Shown here piece after piece: positions 1-49,264 of a stretch of DNA of 49,264 nt. Made by a program: the position numbers and the translations under genes. The DNA comes from a candidate division TA06 bacterium (lineage in GTDB: Bacteria; Edwardsbacteria; AC1; EtOH8): contig JACQXR010000089.1 of the NCBI GenBank assembly GCA_016208585.1, positions 1 to 49,264 of the forward strand. The letters are read 5' to 3'. Every line of letters begins with the position of its first letter. Position 1 is the first letter of the stretch. The notes under the pieces are model-generated. The model made no database searches, was not told the origin of the DNA, and worked only from the letters and a program-made list of their open reading frames with translations.

Positions 1-605
1 ATCACCACCACTATCATCAACTCAATCAAGGTAAATCCTTTGGGGCCGGATTTTTTGATTTTCTCCTGCAGTGCATTCAATTCCTGTAGAATTTCCTGTT
101 CGGTCTTCTTTTCCTTTTTCAGCTTTGCCGCTATAGACTCTACTTCGCCCAGCATGGCATCTATCCGGCCTCTCTCTTCATCCACCTGCAATTTCACCTT
201 TTCCACCATCCCGTTGAACCGCGCGGCCAGGTGATGGCATTCGTCCCCCTTGCGGAATTTCATGGGATGCTTGGGCCAGTTGCCTTCGCAGATGTTTCGC
301 ATGCCCTGATCCAACCGGACCAACGGACCGGCGATCTTGTGGGAGATATACAGTCCCAGCCACATTATCCCGGCCAGGGTCAGAGGGATCACAATGAAAA
401 GTATCTTATGGATATCATCAAACACTTGAATGATGGAAACCCTGCCGCTGGCATATTCGGGAGAAGTAATTTTGTGCCAAATCGTTAAATAAATCGACCC
501 GCTTACTAAAACTATTCCCGAAACCACCAGAATCAGGACCCTGGCCACTATTTTATACTGTAAGTCCTTGTAGGGCAGGATATTAGACCTTCGATTAGAG
601 CCCAT
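1..605 (-). CDS. HAMP-type membrane protein running into a type IV prepilin motif (partial at window edge)
   Basis: The frame is open from an ATG at 605, preceded by GGGAGG five bases upstream, to the window edge, giving 201 residues. There are two hydrophobic segments (about residues 19-43 and 68-88) around a short extracytoplasmic loop. A HAMP-like stretch follows (about 89-140), then a charged predicted coiled coil (142-185). Residues 190-201 read GFTLIELMIVVV, the class III signal of type IV prepilins and pseudopilins, with the cleavable Gly190/Phe191 bond and Glu at +5. A prepilin leader is normally under 30 residues, so either the HAMP protein is fused to a pilin or the pilin starts internally. 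A TTG at codon 176 with AGGAAA about 11 bases upstream would give a 15-residue leader. The rest lies outside the window. Confidence 0.75.
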   Translation of the reverse strand, partial: MGSNRRSNILPYKDLQYKIVARVLILVVSGIVLVSGSIYLTIWHKITSPEYASGRVSIIQVFDDIHKILFIVIPLTLAGIMWLGLYISHKIAGPLVRLDQGMRNICEGNWPKHPMKFRKGDECHHLAARFNGMVEKVKLQVDEERGRIDAMLGEVESIAAKLKKEKKTEQEILQELNALQEKIKKSGPKGFTLIELMIVVV

Positions 606-768
606 TAGAACCTCCCTATTGCATTTTCAGCATATCTCATAATATTATTGCAAGTTTTGTGCCTGGCAAGCAAATACAATACGCCACTAAGGCACCAAGG
701 CAAAATAACTATTCACAATTCACAATTTACGATTCACGATTTGGCTTGGTATCTTAGTGTTTTCGTGA

Positions 769-813
769 CCCTTCGGCACCGCTCAGGGTAAACCCCTTCG
801 GCACGGCTCAGGG
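769..813. repeat. Pair of 20-bp direct repeats in the intergenic gap
   Basis: Positions 769-788 and 794-813 carry the same 20-mer with one mismatch (plus strand CCCTTCGGCAC[C/G]GCTCAGGG), separated by five bases. A related CCTGAGCCCTTCGG block lies near 15801. The rest of the 606-835 gap is AT-rich, with short words such as TTCACAATT repeated, and holds no credible gene. Confidence 0.7.
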
Positions 814-835
814 CAAGCTTTTTGTGGCTGAATAG

Positions 836-1555
836 TTAACGGAAAGCCTTGAACAAAAACCTCATCGCCTGCCAAAGGGTAGCAAACCCGTATTTTAAAC
901 TGCGGGCAAAGTTGATGCTGGAAGCCTCCTTGAAATACCTTACCGGAACCGAGATCTCCCCGATGCTGTATCCTTTTTGTACTGCGGCAAAAAGCATCTG
1001 GGCGTCAAAAACGAAATCATCGGAAAACTTGTTAAAATCTAGGTTCTCCAGCGCCTCCCGCCGGTAGGCCCGCATCCCGGTGTGCCACTCGGAAAGATTC
1101 TGGCCACTGACTAAATTCTGAAAAAAAGTCAGGGCCCGGTTGGAAACATACTTGTAAAGCGGCATGCCCCCGGCCAGGGCCTCGCGCCGGGAGCGGATCC
1201 TGGTGCCCAGCATCACGTCAAAATATCCGGCCGAGATCAGTTCCACGAAATATTTAATGATCTTGGGGTCATACTGATAATCCGGATGCAGCATCACTAT
1301 TATGGAAGCGCCTGCTTCCAATGCCAGCTTATAGCAGGTTTTCTGGTTTCCTCCGTAGCCGGTGTTTTTGGAATGCCGGTGGACCGTCAACCCCAGTTTT
1401 TGGGCCAGCTGCACTGTGCCGTCGCTGCTGAAATCGTCCACTAAGATCATCTGATCCACAATGCCCTTGGGGACTTCGGCAACCGTCCGCTCCAACGTCT
1501 TTTCGGCGAAATAGGCGGGAAACACCACCACCACCTTGTTTTTTATGTCAGCCAT
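836..1555 (-). CDS. Glycosyltransferase family 2, dolichyl/polyprenyl-phosphate mannose synthase type
   Basis: This 239-residue protein is a single GT-A domain. It has the nucleotide-sugar-binding Asp pair in LVDDFSSDGT (residues 40-41) and the metal-binding HPDYQYD at 90-96. Its closest family style is DPM1/GtrB-like enzymes, which move a sugar from a nucleotide donor to a polyprenyl phosphate at the inner membrane. A hydrophobic stretch near the C-terminus could hold it at the membrane, but there is no clear transmembrane helix. It follows the amrS-like gene after about 70 AT-rich bases. The acceptor and sugar cannot be told from sequence. Confidence 0.85.
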   Translation of the reverse strand: MADIKNKVVVVFPAYFAEKTLERTVAEVPKGIVDQMILVDDFSSDGTVQLAQKLGLTVHRHSKNTGYGGNQKTCYKLALEAGASIIVMLHPDYQYDPKIIKYFVELISAGYFDVMLGTRIRSRREALAGGMPLYKYVSNRALTFFQNLVSGQNLSEWHTGMRAYRREALENLDFNKFSDDFVFDAQMLFAAVQKGYSIGEISVPVRYFKEASSINFARSLKYGFATLWQAMRFLFKAFR

Positions 1556-1626
1556 TCTTACAATTTACAATTTGGGAATTTACAATTTGCATTTTGCAAT
1601 TTACGGGCAGGCCGGGAAAATTTGAT

Positions 1627-2622
1627 TCAGTCATTCAGTCCGATGATATCGGCCCGGCGTCCGCAGTTTTGGCAAGCCCCGGCCTTTATGCCTTCCAAGT
1701 TTATCCGGTAGCCTGCCCTTTTTATTAGGATATGACCGCAGCCGGGGCAGCAGGTATCCTCGGTTCCCTCTATCTGAATATTGCCGACATACACATATTT
1801 AAGCCGGGACTTGGCCAGGTCATAAAATTTTTTCAGGGTCTTCTCCGGAGTGGGCGGGGTTTCCAGATGATACCGGGGAAAGTACCGGGAAAGATGCAGG
1901 GGCATCAGCGGATCCAGTTTACAGACCCAGTCTATCAGGGCCTCCATATCCTTGGGCGAATCATTAAGCCCGGGAATCACCAGGTTGGTGAGTTCTACGT
2001 GACAGGAGCGGCGCGCGAGTTCTATTGTTTGGAGAACCGTCTTCAGGTCGCCCCGGCAAACCTTGCGGTAAAAGCCTTCATCCATCGACTTCAGGTCGAC
2101 GTTCATGGCGTCGATCTGAGGCAGCAGCTCTTTAAGCGGCTCTGGGCTGATGGTGCCGTTGGTAACCAGCGCGGTCTTAAGCCCGGCCTGCCGGGCCAGG
2201 GGGCAGACGTCCATCAGATACTCGAACCAGATCAAGGGCTCAGTATAGGTAAAAGCGATTCCCACCGATCCTTCTTTTACCGCCAGTTCCACTAATTGAT
2301 GCGGCTCCACCGCTTCGGTCGGCGTTTCCTGCTGGGATATCTCCCAGTTCTGGCAAAAACTGCAGGCCAGGTTGCAGCCGTTGGGCCCGGTGGAAAGAAT
2401 CTTCCGGTCGGGATAAAAATGATACAGCGGTTTCTTTTCTACCGGGTCCAGCGACAGCGACACCGCCCGGCCGTAGCTTTGCGCCTCCAGCCTCCCGCCG
2501 GTATTTTGTCTGACCCGGCACAGCCCGGCCTTTCCCGGATCTATCCGGCATCGATGCGGGCACAGCAGGCATTGGACCGTGCCGTTCTCCAGCTTTTGGT
2601 AATGCCGGGCTTCCACCGTCAT
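1627..2622 (-). CDS. amrS: AmmeMemoRadiSam-type radical SAM enzyme AmrS
   Basis: From the ATG at 2622 the protein has 331 residues. The [4Fe-4S]/SAM motif is CNLACSFC (Cys83, Cys87, Cys90), the CX3CX2C spacing of radical SAM enzymes. An N-terminal CLLCPHRC segment and C-terminal paired CxxC motifs (CCPGCGH and CQNCGRR) would bind further metal. The arrangement matches AmrS / pyruvate-formate-lyase-activating-like proteins, whose substrate is not well defined. The frame is open further upstream, but I start at 2622 because its ATG overlaps the TGA of the DUF177 gene (ATGA), which implies translational coupling. The partner genes amrA and amrB are not in the window. Confidence 0.85.
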   Translation of the reverse strand: MTVEARHYQKLENGTVQCLLCPHRCRIDPGKAGLCRVRQNTGGRLEAQSYGRAVSLSLDPVEKKPLYHFYPDRKILSTGPNGCNLACSFCQNWEISQQETPTEAVEPHQLVELAVKEGSVGIAFTYTEPLIWFEYLMDVCPLARQAGLKTALVTNGTISPEPLKELLPQIDAMNVDLKSMDEGFYRKVCRGDLKTVLQTIELARRSCHVELTNLVIPGLNDSPKDMEALIDWVCKLDPLMPLHLSRYFPRYHLETPPTPEKTLKKFYDLAKSRLKYVYVGNIQIEGTEDTCCPGCGHILIKRAGYRINLEGIKAGACQNCGRRADIIGLND

Positions 2623-3131
2623 TTTTCCTTTTTGAGTTTCAGAAGCTTTTCCCACCGGAGATCCGTCTGCTTCTGGGTACAGCCACACGGCCTGGCCCCC
2701 AGAGGTTTGCCGCACTGGGCGCAGAGTCCCCGGCAGTCTTCCCGGCACAGCGGTTTTACCGGCAAAGAAAGCAGCAGGGTTTCCCGCAGCTGGGGCCAGA
2801 GGTCAATCTCCTGGCCCTGGTAAAAAACCATGTCCAGCTCGTCGGGCTTCAGCTCCAGTTCTTTGATCCCTTTAATATCTTCCCGGGTCTGGGGCCGGTA
2901 GAACAGATCTATCTCCGCCTGGCCTTTGGCCTCAAAACTCTTCAGACACAGGCTGCAGTACTGCCGGACCGAATATTCCAGCAAACCGGAAACTCTTAAG
3001 GTAACGCCGCTTTTGGCCACGGTCAGCCGGCCTTTGACCGGCGAAAAATCCAACAGGTCCGAAGCCGGCTCCGTCATATTGACGTCGAACTGGTGCCGCC
3101 CGTCCTCCAACTGGCGAAGTTTGATTTTCAT
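2619..3131 (-). CDS. DUF177 (YceD-like) family protein
   Basis: This 170-residue protein has the DUF177/YceD layout: a beta-rich N-terminal half, then a Cys pair (YCSLCL), then a C-terminal cluster CREDCRGLCAQCGKPL that probably binds zinc. In most bacteria yceD sits just before rpmF (ribosomal protein L32) and is linked to 23S rRNA homeostasis. Here no rpmF follows; the next gene is amrS, joined by a four-base ATGA overlap. About 200 bases without a clear gene separate it from ackA. Confidence 0.75.
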   Translation of the reverse strand: MKIKLRQLEDGRHQFDVNMTEPASDLLDFSPVKGRLTVAKSGVTLRVSGLLEYSVRQYCSLCLKSFEAKGQAEIDLFYRPQTREDIKGIKELELKPDELDMVFYQGQEIDLWPQLRETLLLSLPVKPLCREDCRGLCAQCGKPLGARPCGCTQKQTDLRWEKLLKLKKEK

Positions 3132-3334
3132 AGAACCGCCTTAACTAAACTGCAGAATGCAGAACATCAAATGCAGAATATTGGGTTGGGCATCCTGGCG
3201 TCCTGGCATAAGGCAAGAAAGCCGTCTTTACGGGCACCGGGGGGTTCACGAATCTCATTGCCAAATTATATGATCAGCCTAATCTGCGTAAATCAGCGTC
3301 CTAATTGGTTTTCCCGCCATTGCTCCCGGGGCCA

Positions 3335-4657
3335 TCAGCCTTTCCTCTTGGCCAGCTCCCGCTGGTAGGCTTCGTCCCTCATTTTATTGACGTAGCTTGG
3401 GTCTTCAAAGGCATATTTGAACTTGGTATGAACGTCGTAACGCCCTTCGATGATGGCCACCACGTCCTCGGTAAACACTAATTCTTCGTCGGTGGGAATG
3501 ACGAACAGTTTTACCCGGGAGTCTTTGGCCGAGATCTCGAATTCGTGGTTGCGGCTCTTGGCCTTTTTATTGAGTTCCGGATCCAGCGCCATCCCCAGTT
3601 CCCCCATCCCCGAAACCGCGGCCTCCCGCAGCAGCGGGCCCATCTCACCGGCCCCGCCGGTGAAGACCACGGCGTCAAGATGCCCCAGGGCGGCATAGTA
3701 GGACCCGATGTATTTTTTCAGGCGGTAAGCCTCGATGTCAAAGGCCAGCTTGGCCCTCTCGTCCCCCGCCTTCATGGCGCCTTCTATGTCCCGGCGGTCG
3801 GTGTATTTTCCCGAGATCCCCAGCAGCCCGCTTTTTTTCAGGTACACCGATTCGATCTCCTGGGCGGTCTTGTTCTCCTTGGCGCACAGGAACGGCATCA
3901 GGCCCGGATCCACGTCTCCCGAACGGGTGCCCATCACCAGCCCTTCCATGGTGGTCAATCCCAGGCTGGTGTCGTAGGAACAGCCGTTCTTGATGGCGCT
4001 GAGGCTGACCCCGTTGCCCAGATGGCAGGTAATCAGGTTGACCTTGAAGGGGTCCTTTTTCAGCATCACTGCGGCTCGCCGGGCCACGTAGAGATGGGAG
4101 GTGCCGTGAAACCCGTAGCGGCGCACCCCGTATTTTTCATACCATTCGTAAGGCACGGGATAAATATAAGAGGTCTTGGACATGGTCTGGTGGAAGGCCG
4201 TATCCAGCACCGCCACATGGGGAACGTCGGGCATGATGGCCTGGGCGGCCTTGATGCCCAACACGTTGGGCGGGTTGTGGAGGGGAGCCAGCGAGAACAG
4301 TTCCTCAAAGGCGGCTATCACCTCGTCGTTGATCAGGGTTGATTTGGCGAAATGCTCGCCGCCGTGCACCACCCGGTGGCCCACCCCGCTGATCTGGTTG
4401 AGATCGGAGATCACCGGATGGCTCTCGTGCAACAGGGTATCCAGTATCATCTGGATGGCCACCTGATGATCGGGACAGTTCTTTTCCAGTTTCAGCGGCT
4501 CCCGGCCGGGAACTTCGTGGACGATCACCGATTCGCCCACCGTAACCCTTTCCGCCAGGCCCTTGGCCATGATCTTTTTTTTGTTCCAGTTGTAAAGCTG
4601 GTATTTGACCGAGGAACTTCCGCAGTTGAGCGAAAGAATTATGGTGTCCTTGGCCAC
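3335..4657 (-). CDS. ackA: Acetate kinase
   Basis: The 440-residue protein starts with the acetokinase signature (LSLNCGSSSVKYQLY). It contains the other ASKHA-fold blocks, including GHRVVHGGE, VAVLDTAFHQTM, YGFHGTSH and MGTRSGDVDPGL. It interconverts acetyl phosphate + ADP with acetate + ATP in the cytosol. At 440 residues it is about 40 longer than typical AckA; the extra is a charged C-terminal tail after VFTEDVVAII. A phosphotransacetylase gene is not in the window. With Por and Kor nearby, substrate-level ATP formation from acetyl-CoA is the likely role. The gene lies 176 bases after ndk and may have its own promoter. Confidence 0.95.
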   Translation of the reverse strand: MAKDTIILSLNCGSSSVKYQLYNWNKKKIMAKGLAERVTVGESVIVHEVPGREPLKLEKNCPDHQVAIQMILDTLLHESHPVISDLNQISGVGHRVVHGGEHFAKSTLINDEVIAAFEELFSLAPLHNPPNVLGIKAAQAIMPDVPHVAVLDTAFHQTMSKTSYIYPVPYEWYEKYGVRRYGFHGTSHLYVARRAAVMLKKDPFKVNLITCHLGNGVSLSAIKNGCSYDTSLGLTTMEGLVMGTRSGDVDPGLMPFLCAKENKTAQEIESVYLKKSGLLGISGKYTDRRDIEGAMKAGDERAKLAFDIEAYRLKKYIGSYYAALGHLDAVVFTGGAGEMGPLLREAAVSGMGELGMALDPELNKKAKSRNHEFEISAKDSRVKLFVIPTDEELVFTEDVVAIIEGRYDVHTKFKYAFEDPSYVNKMRDEAYQRELAKRKG

Positions 4658-4725
4658 GGTACTCCTAAAGTTTATATGGAATATTTTGGTTTTGCTGAAG
4701 ATGTGACTTCTGCAAGAGGACCATT

Positions 4726-4799
4726 ACCACGGAAACACGCCCGTTCAAAAAGAAAGGGAAACTTCATCCGTGCCTTCGGCAATTCAGCGTTTCCGTGGT
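4726..4799. repeat. Inverted repeat in the ndk-ackA gap
   Basis: Arms ACCACGGAAACACGC (4726-4740) and GCGTTTCCGTGGT (4787-4799) are near-perfect reverse complements around 46 bases. A relative with the same ACCACGGAA core frames 37719-37819, and a degenerate half-site appears near 8370. This looks like a dispersed intergenic element rather than a simple terminator, since no T-run follows either arm. Confidence 0.7.
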
Positions 4800-4833
4800 T
4801 GGTTCTTTAGGGATAGTTATTGGATCGATAGGG

Positions 4834-5325
4834 CTAGCGTTTGACGAACGGCAGGCGGTAGATCTTTTTCAACCCGTGCCGGATCCGGGAAACAGCCGGG
4901 GGCTTGAAGAAATACCCCACCTCCCGGGCCGCGTTCTCCGGGGTATCCGAGGCGTGCACGCAGTTCTGCCTTGTGTCGGTGGCATAATCGTGGCGGATGC
5001 TGCCGAAGGCCGCCTCCTTGGGATTGGTCTTGCCCACTAACTGCCGCAGCGACTCAATGGCGTTCTCCCGTTCCAGCACGCACAGCACCAGGCGCCCGCT
5101 GGTCATGAATTTGCACAGCGGTTGATAGAAAGGTTTTTTCTTGTGCATGACGTAGAAACCCCGGGCCTGGCGCTCCGTCAGGCGGGTCATCTTCATGGCC
5201 AGGATGTCAAAACCGTCCAGCTCTATCCGGTGAAGTATCTCGCCGATCAAACCGCGGCGCACCGTATCCGGCTTGATTATCAGCAAGGTCCGTTGGAGAT
5301 TGTGCCGATGATTATGCCCCGTCAT
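4834..5325 (-). CDS. ndk: Nucleoside diphosphate kinase
   Basis: Starting at the ATG at 5325 the protein has 163 residues. RTLLIIKPDTVRRG (residues 12-25) and the active-site block NCVHASD, with the phosphorylated His at residue 124, identify NDP kinase, which moves the gamma phosphate of ATP onto other nucleoside diphosphates. The length is slightly above the usual 140-150 because of a basic C-terminal tail. The frame is open further upstream, but that part overlaps the oxidoreductase gamma gene; the ATGA overlap at 5322-5325 with the korC stop fixes the start and shows coupling to the kor operon. Confidence 0.95.
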   Translation of the reverse strand: MTGHNHRHNLQRTLLIIKPDTVRRGLIGEILHRIELDGFDILAMKMTRLTERQARGFYVMHKKKPFYQPLCKFMTSGRLVLCVLERENAIESLRQLVGKTNPKEAAFGSIRHDYATDTRQNCVHASDTPENAAREVGYFFKPPAVSRIRHGLKKIYRLPFVKR

Positions 5326-5864
5326 TTTTTGGCTTCCCGGGCCAGACGGTAGCCGATCTCCAGCGCCTTCTTGTTCTTCTCCTCGGTGCCCTTGGGAACC
5401 CGGGACAAAAGGGACTTTTCCAAAGATTCCTTGGACACCACCCCGGTCAGCTCGGCGATGGCTCCCAGGGCGATGACATTGGCCACCATCTCGATGCCCA
5501 CCTCTTCCCGGGCCTTTTGGGTCAGGGGCAGGCAGTAGGCATTCTTGAAATCGCATTCCTTGACGTAGAAGGAATCGATGATGGCGATGGCGTCGGGTTT
5601 AAGGTCCTTGCTGTATGACTCCCAGGCCTCCTGGGTCATGGCCAGTAGGATGTCAATGGCGGTGGCCTTGGGGAAATATATTTCCTGGTTGGAGATGATG
5701 ACCTCGGCCTTGCTGGCCCCGCCCCGGGCTTCCGGGCCGTAGCTTTGGGACTGGATGACCTTCCTGCCGTCATAGACCCCGGCCGCTTCGGCCAGAATAA
5801 TGCCGGCGGTGATCATCCCCTGCCCGCCGGAACCGGACAGCCTGATCTCGTATCTTTCTTTCAT
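5322..5864 (-). CDS. korC: 2-oxoacid:ferredoxin oxidoreductase, gamma subunit
   Basis: The 180-residue protein begins MKERYEIRLSGSGGQG; the GSGGQG loop at residues 11-16 is typical of the gamma domain of 2-oxoglutarate/2-ketoacid:ferredoxin oxidoreductases. QSYGPEARGGASKAEVI is the conserved CoA-side block. I prefer the ATG at 5864, which has CGAGGATA just upstream, over one at 5891. It is the last Kor subunit and overlaps ndk. A gap of about 160 bases separates it from korB. With KorA and KorB it would form acyl-CoA from a 2-oxoacid and CoA while reducing ferredoxin. Confidence 0.92.
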   Translation of the reverse strand: MKERYEIRLSGSGGQGMITAGIILAEAAGVYDGRKVIQSQSYGPEARGGASKAEVIISNQEIYFPKATAIDILLAMTQEAWESYSKDLKPDAIAIIDSFYVKECDFKNAYCLPLTQKAREEVGIEMVANVIALGAIAELTGVVSKESLEKSLLSRVPKGTEEKNKKALEIGYRLAREAKK

Positions 5865-6024
5865 CTTATATCCTCGGTTGGGGCAATTCACGCGTCCGAC
5901 GCAGTTCGCAACAGCGCACGTAGTAGGATGAATTGCCCTTATTGGTTTACTGTTGGGGCACGATGCATCGTGCCCTTGCTATCTGACCCCTGTCATCAGT
6001 TCCCTATTATCTGATCCCAGTTCC

Positions 6025-6846
6025 CTACCTGCCTTGCGCCTTGTTGATGATCTGCTGGTAGACCTCGGTATAGGGCTGGGCTTCGCCGTCGTAAAAGATC
6101 CCGGTGATTATCTTGTTCTCGGATTCCTGGGGCGAAAGCTTTTCGGCCGCCTTGAGGTTGATGGTGTTGGCCTTCTGGGCCTGCAGCATCTTGACCGCGT
6201 TGCCCTCCTTGTTGAGCCGCCCGTACAGGGTGGGACAGGGACTGAGGGCCTCCACCAGGGCAAATCCCTTCTTGGTCAGGGCCTTCTCTATCATCTTGTC
6301 TAATTCCACCGCGTTGAACACCGTGCCCCGGGCCGCGAACACCGCTCCGGCCGCGGTGGCCAGGGCGCAGGCGTCGAAATCCCGCTCGGCGCAGCCGTAG
6401 GGGGCGGTGGAGGCTTTTTTGCCGATGGGGGTGGTGGGCGAATACTGGCCCCCGGTCATGCCGTAGATATTGTTGTTCATCAGGATCACCGTCAGCTCGA
6501 TGTTGCGGCGGGCGGCGTGGATGAAGTGGTTGCCGCCGATGGCTAGCGCATCGCCGTCCCCGGTGACCACTATCACATGCAGCTTGGGGTTGTGCAGTTT
6601 GACCCCGGTGGCAAAGGCGATGGCCCGGCCGTGGGCGGTGTGCAGGCTGTTGAAGTCAACGTAGACCGGCATCCGCGAGGAGCAGCCGATGCCCGAGATC
6701 ATGGCCATCTCATCCCGGTTCAGGCCCAGCCGCTCCACCGCCCGGATGATGGCCCCCTGAACTATGCCGTGGCCGCAGCCCGGGCACCAGACGTTGGGGA
6801 ACTTCTTGCCGGGCCGGAGCATTTCGTAAGCCGGATGGATTTTCAT
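6025..6846 (-). CDS. korB: 2-oxoacid:ferredoxin oxidoreductase, beta (TPP-binding) subunit
   Basis: The 273-residue protein has the beta-subunit hallmarks: CPGCGHG at residues 21-27, TGDGDALAIGG starting at 95 and NNNIYGMTGGQ at 124-134. Together the last two form the thiamine diphosphate/Mg site. HTAHGRAIAFATG is also conserved. It carries the TPP chemistry that decarboxylates the 2-oxoacid (most likely 2-oxoglutarate, judged by subunit style rather than by proven residues). It starts three bases after the korA stop. A non-oxoglutarate substrate (branched or aryl 2-oxoacid) cannot be excluded. Confidence 0.93.
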   Translation of the reverse strand: MKIHPAYEMLRPGKKFPNVWCPGCGHGIVQGAIIRAVERLGLNRDEMAMISGIGCSSRMPVYVDFNSLHTAHGRAIAFATGVKLHNPKLHVIVVTGDGDALAIGGNHFIHAARRNIELTVILMNNNIYGMTGGQYSPTTPIGKKASTAPYGCAERDFDACALATAAGAVFAARGTVFNAVELDKMIEKALTKKGFALVEALSPCPTLYGRLNKEGNAVKMLQAQKANTINLKAAEKLSPQESENKIITGIFYDGEAQPYTEVYQQIINKAQGR

Positions 6847-6849
6847 TTC

Positions 6850-7980
6850 TTAAGCCTCCTCTACCGCCTGCAATATCTGGGCCGGGGTTATCATCTCGCC
6901 GTCGTAGCGCAGCGCCGGCGCCACCGGGGTGTTGGATTTATTTACCCGCTCCACTTCGTAGACCAGCTGGCCCTGGCTGATTTCGGCCACCAGCATGGTT
7001 TTGCATTTTTTTAAGACATCGGTCACTATCTGATCCGGGAAGGGCCAGACAGTGGTGGGACGCAGCAGCCCTACTTTGATCCCCTTGGCCCGGGCCTGGC
7101 GCACCGCCTGCTGGGAGCTGCGAGCCGCCGCCCCGTAGGAGAAGATCACGGTCTCGGCGTCGTCCAGAAATTCCTCCTCCACCTCGGTCAACTCCGGCAG
7201 GTGCTGGGCGATCTTGTCCCTCAGCCGGTCCATCTTCCACTGGATCTCGTCCAGCCGGGCGGTGGGAAAGCCGTGCTTGTCGTGGGTCAGCCCGGTGATG
7301 TTGAAACGGTAGCCGCTGCCCATGGCGGCATAGGGCCCGCCCACGCTGGAGCCGTCGGCGTAATGCTGGTAATCCCTGGGGTCCGCCTTGGGTCGGGGAT
7401 GGTTGTATATTTCCAATTCGCCGGGCTTGGGCACTTCCATCTTCTCCCGCATGTGGCCGATGAATTCGTCCAAAAGAAGGATCACCGGCATCCGGAATTT
7501 TTCGGCCAGGTTAAAGGCCTTGACGGTCAGCTTGAATGATTCTTCTATGGACGAGGGGCATAACGCGATGGTGGGATGGTCGCCGTGGGTGCCCCAGCGG
7601 GTCTGCATCACGTCGGCCTGGGCCCCCTTGGTGGGCAGCCCGGTGGATGGCCCGGCCCGCTGGACGTTGACGATGACGCAGGGTATCTCGGCCATGCAGC
7701 CGTAACCCAAAAGCTCCATCATCAGCGAGAAGCCCGGCCCCGAGGTGGAGGTCATGGTCTTGGCCCCGGCCGCGGCCGCGCCCAGAATGGCCCCCATGCT
7801 GGCGATCTCATCCTCCATCTGAATGAATTTTCCGCCCACCTGAGGCAGCCTCAGGGCCAGCACTTCGGCGACTTCGGTGGAGGGGGTAATGGGATAGCCC
7901 CCGAAAAAGTCGCAACCGGCGTAAATCGCGCCCTCGGCGCAGGCTTCGTTGCCCTGCCAGAGTTTTACCTGCTTGCTCAT
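6850..7980 (-). CDS. korA: 2-oxoacid:ferredoxin oxidoreductase, alpha subunit
   Basis: The 376-residue protein carries GGYPITPSTEVAE near residue 27, the alpha-subunit signature. It continues with the pyrimidine-binding domain (TSTSGPGFSLMMELLGYG) and the C-terminal domain ending in the VGLLRPTTVWPFP block. The ATG at 7980 overlaps the TGA of the ferredoxin subunit gene (ATGA). A longer open frame to 8115 only re-reads the ferredoxin gene. It partners KorB and KorC in the cytosolic complex. The DABC subunit order is the common one in anaerobes. Confidence 0.93.
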   Translation of the reverse strand: MSKQVKLWQGNEACAEGAIYAGCDFFGGYPITPSTEVAEVLALRLPQVGGKFIQMEDEIASMGAILGAAAAGAKTMTSTSGPGFSLMMELLGYGCMAEIPCVIVNVQRAGPSTGLPTKGAQADVMQTRWGTHGDHPTIALCPSSIEESFKLTVKAFNLAEKFRMPVILLLDEFIGHMREKMEVPKPGELEIYNHPRPKADPRDYQHYADGSSVGGPYAAMGSGYRFNITGLTHDKHGFPTARLDEIQWKMDRLRDKIAQHLPELTEVEEEFLDDAETVIFSYGAAARSSQQAVRQARAKGIKVGLLRPTTVWPFPDQIVTDVLKKCKTMLVAEISQGQLVYEVERVNKSNTPVAPALRYDGEMITPAQILQAVEEA

Positions 7981-8240
7981 TTTTTTCTCTCCTGACACAC
8001 AAAAATAGCCAGGTCCGGGCAGCGCAGCTGGCATTGCCCGCACATTATACAGTCCTGGGGACGGGCCACCGCGGGCTTGCGATCCCCGCTCATCTCCAGC
8101 ACCTGCTTGGGGCAAAAGGTCACGCAGATCTCACAGGATTTGCACCAGGGCTTGTAAACGTAGACCGGAAGGTCGTAGCCCTTTTTGAAATCCTGCTCTA
8201 TGGTCTGCCTGGCCTCCTCCACCGTGGTTGTCTTGGCCAT
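7977..8240 (-). CDS. korD: 2-oxoacid:ferredoxin oxidoreductase, delta (2x[4Fe-4S]) subunit
   Basis: This 87-residue protein is a bacterial-type ferredoxin with two clusters: CKSCEICVTFCP (Cys33, 36, 39 and 43) and CIMCGQCQLRCP. It is the first gene of the kor operon and would pass electrons from the TPP subunit to free ferredoxin. It couples to korA by an ATGA overlap. The 242 bases upstream (8241-8482) hold no credible gene. Confidence 0.93.
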   Translation of the reverse strand: MAKTTTVEEARQTIEQDFKKGYDLPVYVYKPWCKSCEICVTFCPKQVLEMSGDRKPAVARPQDCIMCGQCQLRCPDLAIFVCQERKK

Positions 8241-8482
8241 AAAGCCTCCGAATGTATATTAATAATTATCGTTTACAGAGGGACTCTGCCACAAAGACAC
8301 TAATGCACAAACACAATTAACGAAGAATAACAATTACTAATCAGAGCGGATAATAGTAGACTTTTTCCCACCGAAACACGCTAAATACGCTAATTATATT
8401 GGATTTAAAAGAAACCGGAATGTCTACTAATATACGCTCCCATTAGTAACGATTTACGAATATTGCCCTTGGTGGCGAAAAA

Positions 8483-8983
8483 TCAGGAAAACAGTTTGAA
8501 AAACCTTACTTCCTTTTCCCTGCCTTTGGGGATAGCTAGAGTCACCAACGGGGTCTTGTCCTGGGCCTTGGTATTTACGACTCTGATAACTTTTGCCTGG
8601 CCACATTTGATTCCCTCACGATTCAATGCCTGCACCGTATCGCCTTTCTGTGGCAACGGCAGAAATTCGCAGGGCATGGTGATGGCACTCTCGGTATCGG
8701 AGTAGTTTTCATTTATGACGAAGATGGCCAGCCCCGGGCAACGGGAGACGCAAATAGCGCAGCCGTTGCATTTGCTGTGATCCACCCTAGGCAGGGCATT
8801 GATGTCTTCGCCAACTATGATTGCTTTTTGGGGGCAACTGGTCTCGCAGGGGTTGCAGGGTATCTCCTGAAAGCATTCCACAATGACCACCGGGCCCTTC
8901 TTCAGCCGTACCTCTAAAGACCAGACGGTTTGGATGTCTTCGGCATCGGCTAAGCCAGTTGATTTTAACTTATCGGATATCAT
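8483..8983 (-). CDS. 4Fe-4S ferredoxin-like subunit of an electron-transfer flavoprotein complex
   Basis: The protein has 166 residues and two [4Fe-4S] motifs: Cys37/43/46/50 (ECFQEIPCNPCETSCP) and Cys72/75/78/82 (CNGCAICVSRCP). A C-terminal beta domain of about 75 residues follows. This build accompanies HcnA/HcnB-like 2Fe-2S and FAD subunits in amino-acid or opine dehydrogenase complexes. Such partners lie upstream at 9891-10982 and 11018-11329, now separated by an inserted nucleotidyltransferase cassette. The start at 8983 lies inside a direct repeat whose second copy (9785-9923) holds a truncated version of this gene's 5' end. Confidence 0.8.
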   Translation of the reverse strand: MISDKLKSTGLADAEDIQTVWSLEVRLKKGPVVIVECFQEIPCNPCETSCPQKAIIVGEDINALPRVDHSKCNGCAICVSRCPGLAIFVINENYSDTESAITMPCEFLPLPQKGDTVQALNREGIKCGQAKVIRVVNTKAQDKTPLVTLAIPKGREKEVRFFKLFS

Positions 8984-9082
8984 TAACGTTTCAAACCTTT
9001 TGCCGCCGTTGGCGGCACCCCGCCAGCGGCGGTGGCAAACATTTCAAACATTTCAAACAGTTTTGGTTCTGCGCCCCGCCAG
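8949..9082. repeat. Direct repeat, downstream copy, flanking the inserted cassette
   Basis: This block matches about 9785-9923 at most positions. It holds the first codons of the ferredoxin gene, an intergenic GC-rich hairpin (GCCGCCGTTGGCGGC core), and sequence matching the last codons of the upstream flavoprotein gene (CGCAGAACCAAAACTG on the minus strand). This copy has an extra CATTTCAAA unit. The pair encloses the nucleotidyltransferase cassette. Confidence 0.85.
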
Positions 9083-9092
9083 TTTAATGTTG

Positions 9093-9551
9093 TCATTTAT
9101 TTTTTATAAGCGGCATCAGATTTGCAAGATCAACTTTATCTTGTAACCTGTTGGCAGCGCGTTTGGCAAATATCAAATCCTTAAGACCAATAAAATATGT
9201 ATTGGTTTTGCCGAATTTACTTTTCTTCCTGTTGAGCCATGCCTTTTTAAAAGTCAATCCTGCAATGTCAGTAAGAATATCAATCCGGATTGGTTCAACG
9301 CCTATCTGGAAAATTGTGCCTTTTACTGACAAATCTGTTACACTGATTTTATCCAGCGGAGCGCCGAAATCGGACAGACATTTATATACTTTGCCTGCAT
9401 TTTCGGCCGTCGGTTCAATCCATATATCCATGTCTTTGGTGTACCGGGGTTGAGCATAATAGGAAACTGCAAACGCTCCGATCAAAAGATATTTGACCTT
9501 ACCAGTGTTGAAAATGCGTAACAGATCTTCGTAATCTTGGTATATCTCCAT
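9093..9551 (-). CDS. DUF6036/AbiEii-like nucleotidyltransferase (toxin-like)
   Basis: The 152-residue protein has a minimal nucleotidyltransferase fold. LLIGAFAVSYYAQPRYTKDMDIWIE (residues 21-45) is the G(G/A)x(A/S) plus D-x-D metal site, with R-x-D-I-L supplying the third acidic residue later on. Such proteins occur as the catalytic half of type IV-like or AbiE-like toxin-antitoxin and defence pairs. It overlaps the preceding 76-residue gene by about 53 bases, so the two form one unit. Both lie between direct repeats inside the flavoprotein-ferredoxin operon. The substrate (tRNA, partner protein or other) is unknown. Confidence 0.75.
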   Translation of the reverse strand: MEIYQDYEDLLRIFNTGKVKYLLIGAFAVSYYAQPRYTKDMDIWIEPTAENAGKVYKCLSDFGAPLDKISVTDLSVKGTIFQIGVEPIRIDILTDIAGLTFKKAWLNRKKSKFGKTNTYFIGLKDLIFAKRAANRLQDKVDLANLMPLIKNK

Positions 9552-9729
9552 TTCGCCCTTTCAATAAGTAATATATTTTCAACATATCCCACATAGCTTT
9601 CAGCCGTCCGGTTGAACCAACCCTTTGCCAAAAAGATCGATCAAAATTCCGGTTTGCCGGACCCAAACGCTCCAGCTTGGCCATAACCACTGGCTTCCGG
9701 CCCCTGGTATTTACTTTTTCATTACTCAT
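9499..9729 (-). CDS. Small partner of the nucleotidyltransferase (antitoxin-like)
   Basis: The 76-residue protein contains a FDRSFWQRVGSTGRLKAMWDM block and a basic LRRSV tail. From memory this resembles small proteins often found directly before DUF6036 nucleotidyltransferases. Its ATG overlaps the TGA of a 31-codon remnant of the ferredoxin gene (ATGA at 9726-9729), so ribosomes finishing that remnant could restart here. Its 3' end overlaps the nucleotidyltransferase start. An antitoxin or adaptor role is inferred from position, not shown. Confidence 0.6.
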   Translation of the reverse strand: MSNEKVNTRGRKPVVMAKLERLGPANRNFDRSFWQRVGSTGRLKAMWDMLKIYYLLKGRNGDIPRLRRSVTHFQHW

Positions 9730-9821
9730 TGTGCACCCACAGTTATTCCGTTATTGCAAATATCATGGCTAAGCATCCCTTGTGCGGCAAGTCCGGTTGA
9801 TTTTAGTTTATCGGATATCAT
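9726..9821 (-). pseudogene. Truncated 5' copy of the ferredoxin gene, now a short leader ORF
   Basis: Codons 1-12 read MISDKLKSTGLA, the same as the real gene at 8983. After that the frame runs into unrelated sequence and stops after 31 codons. All seven base differences in the 12 shared codons are silent. Its TGA overlaps the ATG of the antitoxin-like gene. It may serve as a translational leader for the inserted cassette. Confidence 0.75.
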
Positions 9822-9923
9822 TAACGTTTCAAACCTTTTGCCGCCGTTGGCGGCACCCCGCCAGCGGCGGTGGCAAACATTTCAAACAGTTTAACCAGTT
9901 TTGGTTCTGCACTCCGCCAGCTT
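9785..9923. repeat. Direct repeat, upstream copy, flanking the inserted cassette
   Basis: This is the counterpart of 8949-9082. It contains the true 3' end of the flavoprotein gene (stop at 9891), the intergenic hairpin and the duplicated ferredoxin start. Each copy is intact on one side and truncated on the other, the geometry left by an insertion that duplicated its target junction. Confidence 0.85.
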
Positions 9924-10982
9924 GCGCTTCCCTTCCCTGGCCTTCTGCCCGAAGGGCCCGGCCCTTAGGCCCGTCAGCCGGCAGGCGGCGACATCTACCC
10001 GTCGCTGTAGTTCTTTGGATCCACCTTTGAGATATTTGACCGCGCCCAGCCCGGCCAGTTCGCCCTCCAGCATGGCGGTGGTGGCTTCCTCGATCCCTGT
10101 CACGTCCCCGGCGGTGAAGATGCCGGGAACTGAGGTCATCATCAGTTCGTCGTGCCAGGCCACCTGGCCGCCCAGTTCCGGCACGTAGTTCATCTGGCAT
10201 CCGGCCTGCCAAAGTATTTCCGTCAGAGGCGTCAGGCCTACCGCCAGACAAATGGTGTCGCAGTCGACTTTCTTTTCGCTGCCAATCACTGGTTGCCACT
10301 CGTCGTCTATTTTGGAGATCACCGCGCCCTTTACCTGATCTTCGCCCGTTGCTTCCAGGATGGTGTGGCGGATCAGGATCGGCACCCCGGCCCGGGCGAT
10401 CTTGGAGGCGTGCACCAGATATCCGCCGATGCAGGGCAGGCCTTCAATAACAGCCTTAACCTGGACCCCGGCCTGCAGCAACTGGTATGATACTATCAGC
10501 CCGATGTTGCCCGAGCCGATCATCAGCACGCTTTTTCCCGGCCTTATGCCGTAAACGTTCATCAGGGTCTGGACCGCCCCGGCCCCGTAAACGCCGGGCA
10601 AGTCATTGCCGGGGAAGGCAAGGAAATTTTCCGAGGCCCCGGTGGCCGCCAGCACCGCTTTGGGCTTCAGGCCGTGAAGTTTGTCGTTCTTGAGCACCGC
10701 CACCGTGCCGTCGGGATAGCAGCCCACCGCCGAGGAGTTGGTCCAGATCTCGATACCCCTCTTTTCCATTTCGCCGGCCAGTTCGATTCCGATGTCAAGG
10801 CCCCGGGTGCCGGCTCTTTCCGCCTTGCTGCCGAAGAACATGTGAGTCTGCTTGATCAGTTGTCCGCCTAACTTTTGGTTTTCATCTATTAACAATGGTT
10901 TTATTCCGAAGTCCGAAGCCGCCAGCGCCGCCATCAGGCCCGCCGGCCCCCCGCCGATTATCAGGAAATCCGGATTGTTCAT
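9891..10982 (-). CDS. FAD/NAD(P)-dependent oxidoreductase, HcnB-like
   Basis: The 363-residue protein has two Rossmann motifs, GGGPAG at residues 10-15 (FAD) and GSGNIG at 156-161 (NAD(P)). It also has ATGASENFLAFPG and the C-terminal TAGDVTGIEEA block that contacts FAD. This is the pyridine-nucleotide:disulfide reductase fold without the redox CxxC, as in HcnB, the opine oxidase subunits and proline dehydrogenase alpha-type subunits. It lies 35 bases after the 2Fe-2S gene. Its stop falls in the repeat upstream of the cassette. The catalytic amine-oxidising subunit usually present is not in the window. Confidence 0.85.
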   Translation of the reverse strand: MNNPDFLIIGGGPAGLMAALAASDFGIKPLLIDENQKLGGQLIKQTHMFFGSKAERAGTRGLDIGIELAGEMEKRGIEIWTNSSAVGCYPDGTVAVLKNDKLHGLKPKAVLAATGASENFLAFPGNDLPGVYGAGAVQTLMNVYGIRPGKSVLMIGSGNIGLIVSYQLLQAGVQVKAVIEGLPCIGGYLVHASKIARAGVPILIRHTILEATGEDQVKGAVISKIDDEWQPVIGSEKKVDCDTICLAVGLTPLTEILWQAGCQMNYVPELGGQVAWHDELMMTSVPGIFTAGDVTGIEEATTAMLEGELAGLGAVKYLKGGSKELQRRVDVAACRLTGLRAGPFGQKAREGKRKLAECRTKTG

Positions 10983-11017
10983 GGACTTTCAAAAGTATTA
11001 AAGTAGTAAAGATGTTT

Positions 11018-11329
11018 TCAGTGCAATGATATCCGCCCCCGGCCCTGCTGCCGGTTCACCTGCATGCCTTCCTTGATCGGGGTGATGCAAGAAAAGACAT
11101 TGGGCACGCCGTCCACCTCCATCAGGCAGGACGAGCATTTGCCGATGGCGCAAAAAAAACCGCGGGGCCGGTTCAACTTTACGCTGTGGCGCAGGATCCT
11201 AACCCCGGCGGCATGCAGCGCAGCCGCAATGGTCTCGCCCGAGAAGCCTTCCACTGGCCGGCCCTCAAAATAAAAGGTGACTTTTGGACCTCTGGTAAAA
11301 TTTAAAATGGGATGTGCTTCTATCCTCAT
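11018..11329 (-). CDS. 2Fe-2S ferredoxin-like subunit, HcnA-like
   Basis: The 103-residue protein has a plant-type [2Fe-2S] loop: Cys60, Cys65, Cys68 and a distal Cys81 (FFCAIGKCSSCLM then FSC). It matches the small subunit of HcnABC-type and opine/D-hydroxyproline dehydrogenase complexes. It is the first gene of the trio and probably passes electrons between the flavoprotein and the 4Fe-4S subunit. The 165 bases upstream are AT-rich, with CCGTTTT repeats, and hold no gene. Confidence 0.85.
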   Translation of the reverse strand: MRIEAHPILNFTRGPKVTFYFEGRPVEGFSGETIAAALHAAGVRILRHSVKLNRPRGFFCAIGKCSSCLMEVDGVPNVFSCITPIKEGMQVNRQQGRGRISLH

Positions 11330-11494
11330 TTTCCCGGCAGATATATATTCTTTGGTGATGGAATTGTTTCCGTTTTCCGTTTTTGTTCTCCGTTATTCTG
11401 CCTTCGTTTTCCGTTTTTGTTTTAAAGCGTAGTATGGATTTTAATCATATCCGATTATGGCCGGCTTGTCAATAATGCCCAAAACTAATTCTGA

Positions 11495-12334
11495 TCAGTT
11501 ATACCCCAGCGCTATCCTCTGGATATTGGAATAGTCTTTGATGATTTCAATTTTAAGGCCCGGATTGGAAGCTTTGAGTATTTCCCTGACCTTCGGGCCC
11601 TGTCCTTGCCCGATCTCCAGAGCCAGCAGCCCGCCGGGGTTTAAATAACTTTTTAATTTCTTGGAGATTATACGATAGAATTTCAGTCCCTCCCGGCCGC
11701 CGTCCAAGGCCTGCCACGGTTCGTAGAGGGAAACTTCCGGCTGCAGCAACTTCAACTGACCGGCTGGGATATACGGCGGATTGGAAACAATGCAGTCGTA
11801 TTTTTGTTTTAAAACGGGAAAAAGATCTGCCATGATTATTTTAACGCGTCCGGACAATCTGTGAAACTCGGCGTTTCGGGCTGCCAGTGCTTTAGCTCCG
11901 GACGAGATCTCGCTGGCCCAGATTCTTGCGTTTGGAATGTTGCTGGCCAGGGCTATGGGAATGGCTCCGCTGCCGGCGCCAATGTCCAGGACTGTTGACC
12001 ACTCCGGCTTAAAGCGTTTGATGACGGCTTCAACCAACAGCTCGGTCTCGGGCCGGGGGATCAGTACATTCTTATTTACCTTGATCTTCAGCCCGTAGAA
12101 TTCCGCCTCTCCGGTGATATACTGCCAGGGTTTGCGGGCCTGTCTTTGGGCTACCGCCCGCTTGAATTTTAGCTCCAAGGCTTTGGAGACATGCATGGAG
12201 TTTCTTAAGAACAGTTGATCCCGGCCGCAATTGAGAACAAAAGAGAGCAGGATCTCGGATTCCAGTTCCGGGCTCTCCATATCTTTCTGTCTCAAGGCCG
12301 CAGAACCCCATTGCAGCATCTGGCCGATGGTCAT
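11495..12334 (-). CDS. prmC: Peptide chain release factor N5-glutamine methyltransferase
   Basis: The 279-residue protein has an N-terminal helical bundle and a class I SAM methyltransferase domain. It carries DIGAGSG (residues 117-123), the SAM-binding IPRPETELL block and the catalytic NPPY at 185-188. PrmC methylates the GGQ glutamine of release factors. Its substrate gene prfA is directly upstream (12485-13555), the usual prfA-prmC pairing, with about 150 bases between. Confidence 0.95.
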   Translation of the reverse strand: MTIGQMLQWGSAALRQKDMESPELESEILLSFVLNCGRDQLFLRNSMHVSKALELKFKRAVAQRQARKPWQYITGEAEFYGLKIKVNKNVLIPRPETELLVEAVIKRFKPEWSTVLDIGAGSGAIPIALASNIPNARIWASEISSGAKALAARNAEFHRLSGRVKIIMADLFPVLKQKYDCIVSNPPYIPAGQLKLLQPEVSLYEPWQALDGGREGLKFYRIISKKLKSYLNPGGLLALEIGQGQGPKVREILKASNPGLKIEIIKDYSNIQRIALGYN

Positions 12335-12484
12335 GGTTTGAAGAGACTATTGTTTTAAGAAACGAACAACGTTAACAAGCCACAAATTGACGCTGATCAT
12401 ATTTCTTACCTTGAGGCACATGGTGTAAATTTACAAATTACCGTTCACGATTCACGACTTTACGGGCTTTCACAGGTAGCAGGT

Positions 12485-13555
12485 TCACTCCAGCGCCGTG
12501 GCCAGTTCCTCGGCCTGGGCCGCCTTGATTAGGCCATCTACCAGCTGGTCAATATGCCCCTCCAGCACCTGGTCCAGGCTGTGCAGGGTCACCCCGATCC
12601 GGTGATCGGTCACCCGGTTCTGAGGAAAGTTGTAGGTTCTGATCTTCTCGCTGCGGTCGCCGGACTTGACCTGGCTTTTGCGGTCCTGGGCCAGTTTGGC
12701 GTGGCGGTCGGCCTCCATCTTCTCCAGCACCCGGGAACGCAGGATCTTCAGGGCCTTGGCCTTGTTCTTCATCTGGGAGCGCTCGTCCTGGCAGGCCACC
12801 ACCACTCCGGTGGGGATGTGGGTCAGGCGCACCGCCGAATAAGTGGTGTTGACGCACTGCCCGCCCGGCCCCGAGGAACAGTAGATGTCGATCTTCAAGT
12901 CGCTGGGATTTATCTGAATGTCCACTTCCTCGGCTTCGGGCATCACCGCCACGGTGGAGGCCGAGGTATGGATCCGGCCCGAAGCCTCGGTCCGGGGCAC
13001 CCGCTGCACCCGGTGAACGCCGCTTTCGTATTTGAAAAGGCCGTAGGCCCCTTCGCCTTCCACCCCGAAGGTTACTTCCTTGAATCCCCCCAGTGGGGTG
13101 GGGTTGGAGTTCATCAGGTCGATCTTGAATCCCTTGCGCTCGGCAAAACGGGTGTATAGCCGATACAGGTCCCCGGCAAAAAGCGCGGCCTCCTCGCCCC
13201 CGGTGCCGGCCCGCACTTCCACGATGGCGTTCTTGAAATCGTTGGAATCCTTGGGCATCAGCATGGCCTTAATCACTTCCTCAAGCGATTTCAGCCTGGG
13301 CTCCAGTTCTTCCAATTCGGTTTTGGCCAGGGCGGTCAGCTCGGGATCCTCGTTGGCGGCCGCAATAACCCGGCTATCCTCGATCTGGCAGCGGAGGCTC
13401 TTCAGCTCGTCGTATTTGGAGATGGTGACTCCCAGCGACCGGTGTTCCCGGGCGTAATCCCGGAACTTGGCCTGATTGGCCAGCACCCCCGGATCGGACA
13501 GCAGCCCCTCCAGTTCCTTATATCTTTTTTCTAATTGTTCCAGTTTATTGTCCAT
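12485..13555 (-). CDS. prfA: Peptide chain release factor 1
   Basis: From the ATG at 13555 the product has 356 residues, the standard RF1 length. It contains the GGQ peptidyl-tRNA hydrolysis motif at residues 231-233 (SSGPGGQCVNTT). The stop-codon-reading P-x-T tripeptide is Pro-Arg-Thr at 187-189, followed by RIHTS. RF1 ends translation at UAA and UAG. An in-frame TTG at 13606 would add 17 residues not typical of the family, so I did not use it. It is followed by prmC. Confidence 0.96.
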   Translation of the reverse strand: MDNKLEQLEKRYKELEGLLSDPGVLANQAKFRDYAREHRSLGVTISKYDELKSLRCQIEDSRVIAAANEDPELTALAKTELEELEPRLKSLEEVIKAMLMPKDSNDFKNAIVEVRAGTGGEEAALFAGDLYRLYTRFAERKGFKIDLMNSNPTPLGGFKEVTFGVEGEGAYGLFKYESGVHRVQRVPRTEASGRIHTSASTVAVMPEAEEVDIQINPSDLKIDIYCSSGPGGQCVNTTYSAVRLTHIPTGVVVACQDERSQMKNKAKALKILRSRVLEKMEADRHAKLAQDRKSQVKSGDRSEKIRTYNFPQNRVTDHRIGVTLHSLDQVLEGHIDQLVDGLIKAAQAEELATALE

Positions 13556-13680
13556 CGTCAGTCCATTTTCCTTCTCGTTTAAGAACCTTTCTCCCACCAA
13601 GATCAAAGGCTATTTTAATTCTCAGTTATTTTGCGTGTTCAGGTATTTTCTTTGTGTTCTCTGGCTTTGTGTGATCAGAT

Positions 13681-14214
13681 TCAGCCTTGTCCATTTACTT
13701 TTCTCTCCTTGGGCTTGATGTCGAACCCGATGGCAAAGGGGCAAAGCACGTCGGCCATCTTAGGTTTTAAGGTTTCGGCGTCTATGTAATAGGCTGCGAT
13801 CTTGATGAACCAGTTGTCGGTGGTGCCGGACAGCGTGCCGTCCTCGTTGTAGCTCCAGAATTTTTCCTTGCCCTTGTCCTTTATTTCCAGCACGATGTAT
13901 ATCTGTCCGGGCTTCATGCCGCCGATGTCGTCCTGGCTTAAGTCCGTGTTGTGCAGGGGATGGGAATGAAAATCGCCCACGATGTACAGGTTGGGCAGGT
14001 TTTGAAAAAAATTGACGATCCGGGCGTACGACTTGTCGCGGGCCTTGACCCAGGTGGAGTGGCGCTCGGCTTTCTGGCAGGCCACCGCATTGACCACCAT
14101 GAACATTTCGCCGTCCTTGTGCCCCAGCAACAGGCCGTAGGATTCTTTCTTATAGACCTCGATGGCCGAGACCAACAGGCCCCAAAAGGCCGATTCGTTG
14201 ATGAATACCTGCAT
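13681..14214 (-). CDS. JAB1/MPN (JAMM) domain metalloprotease-like protein
   Basis: The 177-residue protein has a complete JAMM zinc site: Glu24 (KKESYGLLLG), then HSHP with His83 and His85, then Ser93 and Asp96 (the HxHx7SxxD spacing). Prokaryotic JAMM proteins cut isopeptide or C-terminal extensions, often of ubiquitin-like or sulfur-carrier proteins. No such partner is visible nearby. It lies just before prfA in transcription order. The C-terminal 50 residues are unassigned. Confidence 0.8.
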   Translation of the reverse strand: MQVFINESAFWGLLVSAIEVYKKESYGLLLGHKDGEMFMVVNAVACQKAERHSTWVKARDKSYARIVNFFQNLPNLYIVGDFHSHPLHNTDLSQDDIGGMKPGQIYIVLEIKDKGKEKFWSYNEDGTLSGTTDNWFIKIAAYYIDAETLKPKMADVLCPFAIGFDIKPKERKVNGQG

Positions 14215-14241
14215 CTATTAGTTATTTACTATTTGGAATTC

Positions 14242-14522
14242 TTAATTTGGGAGTGTTTCTCCCTCAGATGGACAACGGCAACAATTATGTATGATCTTAT
14301 CCTCTTCGATGCCGTAAAAAATACCATATGGAAACCGAGAAATAAGGCAACGCCGCAATCCTCCCTCGGTTTGCTCAAACATTTTTGGAAAAGATATCAT
14401 CCATCGTATTGATTGATCAAACTCGTCCAAAAATTCACCGCCCAAGCCAACCGCCTGTCTCTCATACCACTCAAAGGCTTCGTCAAGCTCTGATTGGCTG
14501 GCGGCAAAAACAGCGCTTTCAT
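14242..14522 (-). pseudogene. RelE/ParE-type toxin remnant, frameshifted
   Basis: An ATG at 14522 gives MKALFLPPA, after which homology continues only in another frame (SELDEAFEWYERQAVG). That frame runs to a stop at 14242 and includes LRRCLISRFPYGIFYGIEED, the usual ParE/RelE C-terminal strand pattern. A single frameshift near codon 10 separates the two parts, so the gene is probably dead unless this is a sequencing error. Confidence 0.65.
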
Positions 14523-14657
14523 CACTTTTTATACTTGGCCATCACTTGCTCATTAGGGTATTGGCGCAATCTCTCCCTTTTTATAAGCGCTCCAACATTC
14601 GGCGACTTCTTTTGCCCAAATCTCGTCAATTTCCGCATCCGGCTTAATATATTGACC
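14522..14657 (-). pseudogene. Addiction-module antitoxin remnant, frameshifted and truncated
   Basis: One frame reads DAEIDEIWAKEVAECW and continues to GEIAPIP before a stop. The next frame continues as NEQVMAKYKK and ends in TGA overlapping the toxin ATG (TGATG). This fits the 3' part of a CHP02574/RelB-type antitoxin with one frameshift and no N-terminus. It pairs with the damaged toxin next door. Confidence 0.6.
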
Positions 14658-14697
14658 GGGTTAATAATGCCGCAATATCCGAAAATACAATGGAGCC

Positions 14698-14847
14698 CCA
14701 CGGGCAAAGCCCGTGGTTCCTTTCCCTAGGTTACCCCGCCAGTGGCGGGGTTATCCGCCTTGAGTAATCAGCGACATCCGCCGTAGCATCTACCTGATGC
14801 GCATTCATCCACGGGCATAGCCCGCGTGGTCTTCTGCGAAGGCGGAT
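14698..14847. repeat. Cluster of hairpins between lgt and the decayed toxin-antitoxin pair
   Basis: Three consecutive palindromes are visible: CCACGGGC-AAA-GCCCGTGG (14698-14716), ACCCCGCC-AGT-GGCGGGGT (14733-14751) and CCACGGGCATAGCCCGCGTGG (14809-14829). An outer pair, ATCCGCCTT (from 14753) and AAGGCGGAT (about 14839-14847), could enclose the third. No gene is present between about 14658 and 14866. Confidence 0.75.
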
Positions 14848-14866
14848 AAAATCCTGTTCGCGTCAA

Positions 14867-15658
14867 TTAGCGTTTTTCGCGGGAAGAAGCTCCGGTGTCA
14901 TGCCTTAATTTTAACACCAAACCGGCCCCGATTGCAAATAAAATGATGCCCAGGCTGATCCACTGATTGTTGGTCAGCCCGAAGGTCCATCTTTGGGACT
15001 GTTCGTAGAACCGGAAATAATCAACGATGAAGCGCCATATTCCATAAAATAAAAAAAACAGACAGCTTGAAAAGCCGGGGAATTTGTTTTTATTGCGCAG
15101 TGACCACAGCAAACCGAACGCCGCAAACCCAAAGGCGGCCTCGTAAAGCTGGGTGGGATGCACCGGGCAGCCCGCCGCCAGGCTGGCCGCGCCGTTGGCC
15201 GGAAAATGAACCGCCCAGGGCAGTTGGCTGGGCTTTCCGAAACAACAGCCGTTCAAAAAACAGCCTATCCTTCCCAAGCCAAGTCCCAGGGCGAATCCGG
15301 GGGCCGCAATGTCGGCGATGGTCCAAAAGGATATCTTGCGCACCCGGCAATAGGCCACCGCCGTCAATGTTCCCAAGATGAATCCCCCGTAAAAGGTCAG
15401 CCCGCCCTCCCACACCGCCAGGGCCTGCAGGAGGTTTGAGGAGTAGTCGCTCCAATGGGTGGTTATATACATCAGCCGGGATCCGATGACTGAGCCGGCC
15501 ATCACCAATACGCCAAAATCCACGATCAGGGTTTTATCCAGCCCGTACTTTTTGGCCTGCAGTTCCATCAGCCAGATTCCGGCTAAAAAGGCCAGGGCCA
15601 GCATCAGTCCGTAACTGTGGAGGGTCAAGGGTCCTATTTTAAAGATATCGGGAAGCAT
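14867..15658 (-). CDS. lgt: Prolipoprotein diacylglyceryl transferase
   Basis: The 263-residue protein has about seven hydrophobic segments. Lgt blocks include HSYGLMLALAF at residues 13-23, WEGGLTFYGGF, the signature-like GLGRIGCFLNGCCFG, and HPTQLYEA. It transfers diacylglyceryl from phosphatidylglycerol to the lipobox cysteine of prolipoproteins at the inner membrane. It follows rodA across a gap of about 200 bases that holds six 21-bp tandem repeats. Its own upstream region is therefore repeat sequence. Confidence 0.94.
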   Translation of the reverse strand: MLPDIFKIGPLTLHSYGLMLALAFLAGIWLMELQAKKYGLDKTLIVDFGVLVMAGSVIGSRLMYITTHWSDYSSNLLQALAVWEGGLTFYGGFILGTLTAVAYCRVRKISFWTIADIAAPGFALGLGLGRIGCFLNGCCFGKPSQLPWAVHFPANGAASLAAGCPVHPTQLYEAAFGFAAFGLLWSLRNKNKFPGFSSCLFFLFYGIWRFIVDYFRFYEQSQRWTFGLTNNQWISLGIILFAIGAGLVLKLRHDTGASSREKR

Positions 15659-15663
15659 CTGGT

Positions 15664-15789
15664 GCTGTTTACTGTTTAACGTTTGCTGTTTACTGTTTAG
15701 CGTTTGCTGTTTACTGTTTAACGTTTGCTGTTTACTGTTTAACGTTTGCTGTTTACTGTTTAGCGTTTGCTGTTTGCTGTTTAATGTTT
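15664..15789. repeat. Six tandem 21-bp repeats upstream of lgt
   Basis: Six consecutive 21-bp units occupy 15664-15789, each close to GCTGTTTACTGTTTAACGTT plus one T. The variants are mainly AAC/AGC in the middle and a degenerate sixth unit; partial units trail to about 15800. The array sits between the rodA stop and the lgt start. The period equals about two turns of B-DNA. Confidence 0.95.
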
Positions 15790-15863
15790 ACCGTTTACTT
15801 GCCCTGAGCCCTTCGGTTGGTTCGGCGGAGCCTGCCTTCGTTTTCTGCCTTCGTTTTCCGTTT

Positions 15864-17087
15864 TTAGTATTCGTACCGGCGCAGGCCGATGTTCAAAAGG
15901 ATCCCGGTCATCACCAACATGGTGATCAGCGAGGTTCCCCCGTAGCTTAAGAACGGCAGGGGTATCCCGGTCACTGGCATGATGCCCAGGGTGACCCCGA
16001 TGTTCAGGAACACGTGAAACCCGATGACAGCGATGATCCCGATGGCGGTGAAACTGGCAAACCGGTTGCGGGCCTGCCGAGCGATGATTATCCCCCGGAA
16101 TAAAAGCCAAAAGAACAGCAACAGCACGATCAGGACACCGATGAAGCCGAATTCCTCGGCAAAGGTGGAAAAAATGAAATCGGTGTGTTGCTCCGGCAGA
16201 AAGGAAAGCTTCTTCTGGGTGCCCCGCAAAAAGCCCTTGCCCAGCACCCCGCCCGAGCCCACCGCTATCTTTGACTGCAACACGTGCCATCCGGCCCCCT
16301 TGGGATCCAGATCGGGATTGATGAAGGTCAACAGCCTTTTGCGCTGATAACTTTTAAGCCCGTACCAAACGGCCGGGGCCAGGCTGCCGATGAAGATATT
16401 GGACAAAAATATGGGCAGGGCGTATTTGAACCGGACCCTGAAAAACCAAAAGGCTCCGGCCATCAGCGCCATAAAACCTATCCAGCTGGGCATCGAGACC
16501 ACAGCCACCATCGAAAGCACCGGCGAGACCATGAAGAAAAAATTGCCAAAAGACAGGCCATGCCAGAACACCATGGTCAAAAACAGCGCGGCGAAGGACA
16601 GCGAGGTGCCCAAGTCAGGCTCCACCAGCACCAGGGCCGCCGGCAGCAGCACCGCGCCTATGGGGACCAGCAGCTTCCAGAATTTATCCAGAGAAAAATC
16701 GTGGGCCGAGAGTATTTTGGCCAGAACGAAGATCGTGGCCGGCTTGGCCAGCTCCGAAGGCTGGAACCTGACAAATCCAAAATTTATCCAGCGGTGAGCC
16801 TTCATCACCGGCGGAGCGAACAGCACTGCCAGCAGCAGGATCATCGAAACAATATAAAGCGGCCAGGCAAAGGCCTCAAAATAGCGGAAGGGAACGGCCA
16901 TCATAATAACCAGCAGCAGCAGGCCCAGACCCAGCGAGAACAGCTGTTTCTGCCACAGCCCCGAAAGCTGGGGCTGATCTATCTGGGTGGCGCTGTATAT
17001 CGCCATGATGCCAATGGCGCACAGGGCAAAAACGGCTATCACCATTTGCAGATCAAAATCGCGGGAACCCAACATTTTGAGTTTCAT
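15864..17087 (-). CDS. rodA: Rod-shape SEDS peptidoglycan polymerase RodA
   Basis: The 407-residue protein has about ten membrane segments with SEDS blocks, including the C-terminal PVTGIPLPFLSYGGTSL signature. It polymerises lipid II glycan strands for lateral wall growth, working with PBP2. Its ATG overlaps the mrdA TGA (ATGA at 17084-17087), so the polymerase and transpeptidase are coupled. FtsW is the alternative SEDS family, but the mrdA pairing and the mreBCD neighbourhood favour RodA. Confidence 0.95.
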   Translation of the reverse strand: MKLKMLGSRDFDLQMVIAVFALCAIGIMAIYSATQIDQPQLSGLWQKQLFSLGLGLLLLVIMMAVPFRYFEAFAWPLYIVSMILLLAVLFAPPVMKAHRWINFGFVRFQPSELAKPATIFVLAKILSAHDFSLDKFWKLLVPIGAVLLPAALVLVEPDLGTSLSFAALFLTMVFWHGLSFGNFFFMVSPVLSMVAVVSMPSWIGFMALMAGAFWFFRVRFKYALPIFLSNIFIGSLAPAVWYGLKSYQRKRLLTFINPDLDPKGAGWHVLQSKIAVGSGGVLGKGFLRGTQKKLSFLPEQHTDFIFSTFAEEFGFIGVLIVLLLFFWLLFRGIIIARQARNRFASFTAIGIIAVIGFHVFLNIGVTLGIMPVTGIPLPFLSYGGTSLITMLVMTGILLNIGLRRYEY

Positions 17088-18895
17088 TGCGGCCTCGCGG
17101 TTGCAATGACCGGTTTTTCCAGCCAGCCCTTTAGTGCAAGGTATCGTTGCATTATCTTTCCGGCCATGGGCGCGGCGATCTCGGAGCCGTGGCCAGCGTT
17201 CTCCACTAGCACCGCCACCGCGATGGCCGGATCATCCAAAGGCGCAAAGCCCACGAACCACGAATGATCATCGCCGTGGGGGTTCTGGGCGGTCCCGGTC
17301 TTGCCGGCTGTTTTAACCCCCCAAACCCGGGATGCGCCGCCGGTCGATCCCGGTTCATTAACCGCTCCGTACAAGGCCTGCTTAAGAACCGATACCGTGC
17401 TGTCCGAAAGAGGCAACTTTTTTCTGCTGATGATTTCGCCAACCAGTACTTTTCCCGTGAAATCCTCGGCTTTTAACAGCAGATGCGGCTGGCACCACAC
17501 TCCCCCGTTGGCCAGGGCTGCATACAGGGAAGCCATCTGCAGCGGGGTGGCCATCACTTCGCCCTGACCGATGGACATGTTCGCGGAACGGCCCACCGTC
17601 TTGGCATTTTTCCCCAGACGTTTCTGATACCAGGCGTCATCGGGGATCAGGCCTGGGTTTTCTTGGGGCAGATCTATCCCGGTTTCCTGGTTGAAACCAA
17701 GATTTTGGGACCATTTGGAAAGTCCTTTGATCTTCAGCATTATTCCCAGCTGGTAGAAATAAACATCGCAGGAATTGACAATGGCCCCGTGCAGGCCCAG
17801 CCAGCCGTGGCCTCCCTTCTTCCAGCATTTGAAAACCCGGTTGCCTATCGCCAGACTGCCCCGGCAGGGGGTTTTCATCTTCTGTTCCGGAGTGATCAGA
17901 GATTCTTCCAGAGCGGCTGCGGCGGTAACCACCTTGAAGGTGGAGCCCGGCGGATAAGCGCTGCGAATGGCCCGGTCCCATAAGGGATAGCTGGGGTCGT
18001 TGACCAGCCGGTTCCAGTCATCGGAACGAATTCCGGCCGCAAACAGATTGGGGTTAAAGTTGGGACGGCTGACCAGGGCCAGCACCCGGCCGGTTTGGGG
18101 TTCGATGGCCACCGCCGCCCCGATCATATCGCCGGTAAAAAGACTTTCGGCCAGGGACTGCAGCCGCCAGTCGATGGTCAGATAGATATTGCTGCCGGGA
18201 TCGGGTTCTATTCTTTCGGCCTCGGATACCGTCCCCAGGTCGCGGCCCCTGGCGTCGACCTCGATGAAGTCCCAGCCGTGCACTCCCCGCAAATAGTTCT
18301 CATACTTCAGTTCCAGCCCGCCCTTGCCGATGTAATCGCCGTAGCTATAACCCCTCTCCCGGTATCTGGCATATTCCGACTGGCCCAGGGATGAGGTATA
18401 ACCAACCAGGTGGCTGGCCAGGGAACCGTGTTCCGCCTTGCGCAGCGATTCCACCTCCAGCCGCAATGCCGGGAGATATTGAATATTCTCCTCGATCCTG
18501 GCCACCTGTTCCGGCATCAGGTCCCTGACCAGCACCACCGGGTCTTTGGGAAAGATCTTCCGCTGTAAGATCACCGAACTTTTCAGCAGCAGGCTGTCCA
18601 GTCCCAGTAACCCGGCGGCTTTATTGACCGAGGCCTGCCAGTCATTCACGGTCACCAGCACCAGGTCGAATCCCGGGCGGCTCTGGGCGATCAGCACGCC
18701 GTTGCAGTCGAAGACTAGCCCCCGGGGCGCCGGGATGCAAAGCCGCCGCAGCCGGTTCTGTTGGGAAAGCCTGGCATAATGCCCGTGTTTGACCACCTGC
18801 AGGTACCCTGACCTGAACAGCAAAATGGAAAAACCGAGGGTCAACAATGCCAGAATGGAAAGGACCCTTTCCCTGCTTCCCAGTTCATTTGCCAA
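17084..18895 (-). CDS. mrdA: Penicillin-binding protein 2 (transpeptidase)
   Basis: The 603-residue class B PBP has one N-terminal membrane anchor (about residues 12-32), a pedestal domain and a transpeptidase domain. The active-site motifs are STFK (318-321, nucleophile Ser318), SCD (375-377, the SxN equivalent with Asp in place of Asn) and KTGT (532-535). It crosslinks lateral-wall peptidoglycan with RodA. It is followed by rodA through an ATGA overlap. Upstream is an array of 21-bp repeats, so the promoter probably lies within or beyond that array. Confidence 0.95.
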   Translation of the reverse strand: MANELGSRERVLSILALLTLGFSILLFRSGYLQVVKHGHYARLSQQNRLRRLCIPAPRGLVFDCNGVLIAQSRPGFDLVLVTVNDWQASVNKAAGLLGLDSLLLKSSVILQRKIFPKDPVVLVRDLMPEQVARIEENIQYLPALRLEVESLRKAEHGSLASHLVGYTSSLGQSEYARYRERGYSYGDYIGKGGLELKYENYLRGVHGWDFIEVDARGRDLGTVSEAERIEPDPGSNIYLTIDWRLQSLAESLFTGDMIGAAVAIEPQTGRVLALVSRPNFNPNLFAAGIRSDDWNRLVNDPSYPLWDRAIRSAYPPGSTFKVVTAAAALEESLITPEQKMKTPCRGSLAIGNRVFKCWKKGGHGWLGLHGAIVNSCDVYFYQLGIMLKIKGLSKWSQNLGFNQETGIDLPQENPGLIPDDAWYQKRLGKNAKTVGRSANMSIGQGEVMATPLQMASLYAALANGGVWCQPHLLLKAEDFTGKVLVGEIISRKKLPLSDSTVSVLKQALYGAVNEPGSTGGASRVWGVKTAGKTGTAQNPHGDDHSWFVGFAPLDDPAIAVAVLVENAGHGSEIAAPMAGKIMQRYLALKGWLEKPVIATARPQ

Positions 18896-18933
18896 AAGTC
18901 AATCTCCCCGCAACTAATGTTATTTAGTTCCCT

Positions 18934-19294
18934 TTGCAAAAAATTTACCGGACTTTGCAATACATTTGGCGGGCGTTGCGAGACATTTATTGTCCTCTGC
19001 CAAAGATTTATCGGCCCTTGCAACACATTTTTAGCAGGCGTTGCGAGACATTTATTGCCCTCTGCCCCGCATTTATCGGCCATTGCAACACATTTGGCGG
19101 CCTCGGTCAAAGATTTATCGGCCCTTGCAACACATTTAGCAGGCGTTGCGAGACATTTATTGTCCTCTGCCACGCATTTATCGGCTATTGCAACACATTT
19201 GGAGGCCTCGGCCAAAGATTTATCAGCCTTTGCAACACATTTGGCGGGCGTTGCAGCACATATACCGGGCGTTACAAGACATTTATTGTCTCTG
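18934..19294. repeat. Long degenerate 21-bp tandem array with 105-bp higher-order period
   Basis: About 17 units of 21 bp fill the gap between the glycosyltransferase and mrdA. Units begin TTGCAACACATTT, TTGCGAGACATTT, CTGCCAAAGATTT or similar. Five successive unit types recur in the same order about 105-107 bases later (from about 19019 and again from about 19126), so the array grew by copying five-unit blocks. Because 21 is a multiple of three, both strands are open for over 300 bases, but neither reading looks like a real protein. Confidence 0.95.
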
Positions 19295-19333
19295 ATATCC
19301 GGAGATAATCTTATTTGACCGAATGCCCGGACA

Positions 19334-20317
19334 TCAAAATATTTCGACGTTGTTCCTGGATATGTTGCTCTTTATAAAACCGGCAATATTTCTGACGGAC
19401 AAATTTACATTGTTCCGCTTCTGCAGTTTTTTGAATTTTGCTTTGGACTCTACGGCTTTGGGGATTGAAACGGCAAAGAGAAAAAACGATTTACAGTAAT
19501 TGAGATCCAACCACAATGTCCTGAACAGTAATTTAACGGCCAGCGCCAGCAGATAGAATAAAAGCTCAAAGTTATTTAGATGGATAAAATGCAGCAGCAT
19601 TTTGTTGCGCTTGGCGATCACTTTTACTTTTCCGGATTTTTCCTTTTTTATGATCGTTGCGTTCGGGTGCTTGCATACTGCATCGTGTTCATAGTAACAC
19701 CGGTAGCCGGCTCGCCAGGCCCTAAGGCCCAAATCTGCATCCTCGCTGTAATACGGGCCGAATATTTCATCGAAACCGCCCAAGAACTCCAATTTACTCC
19801 GGTCAATCAAAGCATTGGCGCCGCTTAAAAAGAAGCTGAAAGTTTTTCCCCGGGTTGGGATCCGGCAGATGTAATTGGTGTTGGAGTTGATGTCGGCGTA
19901 TGAATAACCGGGATATTTGGCGCCGTCCTGAATTTTATCGGAATCAAGGCCGATGATCCTTCCCATTACTCCGAAGGTATCGTCATCTTCGAAATAGCGC
20001 ACTAGCGGCGTAAAATATTTTTCGGTCAGCATCACATCGGAGTTGAGCAAAAAAACCAGTTCCTTGCCGGCCCTTTTGATGCCAATGTTGGTGTTACCTG
20101 AAAAACCCCGGTTAACAGGATTTTCGATCAGAATGACGCCGGGATAATTTTTCTTTATATATTCAACTGAATCGTCAATCGAAGCATCATCTGAAACAAT
20201 TATCTCGAAATCGTCGATCCCGGATGTTTGCAAAGCGTCGTACAGCGCCGGCAAATTTGAGGCAAGTAATTCTCTCCCGTTGTAATTCGGGATAACGACC
20301 GAGATGCTGCTTTTCAT
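19334..20317 (-). CDS. Glycosyltransferase family 2 (rhamnosyl/galactosyl-transferase-like)
   Basis: The 327-residue protein opens with SISVVIPNYNGRELL. It has SDDASIDDSVEYI for the nucleotide-sugar Asp pair and FLLNSDVML for the DxD-like metal site. ENPVNRGFSGNTNIG is typical of WbbL-like family 2 enzymes that build lipopolysaccharide or capsule. A hydrophobic stretch near residue 250 may be a membrane contact. It starts directly after mreD and ends before the long 21-bp array, so it sits inside the mreBCD-mrdA-rodA cluster, where it is not a standard member. Confidence 0.88.
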   Translation of the reverse strand: MKSSISVVIPNYNGRELLASNLPALYDALQTSGIDDFEIIVSDDASIDDSVEYIKKNYPGVILIENPVNRGFSGNTNIGIKRAGKELVFLLNSDVMLTEKYFTPLVRYFEDDDTFGVMGRIIGLDSDKIQDGAKYPGYSYADINSNTNYICRIPTRGKTFSFFLSGANALIDRSKLEFLGGFDEIFGPYYSEDADLGLRAWRAGYRCYYEHDAVCKHPNATIIKKEKSGKVKVIAKRNKMLLHFIHLNNFELLFYLLALAVKLLFRTLWLDLNYCKSFFLFAVSIPKAVESKAKFKKLQKRNNVNLSVRNIAGFIKSNISRNNVEIF

Positions 20318-20318
20318 T

Positions 20319-20819
20319 TTAGGCCAGGCGCAATTTTGATTTTTCGGTCCGCGGCAGAAAGCGTTTCAAATGCGGCAGCAATAAAAGTCCCAGCAATGCG
20401 GTATATACAGCGCTGCCCAGGCCAAAACGCATCAAAACCGAAATATATCCGCCCAAACCTCCGCCGCCCCGGCCCCAGTATTCAAACAGCTGACGCACCA
20501 GCGACAAAAGGGCGACGATCAACAGTTGGTTGGCAAGCTGGTCCTTGTAAATCCGTTCTCTGATGGAACCGGCCCAGTATCCAGAAACCGCGCCGCTTAA
20601 GGTGAAAAGGCCCAGGGTGGACGGATGATAACAGTCGGCCATAAATCCGGCCATTACTCCGATCTGGATCCCCGGGCCGGTGCCCAGGGTCAACGCCGTC
20701 AGGCCGATGATCATGGCAATGAAGTCGGGCAGCAGGCCCCAGACCGACAGCAGCCCGGACAGCGAGGACTGGATGAACACCGCCAGCCAGGCCAGCAAAA
20801 AAAGTTTTAAAGATCTCAT
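20319..20819 (-). CDS. mreD: Rod shape-determining protein MreD
   Basis: The 166-residue protein has four to five hydrophobic segments and the MreD-like LLPDFIAMIIGLTALTLG region. It is a membrane part of the elongasome. Its ATG overlaps the mreC TGA (ATGA at 20816-20819). Sequence identity in this family is low, so synteny with mreB and mreC carries much of the call. Confidence 0.88.
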   Translation of the reverse strand: MRSLKLFLLAWLAVFIQSSLSGLLSVWGLLPDFIAMIIGLTALTLGTGPGIQIGVMAGFMADCYHPSTLGLFTLSGAVSGYWAGSIRERIYKDQLANQLLIVALLSLVRQLFEYWGRGGGGLGGYISVLMRFGLGSAVYTALLGLLLLPHLKRFLPRTEKSKLRLA

Positions 20820-21766
20820 TGCGGCGCTTTCTCCATCTGCAGCGGAGTGGTGTCGGGAAGTTCGATCCTGAATTCCGGCGCCCGGATCCTGATCTGGGGC
20901 TGGGCCGACGTTCTTCTTCTGGCCTTGGCGGCCAGGGTATCGGGAGAAGGAACCGGGGTCAGCAGGGGCAACGGGGGATTCTGCCCGCCCCGGATCACCA
21001 GCACCTGATTGATGCGGTTAAAGTCCAATGCCGGACGGACTTCCACGTCCAGCACTAATTTTCTTTTATCAACCCCGACCTTCCCCACCACTCCCAGCAT
21101 CAGCCCGTAGGGGAAAACGCCTCCGTAACCCGAGGAAACAATGGTATCGCCCGGGATCACATCGGCCCTTAGGGGAACGCGGTCGAAAAGACAGGACATC
21201 CCGGCCTGGGTTTTGTATATCCCCAGCACCCGGCTGCGCAGGTCAATGGCGCTAACCCGGGAATCCGGGCTGAACACGGTCTGGACTGTCGACTGGCCGG
21301 CATCCGCGTTTAAGATCAGCCCCACCAGGCCCAGGGTGGAGATCACCACCATCCCGGGCTGAAGGCTGTCGCCGGTTCCCTTGTCTATCAGCAGATCGGG
21401 GCTTAACAGCACCGGTTCGCGCCCGGAGATCTGGGCGGCGGAAAGGTCCCAGGATGAAACGGTTTTAAGCTCCAGGGCCTGGCGCAGGCCGGCATTCTGG
21501 CGTGCCGCTTCCACCAAGGCCGAATGCTCCAGGGTCAGCTTGGCCAATTGATCTTTTAGAACTGCATTTTCCTTCCAACTGACCAGCAGGGATCGGGCCC
21601 GGGACAATGGCCATTCCAGCGGAGCAAAAACGGTCCCCACCACCCTTTCCCCCAGCCATGATTTGGCGCCCGGTGGCAGGATCAGCAGGACAATGGAAAA
21701 TATGACCGCGGCCGCCAGGGAGGCCCAATCATTCTTCCTAAGTAATCTGAAGTTCAACAGCCGCAT
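20816..21766 (-). CDS. mreC: Rod shape-determining protein MreC
   Basis: The 316-residue protein has an N-terminal anchor (about residues 16-33), a coiled-coil stretch (about 60-95) and the MreC beta domains with VVISTLGLVGLILNADAG and SGYGGVFPYGLMLGVVG. It is the periplasmic scaffold linking MreB to PBP2 and RodA. The C-terminal 55 residues are a proline-rich extension. It is followed by mreD with an overlap and lies about 280 bases after mreB. Confidence 0.93.
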   Translation of the reverse strand: MRLLNFRLLRKNDWASLAAAVIFSIVLLILPPGAKSWLGERVVGTVFAPLEWPLSRARSLLVSWKENAVLKDQLAKLTLEHSALVEAARQNAGLRQALELKTVSSWDLSAAQISGREPVLLSPDLLIDKGTGDSLQPGMVVISTLGLVGLILNADAGQSTVQTVFSPDSRVSAIDLRSRVLGIYKTQAGMSCLFDRVPLRADVIPGDTIVSSGYGGVFPYGLMLGVVGKVGVDKRKLVLDVEVRPALDFNRINQVLVIRGGQNPPLPLLTPVPSPDTLAAKARRRTSAQPQIRIRAPEFRIELPDTTPLQMEKAPQ

Positions 21767-22047
21767 AAATGTTCGGTGGTTTTATGTAACAATTCAGCCA
21801 CCAAGCGATGCACTGAGTTTACCGAAGTGGCACCAAGACACACATCAAGCTATGTGCCATTTAAAATTGGTCGACAAACATCTTGTCCGCCGTAGGCGGA
21901 TTATCAATTTTATTGTGCCCCATATCCACCTAGCGGCGGACTACCGCTTCCAGCGGGATAAACAGGTTAAAAGTGGTATTACAAGAATTGTGCCTTTTAA
22001 TGGGCGTGTCTTTCTGGCTGAATAGTTACGTGGTTTTAGTGAAATCC
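21767..22047. other. mreB-mreC intergenic region without a gene
   Basis: This 281-base gap holds no convincing ORF. It contains a short inverted pair around GTCCGCCGTAGGCGGAT (from about 21887). The words near 22015 (CTGGCTGAATAGTTA) resemble 823-839 (TGGCTGAATAGTTA), suggesting a dispersed non-coding repeat. Confidence 0.6.
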
Positions 22048-23112
22048 TCATTCCTTGCGGCTCTGCATCAGGACCTTCTCGTAATCGTCCGGGGATTCCA
22101 GGACCTTGCCGGCGCCGAGCACGATGCATTCCTGGGTTTCCCCCGCCAGTTTGATCGGCAGATTGGTCTCCTCTCTCAGCAGGGCGTCCAAGCCCTTCAG
22201 CAGCGAGCCGCCGCCGGTCATGGTGATCCCGGCGTCCACGATGTCGGCGGCCAGTTCCGGCGGGGTCTGTTCCAAAGCCCGCTTCACCGCCAGCACTATC
22301 TGGGACACCGGCTCCCTTAAGGCCTCGCGGATCTCCTCGCTTTTAACCTTGATGGCCCGGGGGATGCCCTGGACCACGTCCCGGCCCTTGACCTCCATCT
22401 CCCTGCTTTCCTCCACCGGAAAAGCCGAGCCGATCCTGATCTTGATTTCCTCGGCGGTCTGTTCGCCGATCAAAAGATTGTGGGTCTTGCGCAGATATTC
22501 CAGGATGGCCTCGTCCATCTCGTCGCCGGCTATCCGGATGGAGGTGTTGCGGACGATGCCGGACAGGGCGATCACCGCGATCTCGGTGGTGCCGCCGCCG
22601 ATGTCGATCACCATGCTGCCCATGGCCGAATCCACCGGCAGGCCTACTCCGATGGCGGCGGCGATCGGCTCGGCGATCAAAAATACTTCGCGGGCCCCGG
22701 CATGTTCAGCCGAGTCGCGCACCGCGCGTTTTTCCACTTCGGTGATGCCAGAGGGAACGCAGATGATCACCCGGGGCCGGATCAGGGTCCGGCGCTTCTG
22801 GGCCATTTTGATGAAAGCCCGCAGCATCTCCTCGCAGATCTCAAAATCGGCGATCACCCCGTCCTTCATGGGCCGGATGGCCCGGATCTCGTCCGGAGTG
22901 CGGCCCAGCATTTTTTTGGCCTCGGCGCCCACCGCGATTGGCATCCCGGTCTTCTTTTCGATGGCCACTACCGAAGGCTGGTTTAAAACTATTCCCTTGC
23001 CTTCCACGTAAACCAGGGTGCTGGCGGTCCCCAAATCCACCGCCATATCGTGCGAGATTACGGCTCCAAAGATGTCCCTGAAGATGTCCCTGAGATTAGG
23101 CAGATTTATCAT
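22048..23112 (-). CDS. mreB: Rod shape-determining actin homologue MreB
   Basis: The 354-residue protein has the actin-fold phosphate loops: MAVDLGTASTLVYV near residue 24 and MVIDIGGGTTEIAVIALSG. IAAAIGVGLPV and ITMTGGGSLLKGL near the C-terminus complete the ATP site. It forms membrane-bound filaments that guide lateral wall synthesis. It starts the mreBCD group, with GGGGGAAT just before the ATG. The upstream gap (23113-23252) contains ATTGTTTGGCC repeats. Confidence 0.97.
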   Translation of the reverse strand: MINLPNLRDIFRDIFGAVISHDMAVDLGTASTLVYVEGKGIVLNQPSVVAIEKKTGMPIAVGAEAKKMLGRTPDEIRAIRPMKDGVIADFEICEEMLRAFIKMAQKRRTLIRPRVIICVPSGITEVEKRAVRDSAEHAGAREVFLIAEPIAAAIGVGLPVDSAMGSMVIDIGGGTTEIAVIALSGIVRNTSIRIAGDEMDEAILEYLRKTHNLLIGEQTAEEIKIRIGSAFPVEESREMEVKGRDVVQGIPRAIKVKSEEIREALREPVSQIVLAVKRALEQTPPELAADIVDAGITMTGGGSLLKGLDALLREETNLPIKLAGETQECIVLGAGKVLESPDDYEKVLMQSRKE

Positions 23113-23180
23113 TATTCCCCCGATTGGATGGTATATTCAAAGTATTATTGTATTAACGATTGACATATCGCGGTTAGACA

Positions 23181-23234
23181 ATTGTTTGGCCTATTGTTTG
23201 GCCCATTGCGTCACCATTGTTTGGCCTATTGCAT
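23181..23234. repeat. Short ATTGTTTGGCC repeats upstream of mreB
   Basis: On the plus strand ATTGTTTGGCCT, ATTGTTTGGCCC, ATTGCGTCACC and ATTGTTTGGCCT follow one another, with a period of 11-12 bp. The reverse-strand core GCCAAA also appears in the 21-bp arrays near 18998 and 30862. The block lies between the ABC permease gene end and the mreB start. Confidence 0.75.
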
Positions 23235-23252
23235 GCTCAGCGGAGCGCGGCG

Positions 23253-24053
23253 TCAGCTGCCGGTACTCTCGTAGGCCTTGACCCCCTGCTTCCAAGTGAG
23301 CATCCCTAGCCCGAAAAAAAGCAGGCCGATGGCCGGGGTCAGCCAAGCGTAAATGGAATATCCTTTGTGCCCCAGCACCTGCACCGCCGGATAAAAAGCG
23401 GTGAAGGCGTAGGGAATGATCCAGCTTAAAATGAACCTTAATTTTAGATCGTAGATGGTGACCGGGTAGCCGGAGAAATTCTGCATCAGGTGGAGCACCG
23501 AGACCAGGCTGCCCCGGTCGTTGAACCAGAAGGTGGCGCTGACCGCGGCGGTGAAGATGCCCAGATAGACCAGGCAGGCTGAAAGGATCAGGCCCAGGAT
23601 CATCAGGTGCTGCGGCAAAGAAAGCGATATTTTGAGATGGTGCAGGGAATAAGCCATGATCGCCAAGCCCACCAGGATGTTGGATATTTCCTCGAAGTGC
23701 ACCCGCTCGGTGATCACCTGAAAAAAACTGTCCAAGGGCCGCAACAGCACCCGGTCGAACCAGCCTTCCACGATGTAGCGCTCGCTGACCTCAAACAGAT
23801 TTGAAAAGAACAGAAAAAACAGGCCCATGGTCAATTGGGAAAAACCGTAGATATAGAATATCTCGTAGCGGTACCAGCCTTTTAAATGCGGCACCTTGCC
23901 GAACAGGGCGGCCACGAACAATACTCCGATCATTTGGGTCATGAAATTGGCGATGAACCCGGCCCAAAAGTCCTCCCGGTATGAAAGCCGGGACTTGAGC
24001 GAGTTGGAAACGTTGGCCCAGGCCAGGTTTATGTAGAAAAGGGCTCGGCGCAT
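23253..24053 (-). CDS. ABC-2 family transporter permease (ABC2_membrane_6 type)
   Basis: The 266-residue protein has about six hydrophobic segments. The pattern of an amphipathic N-terminus, LSYREDFWAGFIANF, FLFFSNLFEVSERYIVEGWFDRVLLRP and a C-terminal WLTPAIGLLFFGLGMLTW matches the DUF990-like ABC-2 permease group. Members normally pair with a second permease and an ATPase, but neither is beside it here. The cargo is unknown. Confidence 0.78.
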   Translation of the reverse strand: MRRALFYINLAWANVSNSLKSRLSYREDFWAGFIANFMTQMIGVLFVAALFGKVPHLKGWYRYEIFYIYGFSQLTMGLFFLFFSNLFEVSERYIVEGWFDRVLLRPLDSFFQVITERVHFEEISNILVGLAIMAYSLHHLKISLSLPQHLMILGLILSACLVYLGIFTAAVSATFWFNDRGSLVSVLHLMQNFSGYPVTIYDLKLRFILSWIIPYAFTAFYPAVQVLGHKGYSIYAWLTPAIGLLFFGLGMLTWKQGVKAYESTGS

Positions 24054-24094
24054 GTTTAACGAGGATGTGAGTTGGGTATGAACTCATCCCCCGG

Positions 24095-24119
24095 CCCCTT
24101 CTCTTGGCAAGAGAAGGGG
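24095..24119. terminator. Perfect hairpin between the FGE-domain gene and the ABC permease gene
   Basis: CCCCTTCTCTT-GGC-AAGAGAAGGGG is a perfect 11-bp stem with a 3-base loop. A second hairpin, GCCTGCG...CGCAGGC, lies at about 24182-24204. No strong T-run follows on the minus strand, so factor-independent termination is only possible. The stretch 24054-24234 holds no gene. Confidence 0.5.
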
Positions 24120-24234
24120 TTCAAGGGGTTGAGTTAGGTTTTTCTACCAACGGCAGCGCGCTGAAAGCGCGGAGGTTATCAGCCTGCGCCTTCAGCCGCA
24201 GGCCTGCTGGTTTTTTACTCAAACTCGCTTAGGT

Positions 24235-25464
24235 TCATTTCGCCGGACGGAAACCGAAGCCAAGGCGGTTGGAAATCAGCTCCTTGGCGTCGTACCAGAA
24301 ACGCATGGCTGAACGGCAATAATACCCGTCCTCGCTCCAGGACCCTCCCCGCATCACCCGGAAAGACCCGGAGGCCGGCCCGGTCGGGTTATTGGGAGCC
24401 GATTTGTCGTAATAATTCTTATCGTACCAGTCGCTGCACCATTCCCAGGCGTTCCCCGCCATATCGTAACAGCCATACGGAGAGACACCTTGGGCAAAGC
24501 TGCCCACCGGAGCCGTCCACTTGTAACCATCGCTTTTTTCCTTGCTGTTGCAGCGCTCGGGATACCAGCGGCTGCCCCAGGGATATTCCCGTCCGTCGCG
24601 CCCCCGGGCGGCCTTTTCCCACTGAGCCTCGGTCGGCAGCTTGAGGCCGGCCCAATCGCAGTAGCTTTTAGCCTCCTCCCATTCGACATTGATGACCGGC
24701 AGGCTGTCGTTCTCTAGACCGGAAAACTGCTTGGGCATCTTTTTGCCGGTGGCGTCCCAGTATTTCTTGAATTGCCCGATAGTAATCTCGTACTTGCCGA
24801 TGTAATAATGATCAAGATTGATGGTGTGGACCGGCGTCTCGTCCGGTTCCCCCTCGTTGCTGCCCATGCTGAACGGGCCGGCCGGTATCTCGACCATCAC
24901 CGACCCGTCCTTCTGGTTGCGGTATTCGTTGAAACCCTGGGGATTAACCCCCAGAAAGACCAAGCCTTCCCCGGATTCGCCAGCCGGCTGGCCGGACTGG
25001 TACGGAATGCCCGAGAAATAACAGGCCGCCTCCCGCATGGCCTCCAGCAGGATGCTAACGTCTCCCGCGTAGGATTTGGAAAAGGCCTTGTCGATCGCCC
25101 CGGTTTTTACGTCTATCACCCTCAGCTGCAGGGAATAGACCGCCCCCAGCTTGCCGATGGTCCCGCCCACCATCTTCTGCACCCCCAGCAGCTGCCCGGC
25201 CTCCACCAGGCAGGCCCCCTGGTCGCAGGCCCCGCTCTGCTGAAAGCCCTGCTCCTTGAGAATCTCATCCCGCTTGCTGCGGTCCACCACCTGGTAGACG
25301 TTGGCAGTCACCAGATCGTTCACCAGCTTGTCGGAAAACATCACCGCTTCGCTTGCCGACAGGCCGGCGGTAGTGTTAAGATCCATGATCGAAATGGTGG
25401 TTTTTCCTGCCAGCGCCGCCGGCAGGGTCATGAAAAGAAGAATCCTTGTAAGTCTGCTGAGCAT
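24235..25464 (-). CDS. Secreted CsgG-like N-terminal domain fused to a formylglycine-generating-enzyme-type (SUMF1) domain
   Basis: The 409-residue protein has a signal peptide (residues 1-19). A CsgG-like domain follows to about 150 (LVNDLVTANVYQVVDRSKRD, GGTIGKLGAVYSLQLRVIDV). The FGE/SUMF1 fold runs from about 190 to 409, with IPAGPFSMGSNEGEPDETP, LPTEAQWEKAARG, YGCYDMAGNAWEWCSDWY, MRGGSW and GFGFRPAK. The two active-site cysteines of true FGE are not both evident, so catalysis is doubtful and a ligand-binding role is possible. The first 150 residues are nearly the same as in the next gene upstream. Confidence 0.85.
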   Translation of the reverse strand: MLSRLTRILLFMTLPAALAGKTTISIMDLNTTAGLSASEAVMFSDKLVNDLVTANVYQVVDRSKRDEILKEQGFQQSGACDQGACLVEAGQLLGVQKMVGGTIGKLGAVYSLQLRVIDVKTGAIDKAFSKSYAGDVSILLEAMREAACYFSGIPYQSGQPAGESGEGLVFLGVNPQGFNEYRNQKDGSVMVEIPAGPFSMGSNEGEPDETPVHTINLDHYYIGKYEITIGQFKKYWDATGKKMPKQFSGLENDSLPVINVEWEEAKSYCDWAGLKLPTEAQWEKAARGRDGREYPWGSRWYPERCNSKEKSDGYKWTAPVGSFAQGVSPYGCYDMAGNAWEWCSDWYDKNYYDKSAPNNPTGPASGSFRVMRGGSWSEDGYYCRSAMRFWYDAKELISNRLGFGFRPAK

Positions 25465-25492
25465 TGTCGTCCTGTTAACTGTTCGCTTAATA

Positions 25493-26773
25493 TCAGAATT
25501 GGAAGCCCAAATGGGCGATCCAGTATGACCCCCCGTCCCATGACAGGATACCCGTTTCCCTTTTGGAGGAGGAACTGGTGGGGTCGTCGTAATACTTCAT
25601 CTCGCCTCCCCACCCCCACTCTTTGACGGTATTGTTCCATTCAAAGCCCATGAAAAAGTGCTTGCGGTAGAGCCTGACCCCGAAGGGAAATCCCAGGTTG
25701 ATCTTGGATACGGTGGAGAACCCCCTGTCGTCCAGTTCCTTTCCGCTGAGATTGACATCATCGAACTGCCCGCCGACACCTATGTAGGGCTCGATGGCAT
25801 CGGCCGGAGAAATCATCATCCGGTATCCTAATTTAATGTTATCGGAAAGGACAAACCTCCAGATGGTAAAAGCCTCCTCCGGCAGATAGCGGGATGTAGA
25901 AGTCACCGTGTTCGAGACCAGGTTGGTGTCGGTAAAAGCTACGCTGGATGAAGCCGATTTAAAGCTGACGATGGAAAGCCCCAGGTCCCCGGGGCAGATG
26001 CTGAAGGAATTTCCCTTGCGGCTCAAATAAAACTTGACAACCGATCCCTCCAATCCAAAACGCCGGCCCTTGTTCCATTCAATGCCTTCATAGACCCGTC
26101 CGAAACTGTCCTTCTCCGACCAGTAGAAGTTCTCTGCTTTCATCTTTTCGGTTCCGAAACAGAATGACAAAGAGAACCATTTTGTTTTCTTGGTGTCAAT
26201 GCCCCCTTTCTTCTTGGCTCCGGAAGGTTTGGCCAGGGAAGTATCGGTTTGGGGTTGGGGCGGGGCCAGGACGGCCGCCGCCGGGGCCGGTTGTGCCTTC
26301 ACGCCGGAAAAATAGCTGGCCGCCTCTCTCATGCCCTCCAGTAGCAGGCTGATGTCGCCGCTATACGACTTGGAGAACGCCCGATCAATTCCTCCGGTCT
26401 TGACGTCGATCACCCGCAGCTGCAGGTAATAAGCCGCCCCCAGCTTGCCGATGGTGCCACCCACCATCTTCTGTACACCCAACAGTTGCCCAGCCTCCAC
26501 CAGACATGCCCCCTGGTCACAGGCCCCGCTCTGTTGGAAGCCCTGCTCCTTGAGAATCTCATCCCGCTTGCTGCGGTCCACCACCTGGTAGACGTTGGCA
26601 ATCACCAAATCGTTTATCAGCTTGTCGGTCAGCATGGATACTTCGCTTTTCGACAGACCGGATGTCACATTCAGGTCCATTACCGAGACCTGCAGTTTTT
26701 GGGCCTGGGCTGATGGCAAGGCTGCTAATGCCAACAAAAATGCCATTGTAATAACATTCATTATTTGTTTCAT
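25493..26773 (-). CDS. Secreted CsgG-like N-terminal domain fused to a predicted outer-membrane beta-barrel
   Basis: From the ATG at 26773 (AGGGGG seven bases upstream) the protein has 426 residues. It has a signal peptide ending near PSAQAQK, a CsgG-like domain (about 20-160) almost identical to that of the neighbouring gene, and a proline/alanine-rich linker. The C-terminal 220 residues alternate polar and aromatic residues and end in AHLGFQF, the terminal aromatic pattern of outer-membrane barrels. An in-frame GTG at 26779 is the alternative start. It lies 28 bases before the FGE-domain gene, so the two are probably co-transcribed. Confidence 0.75.
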   Translation of the reverse strand: MKQIMNVITMAFLLALAALPSAQAQKLQVSVMDLNVTSGLSKSEVSMLTDKLINDLVIANVYQVVDRSKRDEILKEQGFQQSGACDQGACLVEAGQLLGVQKMVGGTIGKLGAAYYLQLRVIDVKTGGIDRAFSKSYSGDISLLLEGMREAASYFSGVKAQPAPAAAVLAPPQPQTDTSLAKPSGAKKKGGIDTKKTKWFSLSFCFGTEKMKAENFYWSEKDSFGRVYEGIEWNKGRRFGLEGSVVKFYLSRKGNSFSICPGDLGLSIVSFKSASSSVAFTDTNLVSNTVTSTSRYLPEEAFTIWRFVLSDNIKLGYRMMISPADAIEPYIGVGGQFDDVNLSGKELDDRGFSTVSKINLGFPFGVRLYRKHFFMGFEWNNTVKEWGWGGEMKYYDDPTSSSSKRETGILSWDGGSYWIAHLGFQF

Positions 26774-26826
26774 AGACACCCCCTTAATATTTTTTTCGCG
26801 TCATTTAGTATGTTTCGTGCCTGCGC

Positions 26827-26893
26827 GCCTGCCTATGCCGAAGCTTGCCTACGCTGAAGTTTCGCGCAAGTAGGCGGCTACGCGCAGGCAGGC
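26827..26893. repeat. Imperfect inverted repeat upstream of the CsgG-like pair
   Basis: GCCTGCC at 26827-26833 pairs with GGCAGGC at 26887-26893. The interior repeats GCCGAAGCTTGCCTACGC-like words in both directions. It lies in the 193-base gap between the Xer gene end and the barrel gene start and has no coding potential. Confidence 0.6.
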
Positions 26894-26972
26894 TGAAGTG
26901 CGGAGTTTACACCGATGAAAGAGGTGGCACGCAAGCGTGGGCAAGTCGGTTCTTTATGATCTCCTTGTTGTC

Positions 26973-27860
26973 TTAGCCCCTGGGATGAAACTGCCGGTGC
27001 ACTTCCTTCAAATATTCCCGGTCCACATGGGTGTAGATCTGGGTAGTGCCGATATCGGCATGGCCCAGCATCTCCTGCACCGAGCGCAGGTCGGCTCCGC
27101 CCTCCAAAAGATGCGTGGCAAACGAGTGCCGCAGGATATGGGGATGCACCCGTTTCTTGATCCCGGCCTTTTGGGCATAAGCTTTCAGCAGTTTCCAGAA
27201 ACCCATCCGGGACATCGGCCGCCCCCGGTTGTTCAGGAACAGCGTCTCGGCGCTGAACTTCTTCAGCAGGGCCGGACGGGAATTCCGGCGGTATTTTTCC
27301 GTCCAGTGGCGGGCCGACCGGCCCACCGGCACTATCCTCTCCTTGGACCCCTTGCCGAAACAGCGGATGAAATCCTGATCAAAGAACAGATCCGAAGTTT
27401 TCAGGGTCAACAGCTCCGAGATCCTCAGGCCGCAGGCGTACAATATCTCCAGCATGGCCTTATCGCGCAGACCCAGCCGGGACGCGGGGTCCGGCTGGGC
27501 CAGCAGTTGTTCCACTTCGCTTAGGTCCAAGACCTCGGGCAGTTTTTTGTCTAACCGCGGGGTCTCTATGTTCTCGGTGGGGTCGGACTTGGTTGTCCCC
27601 TCCGAGGCCAGAAATCTGTGAAAGCCGCGCAGGGCGGAGATGTTCCGGGAAAGCGATACCGGGGAAAGCCCGTACCCCATCAACAAGGACAGGAATTCCG
27701 AGATCACTTTCCGTTCCACCGCCCGGAGGTCTGCGATATTCTTGGTTTTCAGGAAGATCAGGTAGCGCCTGATATCCCGGTCATAGGACTGAATGCTGTT
27801 GTCCGAAAGCCCCCGCTCCACTGCCAAGTGGGTCAGATATTGCTGCAACGCTTCGTCCAT
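26973..27860 (-). CDS. xerD: Tyrosine recombinase, XerC/XerD type
   Basis: The 295-residue protein has an N-terminal SAM-like core-binding domain (residues 1-85) and a catalytic domain. The catalytic set is complete: Arg146 (CGLRISEL), a Lys in GKGSKER (170-175), His241 and Arg244 (HPHILRHSFATH), His267 (LGHADIGTTQIYTH) and nucleophile Tyr276. Length and spacing match chromosomal dimer-resolution recombinases rather than phage integrases. XerC and XerD cannot be separated securely here. No attachment site is visible beside it. Confidence 0.9.
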   Translation of the reverse strand: MDEALQQYLTHLAVERGLSDNSIQSYDRDIRRYLIFLKTKNIADLRAVERKVISEFLSLLMGYGLSPVSLSRNISALRGFHRFLASEGTTKSDPTENIETPRLDKKLPEVLDLSEVEQLLAQPDPASRLGLRDKAMLEILYACGLRISELLTLKTSDLFFDQDFIRCFGKGSKERIVPVGRSARHWTEKYRRNSRPALLKKFSAETLFLNNRGRPMSRMGFWKLLKAYAQKAGIKKRVHPHILRHSFATHLLEGGADLRSVQEMLGHADIGTTQIYTHVDREYLKEVHRQFHPRG

Positions 27861-27989
27861 ATTATCCTAACCCGGATTACCGGACTAAATAATGAACCCA
27901 GGAAAACCGGAATAAATTTCTGGATTCATGGTTTCCTTATAAAATATTATTCCGCGTGGTTCGGAATGAGTCTCGCGCATCCATAGACA

Positions 27990-30752
27990 TCAGCTGAACG
28001 AGACATCACCCTTGGGTTTTTCCAGAGGCCTGGGGCTTAAAGGCGCGGGCCGGTGGGCCACCGGGGGCACGGGCGGTCTTAAACCCGGCTGGGGCTTGAC
28101 CGGCAGCGGCATCCTGCCCAGCGGATTCACCGCCACTTTGGGCGACAGGCCGGGCCGGGCCTGCGGGCTTAAAAACGGGGAAGCAGGTTTTAATAGGGCC
28201 GGATATTCTTTGATCGGCAGCACCGCCTGCTGCGGGGCGGACAGGGGTGAGGCCGGCTTCAGCAGGGACGGGGCGGGTTTTGGCAAGCCCAGCGGTCTGG
28301 CCGGCTCGGAAGGCTTGGGAGCAAATGGCGACAAAGGCCGGCCGGCCAAGGCCGGACGATCCATAGCCGGTTGTTGTTCCGGAATCGGAGTAATTGGGGC
28401 AGCCTGGGTAACTGGGGATGGCATCGTCCCGGCGCCAAGCCCCTGGGGCCTCACTTTGGACTTCAACCTGGTCAAGGCCGAGAGCTCCTCTTCGCGGCGA
28501 CGTATTTTTTCCCGCTCCAGCTCTGCCTGCTCCTGCTTTAATGTTTCAACTTGACTGCGGGCCGCATCGGCCTGGGCGTTCATTTCTTCTATTTCGCTCT
28601 TCTTGCCTGCTATTTCCTGTTCGATGGCAGCGATCTTCCCGGCAGCCTGTCCGGCCTCTTCCAGACGGCGCCGGACTTTTTCCTCGTCAGCCCTTAAGGT
28701 TTCTATAAGATTGTCCATCTGCTGGGCCTGTTTTTTGTTCTCCCCCAGCCTCAGGCTCCAGCCTTTTTCTTCCTCCTTCAGCGCATCAAGCTGTTCCTGG
28801 GAATTGGCCAACTCCGCCTTTAAGCCGTCCACGCTGGATTTCAGGCCTTTCTGTTCCGCCAGCAGGTCCTGCTTCTGGTGCAGGTAATTCTCCAGTTCGG
28901 CCCGCTCTTTTTCAATATCGGCCACTTCTTTTTGGATGGTAGAAAGACTTTCCTTCATCTGGGCTTCCTCGGCCTTCACCTTTTCCAACCTGGCTTCCGA
29001 CTTGTCCAGCTTGGCCTGGCTTTCCTCGGCCGATTGGGCGAATTCCTGTTTTTGCTGTTTGATTTTTTTAACCTCGGCCTGAAGCTCCTTGCGTTCGGCC
29101 TTCAGTTGATTGAGTTCCTGATTGGCTTCTTCCAGCTGCTGGGTCTCGTTTTTCAGGCCGGCGATGCCCTGCTCCAATTCCTGCTTTTGCCGGGACAAGG
29201 CCGAGACCGCCTCTTCCAGTTGAACCCGCTGCGGCTCAAGCTCCGCTATTTTCCGATTGTGCTCGTTATGTTTGGATTCCCACTCCCCGGCCTGGGATTC
29301 CAGTTCCTGTTTTCTTGACGACCATTGCTCTATCTGCTGTTCGACCTGGGTCCGTTCCTCGCCCAGCTTCTGCAGCCGCTGCCGGGATTCTTCTATCTGG
29401 CCGCGGATATCGGCCAGATAGCTTTCCAGTTCCCGCACCGCCGCCACCTCGTGCTGGCGCTGGGCGATGTCTTTTTCCAACCCGGCCGCCAGGGCTGAAT
29501 CGGCTTCGATCTTCTGGGAAAGCTCGGCGTTGCGCTGCTCCAGCTCGGCCTGCCTGGTCCCGGCCTCAAAGACCTTGGTCTGGACCTCCTCCAGCGAAGC
29601 GACGGCCTGAATCTTCTCCGCCTCCATCTGTTCCATTGCTTTAATCAGGCCGTCATGCTGCTGTTGCTTATCGGCCAGCTCCATTTCTTTGGAGGATAGC
29701 CCGGCCACCATGCTCTCTATCTGCTGGCGGCGGCTGTGCTGGTCCTGAACCAGGGCCTGTAGTTTGGATTCCGATTCGGCCAGTGCCCCGTTCAGGGCTT
29801 CCACCTTGGTATTGACCGAGGACTCCTGGGCCTGCAGTCCGGCGATCCTCTGCCGGATCTTGTCCTCTTCCTGTTTCAGGGACTGGCGCCTCTCCAGCAC
29901 CTGGGATTCCGAATGCTTGACCTCTTCAATTCCCTTTATCAGTTCGTCTTTCTGCAAAACCAGATTTTTGATCTCCGCCCGCAGTTTTTCCTTTTCCTCC
30001 CGGCTCTTTTGGGCCTGGGAGATCATGTCGTTCTTCTCCTGCTCGGCCGCGCTCAGCTCCGAAAGCAGTTCGGCCTGCAGATTGCGGGTCTGGTCCGCCT
30101 TTTCGGCCAGGGCAGCTTCTTCCTGTTTCATCCGGCTGACCTTGGTTTCGGCCTCGGCGGCCTGGGCCTGCCATTTATCCAGAGTGTCCTTGGCTCCGGT
30201 TAGTTTTAACTCCTGTTCCTTGAACGAGGCCTCCGCTCGGCGCTTTTCCTCCAGCTTCTGCTGGATGGACTTTTGCAGGCTCTCCAGCTCAGCCTTCCAA
30301 CTGCCGGCCTGACTCTGCCGCTCGGAATGCGACTGTTCCAAAGTCAATAGCTGGGCCTGCAGGCCCTGGCTCTTCTCCGCCGCCGCCGCCAAGGCTTTAG
30401 TGTCTTCCCCCAACTGCTGGTTGATCTTCAGCAGCTCGGCCCTTTTTTCCCAGATTTTAGTGGCCAGGTTGGAGTCCTCCTTGGTGCGGTCGTCCAGCTT
30501 GCGGTTGATTTCGTCAAGCTTGCTCTGGGTGTCCTGCCTCCTTTGAGACATGGACATCTCCTCGCCCAAAGATTCGGCCAGCCGGTGGTCAACGTCCTCC
30601 AGCATGGCCTTGCGGTCGGCTACCAGCTGATCCAGCGAGGTGTAGCTGCGGCGCCCCTGTTCCACCTGGGAGATCAGGGCCTCCTCTTCCTTTTTGAGGT
30701 TGTCCATGGCGCTGGGGGGCGCCTTTTCTTCTTTTTTCTTGGAGAACAACAT
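27990..30752 (-). CDS. Large coiled-coil protein with proline-rich C-terminus, function unknown
   Basis: The 920-residue protein starts MLFSKKKEEKAPPSAMDNLKKEEE. From about residue 20 to 750 it is almost continuous Glu/Gln/Lys/Ala-rich coiled coil with no globular domain. From about 760 to 920 it is proline-rich and low in complexity (many PxLxKPAP-like words). There is no signal peptide or membrane segment, so it is probably cytosolic and filament- or scaffold-like. SMC-type ATPase motifs are absent. It is followed after about 130 bases by the Xer gene. I do not recognise a named family. Confidence 0.8.
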   Translation of the reverse strand: MLFSKKKEEKAPPSAMDNLKKEEEALISQVEQGRRSYTSLDQLVADRKAMLEDVDHRLAESLGEEMSMSQRRQDTQSKLDEINRKLDDRTKEDSNLATKIWEKRAELLKINQQLGEDTKALAAAAEKSQGLQAQLLTLEQSHSERQSQAGSWKAELESLQKSIQQKLEEKRRAEASFKEQELKLTGAKDTLDKWQAQAAEAETKVSRMKQEEAALAEKADQTRNLQAELLSELSAAEQEKNDMISQAQKSREEKEKLRAEIKNLVLQKDELIKGIEEVKHSESQVLERRQSLKQEEDKIRQRIAGLQAQESSVNTKVEALNGALAESESKLQALVQDQHSRRQQIESMVAGLSSKEMELADKQQQHDGLIKAMEQMEAEKIQAVASLEEVQTKVFEAGTRQAELEQRNAELSQKIEADSALAAGLEKDIAQRQHEVAAVRELESYLADIRGQIEESRQRLQKLGEERTQVEQQIEQWSSRKQELESQAGEWESKHNEHNRKIAELEPQRVQLEEAVSALSRQKQELEQGIAGLKNETQQLEEANQELNQLKAERKELQAEVKKIKQQKQEFAQSAEESQAKLDKSEARLEKVKAEEAQMKESLSTIQKEVADIEKERAELENYLHQKQDLLAEQKGLKSSVDGLKAELANSQEQLDALKEEEKGWSLRLGENKKQAQQMDNLIETLRADEEKVRRRLEEAGQAAGKIAAIEQEIAGKKSEIEEMNAQADAARSQVETLKQEQAELEREKIRRREEELSALTRLKSKVRPQGLGAGTMPSPVTQAAPITPIPEQQPAMDRPALAGRPLSPFAPKPSEPARPLGLPKPAPSLLKPASPLSAPQQAVLPIKEYPALLKPASPFLSPQARPGLSPKVAVNPLGRMPLPVKPQPGLRPPVPPVAHRPAPLSPRPLEKPKGDVSFS

Positions 30753-30861
30753 AAAGCCTCGTTTTTAAATGATTGGACGTTGGCGGAGGTTTATTACCTG
30801 CCAAGATGCCGGGTACGCAGCATGACCGTGATTATACCATGCCGGAGGGATAAATTAGATT

Positions 30862-30998
30862 GCCAAATGTTATTTGATTGATGCCAAGGCTTGTTTGACC
30901 ATTGCCAAGGCTTGTTTGAGTGCCGCCAAAGCTTGTTTTTATATTGCCAAGGCTGTAAGGACACGGCCTGTCGTGTCCTTACTCGCCGCCAAGGCTTA
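30862..30998. repeat. GCCAA motifs phased at exactly 21 bp around a hairpin
   Basis: GCCAA begins at 30862, 30883, 30904, 30925 and 30946, and again at 30988, which is 42 bases (two periods) later. The skipped unit holds a hairpin, AAGGACACG-GCCTGT-CGTGTCCTT (about 30957-30980). Later units extend to GCCAAGGCTTGTTT. The array is in the gap between the 244-residue gene and the coiled-coil gene. Confidence 0.95.
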
Positions 30999-31025
30999 TA
31001 TAGTCTTTGACTAAAGGATATTGAA

Positions 31026-31760
31026 CTACCGGCCCTTTAGTTCTATCCTGGCGATGCGCTTGTATTCGGGCGTGGCGGCCCCGTAGACGCTCTTGACGTA
31101 TTTCTTGACCTTTAGCCCGATGTCCACGGCCCCGGTATTGGCGGCATACAACAGCTTGTCGCGGTTGATGCGGGCCTTGGCTAATTCATCGGCAAAGGTG
31201 TTTATATCATCGCCCAAAACCGGGAGGGCATCGAGGTATTTGTTGAGCGCTATGATCTGAAGATCCCTTTCGTTGGGCTTGTAGGCCGGAACGCCGGCCA
31301 GGTAGGACACCAAAGATTTGAAGTTGCTTATCCGGTTGTCGTAGCTCATCTGGGAGGTGGATTTGGACTTGGCGGCCACCGCCGGGTCTTCGGCCTTCAG
31401 CTTGCCGCCGCCCTGGACTTTTTTAGCCAGACTGCGGGCGTCTTTTATTTCCTTGTCGCTGCCTACCGCAGCCAGGGCGTTGACGACCCGGGTGGCTAAT
31501 TTGCTCATGCCCTCAAAGGCGGCCTGCCGTTTGTTGACCGAGCTTCGGTATGGGGTTTCGCAGGCGGATACATCGGCCAATGCCTTTGCGATGGATATTT
31601 TGGTAGTTTTAAGGCTTTTTAGGACCAGACTGACGGCGGTGGGATTATAGTTTTTGCCCAGGCTTTCTACTGCGGTAACCAGGGCGCCAAAGTTGGCGAC
31701 GTTCTTGGCGTGGCCGGATTCGGTTTTGGAAACCTTTTTGGTGGCTGTAGCTTCTGCCAT
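31026..31760 (-). CDS. Conserved protein of unknown function, Bacteroidetes/FCB-type
   Basis: The 244-residue protein is Lys/Ala-rich and mostly helical, with no signal peptide. The C-terminal block LLYAANTGAVDIGLKVKKYVKSVYGAATPEYKRI resembles a family of uncharacterised proteins I know mainly from Bacteroidetes and relatives. AGGAG lies shortly upstream of the ATG. No function can be assigned. Confidence 0.8.
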   Translation of the reverse strand: MAEATATKKVSKTESGHAKNVANFGALVTAVESLGKNYNPTAVSLVLKSLKTTKISIAKALADVSACETPYRSSVNKRQAAFEGMSKLATRVVNALAAVGSDKEIKDARSLAKKVQGGGKLKAEDPAVAAKSKSTSQMSYDNRISNFKSLVSYLAGVPAYKPNERDLQIIALNKYLDALPVLGDDINTFADELAKARINRDKLLYAANTGAVDIGLKVKKYVKSVYGAATPEYKRIARIELKGR

Positions 31761-31789
31761 GACGATCTCCTGTTAAAATTGCTGGTTGG

Positions 31790-32323
31790 TTATTTGATGT
31801 AACTAAGTTCCTTTGCTTTTATTACTGCATTTTTTTGGAGTGTCACAAATATTTCAATCAATTTTCTTATCTTTTCCATTTGTGTATTCTTGTCTGTTTT
31901 TGAAATAGTACCCCCTTTTAGCATTTTCGAAACAACTATCTCCATATAAATATCTTGTAATACTGATTGTTCCTCGCCATAAAAACGTATATGCGAATCA
32001 ACATGATTGTTAAGTTTGGAAAAGATATGTCTTATTTCTTCTGCTGAATTGTCGTTTTCCCGGGTAAAATCTTCAAGTGATGTAGCACATCTATTCAGGT
32101 AAACAAAAATATCATTTAACATATCAATAGTTTGTTTAATGCACAACAAGTATGAATCATGCTCTAATAATTTATCTTTTTTTAATTGCGCCTGCAATAT
32201 TTTATGGGTTAGCCCTGCATATACGGCAGTTATCAAAACCAGTGATGCAGTGAGGAAAATGGTTATTTTTGCTTCGATAGACATATTCTTACACTCGTAT
32301 AATACAGTAAGTATATTGTTCAT
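31790..32323 (-). CDS. Hypothetical membrane-anchored protein beside the restriction-modification genes
   Basis: The 177-residue protein has one hydrophobic segment (about residues 20-43) and a charged helical cytosolic part. It is AT-rich like the two genes upstream and starts six bases after the SacI-like gene stops, so it probably belongs to the same acquired unit. An in-frame ATG at 32284 (MSIEAKIT) is an equally possible start. No family was recognised. Confidence 0.6.
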   Translation of the reverse strand: MNNILTVLYECKNMSIEAKITIFLTASLVLITAVYAGLTHKILQAQLKKDKLLEHDSYLLCIKQTIDMLNDIFVYLNRCATSLEDFTRENDNSAEEIRHIFSKLNNHVDSHIRFYGEEQSVLQDIYMEIVVSKMLKGGTISKTDKNTQMEKIRKLIEIFVTLQKNAVIKAKELSYIK

Positions 32324-32329
32324 TCTATT

Positions 32330-33451
32330 TTATCTATCTGATTCTGCTGTTCTTCTTAAAGCCAAAAAAGCTTCTTTTAAAGGCTGGGTAACTGAACTTG
32401 ACGGCTCAGCTAAAACCAGTTCCTGATAAATGTTTAAAAAGCTATTTCTTAAGCGATGGAAGAAATGCAAATAATGCCTCATAAAGCCAATACAATCCAA
32501 TATCGCAAACTCAACCCCCGTGGGTTCATAAAGACTTTTGGCGTAATCGGCAACATCTTTATCTATGGGCCCGGTCGTTATAAATATGTAGTTGTCAATT
32601 TTTATCTTCTTTTTAGCCAACTTTTGCAAAGCAACCACTATGTCATTCCTTGATACCGGCTTGTCTTTCATCTCATAGCAGGTGACGATAGCTTCATCGT
32701 TTTTGAGCGTTATTTCAACATCGCCAACAGAGCCAGTTTGTTTATCGGCGGCAGTATGGGCATGTAATGGCAAAGGCAATTCCCCGATTTTATCGCTGGC
32801 GGTGATATAGGCTGCGGCAACGATTAATACCGGCAATCTGCTGGCATTTTTACATTGTAAATGTTGGGCAATGAGTATTATTATTTCTTCGGAAGACAGG
32901 GGTAAAAAATCATTGGTTTGTTTTAAGCCGGCTATGAGCTGGCCCATGCGCTGCTCATTTTCATCTTTTACAACAATCAAATACCGTACTATTTCATTTA
33001 AGACATTATCTGCGCGTTCTTTGTTTTTATGCACCGCATCAATTATCTCAAGGGTATAGGTATAGGCTTCTTTGGGTCTGCCGACCATTTCTAAATCAGG
33101 TTTCAATATTCTGTCGATATTGCGAAAAGCAGGCGTAAGATATGCAGTCGTCGGGTTGCAGGGCAATTTATGTTTATGAACGAATGCTTCAATATATAGC
33201 TCGTCATAATGCCTGCCGGAGAATGTGCCTTTGCCGCCGATTTCAGTGTAGGGCTTCCTTATATCTACTGCGGGATCATGCAATTTTGCCAACAAACAAG
33301 ACATCAGTAATCTTATTGGCGCTTTGTTGGTATTGCAACGGCAGAGAAATTCAATCTTTTCCCAAAACTCATCTGCAGCAACGAATGACTTTGCTTTAGC
33401 CTTCTGCGCGAGTTTATAAGATTGTTCCAATATTTCGGCTGGATTATTCAT
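32330..33451 (-). CDS. SacI-family type II restriction endonuclease
   Basis: From the ATG at 33451 the protein has 373 residues. It matches my recollection of the RE_SacI family: a helical N-terminal half with GTFSGRHYDELYIEAFV and NPTTAYLTPAFRNIDRI. A later region carries GDVEITLKNDEAIVTCYEMKDKP, which looks like a PD-(D/E)xK site (Asp, then Glu-x-Lys). The start overlaps the methylase 3' end by eight bases (ATG inside GAAAATGAATAA), showing coupling. An in-frame start further upstream would only re-read the methylase. The recognition site cannot be stated from sequence; the family prototype cuts GAGCTC. Confidence 0.72.
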   Translation of the reverse strand: MNNPAEILEQSYKLAQKAKAKSFVAADEFWEKIEFLCRCNTNKAPIRLLMSCLLAKLHDPAVDIRKPYTEIGGKGTFSGRHYDELYIEAFVHKHKLPCNPTTAYLTPAFRNIDRILKPDLEMVGRPKEAYTYTLEIIDAVHKNKERADNVLNEIVRYLIVVKDENEQRMGQLIAGLKQTNDFLPLSSEEIIILIAQHLQCKNASRLPVLIVAAAYITASDKIGELPLPLHAHTAADKQTGSVGDVEITLKNDEAIVTCYEMKDKPVSRNDIVVALQKLAKKKIKIDNYIFITTGPIDKDVADYAKSLYEPTGVEFAILDCIGFMRHYLHFFHRLRNSFLNIYQELVLAEPSSSVTQPLKEAFLALRRTAESDR

Positions 33452-34349
33452 TTTCAAAAAGCGTATGTTTTTTATGACTTTTATTAATATCGTAATTGAC
33501 CCAAAGAACTTCTTGACGTTTATCTTTAGTTGAATGTATTGTTTTTTCATCGCTGTATATTTTATGCCATTTACGGCTGGAGTATAATTCATCCATAAGT
33601 TTACAGTCATAATTAGACAAAGCCACCATGCCAACTGCTTCGTTTAAAACATTTGCCAACGCCCGATGCATATTATTGTCCATTTCATAGCCATAGGAAC
33701 TGGTGTCCCCCCTGGTCTCGTGCAGGTACGGCGGATCGCAATAAAACAAAGTGTCTTTACTGTCATATAATTTTATTGCTTCAATCGCTGGTCTGTTTTC
33801 TATCTGAACGCGGATCAAACGCTCTGCAATAAATTCCAACTGTTCAATGCCGCCCAACCATCGGCTTACCACACCGCTCATGCCAGCGCGGCTGGTGTTT
33901 TTACAATTAGCCCATCTGCCTATTGACGCTTTCTGGGCCAGCCCTGTTCTTACCTGCCTGGCCCGGATATAAAACCTTCTGGCCCTTTCCAGGGCAGCCA
34001 AGTCAGGGTCCAAATTACAGGCATTGGCAAATTCCTCGCGGGAAAACGGCGTGAAAGATATTTTTTCAATTAGTTTATCTTTTTGTTCCCTTAACACCTT
34101 GAAAAAGTTTACGACTTCACCGTCAATGTCATTGTAAGTTTCCACGGGGGAAGGTTCGCGGTTCAACAACACCGCCCCGGAGCCTGCAAACGGCTCGCAG
34201 TAATGATTGCAGGCAGGCAATAACGGCAACAGCCAATCAAGATGTGAATATTTCCCGCCATACCACCCAAAAGCAATAAGTTTCTTTGGCTTTGTGAAAT
34301 TAACCAGCGGCGAAGATGTTCTTTTATTTTTTACAAAGGTTTCTAACAT
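33444..34349 (-). CDS. Dam-type DNA N6-adenine methyltransferase
   Basis: The 301-residue protein has the alpha-class order of motifs: GWYGGKYSHLDWLLPLLP at the N-terminus, EPFAGSG with FAGSG at residues 54-58 for SAM binding, and the catalytic DPPY at 205-208 (FYCDPPYLHETRG). It would protect host sites from the coupled SacI-like nuclease. The gene and its two followers are more AT-rich than the surrounding chromosome. A transposase remnant sits just upstream. Confidence 0.9.
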   Translation of the reverse strand: MLETFVKNKRTSSPLVNFTKPKKLIAFGWYGGKYSHLDWLLPLLPACNHYCEPFAGSGAVLLNREPSPVETYNDIDGEVVNFFKVLREQKDKLIEKISFTPFSREEFANACNLDPDLAALERARRFYIRARQVRTGLAQKASIGRWANCKNTSRAGMSGVVSRWLGGIEQLEFIAERLIRVQIENRPAIEAIKLYDSKDTLFYCDPPYLHETRGDTSSYGYEMDNNMHRALANVLNEAVGMVALSNYDCKLMDELYSSRKWHKIYSDEKTIHSTKDKRQEVLWVNYDINKSHKKHTLFENE

Positions 34350-34374
34350 TGGTTTGTCTTAATATCAGTACTGT

Positions 34375-34562
34375 TCACTTAATAACCACAATATGATCCT
34401 TGACGTGTAAATGCCTGGTCTTCGTACGTTCCCGTGGCCGAAGGGGATAGCCGCTCATTTTCCTCTTTACACCGCGCTGATTGCGCCGGGCTCTGCTTGA
34501 CACAACTCGCTCCTCAAGAATCTCGAGTAGAACAGCCTCATGAAATGCTTTTCTCTCTTGAG
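34375..34562 (-). pseudogene. C-terminal remnant of a transposase, probably IS4-like
   Basis: One frame reads FHEAVLLEILEERVV and continues to RGVKRKMSGYPLRPRERT before a TGA at 34375. The VKRKMSxYPLRPR tail resembles the basic C-terminus of IS4-superfamily transposases. There is no start and the rest of the gene is missing. In the neighbouring frame an unassigned 71-residue ORF (34467-34682) overlaps it. No terminal inverted repeats were found. Confidence 0.45.
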
Positions 34563-35059
34563 AGGGGAAAAGTCGCTTTTTTCTTTGGCTGCGGTGATTT
34601 CGTTTTCAATTTCGTTGCCATAGTATGGTCGGATTATGCGCAATGAAATTGTTTTGGTAACAATTATATTCTCTTCCGGCATGGTTTACCTAATTTAAAT
34701 GGCAATTGTTTTAGTTACTAATATGATACACCTATTTAACAATAAAAGTCAATTGTAAAGTTGGTAAAACAATAACCTAAAACCGCGGGAACAAAGAAAA
34801 ACCCGCCGTAAGGCGGGTGACCTCTCCCCTACTTAGGGTAGATACAGTTTAAAGATGGATTGCTTCATCTGCCAGGCATCAAAGCCATTTCGCAATGACT
34901 AACGACGCCTCCCCCTTCGCAACGACCTGCCCGACGACTTGTCCGCCATAGTAGCAACGAAGGAGGAAGCACTGCGACGTAGTCGTGGGAGGGGGAACGA
35001 GGCAATGCACTGTGAGGTGACGGACTTGATTGGCATACGAAGTGGGGCGGTCAAAAGGG
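34563..35059. other. Intergenic stretch with terminator and GC-rich inverted repeats
   Basis: Apart from the overlapping 71-residue ORF noted above, no gene is supported. From 34840 to 35040 the sequence holds CCTCCCCC near 34909 and GGGAGGGGG near 34990 as inverted arms, with words such as GCAATGACTAACGACG. This resembles a non-autonomous intergenic repeat. Confidence 0.5.
34794..34818 (-). terminator. Rho-independent terminator on the minus strand
   Basis: On the minus strand ACCCGCC-TTAC-GGCGGGT is followed by TTTTCTTTG. The 7-bp GC stem with a T-rich tail is a classical terminator for transcription arriving from the cellulose-synthase-like gene at 35060-36529. It separates that unit from the restriction-modification island. 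Confidence 0.8.
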
Positions 35060-36529
35060 TCAGCTCTTAAAACTATGCGCCACCGACAAACTTCCCACGA
35101 ACAAAAATCCCAGCCAGTACAAAAGCAAAAACGGCACCGAGGCCAGCTGCATGTGCTTAAAGGCGTACCACAGGGCCGCCGAAGTGTAGGCCACCAGCAA
35201 TAATTCCACCACCACCGTTAAACTGAACTTGGCCTTGTATTTCTTTCCCGACCAGCCCTGGGGCTTGCCCAAAGTAAGGTTGTACTTGGGGGTGCGGGCG
35301 AAGGCGCTCTGGCGGTTGAACAACGCGCTGAATACCGCCTTGGAGTTGATCACCGACAGGCCGATGGCCCCGGCCATCAGGATCGGCAGAAAGCGGATGC
35401 GGCGGCGCCAGTCCGGGTAGATCTCCTTCTGAGCGTAGATGTAAAAGATGGGATAGCTGAAGGCGCTGATGGTGAACACCGTGGCCCCGATGAAAAAGCC
35501 CCTGGAAGCCGCCTGGGAAACCTTGAGCACCAGCATCGGGAAGGACAGCAGGGTCGCCAGCAGCATCACCGGGAAGACGATGTGGTTGGTAAGGTGAATC
35601 GTAGCCTCCCACTTGCGCAGGCGGGAGAGCGAAGGATCGCGCCAGATGCGGGGCAATAGTTTTTTGGCGGTCTGGATGGCCCCCTTGGCCCAGCGGTATT
35701 GCTGGGCTTTGTAGCCGTGGACCTCCTCCGGCACCTCGGCCGGGCAGACTATTTCGTTGACATAGACGAACTCCCAGCCGGCCAGCTGGGCCCGGTAGGA
35801 AAGGTCCATGTCCTCGGTCAAAGTGTCCTGCTGCCAGTCCCCGGCCGAGACGATGGCCTGTTTCCGCCAGATCCCGGCGGTGCCGTTGAAGTTCATGAAG
35901 ATGCCGGATGAATTGCGGGCCCCGTGCTCGATCACGAAATGGGCGTCCAGTCCGATGGCCTGGCCCTTGGTCAAAAGCGAGGCCTGGCCGTTGATGTGGC
36001 CCCAGCGGGCCTGGACCAGGCCTATTTTGGGCGAGGAGAAATAGGGCATCATGTTTTTCAGAAAATCGGCCGGGGGCACGAAGTCGGCGTCAAAGATGGC
36101 CAGGAAGTCTCCCTGGGCCTGGGCCAGCCCGGCCTTTAAGGCCCCGGCCTTGAAGCCGCCCCGGTCGCTGCGGTGCAGATGGACGATGTTGATCCCCTGA
36201 TTTCGATACTGCTCGGTCAACTCCCGGGCCCTTTCCCTTGTCTCGTCGGTGGAATCGTCCAGCACCTGGATCTCCAGCTTTTCTTTGGGATAGTCCAGGG
36301 CGGCCGCGGATGCGATCAGCCGCTCCACCACGTACTGTTCGTTGAATATGGGCAGCTGAACCGTAACCGAAGGCCATTCGGTTATTTCACAGCGGACCTT
36401 CTGGCGGTTGACCCTGTTCTTGCGGTAAAGGTACACCATCAGATAGGCATGGAAGGAATAGACCGAGAGCACCAGCATCATCAGACAGTAAAATGCCAGC
36501 AACAGGATATCGTAAATGGACATGGTCAT
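35060..36529 (-). CDS. Processive family 2 glycosyltransferase, cellulose-synthase-like
   Basis: The 489-residue protein has one N-terminal and about four C-terminal membrane segments around a GT-A domain. The processive D,D,D,QxxRW set is present: Asp91/92 (QVLDDSTDE), DAD at 147-149, TED at 238-240 (LTEDMDLSYR) and QQYRW at 276-280. Such enzymes polymerise or transfer glucose or mannose from nucleotide sugars at the membrane. There is no PilZ domain and no cellulose-synthase operon around it. ATG codons at 36529 and 36523 are both possible starts. It is preceded by mglA. Confidence 0.9.
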   Translation of the reverse strand: MTMSIYDILLLAFYCLMMLVLSVYSFHAYLMVYLYRKNRVNRQKVRCEITEWPSVTVQLPIFNEQYVVERLIASAAALDYPKEKLEIQVLDDSTDETRERARELTEQYRNQGINIVHLHRSDRGGFKAGALKAGLAQAQGDFLAIFDADFVPPADFLKNMMPYFSSPKIGLVQARWGHINGQASLLTKGQAIGLDAHFVIEHGARNSSGIFMNFNGTAGIWRKQAIVSAGDWQQDTLTEDMDLSYRAQLAGWEFVYVNEIVCPAEVPEEVHGYKAQQYRWAKGAIQTAKKLLPRIWRDPSLSRLRKWEATIHLTNHIVFPVMLLATLLSFPMLVLKVSQAASRGFFIGATVFTISAFSYPIFYIYAQKEIYPDWRRRIRFLPILMAGAIGLSVINSKAVFSALFNRQSAFARTPKYNLTLGKPQGWSGKKYKAKFSLTVVVELLLVAYTSAALWYAFKHMQLASVPFLLLYWLGFLFVGSLSVAHSFKS

Positions 36530-36564
36530 GCTATATAATAATATTGAAATTAGAACTTCCGGTA

Positions 36565-37143
36565 TCAGCTGAGGTTCTTCAGCACCATCTTGGCCACCGT
36601 CTTCAGAGTCTCGAACACCCCGTAGCCCTGGTGGGCCACCGCCTCCATTTCAGGAGAGTTGAACTTGTTCAGCTGCCCCCGCATCTCCTCCACCGAGGCG
36701 ATGTTGGGCAGGTCCCGCTTGTTGTACTGGATGATGAAGGGAACGGTCTGGATGTTCAGCCCGTGCTGGGTCATGTTGTCCTGGAGGTTGGCCAGGGATT
36801 CGACGTTGGCCTCCAGTCTTTCCACCTGGGAATCGGCCACGAACACCACCCCGTCCACGCCTCTGAGGATCAGCTTGCGGCTGGCGTTGTAGAACACCTG
36901 CCCCGGCACGGTATACAGATGGAACCTGGTCTTGAACCCCTTGATGCTTCCCAGGTCCAGCGGCAGGAAGTCAAAGAACAGAGTCCGGTCCAGCTCGGTG
37001 GCCAAAGAGATCAGCTTGCCTTTGGCCTCGGGCGCCACCTTGGTGTAGATGTGCTTGATGTTGGTGGTCTTGCCGCACAGGCCGCACCCGTAATAGACGA
37101 TCTTGCAGTTGATCTCGCGCGATGAATAATTAATTAACGACAC
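36565..37143 (-). CDS. mglA: Small Ras-like GTPase MglA
   Basis: The 192-residue protein starts at a GTG (37143) with GGGAG upstream. The P-loop is [10 protein letters not shown] (residues 19-28, Lys25), switch II carries TVPGQ (78-82) and the guanine motif is NKRD (141-144). This is the MglA family, whose GTP state marks a cell pole and controls motility or pilus placement. It follows mglB after 15 bases. The PGQ in switch II (not DxxG) is typical of MglA. Confidence 0.93.
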
Positions 37144-37158
37144 TTTTGGCGCTCCCGG

Positions 37159-37665
37159 CTACTTAAAAAGGTTATCCAGCTCGGATTCGGCCTCGGAGGC
37201 GAAATCTGAGCCGAAATTTGAACCCGACAGCGGCGGGGGCGGGGGCGATTCCTCCAGTTTGGCGAAGATGGCCTGGAACATCTTGATCAGTTCGGTCACC
37301 GTCTGCTTGGTGCGGACCCGCACCAGCCCCAGGGTGGTGCGCTGGTCGAAGATCACCGCCAGCATCACCCGGGATTCGATGGAGGCCACGTAGATGTTCT
37401 GTTTCTCTCCCTGATGGAACAGGGTGGAGAATTCCTTCTCCCCTACCAGCATGGCTAGCTGGCTGGTGGCCGCAAAATCGGCGGCCGAGAGCGAGGAGAA
37501 CGAAGTGGTGTCCAATTGGCTGACGTCGCCGGCCGTGGTGATCAGCTGACCGGCCTTGTCGATCAGCAGCACCGCCAGGGAATTGGTATTCTTAAGGAGC
37601 TGGTTCAGCAGCTCATTAATGGACCAAAAATCGTCCTCAAATACGTTTAAATTTTCCACCGGCAC
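37159..37665 (-). CDS. mglB: Roadblock/LC7 protein MglB
   Basis: The 168-residue protein starts at a GTG at 37665 (GAGGTGA upstream). It has the Roadblock/LC7 fold: INELLNQLLKNTNSLAVLLIDKAGQLITTAGD followed by a strand-helix repeat and LVRVRTKQTV. MglB is the GTPase-activating partner of MglA. The C-terminal 40 residues are proline/serine-rich and acidic. It forms an operon with mglA. Confidence 0.9.
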   Translation of the reverse strand: MPVENLNVFEDDFWSINELLNQLLKNTNSLAVLLIDKAGQLITTAGDVSQLDTTSFSSLSAADFAATSQLAMLVGEKEFSTLFHQGEKQNIYVASIESRVMLAVIFDQRTTLGLVRVRTKQTVTELIKMFQAIFAKLEESPPPPPLSGSNFGSDFASEAESELDNLFK

Positions 37666-37718
37666 TTTATTTCACCTCGTAAAATTCTTGCTTATTGGGA
37701 CCTCTACAGAAATAACTC

Positions 37719-37819
37719 TTACCACGGAACCACGGAATTTATGAAACTATTTTGTTAAACTGCAAACTGAGCAATGGAATTAATTCTGTGTTTTCGGGGT
37801 TTCCGTGTTTCAGTGGTAA
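37719..37819. repeat. Inverted repeat upstream of mglB
   Basis: Left arm TTACCACGGAACCACGGAA (37719-37737) and right arm TTCCGTGTTTCAGTGGTAA (37801-37819) pair at 17 of 19 positions around 63 bases. It shares the ACCACGGAA core with the element at 4726-4799. It sits between porB and mglB. Confidence 0.8.
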
Positions 37820-37840
37820 AACTTGCAGGTGACTTTAATT

Positions 37841-38764
37841 TTACAGGCTGCACTTTTTCCCCAGGTTCTCCCAGCGCAGGTCAATGTCCTTCTGGATATC
37901 CTCTATAATGGCCTGGTTCTCCGGGCGCTTCAGGTGGCGGAACCGCTCCTGCTGGAACATCCATTCCGTGATGGGCTTTCTTTCCTTGGGGGTGTAATTG
38001 AGTTTGTATTTCCCGTCTTCGACTTCATACAGCGGCCAGAAATTGGCCTCCACCGCCAGCCGCCCCAGTTCGGCGGTCAGTTCCGGCAGATAGCCCCAGC
38101 CCAGCCGGCAGGGCTGCAGCACGGCGATGAAGGCCGGCCCGCCCTTGGCCAGGGCCTTCTCCACCTTCTTGGTGAAATCCGACCAGTTGCCCACCACGCT
38201 CTGGGCCACATAGGGAATCCCGTGGGCCGCCATGATCTCGGTCAGGTTCTTACGGAACTGGACCTTGCCAGGAATTTTTTTTCCGTTGGGACTGGTGGTG
38301 GTGGTGCTGCCCTTGGGGGTGGCCGAGGAGCGCTGGATCCCGGTGTTCATGTAGGCCTGGTTGTCGTAGCAGATATACAGCATGTTGTGACCCCGCTCCA
38401 TGGCGCCTGATAAAGCCTGCAGCCCGATGTCATAGGTGCCGCCGTCGCCGCCGAAGGCGATGAAGCGGATGTCCTCCTTGACCGTGCCCTGGCGCTTAAG
38501 GGACTGGTAGGCCGCCTCCGCCCCGGAGATGGTGGCCGCCGAGTTCTCAAAAGCGCTGTGGATGAAGGGCACGTCCCAGGCGGTATGGGGGAAGATGGTG
38601 GAAACCACTTCCAGACAGCCGGTGGCGCAGGTGGCCACTACCGGCTTGTCGCCGGCGGCCAGCAATGCCTGGCGGGCCACGATGGTGGCTCCGCACCCGG
38701 CGCAGGCCCGGTGCCCGCCGGTGAACTTGTCGCCCCGGGCCGCCAGTTCTTTAAGATTTGCCAT
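37841..38764 (-). CDS. porB: Pyruvate:ferredoxin oxidoreductase, beta (TPP-binding) subunit
   Basis: The 307-residue protein has HRACAGCGATI (Cys21, Cys24), the TPP motif FGGDGGTYDIG (from residue 104) and CYDNQAYMNTG (132-142). A C-terminal cysteine lies in GKKCSL. These are PorB hallmarks rather than KorB ones. With PorA, PorC and PorD it converts pyruvate and CoA to acetyl-CoA, CO2 and reduced ferredoxin. In intact operons porB directly follows porA; here three accessory genes and a porA fragment intervene (38887-40423). Confidence 0.94.
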   Translation of the reverse strand: MANLKELAARGDKFTGGHRACAGCGATIVARQALLAAGDKPVVATCATGCLEVVSTIFPHTAWDVPFIHSAFENSAATISGAEAAYQSLKRQGTVKEDIRFIAFGGDGGTYDIGLQALSGAMERGHNMLYICYDNQAYMNTGIQRSSATPKGSTTTTSPNGKKIPGKVQFRKNLTEIMAAHGIPYVAQSVVGNWSDFTKKVEKALAKGGPAFIAVLQPCRLGWGYLPELTAELGRLAVEANFWPLYEVEDGKYKLNYTPKERKPITEWMFQQERFRHLKRPENQAIIEDIQKDIDLRWENLGKKCSL

Positions 38765-38886
38765 GTTTTATATTCCTTTTTTCAATTACACCAGAATTGT
38801 TGCCCTTTTTGCGGTACTTGGCGCTTTTCTCTAATAGATTTAACTGTTTTGACTTTTCTTGTTCCTTGTAAACAACAATGTTTTTA

Positions 38887-39132
38887 CTACCATTTTAAAA
38901 TTGCTTCCAATGTTTTATCAACAGAGTTACAATCTTTACGTTCTATTGCAATTCGCAATTCCATTAATTTTTTTGAGTACTTCTCCAGTAACACATTATG
39001 CGTGATCTCCTGTATGAATTCATAAAGGTACATCACATTATCCCAACGCTCTGTACTGGCTTCTTGCCATAACCTACCCAAATTAAACACAAAAATGTTT
39101 TTGGGTGATTGTATATCTTTATTAGTTCCCAT
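38887..39132 (-). CDS. Small hypothetical protein inside the por operon
   Basis: The 81-residue protein is AT-rich, helical and without membrane segments. It starts three bases after the nuclease-like gene, suggesting a pair. It contains ERWDNVMYLYEFIQEITHNVLLEKYSKK. No family was recognised. A regulator or immunity role for the upstream protein is possible from position only. Confidence 0.6.
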   Translation of the reverse strand: MGTNKDIQSPKNIFVFNLGRLWQEASTERWDNVMYLYEFIQEITHNVLLEKYSKKLMELRIAIERKDCNSVDKTLEAILKW

Positions 39133-39135
39133 TTT

Positions 39136-39864
39136 TTAAATACCAGGGTAAACTTTTTCTAATTTATCTCTTGGCAATAATTTCAACAAAGGTTCCATCT
39201 CGCATACTTCAAGAGGGCAGTCTTTCCAGTTATGAGACCAACATATTATCATATCACAACCACTTACCGAGTGATTGTGCTGTTTAAAATTTAAACTCTC
39301 ATATTCAAATTCAACTAATTCTCTTGTCCAACCTTTGCCGTTAAACCTCCTGATAGTTGCATCAGGGAAACCACTTTTAACCTCCTCTACTATAATTCCT
39401 AACTCCTCAAATATCATACCAAAAAGGAGGACAACACCCAATTCATTTACTGGTCCATAAATAAGACCACCGTAGTTTATCGGTTTTCCTACTATTGAAA
39501 TTCCACGCCCTGATTTTTTGCTTACTTTAATTCGTTCCAGAAGATTTTCTTCTAATAAAACCTCTTCATATTTTTTAGGGCAGAAACGAAAACGATAACG
39601 TTTGCCAGGTATCACTGGTTCAATAACTATAGCGTCACCCGGTTTCGCATTATGTGTTTTATACCAACCTTTAACACCAAAGAAACGCTTTTGTAAAGGA
39701 TCATACGTCAGCAATTGGACTTTATCGTAATCATCAAATACTGCTTCAATTTTTATACTTTGTTTAACCTCCGGTAAATCTAACTCTGGCTTTCCCCCAA
39801 TGGGGACAATGCCATAATTTAAATATACTTGAGTAAGTTTACTGATTACTTCCTTGCTTTTCAT
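39136..39864 (-). CDS. Putative nuclease with B3/EcoRII-N-like N-terminal domain
   Basis: The 242-residue protein has a beta-rich N-terminal part (about 30-85) that includes LTYDPLQKRFFGVKGWYKTH and PGDAIVIEP. This is reminiscent of B3-like DNA-binding domains, as in EcoRII-N. The C-terminal part has FEELGIIVEEVKSGFPD, then VEFEYESLNF and SGCDMIICWSHNWKDCPLEVCEM, a pattern like PD-(D/E)xK-family nucleases (Glu...Asp...Glu) but without a clear x-Lys. It is AT-rich compared with por genes and lies 37 bases after the diverged porA fragment. A plain DNA-binding role is the alternative. Confidence 0.55.
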   Translation of the reverse strand: MKSKEVISKLTQVYLNYGIVPIGGKPELDLPEVKQSIKIEAVFDDYDKVQLLTYDPLQKRFFGVKGWYKTHNAKPGDAIVIEPVIPGKRYRFRFCPKKYEEVLLEENLLERIKVSKKSGRGISIVGKPINYGGLIYGPVNELGVVLLFGMIFEELGIIVEEVKSGFPDATIRRFNGKGWTRELVEFEYESLNFKQHNHSVSGCDMIICWSHNWKDCPLEVCEMEPLLKLLPRDKLEKVYPGI

Positions 39865-39900
39865 GAGTATTACATATTCTGCGTAATATAATGTTTAAGA

Positions 39901-40026
39901 CTACTCGCGAACGCCTAAGTATTGAACCGAATCGGCCTTGACCTTGCCGGCCTTCAGGTCCATGAACAGGCCTTCGATCTGCTCCAGGTCGATCTCCCGC
40001 CCGCCCCAGCCATAGCTGAAGGTGAT
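39901..40026 (-). pseudogene. Diverged copy of the porA 3' end
   Basis: Read on the minus strand, GGREIDLEQIEGLF and KVKADSVQYLGVRE match the true PorA tail (GGREIDMEQIEGLF, KVKADSVNYLGVRE). The DNA differs at about a quarter of positions and an in-frame stop lies just upstream (40036-40038). So this is a fragment of a different porA allele, not a recent copy. It separates the protease-like gene from the nuclease-like pair. Confidence 0.85.
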
Positions 40027-40066
40027 GCATCGGTTCTATTGTAACCAACTCGTCCTGTCTAACCCA

Positions 40067-40423
40067 TCACATAAGCACCATCGGCAGCGGTTTCAGCTTG
40101 CGTCCGATGGGATCTAACACCATGCCCAGGGCTTCTAAAGTGGTGGCTCCGATTAGATATATCCTCTCATCGCCGAAGATGACCGGGGCCGCCCGCACCT
40201 TGTCATGATATTCGAAGTAGGCGTTGCCTACAGGCTTTATTATTATCTCGCCGTTGGCTAAAATAAATTCCTGCTGTGATGTCGGTTTGATGCCCAGAGA
40301 TTGCAATACCTTTTGCGGTAAAACCGAATAAATCGCGCCCGAATCCACCAGGAACTCGCACTCCTTTTTTCGCCGGGGGTGTTCTGGATTTATAACCATG
40401 ACCTTCAAATACGTTATCCCCAT
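40067..40423 (-). CDS. Clan AA retropepsin-like aspartic protease
   Basis: The 118-residue protein has FLVDSGAIYSVLP with the catalytic D-S-G at residues 27-29. Family-typical blocks such as LANGEIIIKPVGNAYFEY and IGATTLEALGMVLDP follow. Single-domain proteins of this clan (gag-asp_proteas style) act as dimers; many are found in bacteria near toxin-antitoxin or mobile genes. It lies about 108 bases after the porA stop and before the second porA 3' end. Its substrate is unknown. Confidence 0.8.
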   Translation of the reverse strand: MGITYLKVMVINPEHPRRKKECEFLVDSGAIYSVLPQKVLQSLGIKPTSQQEFILANGEIIIKPVGNAYFEYHDKVRAAPVIFGDERIYLIGATTLEALGMVLDPIGRKLKPLPMVLM

Positions 40424-40531
40424 TTTTCGATAGTCTCCATTACTTTTTTTATATTCCTGAAAAAAGTTCTAAATTACTGATAAACTGAATCAGGGTTTTT
40501 AATTTCTGATTTTTGCTTTTTTATTTTTGGT

Positions 40532-41707
40532 CTATTCCCTGACCCCCAGATAGTTCACCGAGTCGGCCTTGACCTTTCCGGACTTGAGGTCCAGGAACAA
40601 ACCTTCGATCTGCTCCATGTCTATCTCCCGCCCGCCCAGGCCGTAGACCACGCCGGCTATCTGGGGCTTTTTGGCCGAGCCGTACAGGGCCGAGCGGATC
40701 TCGGTAAACACCGGGCCACCGAAACCGCCCACCGAGTCGGAGCGGTCCAGCACCGCCACCGTCTGGATGTTTTCCAGGGCCTTGACGATCTCTTCGGTCG
40801 GGAATGGCCGGAAGACGCGGACCTTGAGCAGTCCGGCCTTGACCCCCTGTTTCCGCAGTTGGTCTATTACCACCTTGGCGGTGCCACAGGTGGAGCCCAA
40901 AGCCACGATGGCCACCTCGGCGTCATCCAATTGATATTTCTCGATCAGGCCGTAGTTGGCGTCGAACTTCTTCCCGAATTCCTGGCCTACTTCTTTAATG
41001 ACCTTCAGGGCGTTGTTCTGGGCGTCCACCATGGCCCGGCGGTGCTCGAAGTAATAATCGGTCAGGTTGATGGCCCCCATGGTGAACGGCTGCTTGACGT
41101 CCAAAAGGTGCATCATGGGATCGTATTTGCCGATGAAGCCCTGCACCTCATTGTCCGGCAGGGTGTCTATCCGCTCCATGCCGTGGGAGATGATGAAGCC
41201 GTCGGTAGTGACCATCACCGGCAAGCGGACGTCCTGGTGCTCGGCGATCCGCACCGCCTGGATCATGCTGTCGTAGGCCTCCTGGGCGTTCTCGGAGAAG
41301 ATGTGTATCCAGCCGGCGTCGCGGCAGCCCATGGTGTCGGAGTGGTCGCAGTGGATGTTGATGGGGGCCGCCAGCGCCCGGTTGACGTCGGCCATCACGA
41401 TGGGCAGGCGCAGTCCGGCCGCGATGTAAATCATCTCGTACATCAAAGCCAGGCCCTGGGAGCTGGTGCCGGTCATGGTGCGGGCTCCGGCCGCGGCCGA
41501 TCCGATGCAGGCCGACATGGCCGAATGCTCGGACTCCACCGCCACGAATTCGGTCTTGACATCGCCATCGGCCACATACTGGGAAAATATCTGAACGATC
41601 TCGGTGGCCGGGGTAATGGGATAGGCGGCCACCACGTCGGGATTGATCTGCTTCATGGCATAGGCCATGGCCTCGTTGCCGGTCTTGGCCAGTATTGTCT
41701 TCTGCAT
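40532..41707 (-). CDS. porA: Pyruvate:ferredoxin oxidoreductase, alpha subunit
   Basis: From the ATG at 41707 (GAGGAGG upstream) the protein has 391 residues. It begins with KTGNEAMAYAMKQINPDVVAAYPITPATEI and has GTSSQGLALMYEMIYIAAGLRLP and RDAGWIHIFSENAQEAYD, all alpha-subunit blocks. An in-frame start at 41725 would overlap porD and is less likely. It follows porD by one base. The C-terminal sequence recurs as a diverged fragment at 39901-40026. Confidence 0.94.
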   Translation of the reverse strand: MQKTILAKTGNEAMAYAMKQINPDVVAAYPITPATEIVQIFSQYVADGDVKTEFVAVESEHSAMSACIGSAAAGARTMTGTSSQGLALMYEMIYIAAGLRLPIVMADVNRALAAPINIHCDHSDTMGCRDAGWIHIFSENAQEAYDSMIQAVRIAEHQDVRLPVMVTTDGFIISHGMERIDTLPDNEVQGFIGKYDPMMHLLDVKQPFTMGAINLTDYYFEHRRAMVDAQNNALKVIKEVGQEFGKKFDANYGLIEKYQLDDAEVAIVALGSTCGTAKVVIDQLRKQGVKAGLLKVRVFRPFPTEEIVKALENIQTVAVLDRSDSVGGFGGPVFTEIRSALYGSAKKPQIAGVVYGLGGREIDMEQIEGLFLDLKSGKVKADSVNYLGVRE

Positions 41708-41708
41708 G

Positions 41709-42005
41709 CTACTTGACCTCCTCAACCATGGTGATGGCCTTGACCTTCTTCTTGCCCGGGCACTCGTGGGCGCAGATGCCGCAGCCCTTGCAGTGGTCCA
41801 GGTTAAAGCCCGTCACCTGGCCGTCCTTTAAGATGACGGCCGAATCCGGGCAGTAGACCCAGCAGAACAGGCACTGGATGCAGTTCTCAGGGTGGTATGC
41901 CGGCTTGGAGCTTCGCCAGTCACCGGTCTTGAACCCGGCGGCGGTGCCGCCCTTCTCTATATTCCCCCCCAGGGCCAGTTCATGGTATTTCCTCAACTCG
42001 CTCAT
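41709..42005 (-). CDS. porD: Pyruvate:ferredoxin oxidoreductase, delta (2x[4Fe-4S]) subunit
   Basis: The 98-residue protein has two ferredoxin motifs, CIQCLFCWVYCP and CKGCGICAHECP. The N-terminal GDWRSSKPAYHPENC segment is typical of PorD. It transfers electrons to external ferredoxin. It overlaps porC by ATGA (42002-42005) and is followed by porA after one base. Confidence 0.94.
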   Translation of the reverse strand: MSELRKYHELALGGNIEKGGTAAGFKTGDWRSSKPAYHPENCIQCLFCWVYCPDSAVILKDGQVTGFNLDHCKGCGICAHECPGKKKVKAITMVEEVK

Positions 42006-42568
42006 GCCGATTTTACCTCCTCTGCCGCCCGCTTCATGGATTGGATGTTCCCCTCGATTACCTCCGGCCGGTGGGCGAATTTCTTGGCCAGCTTCTTCTC
42101 GGTGTCCTCCATCATGCTCGTGAAATCCAGAATCCCGGTGATCTTCACCAGGGCCGCCAGCATCGGGGTATTGGGGATCTTCTTGCCGATGGTCTCCTCG
42201 GATATCTTGGATGCGTCCACCGTGAATATCCTGCCGTCAAACTTGACGGACTTCTTGATCTCCACCGCATCCAGCCCGGTGTTGATGATTAACGTGCCAT
42301 CCCTTCCCAGTCCGGCGATGACATTGACCGAAGCCATTAAAGTAGGATCCAGCACCACCACCACGCTGGGAGATTTCACCGGGCAATGCATCAGGATGGG
42401 TTTTTCGTCGATGCGGTTGAACGATTGCACCGGGGCGCCCATCCGTTCCGGTCCATACTCGGGAAAGGCCTGCACATACTTGCCGGCCGACAATGCGGCG
42501 TCGGCCAGTAGCAAAGCCGCGGTCTTGGCTCCCTGACCGCCCCGCCCGTGCCATCTGATCTCAATCAT
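42002..42568 (-). CDS. porC: Pyruvate:ferredoxin oxidoreductase, gamma subunit
   Basis: From the ATG at 42568 the protein has 188 residues, beginning MIEIRWHGRGGQGAKTA with the GRGGQG loop at 8-13. FPEYGPERMGAPVQSFNRI follows. This is the gamma subunit (PorC/PorG). It is the first gene of the operon, with AGGAG about 12 bases upstream of the ATG and a sigma70-type promoter at 42647-42675. A longer open frame upstream (to 42658) would place the start against the -10 element, which argues against it. Confidence 0.93.
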   Translation of the reverse strand: MIEIRWHGRGGQGAKTAALLLADAALSAGKYVQAFPEYGPERMGAPVQSFNRIDEKPILMHCPVKSPSVVVVLDPTLMASVNVIAGLGRDGTLIINTGLDAVEIKKSVKFDGRIFTVDASKISEETIGKKIPNTPMLAALVKITGILDFTSMMEDTEKKLAKKFAHRPEVIEGNIQSMKRAAEEVKSA

Positions 42569-42646
42569 TTTATATTGATAACTCCTATAAATTGCAGAGG
42601 GATAAAACAATGCCCCCAATATAAAAAAAAGCCAAAGTAAATAATT

Positions 42647-42675
42647 AGTATAGCTCAAAATAGGGTAAAAGTCAA
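42647..42675 (-). promoter_or_regulatory. Sigma70-type promoter of the por operon
   Basis: On the minus strand TTGACT (42670-42675) and TATACT (42647-42652) are separated by 17 bases, a near-consensus arrangement. Transcription would start near 42640, giving a 5' leader of roughly 70 bases before porC. Confidence 0.75.
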
Positions 42676-42794
42676 ATACTTTTTACGCAGGGCTTTTTAA
42701 CAGGGCCAGTGGGAATGACTTTAAATGATTATAGAGGTTCTTAAATAAAGCCGTCAAGAGATATTGTTTTAATATTCTCTGTTGACATCCTATT

Positions 42795-42959
42795 GTTTCA
42801 ATCCACGCGCCCGCGCGGGGCGCGACGTGGGTTACGTGGCTGGCGCAGCACCCGGATGCCGTTTCAATCCACGCGCCCGCGCGGGGCGCGACGTTATTGT
42901 CGCTGACCGAGAGCCATCGGGATTTTCGTTTCAATCCACGCGCCCGCGCGGGGCGCGAC
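42795..42959 (-). CRISPR. Type I-C CRISPR array, three repeats and two spacers
   Basis: Three identical 32-bp repeats lie at 42795-42826, 42861-42892 and 42928-42959, with spacers of 34 and 35 bases. On the minus strand each repeat starts GTCGCGCCCCGCGCGGGCGC and ends GTGGATTGAAAC, the classical I-C form. The CGCGCC/GGCGCG arms form the crRNA stem. The cas genes are upstream on the minus strand, so the leader is at 42960-43143 and the newest repeat is at 42928-42959. Confidence 0.97.
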
Positions 42960-43143
42960 TCTTTACATCCAACTTAATATATCAAAAACAAAAATCCGCT
43001 ATTCTTTGCGAACCCTTTAAAATCTATCCCATAAATACTTCTGTTGTCAAAGAACATTTTACTAACATATTTATTCAAATCAGTTTAAACGTCCTGCGAA
43101 CGCTACACGTAAACTATGTGAACTTAGGGTTCGCAATGACATC
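42960..43143 (-). promoter_or_regulatory. CRISPR leader with crRNA promoter and an 11-bp inverted repeat
   Basis: The AT-rich gap between cas2 and the array carries TTGACA (43045-43050) and TAGATT (43021-43026) with an 18-base spacer on the minus strand. TTGCGAACCCT (43006-43016) and AGGGTTCGCAA (43126-43136) are perfect inverted copies about 110 bases apart. Confidence 0.7.
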
Positions 43144-43434
43144 TTAGACAATCAACGGCCCCTCCTGGTCAACACCTGCTTTTGCTCCAACATGCTCCAC
43201 GCGATGCTTCCAGTTTGCACCAAGATAATAAAATCTCAGACTGTCTTTTCCAGTATCGATCTCAGAAATCAGACGGTCTTTCAGCATGGTCCACTGAGCA
43301 GGGTCAACGATGCATTCAAACACAGAATACTGCACCCTCTGACCGTAATCCTGACATGCCTTCGCCACCCTGCGCAGGCGCCGTTGTCCGGCATTATTGT
43401 CTGTAGTCACGTCATAAGTGATTAGTACAAACAT
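43144..43434 (-). CDS. cas2: CRISPR-associated protein Cas2 (type I-C)
   Basis: The 96-residue protein starts MFVLITYDVTTDN, with the Cas2 catalytic-position Asp at residue 8. VQYSVFECIVDPAQW and LRFYYLG follow. It forms the centre of the Cas1-Cas2 spacer integrase. It begins nine bases after cas1, with AGGAAA next to the ATG, and is the last gene before the leader. Confidence 0.95.
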   Translation of the reverse strand: MFVLITYDVTTDNNAGQRRLRRVAKACQDYGQRVQYSVFECIVDPAQWTMLKDRLISEIDTGKDSLRFYYLGANWKHRVEHVGAKAGVDQEGPLIV

Positions 43435-43443
43435 TTTCCTCCT

Positions 43444-44475
43444 TTACTTCCATATAAACGGCGGATATGCATCCATATCGCCGCGCAGATACCGCGCCAT
43501 AAGCAACGCCTGCGTATGAAACAGCAATCCAATTGTGACCTTCTCTTTCAGGAACGGATGCATTATCTCATCCTGCTTACGGGTCTGGTATGTGACCAGC
43601 ACAGTCTTTCTCGTATCGTCATCCATCATCACAGCCCCCGACTCTTTCCTCTCAAATCCCTTTCCCTGCACCTGACAAAGATTTATCAATGAAAGAGTGA
43701 GGCGGTCTGCAAGGAACGGCCTGAATTCTTCCATCATATCCAGGGCAAGCCCGTACCTGCCCGGACGGTCCCTGTGAAGAAAACCAACCGCAGGGTCAAG
43801 CCCCACGGTTTCAAGCGCTGAACGCATATCGTGCATTACTATTGTATACAAAAAAGACAGCAGGCAATTTACATTGTCCAATGGCGGACGACGATTGCGT
43901 TCATAAAATCTGAAATCCTCTTTCTGTGCAGTAATCAAATGATCAAATACGCCGAAATACGTATTAGCCGACTCGCCTTCTATCCCGCGCAGGACTTCCA
44001 AATCTGACTCAGTCTGCAAACTTCTCATTGCGCTGTTGAATTTATTGACCGCCCTTGTGATTTCTCCGGCGTCAACCTTCTCAGGATGATCACGCAGCAC
44101 ACGTGAAAGCACGGTACGGCAGTTGGCGATCTTTCCGGTCAGTACTGCTTTGGCAATTTCTACAGATGCATTGCAATCGTCGGCGCGACGGTACTGCTCA
44201 CGTCTCAGAAGGACATTGCCGGACACAGGCCCTTGGACTTTTGCGAGGAATCTGCCGTTCTCTGTCATGAAGCTTATTGCTACACCGCTCTCAGCACAAA
44301 AGCCCATCAGGAACGGACTGCACGATACTTGTCCAAAGCAGACAATCCCGCCGAGCGTATGAATTGGAACACGAAGACGGATGTCGTCCTCAACCTTTAC
44401 AACAACCGTTTCACCTTCTTTGAAAAGATATGACCCCTGTGTTGTGATAAATAATGTGTTGAGATGTTTTTTCAT
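43444..44475 (-). CDS. cas1: CRISPR-associated endonuclease/integrase Cas1 (type I-C)
   Basis: The 343-residue protein starts MKKHLNTLFITTQGSYLF and has the helical catalytic domain with EGESANTYFGVFDHL (first acidic metal ligand) and VGLDPAVGFLHRDRPGRYGLALDMMEEFRPFLAD (His and Asp ligands). This is the normal I-C layout and length. Its ATG overlaps the TGA of the RhuM-like gene (ATGA at 44472-44475), so translation is coupled to a non-cas gene. Confidence 0.95.
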   Translation of the reverse strand: MKKHLNTLFITTQGSYLFKEGETVVVKVEDDIRLRVPIHTLGGIVCFGQVSCSPFLMGFCAESGVAISFMTENGRFLAKVQGPVSGNVLLRREQYRRADDCNASVEIAKAVLTGKIANCRTVLSRVLRDHPEKVDAGEITRAVNKFNSAMRSLQTESDLEVLRGIEGESANTYFGVFDHLITAQKEDFRFYERNRRPPLDNVNCLLSFLYTIVMHDMRSALETVGLDPAVGFLHRDRPGRYGLALDMMEEFRPFLADRLTLSLINLCQVQGKGFERKESGAVMMDDDTRKTVLVTYQTRKQDEIMHPFLKEKVTIGLLFHTQALLMARYLRGDMDAYPPFIWK

Positions 44476-45524
44476 TTCTTCCCTGGCCCACGCTTACCTG
44501 ATTTTTCTATCCGCTTTGTTTTCTCTATCGCTTCAAGAAATTGACGCTCCACTTGCGAAGGTTCATTCAGCCGATCTGTCCGGTACTGCTCATATTCAGC
44601 GTGTGCCCTTTGCAGCGCCTCATCATGTGTGATCTTCCCCGCATGGCTCAAAATATCCCTGCCTGTCAGCTTTAGAAAATCGTCCAGCTTCGCAATCCAA
44701 TCACGCATATACATAGGCTTGCGGTTCAGGGCCTGAAGCTCGGCGAAGTCGAGATACATGGTGACGATGCGGTTTAACACATCCAACTCTTGCTCGTTCA
44801 GATAATTCTTGGCGATTTCGGTGTCAGTCTTTCGAGGCTTGTCGCCTGTCCACGTAGTCATACCCATGTTAGGTTTGCCGGCATCAGCCCTCTTGTAGAT
44901 AATCTCTGCGGCAGTGTGGCCATGGGCGGCCCAATGCATCTTGTTCTGAATAACAGCGAAGAACTGCTGAGAAAGGTCATTACTCGGGTCATAGTCTATG
45001 CTGGTAGCATAAATATCCAATACCTTGCGCCAGAACATCTTTTCAGAAGACCGTATGTCCCGGATGCGGGCGAGCAGTTCATCAAAATAATTGCCGCCTT
45101 CAGCCTGCTTCAGCCGCTCATCGTCCAGCGTGAATCCCTTTATAATATACTCTCGCAGCCGTTGGGTGGCCCATATGCGGAACTGTGTGGCAACATGAGA
45201 CTTGATCCTGTACCCCACGGAAATAATAGCATCTAAGCTATAAAACCGTTGCTGTCTCTCTACCTGTCTGCCGCCCTCAATTTGAACTTGTAGATAATCC
45301 TTACAAGTTGCCTCTTCATCCAATAAAAAAAAAAAAAAAATCTTCTTAAGATGTATAGTAATGTTTTGAGGTGTTGTCTGAAATAACTCAGCCATAAGCT
45401 TCTGAGTAAGCCATACCGTTTCATCCTGCAGCCGGACTTCAAGCCTGGTTTTGCCGTCCTCTGTCTGATAGAGAATCAACTCACTTTGAATTGGAATTTT
45501 ATCTTTCTTTTTCTTCATGGGCAT
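44472..45524 (-). CDS. RhuM-family protein inserted between cas4 and cas1
   Basis: The 350-residue protein matches the RhuM (virulence-associated) family: QDETVWLTQKLMAELFQTTPQNIT (DNA-binding-like N-terminus), FYSLDAIISVGYRIKS and FRIWATQRLREYIIKGF. The C-terminal part includes FFAVIQNKMHWAAHGHTAAEII. Where relatives have a polar KEGEL-like segment after KIF, this sequence has FFFLL encoded by a 16-base homopolymer (45325-45340). The frame survives. ATG codons at 45524 and 45518 are both possible. RhuM is not a cas gene; its role here is unknown. Confidence 0.85.
   Translation of the reverse strand: MPMKKKKDKIPIQSELILYQTEDGKTRLEVRLQDETVWLTQKLMAELFQTTPQNITIHLKKIFFFFLLDEEATCKDYLQVQIEGGRQVERQQRFYSLDAIISVGYRIKSHVATQFRIWATQRLREYIIKGFTLDDERLKQAEGGNYFDELLARIRDIRSSEKMFWRKVLDIYATSIDYDPSNDLSQQFFAVIQNKMHWAAHGHTAAEIIYKRADAGKPNMGMTTWTGDKPRKTDTEIAKNYLNEQELDVLNRIVTMYLDFAELQALNRKPMYMRDWIAKLDDFLKLTGRDILSHAGKITHDEALQRAHAEYEQYRTDRLNEPSQVERQFLEAIEKTKRIEKSGKRGPGKK
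45325..45340. repeat. 16-base A/T homopolymer inside the RhuM gene
   Basis: Plus-strand A16 (T16 in the coding strand) encodes Phe-Phe-Phe-Phe-Leu in a position where the family is usually polar. Such a run can slip in replication or transcription, or may be an assembly error. Confidence 0.95.
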
Positions 45525-45529
45525 GTCCT

Positions 45530-46165
45530 TTATTCCTCCTCCGTTGCCGTAAGTAAATAATTGCGCACCGATCTTGCCTTACTGCATGTTTTTGGCAGGC
45601 ATAGTTCCACCAACGAACACTTTTTGCACTTTGCCGAATATTCTGCCCTTGGTGTAATGCCCGATTCGATAAGCTCATGAACCTTTCTCGCTGTTTCTTC
45701 TGTCTCGATTCTTAAAACGTTATCGAAAGTCACATCCTCCCTGCGCCGGGTCTGTCCGTAAAAAAGAGCCCCCTTATTGATTTCGACATTGAGCATTTCT
45801 TCAAGGCAAATCGCCTGGGCGCAAAGCTGAACTTTATCGCTATCGTCAATCTTTGGTTTCCCGCGTTTGTATTCCACAGGAAAAGGCTGCCACGTCCCGT
45901 TATTCTTTTTGTGGAACTCGACAACGTCCGCCTTGCCGCTCAATCCAAGTCTCAATGACCGCAGCGGGACACCGTATTCAATACGAATCTTGCCTCTTGA
46001 TTCCCGGTTTGCGGTGTCGACCTTGTCGTGCATGATCCTGCCTTCGGCAGTAAAAAGGTTTTCGCTCCAGACCTGTTCGATATGGATTAGGGCGCACTGC
46101 CGGGAGCAGAACACAAGGTGCTGCAAAGCTGAAAGCTGAATGAGTTCATCTTCGGAATAATTCAA
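45530..46165 (-). CDS. cas4: CRISPR-associated exonuclease Cas4 (type I-C)
   Basis: The 211-residue protein is a RecB-like nuclease. The N-terminal LQHLVFCSRQCALIHIE carries the first Cys of the Fe-S site, GKADVVEFH and PFPVEYKRGKPK supply the Asp and Glu-x-Lys, and CKKCSLVELC the remaining cysteines. It processes prespacers with Cas1-Cas2. The start is a TTG at 46165, just after the TAG of the four-helix gene, with AAGG upstream. No in-frame ATG is close. Confidence 0.9.
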   Translation of the reverse strand: MNYSEDELIQLSALQHLVFCSRQCALIHIEQVWSENLFTAEGRIMHDKVDTANRESRGKIRIEYGVPLRSLRLGLSGKADVVEFHKKNNGTWQPFPVEYKRGKPKIDDSDKVQLCAQAICLEEMLNVEINKGALFYGQTRRREDVTFDNVLRIETEETARKVHELIESGITPRAEYSAKCKKCSLVELCLPKTCSKARSVRNYLLTATEEE

Positions 46166-46167
46166 GT

Positions 46168-46746
46168 CTACCTTCTCCCATTGCGCATTTGTGATCGCGC
46201 ATTATAGAGCCTCTCAGTGAATCCGCCCTCTGTCAAAAATTGCTGTTCGAGCTTTTTAAGCTGCCGCCCAAGAAGATAGCTGGCCTGGTTGGTCAGGCAA
46301 ATCATTGTGTTGGCTGCAACCTCAGGTGAAGCTGTCTTTAAAGAATAAGGGTCTGACCTGTCAGGCATGTCTGGCCTGTCGGACTGAAAATGTTTTCTCA
46401 CAGCAAGAGCTTCTGGTGAATCTTTGGCCCAGATGCGCAAGCCCCTTTGCCGGAGAAAAGCCTGGAAGTCCAGTAGCAACTCTTCCAGACTCGCTCGGGC
46501 AACGCTGGTCAGCTTGAGCTCTGTCTTCTTCGAGGTTGCGGAAGCCATGCTTCCTTCTGCGATGTTCTGCACACCGCTCCGCGCTGCCTGCACCATCTGA
46601 TCATGAGTGCGCGATCTCTTGTCGATAAAACGGTCGCAAAATACCACGGTGTAGTCATAGACAAGCTCAGCAGTCTGATAGGACCTCAGATTGCGGTAGC
46701 CGCCGTGAGGCGGGATGAGTTGTGGTGGTTGTATCTTTTCAGTCAT
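46168..46746 (-). CDS. Four-helix-bundle (S23-type) protein inserted between cas7 and cas4
   Basis: The 192-residue protein has the four-helix-bundle pattern SYQTAELVYDYTVVFCDRFI, HDQMVQAARSGVQNIAEGS and SLEELLLDFQAFLRQRGL. A suffix region with NTMICLTNQASYLLGRQLKKLEQQFL matches the 'four helix bundle suffix domain' group. Related short proteins occur in 23S rRNA insertions and beside many unrelated genes. Its ATG directly follows the cas7 TGA (TGAATG). A link to CRISPR function is not established. Confidence 0.8.
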   Translation of the reverse strand: MTEKIQPPQLIPPHGGYRNLRSYQTAELVYDYTVVFCDRFIDKRSRTHDQMVQAARSGVQNIAEGSMASATSKKTELKLTSVARASLEELLLDFQAFLRQRGLRIWAKDSPEALAVRKHFQSDRPDMPDRSDPYSLKTASPEVAANTMICLTNQASYLLGRQLKKLEQQFLTEGGFTERLYNARSQMRNGRR

Positions 46747-47787
46747 TCAGAATTTCTCCTCTAAAGTGACACCCTTCGGAACATTTGTATTATCTATTGA
46801 CACAGTATAGTCTGAGAATGCCCGTGCGGGGTCGTTGTTGCCGTTTACTCTTGTCACGCTCACAAGGTCAAAGAGCTTATGCGCCGGTGCACTGCCAAGT
46901 TCACTTTCGTGCTTAAAAACTATCAATTTCCTGGCTGCCATTTCGCCACGGGCAGCAGACCGGTCGTGATCAAACATGTTTTGCAGAGCATTCCAGAACA
47001 GATTCAAATCCTCTTCAGAGAATCCAGTCTGTTTAGCAAAAGGAGCGGAAATAAACCCATGGACACGATACAGGCCGTAGGGGACAATTGCCTTCCTTGC
47101 TCCAAGTCCCTTATCATCTGGTTTATCAACTGTAACTGCTGCTGTCCTGAACATAGCTATATCCAAGCCGACAATTGGGTCGATACTTCTTGCAAAACCA
47201 AGCTGAACAGGGCCTCGAACCTGTCCACATGTTTTATCACCTGTGGACATTACTGCTCCAAAAGTTCGTACATCAAAGAAATTCTTACACATCCATTTTT
47301 TTGCTACCATCTCCTTGCTATCAACAAACAACTCTTTAAGCTTGGCCATGGACGCATCAGAAATATCTTTTAATTTAACAACTGCTTTTTTGGCTTTGTC
47401 TATATCACCACTAAGTTTGAGATAAATACCCTCATTTTCAAAACCAACTCCTTCAGGATAGCCCTGATAGTTAGCCAGTTCATCCAGTAAATCAGACGGC
47501 ACATGGACAAACAATTTTTCATCAGTCAAAGCCGTATGAGCCCGTCTATGATGCTCCGAAAGAAATGCGCCTTCACGGACATGTATTTCGTAAGGAGAAT
47601 CATTTTTCTTTACCAAGTCCACGTAATTTCTAATCTTGCGCTTCAAGCAGACATCCGTTGTGATACCGTGTCCCGTCTCTGGGTCGATGCGTGGCATATT
47701 CCCTCCATCAGGATCACCATTCGGGTTGCCATTTTTCACATCAAACAACAAAATGAATTCATAACGGTTTTTTATTGTCTTATTCAT
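46747..47787 (-). CDS. cas7: CRISPR Cascade backbone protein Cas7 (Csd2, type I-C)
   Basis: The 346-residue protein starts with RYEFILLFDVKNGNPNGDPDGGNMPRID, the characteristic Csd2 N-terminus. VCLKRKIRNYVDLVK and DVRTFGAVMSTGDKTCGQVRGPVQLGFARSIDPI follow. It polymerises along the crRNA in the I-C effector complex. It has a strong GGAGGAG just upstream of the ATG and is separated from the cas8c stop only by the A-run. Confidence 0.96.
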   Translation of the reverse strand: MNKTIKNRYEFILLFDVKNGNPNGDPDGGNMPRIDPETGHGITTDVCLKRKIRNYVDLVKKNDSPYEIHVREGAFLSEHHRRAHTALTDEKLFVHVPSDLLDELANYQGYPEGVGFENEGIYLKLSGDIDKAKKAVVKLKDISDASMAKLKELFVDSKEMVAKKWMCKNFFDVRTFGAVMSTGDKTCGQVRGPVQLGFARSIDPIVGLDIAMFRTAAVTVDKPDDKGLGARKAIVPYGLYRVHGFISAPFAKQTGFSEEDLNLFWNALQNMFDHDRSAARGEMAARKLIVFKHESELGSAPAHKLFDLVSVTRVNGNNDPARAFSDYTVSIDNTNVPKGVTLEEKF

Positions 47788-47802
47788 TTTCTCCTCCTTT
47801 AA

Positions 47803-47819
47803 TTTTTTTTTTTTTTTTT
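47803..47819. repeat. 17-base homopolymer between cas8c and cas7
   Basis: Plus-strand T17 (A17 on the coding strand) lies from within the cas8c stop codon to just before the cas7 ribosome-binding site. It is the longest homopolymer I noticed in the window and coincides with the early end of cas8c. Confidence 0.95.
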
Positions 47820-47964
47820 AATTTACCGGAGCTGATGCCGCGCTAAAAAAGCGATCTTTAATCGTTGCTTTAACTTTGATCGCATCTGTCTGTGCCTTTT
47901 CTAATACAGCGAACAGCCTTCCCAGCAGATATGAAACATCCTTTCTTTCTGTGTCTAAAGACAT
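47818..47964 (-). CDS. Internal Cas11c-like small subunit start within cas8c (truncated)
   Basis: In frame inside cas8c, an ATG at 47964 is preceded by a perfect AAGGAGG five bases upstream. It opens MSLDTERKDVSYLLGRLFAVL, the sequence style of Cas11c, which type I-C systems translate from within cas8c. Only 48 residues remain before the stop, whereas Cas11c is normally about 120. It therefore may not function. Confidence 0.6.
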   Translation of the reverse strand: MSLDTERKDVSYLLGRLFAVLEKAQTDAIKVKATIKDRFFSAASAPVN

Positions 47965-49264
47965 TGGAACCTCCTTTTTGTAGTTTCGTTGTAAGACCGC
48001 TTTTAATATTGATGCTCTAAGGTAGTTGACTCGGCCATCAGCCCTGATTCGTCCTACTACTCCCTGATAAAGACTCTGCGGGTAATGAGCACCGGTGAGG
48101 ATTGAGCGAGTCAAAGCTCCGCCCAATACCGGGGAAATATCCTTGGTCTCTCGGGCGGTTTCCTTGAGCAGATGCCAGACTCCGGGAAACGGAATATCCT
48201 TATCGGAATGATCCATTTCCAGATTGCTGAAATGATCCCGTAACCGGCCCATCAGCTCACTTACAGAACAGACATGCCAAAACCGCAAGGCCAGCCGCGC
48301 CTTGTTGAGAGAAAGTCCAAGAATATAAAACTTAAGATTCTTGTCAGCTTCGAGTTCGTGGGGTAACGATCCCTGGCGCACGGCTTCCAGAAACTTTTGG
48401 ACTGGAATCGCAGCAGCCTGGTCTTCAATGGACGGGTTCATTACCTGTCCGAAAAAAGTCTCAATCGGCGAAGCACGCTCCGCCCAGAAAACGGTGGTTG
48501 CATCACCTATCCGAATCCGTTGAGTTCTGCTGCGCAACAAATATTTGAGCGCCGTAGAACTTTTAAATTCTGCCTCGACTGAGATGGGGGCATTCTCTCC
48601 TTTCTTTTTCCCATAGGACTCATAAGCCACTTCATTGAATGAGACCAACGATGCTCCGGAACCGAACTTGAACTGTGCGTACTGCGGCTGAAGATTGTGA
48701 ATTTCACCATCGAGAAAACTGACCCCGAGTGAGAACTCTTCCTTTGCTATAAAATCAGACCAGAGCTTTGTTACCTCCGGGCGTTCATGGAGAAATCTGG
48801 AATCACCCTGCAATCGAAAGGCGACCCATTTCCCGTGAATTCCGCATATCTCTTTCCAGTCTCTCAAGTCAGCGGAAGTCTCCGGATTCCAATTAGAGAG
48901 GAAAGACTTTACCGCAACAACACCCTCATCACGAGATTCACCACAGACCTCATCAATTCGTTTCTTGAAAGAGTCATGATACACATCTTTTTTTAAATTA
49001 CCCGACATCCCGAAAATGTAGTCTGCCTTATCCACCATAAAGTTCGGAGTGGTAGCGGCATTGCCGGATCGAACATCTACCTGATTGGAAAAGGGAGCCA
49101 TTGATTCCCGGAAATCATAGGTGTTTGCCTTTATTTTAGTCCGTAGGTCTTCGGGCTGTTCGACAAGATTACCTGCTTTGTCAATGGTGATAACAAACCC
49201 GATATCCTCAACACTAAAGCCATAAGGCGGCACTTTTCCCCTGAGACGGTCGTACAAGGAAACC
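47818..49264 (-). CDS. cas8c: CRISPR Cascade large subunit Cas8c (Csd1), N-terminus off-window and C-terminus short
   Basis: The frame is open to the window edge (VSLYDRLRGKVPPYGFSVEDIGFVI at the start) and holds Csd1 blocks such as NFMVDKADYIFGM and TVFWAERASP. About 482 residues are visible and few are missing at the N-terminus. Csd1 proteins I know are about 580-600 residues. The end reads ATIKDRFFSAASAPVN then stop, where relatives continue from AASATP for about 90-100 residues. The early stop coincides with a 17-base A-run. The 3' part also encodes an internal Cas11c start at 47964. Confidence 0.9.
   Translation of the reverse strand, partial: VSLYDRLRGKVPPYGFSVEDIGFVITIDKAGNLVEQPEDLRTKIKANTYDFRESMAPFSNQVDVRSGNAATTPNFMVDKADYIFGMSGNLKKDVYHDSFKKRIDEVCGESRDEGVVAVKSFLSNWNPETSADLRDWKEICGIHGKWVAFRLQGDSRFLHERPEVTKLWSDFIAKEEFSLGVSFLDGEIHNLQPQYAQFKFGSGASLVSFNEVAYESYGKKKGENAPISVEAEFKSSTALKYLLRSRTQRIRIGDATTVFWAERASPIETFFGQVMNPSIEDQAAAIPVQKFLEAVRQGSLPHELEADKNLKFYILGLSLNKARLALRFWHVCSVSELMGRLRDHFSNLEMDHSDKDIPFPGVWHLLKETARETKDISPVLGGALTRSILTGAHYPQSLYQGVVGRIRADGRVNYLRASILKAVLQRNYKKEVPMSLDTERKDVSYLLGRLFAVLEKAQTDAIKVKATIKDRFFSAASAPVN

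Follow-up and report, generated by a model that had tools for sequence, protein, structure and literature searches.

How toxin-antitoxin and defence genes spread without a transposase, an integrase or a plasmid is a long-standing question. In 2000, Nobusato et al. reportedly described the insertion of restriction-modification genes with long target duplication in Helicobacter pylori. Insertions of this kind, known mainly from H. pylori and again of restriction-modification genes, are dealt with in passages of PMC3874152, PMC1643837 and PMC4978471. The locus reported here resembles them in that a unit that is not a transposon, with putatively addictive cargo and no recombinase, lies between direct copies of its target that vary in length, around 100 bp. 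It differs in its cargo, which is of toxin-antitoxin type (nucleotidyltransferase, PIN, MNT-HEPN, HicBA-like and Fic) instead of restriction-modification, and in its setting, since the host belongs to a candidate phylum and many loci of one genome are involved, including sites inside core operons such as S10. We file the feature as a variant of long-target-duplication insertion and not as a restriction-modification case. A second related concept is the minimal mobile element, in which exchangeable cassettes lie between conserved genes (Saunders and Snyder 2002; PMC3082526). Here too, two conserved genes flank a slot with varying cassettes, and exchange goes by homologous recombination in the flanks, but it takes place across genera and the slot holds repeated host sequence, which is outside the published requirement. 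Transposed genes of Arabidopsis with flanking host repeats, which are read mainly as products of circle excision and reintegration (PMC2869330), are also ordinary genes that have moved and now lie between direct repeats of host target sequence, although in a eukaryote and with movement within one genome. In the open-access literature we found no report of toxin-antitoxin cassettes that carry the scar of a long target duplication genome-wide.

Locus and comparison set

The window, a stretch of 49,264 nucleotides, is contig C89 of the 2.5-Mb metagenome-assembled genome G000 (Candidatus Edwardsbacteria). The host operon is on the minus strand and reads opposite to the window coordinates (Table 1); upstream and downstream are used below in the sense of the operon. 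The genomes compared at the junction are all metagenome-assembled and come from a family sample of about ten, in which 9 of 10 genomes have the flavoprotein; the UBA2224 locus was added from a second collection.

Table 1. Features of the host operon and the inserted cassette in window coordinates, listed in the direction of transcription.
Feature	Position	Strand	Remarks
2Fe-2S protein	11329-11018	-	first gene noted in the operon
FAD/NAD flavoprotein (Pyr_redox_2)	9891-10982	-	host gene upstream of the cassette, intact; Pfam, orthologs in 9/10 family genomes
Repeat copy 1	9785-9923	-	real flavoprotein 3' end, intergenic hairpin and truncated ferredoxin 5' end
GC-rich hairpin element in copy 1	9819-9889	-	repeat search and folding
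Truncated ferredoxin frame, 31 codons	9726-9821	-	read from the sequence
Small partner, 76 aa, putative antitoxin	9499-9729	-	overlaps the nucleotidyltransferase by 53 nt
DUF2204-type nucleotidyltransferase, 152 aa, putative toxin	9093-9551	-	Pfam, alignment, predicted fold
Repeat copy 2	8947-9085	-	flavoprotein-tail remnant, hairpin element and real ferredoxin 5' end
Hairpin element in copy 2	8981-9050	-	identical to the copy-1 element
4Fe-4S ferredoxin	8483-8983	-	host gene downstream of the cassette, intact; Pfam and comparison with relatives
Second ferredoxin	8240-7977	-	operon, after the 4Fe-4S ferredoxin
2-oxoacid:ferredoxin oxidoreductase subunits	after the second ferredoxin	-	operon

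The duplicated junction

The initial annotation described the cassette as lying between direct repeats of about 135 bp made of the flavoprotein end and the ferredoxin start. On measurement these repeats are 139 bp long, with 91% ungapped identity and a start-to-start distance of 838 bp. It was also right that the upstream copy (9923-9785) keeps the flavoprotein end and truncates the ferredoxin while the downstream copy (9085-8947) does the reverse, and that the coding content of the host is retained, flavoprotein and ferredoxin both being intact. The cassette genes read in the same direction as the host operon. The complete junction sequence has no second locus anywhere in the 2.5-Mb genome, and at the empty site of the related genome G002 it is single-copy.

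We considered whether the repeat is a mere dispersed element and rejected this, since only its inner part of about 70 bp, a GC-rich hairpin, is dispersed across the genome. The hairpin has the motif GTTTGAAA...CCGCC...GGCGG...TTTGAAA, folds with -33.9 kcal/mol (z -4.1) and forms part of the duplicated target. It is typical of the window's genus, with 11 matches in G000, 4 in G001 and 7 in G002; G005, a genome of another genus, has one copy of 94% at its flavoprotein-ferredoxin locus and elsewhere one weak partial match. The hairpin core is absent from the empty sites of relatives. An Rfam search of the junction gave no match, and the predictions of promoter and terminator scans were not above chance. 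The stop codon of the truncated ferredoxin frame and the start codon of the partner overlap (ATGA), an arrangement not conserved in G005; through this overlap the start signal of the host gene could drive expression of the cassette.

The nucleotidyltransferase and its partner

The assignment of the larger cassette gene to a DUF6036-like family did not hold in the Pfam search, in which DUF6036 scored 16.5 bits vs a cut-off of 23.6 and DUF2204 passed its own (23.3 vs 20.3 bits). Literature on the function of either family yielded nothing useful. Across 15 aligned nucleotidyltransferase sequences D40, D42 and D91, together with G25, are invariant. The predicted model (pLDDT 92) has the MenT1 toxin and the MenAT1 complex as its nearest solved folds (TM 0.71), and by sequence MenT1 is the only solved relative, with a weak match. 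The small partner gene proposed beside it is present, and carries the motif FW..G...R..W......PRL.RSV. Several relatives, some of them of other phyla, likewise have a small ORF that overlaps the start of the nucleotidyltransferase by about 46-58 nt and shows a conserved FW/YW...R...RLxR pattern. The partner has no family in Pfam, NCBIfam or PADLOC and nothing significant in PHROGs, and no antitoxin of MenA/AbiEi type was recognisable in it with these four resources. The likeness to toxin-antitoxin systems of MenAT/AbiE type thus lies in a nucleotidyltransferase fold with its catalytic acids and in the two-gene operon; the differences are an identity of about 20% in the structural alignment, a partner of unannotated family and a toxin role that is putative. 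On sequence and model, the nucleotidyltransferase and its overlapping partner are likely a toxin-antitoxin-like pair, which may act as toxin and antitoxin and be retained by addiction.

The junction in related genomes

Comparison with relatives, as proposed in the initial annotation, revealed an empty flavoprotein-ferredoxin junction in G002, G006 and G009, where the two genes are 33, 10 and 41 bp apart. The seven other genomes examined, G000 included, have inserts at the junction, and five of these inserts are nucleotidyltransferase cassettes, spread over at least three lineages. The further cassettes that the annotation had suggested looking for are those of G005, G008, G003 and UBA2224, all with flavoprotein-tail copies, so that such a copy follows every nucleotidyltransferase cassette at this junction (5/5). 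The copy is 139 bp long in G000, 25 bp in G008, 61 bp in G003 and about 70 bp, in two pieces, in UBA2224; in G005 it is the version shared with G000, decayed. The nucleotidyltransferases of G005 and G008 are related to that of the window (93% and 78% aa identity), and those of G003 and UBA2224 are of a different type (36%). G007 has a 300-aa ORF in the slot, and for this insert, as for the second insert of G003, no duplication was detectable. Taken over all genomes the slot contains two types of nucleotidyltransferase, LVIVD-type proteins, an AAA-type gene, a 300-aa ORF, or nothing. The junction is therefore an insertion hotspot. Between G005 and G008, which belong to the same genus, the cassette has a dS of 1.9 vs 0.48 for the flavoprotein, and hence their cassettes are separate acquisitions. 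In G003 (L133) and UBA2224 (L055) the nucleotidyltransferases of the first cassettes are 99.8% identical in nucleotides and the second inserts, placed after the tail copy, differ completely (an AAA-type gene, by eye, in G003 and another gene in UBA2224). This switch at the tail copy suggests that the copy may serve as a recombination point.

In G005, an independent assembly of 9 contigs with the locus on a contig of 317 kb, this junction is likewise occupied by the cassette known from G000 and bordered by a repeat copy on either side, of which the downstream copy is partly decayed. G000 and G005 are of different genera, and dS between them is 1.05 for the flavoprotein and 1.12 for the ferredoxin vs 0.29 for the nucleotidyltransferase. 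At diagnostic sites G005 has the type of its own genus in 54 of 57 cases upstream and in 79 of 93 in the flavoprotein; the type changes close to the end of the flavoprotein, all of the first ten ferredoxin sites match the window's genus, and beyond them the types are mixed. These mosaic sites, along with a hairpin typical of the window's genus, show that a block running from the flavoprotein end over the cassette to the ferredoxin start was imported into G005. The block moved there from the window's genus by homologous recombination, a mode of incorporation established here for G005 alone. The route of entry, put by the initial annotation as recombination-based or unknown, was aptly described on both counts: the import into G005 went by recombination, and for the first duplication event only candidate routes can be named.

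Other loci with the same arrangement

A direct-repeat scan was run over 1.33 Mb of G000, and dispersed repeats and paralogs were removed. At the scan thresholds the reversed-sequence control gave 1 match vs 44 real nearby pairs. The locus-specific repeat pairs that remained, of 42-182 bp, lie mostly around short inserts, and these are mostly of toxin type. PIN genes with a partner are flanked by repeats of 172 bp and 145 bp, MNT-HEPN inserts by repeats of 117, 92 and 43 bp, a Fic insert by 110 bp and an NYN insert by 182 bp; a DUF1016/YhcG nuclease with a gene of no stated family has its repeat in three copies, and by eye a DinD-like protein (69 bp) and another PIN-like gene (42 bp) can be added. 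PIN/HepT genes fall inside repeat intervals in 5 of 8 cases vs 12 of 742 for other ORFs (Fisher p=1.7e-7, for Pfam-defined classes in one genome). No flanking repeat was seen at four more HepT genes, of which three lie close to contig ends and one lies outside the sample. In total we arrive at about ten duplicated-target cassettes in G000, the flavoprotein junction among them. Wherever strands were read, the inserted genes are co-oriented with the host gene. No terminal inverted repeats, shared target or end motif, or constant core were found in 11 loci, and the remark that no transposase or integrase is visible agrees with the cassette ORFs, among which there is no recombinase.

Several of these sites have empty counterparts. 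The genes ips and tmk are contiguous in G001 (gap of a few bp); in G000 a PIN cassette stands between them and the duplication takes in 145 bp of the ips tail, and in G005 the place is taken by a different insert of 1.3 kb. Similarly, mnmA and asmA are contiguous in G002 (58-bp gap), enclose the Fic gene with 110 bp duplicated in G000 and enclose a different ORF of 438 aa in G001. In the S10 ribosomal operon of G001 and G002, rplW and rplB are contiguous with a gap of about 68 bp; in G000 (L169, contig C15, 5490-9705) a stack of 3.8 kb stands between them. It consists of an HNH nuclease and a DNA methyltransferase, then a DUF4258/YgiT-like pair (all by eye), and then a PIN pair flanked by the 172-bp copies, which include the first 27 codons of rplB. 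The start of glyA is duplicated in G000 (L233, 1885-2713) around an MNT-HEPN pair, and the glyA start of G005 (L260, 763-1592) has two copies of its own around a HicBA-like pair (by eye). In the 381 kb sampled of G005 there are two more cases: a repeat of 154 bp accompanies a nucleotidyltransferase pair at an lpxA-like start, and one of 64 bp accompanies an FMN reductase that follows recN; the latter cargo means that the inserts are not exclusively toxin-like.

Origin of the duplication

We consider that a small toxin-antitoxin-like cassette was probably inserted at the flavoprotein-ferredoxin junction with a long target duplication. What the genomes display directly are empty sites, a duplication that varies from 42 to 182 bp, co-orientation, recurrence both at this site and genome-wide, and preserved host genes. 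In such an insertion the 139-bp target stretch would be copied to both sides, whereby the flavoprotein would keep its end and the ferredoxin its start. The first insertion may have been illegitimate: a break whose staggered nicks lay some 100 bp from each other could have been repaired by fill-in; alternatively, replication template switching might have led to rejoining upstream of the break point. The survivors would be only those events whose duplication rebuilds both host genes, because most other insertions in a compact operon would break a gene, and toxin-antitoxin addiction would then retain the inserted cassettes.

The candidate mechanisms predict different relations between the two repeat copies. 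On detailed alignment the copies of the window share an identical core of 81 bp, with the differences mostly at the ends (p=0.00015), which fits either gene conversion or the crossover expected if a circle had integrated. According to the latter route a donor cassette with junction repeats would excise as a circle and enter by a single crossover at the junction of the recipient, leaving repeats that are part donor and part recipient. The core with its end differences is the tract that such a crossover or conversion would produce, the same junction is re-used in several genera, and a route of this kind has been suggested for plant genes that lie between host repeats (PMC2869330). It requires, however, a donor that is already duplicated and so accounts for spread and not for origin. 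Moreover, the mnmA-tail copies of G000 share bases absent from G001 and G002, which places their duplication within the G000 lineage and favours an origin in situ; judged by copy-to-ortholog distances such an origin is clear at mnmA and not at most other loci. For G005, a double crossover over the whole block fits better. We regard the circle as an unlikely explanation of the window's locus and keep it for re-establishing the structure in new hosts.

It is also conceivable that the junction was duplicated in tandem, before or after, and that the cassette entered between the two copies in an event of its own. G001 offers a parallel (L132, 3804-8508), where two paralogous proteins of about 750 aa, LVIVD-type by eye, form a tandem duplication; at its seam, residues 1-36 of the ferredoxin are fused to the tail of the flavoprotein, and the unit present twice runs from flavoprotein residue ~340 to ferredoxin ~36 with the LVIVD-type gene. 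Yet no examined genome has two junction copies minus a cassette, and many inserts sit exactly between their copies, a coincidence that two independent events would not repeat, which makes this sequence of events decidedly improbable. Still less can be said for site-specific recombination, in which the 3' end of the flavoprotein would be the attachment site of a trans-acting integrase, as tRNA 3' ends are for genomic islands. The flavoprotein tail does recur downstream of several different cassettes at the junction, but its copies vary in length (25, 61 and 139 bp) with no constant core, other cassettes use unrelated targets at both gene starts and gene ends with no end motif, and the integrase is absent from the cassette; we give this reading very little weight. 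An assembly or binning artefact, for which it might be said that every compared genome is metagenome-assembled, is scarcely credible, since assemblies made independently, from different genera and divergent in sequence, show the same structure, and the copies, at 91% identity, differ too much to come from a read path that was collapsed or doubled.

Insertion with long target duplication therefore remains our preferred reading for the window, and it can be extended, more tentatively, to the lineage. Edwardsbacteria might have a general process that mobilises small toxin-antitoxin and defence cassettes, needs no recombinase borne by the cassette, copies 40-180 bp of target and enters core operons, including S10, without damage to them, while homologous recombination would then shuttle the cassettes between genera at the hotspots that result; we would not put this wider proposal above a plausible conjecture. 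In one genome the same scar marks about ten cassettes from several toxin families that are unrelated to each other, with empty sites in relatives and one inter-genus transfer, and the recurrence of the scar at unrelated toxin-type genes points to a general route of settling without a transposase of their own. With this many scarred cassettes and empty sites the question becomes countable, in terms of scar length, target position, cargo type and age.

Additional repeats

A DUF2204-like nucleotidyltransferase gene of G004 (L037) is accompanied by an exact 38-bp repeat (1145-1182 / 2113-2150) that has only these two copies in the genome and resembles a duplicated promoter (TTGACA...TATCAT). No ortholog of the adjacent gene exists in the family, hence there is no empty-site comparison and L037 is counted as a good candidate. 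Three nucleotidyltransferase cassettes of unrelated phyla, L034 and L042 (both G027) and L044 (G038), were left out of the count, as the repeats that flank them look like general dispersed repeats of their genomes. Transposase genes of IS200-like type (Y1_Tnp) at L163 (contig C9 of G000, 2944-3604) and L192 (3-763) are flanked by direct repeats of 105 bp (84%) and 39 bp; these loci possibly reflect a related process, or else a real transposon with its own repeats. The window itself holds two further repeats. One is a direct repeat of 359 bp (25009-25367 / 26303-26661, 83%), of which the sampled genome has about 8 partial copies. The other is a locus-specific pair of 90 bp (39926-40015 / 40557-40646, 87%, spacing 541 bp), between whose copies lies an aspartyl-protease-like gene on the minus strand (40067-40423).
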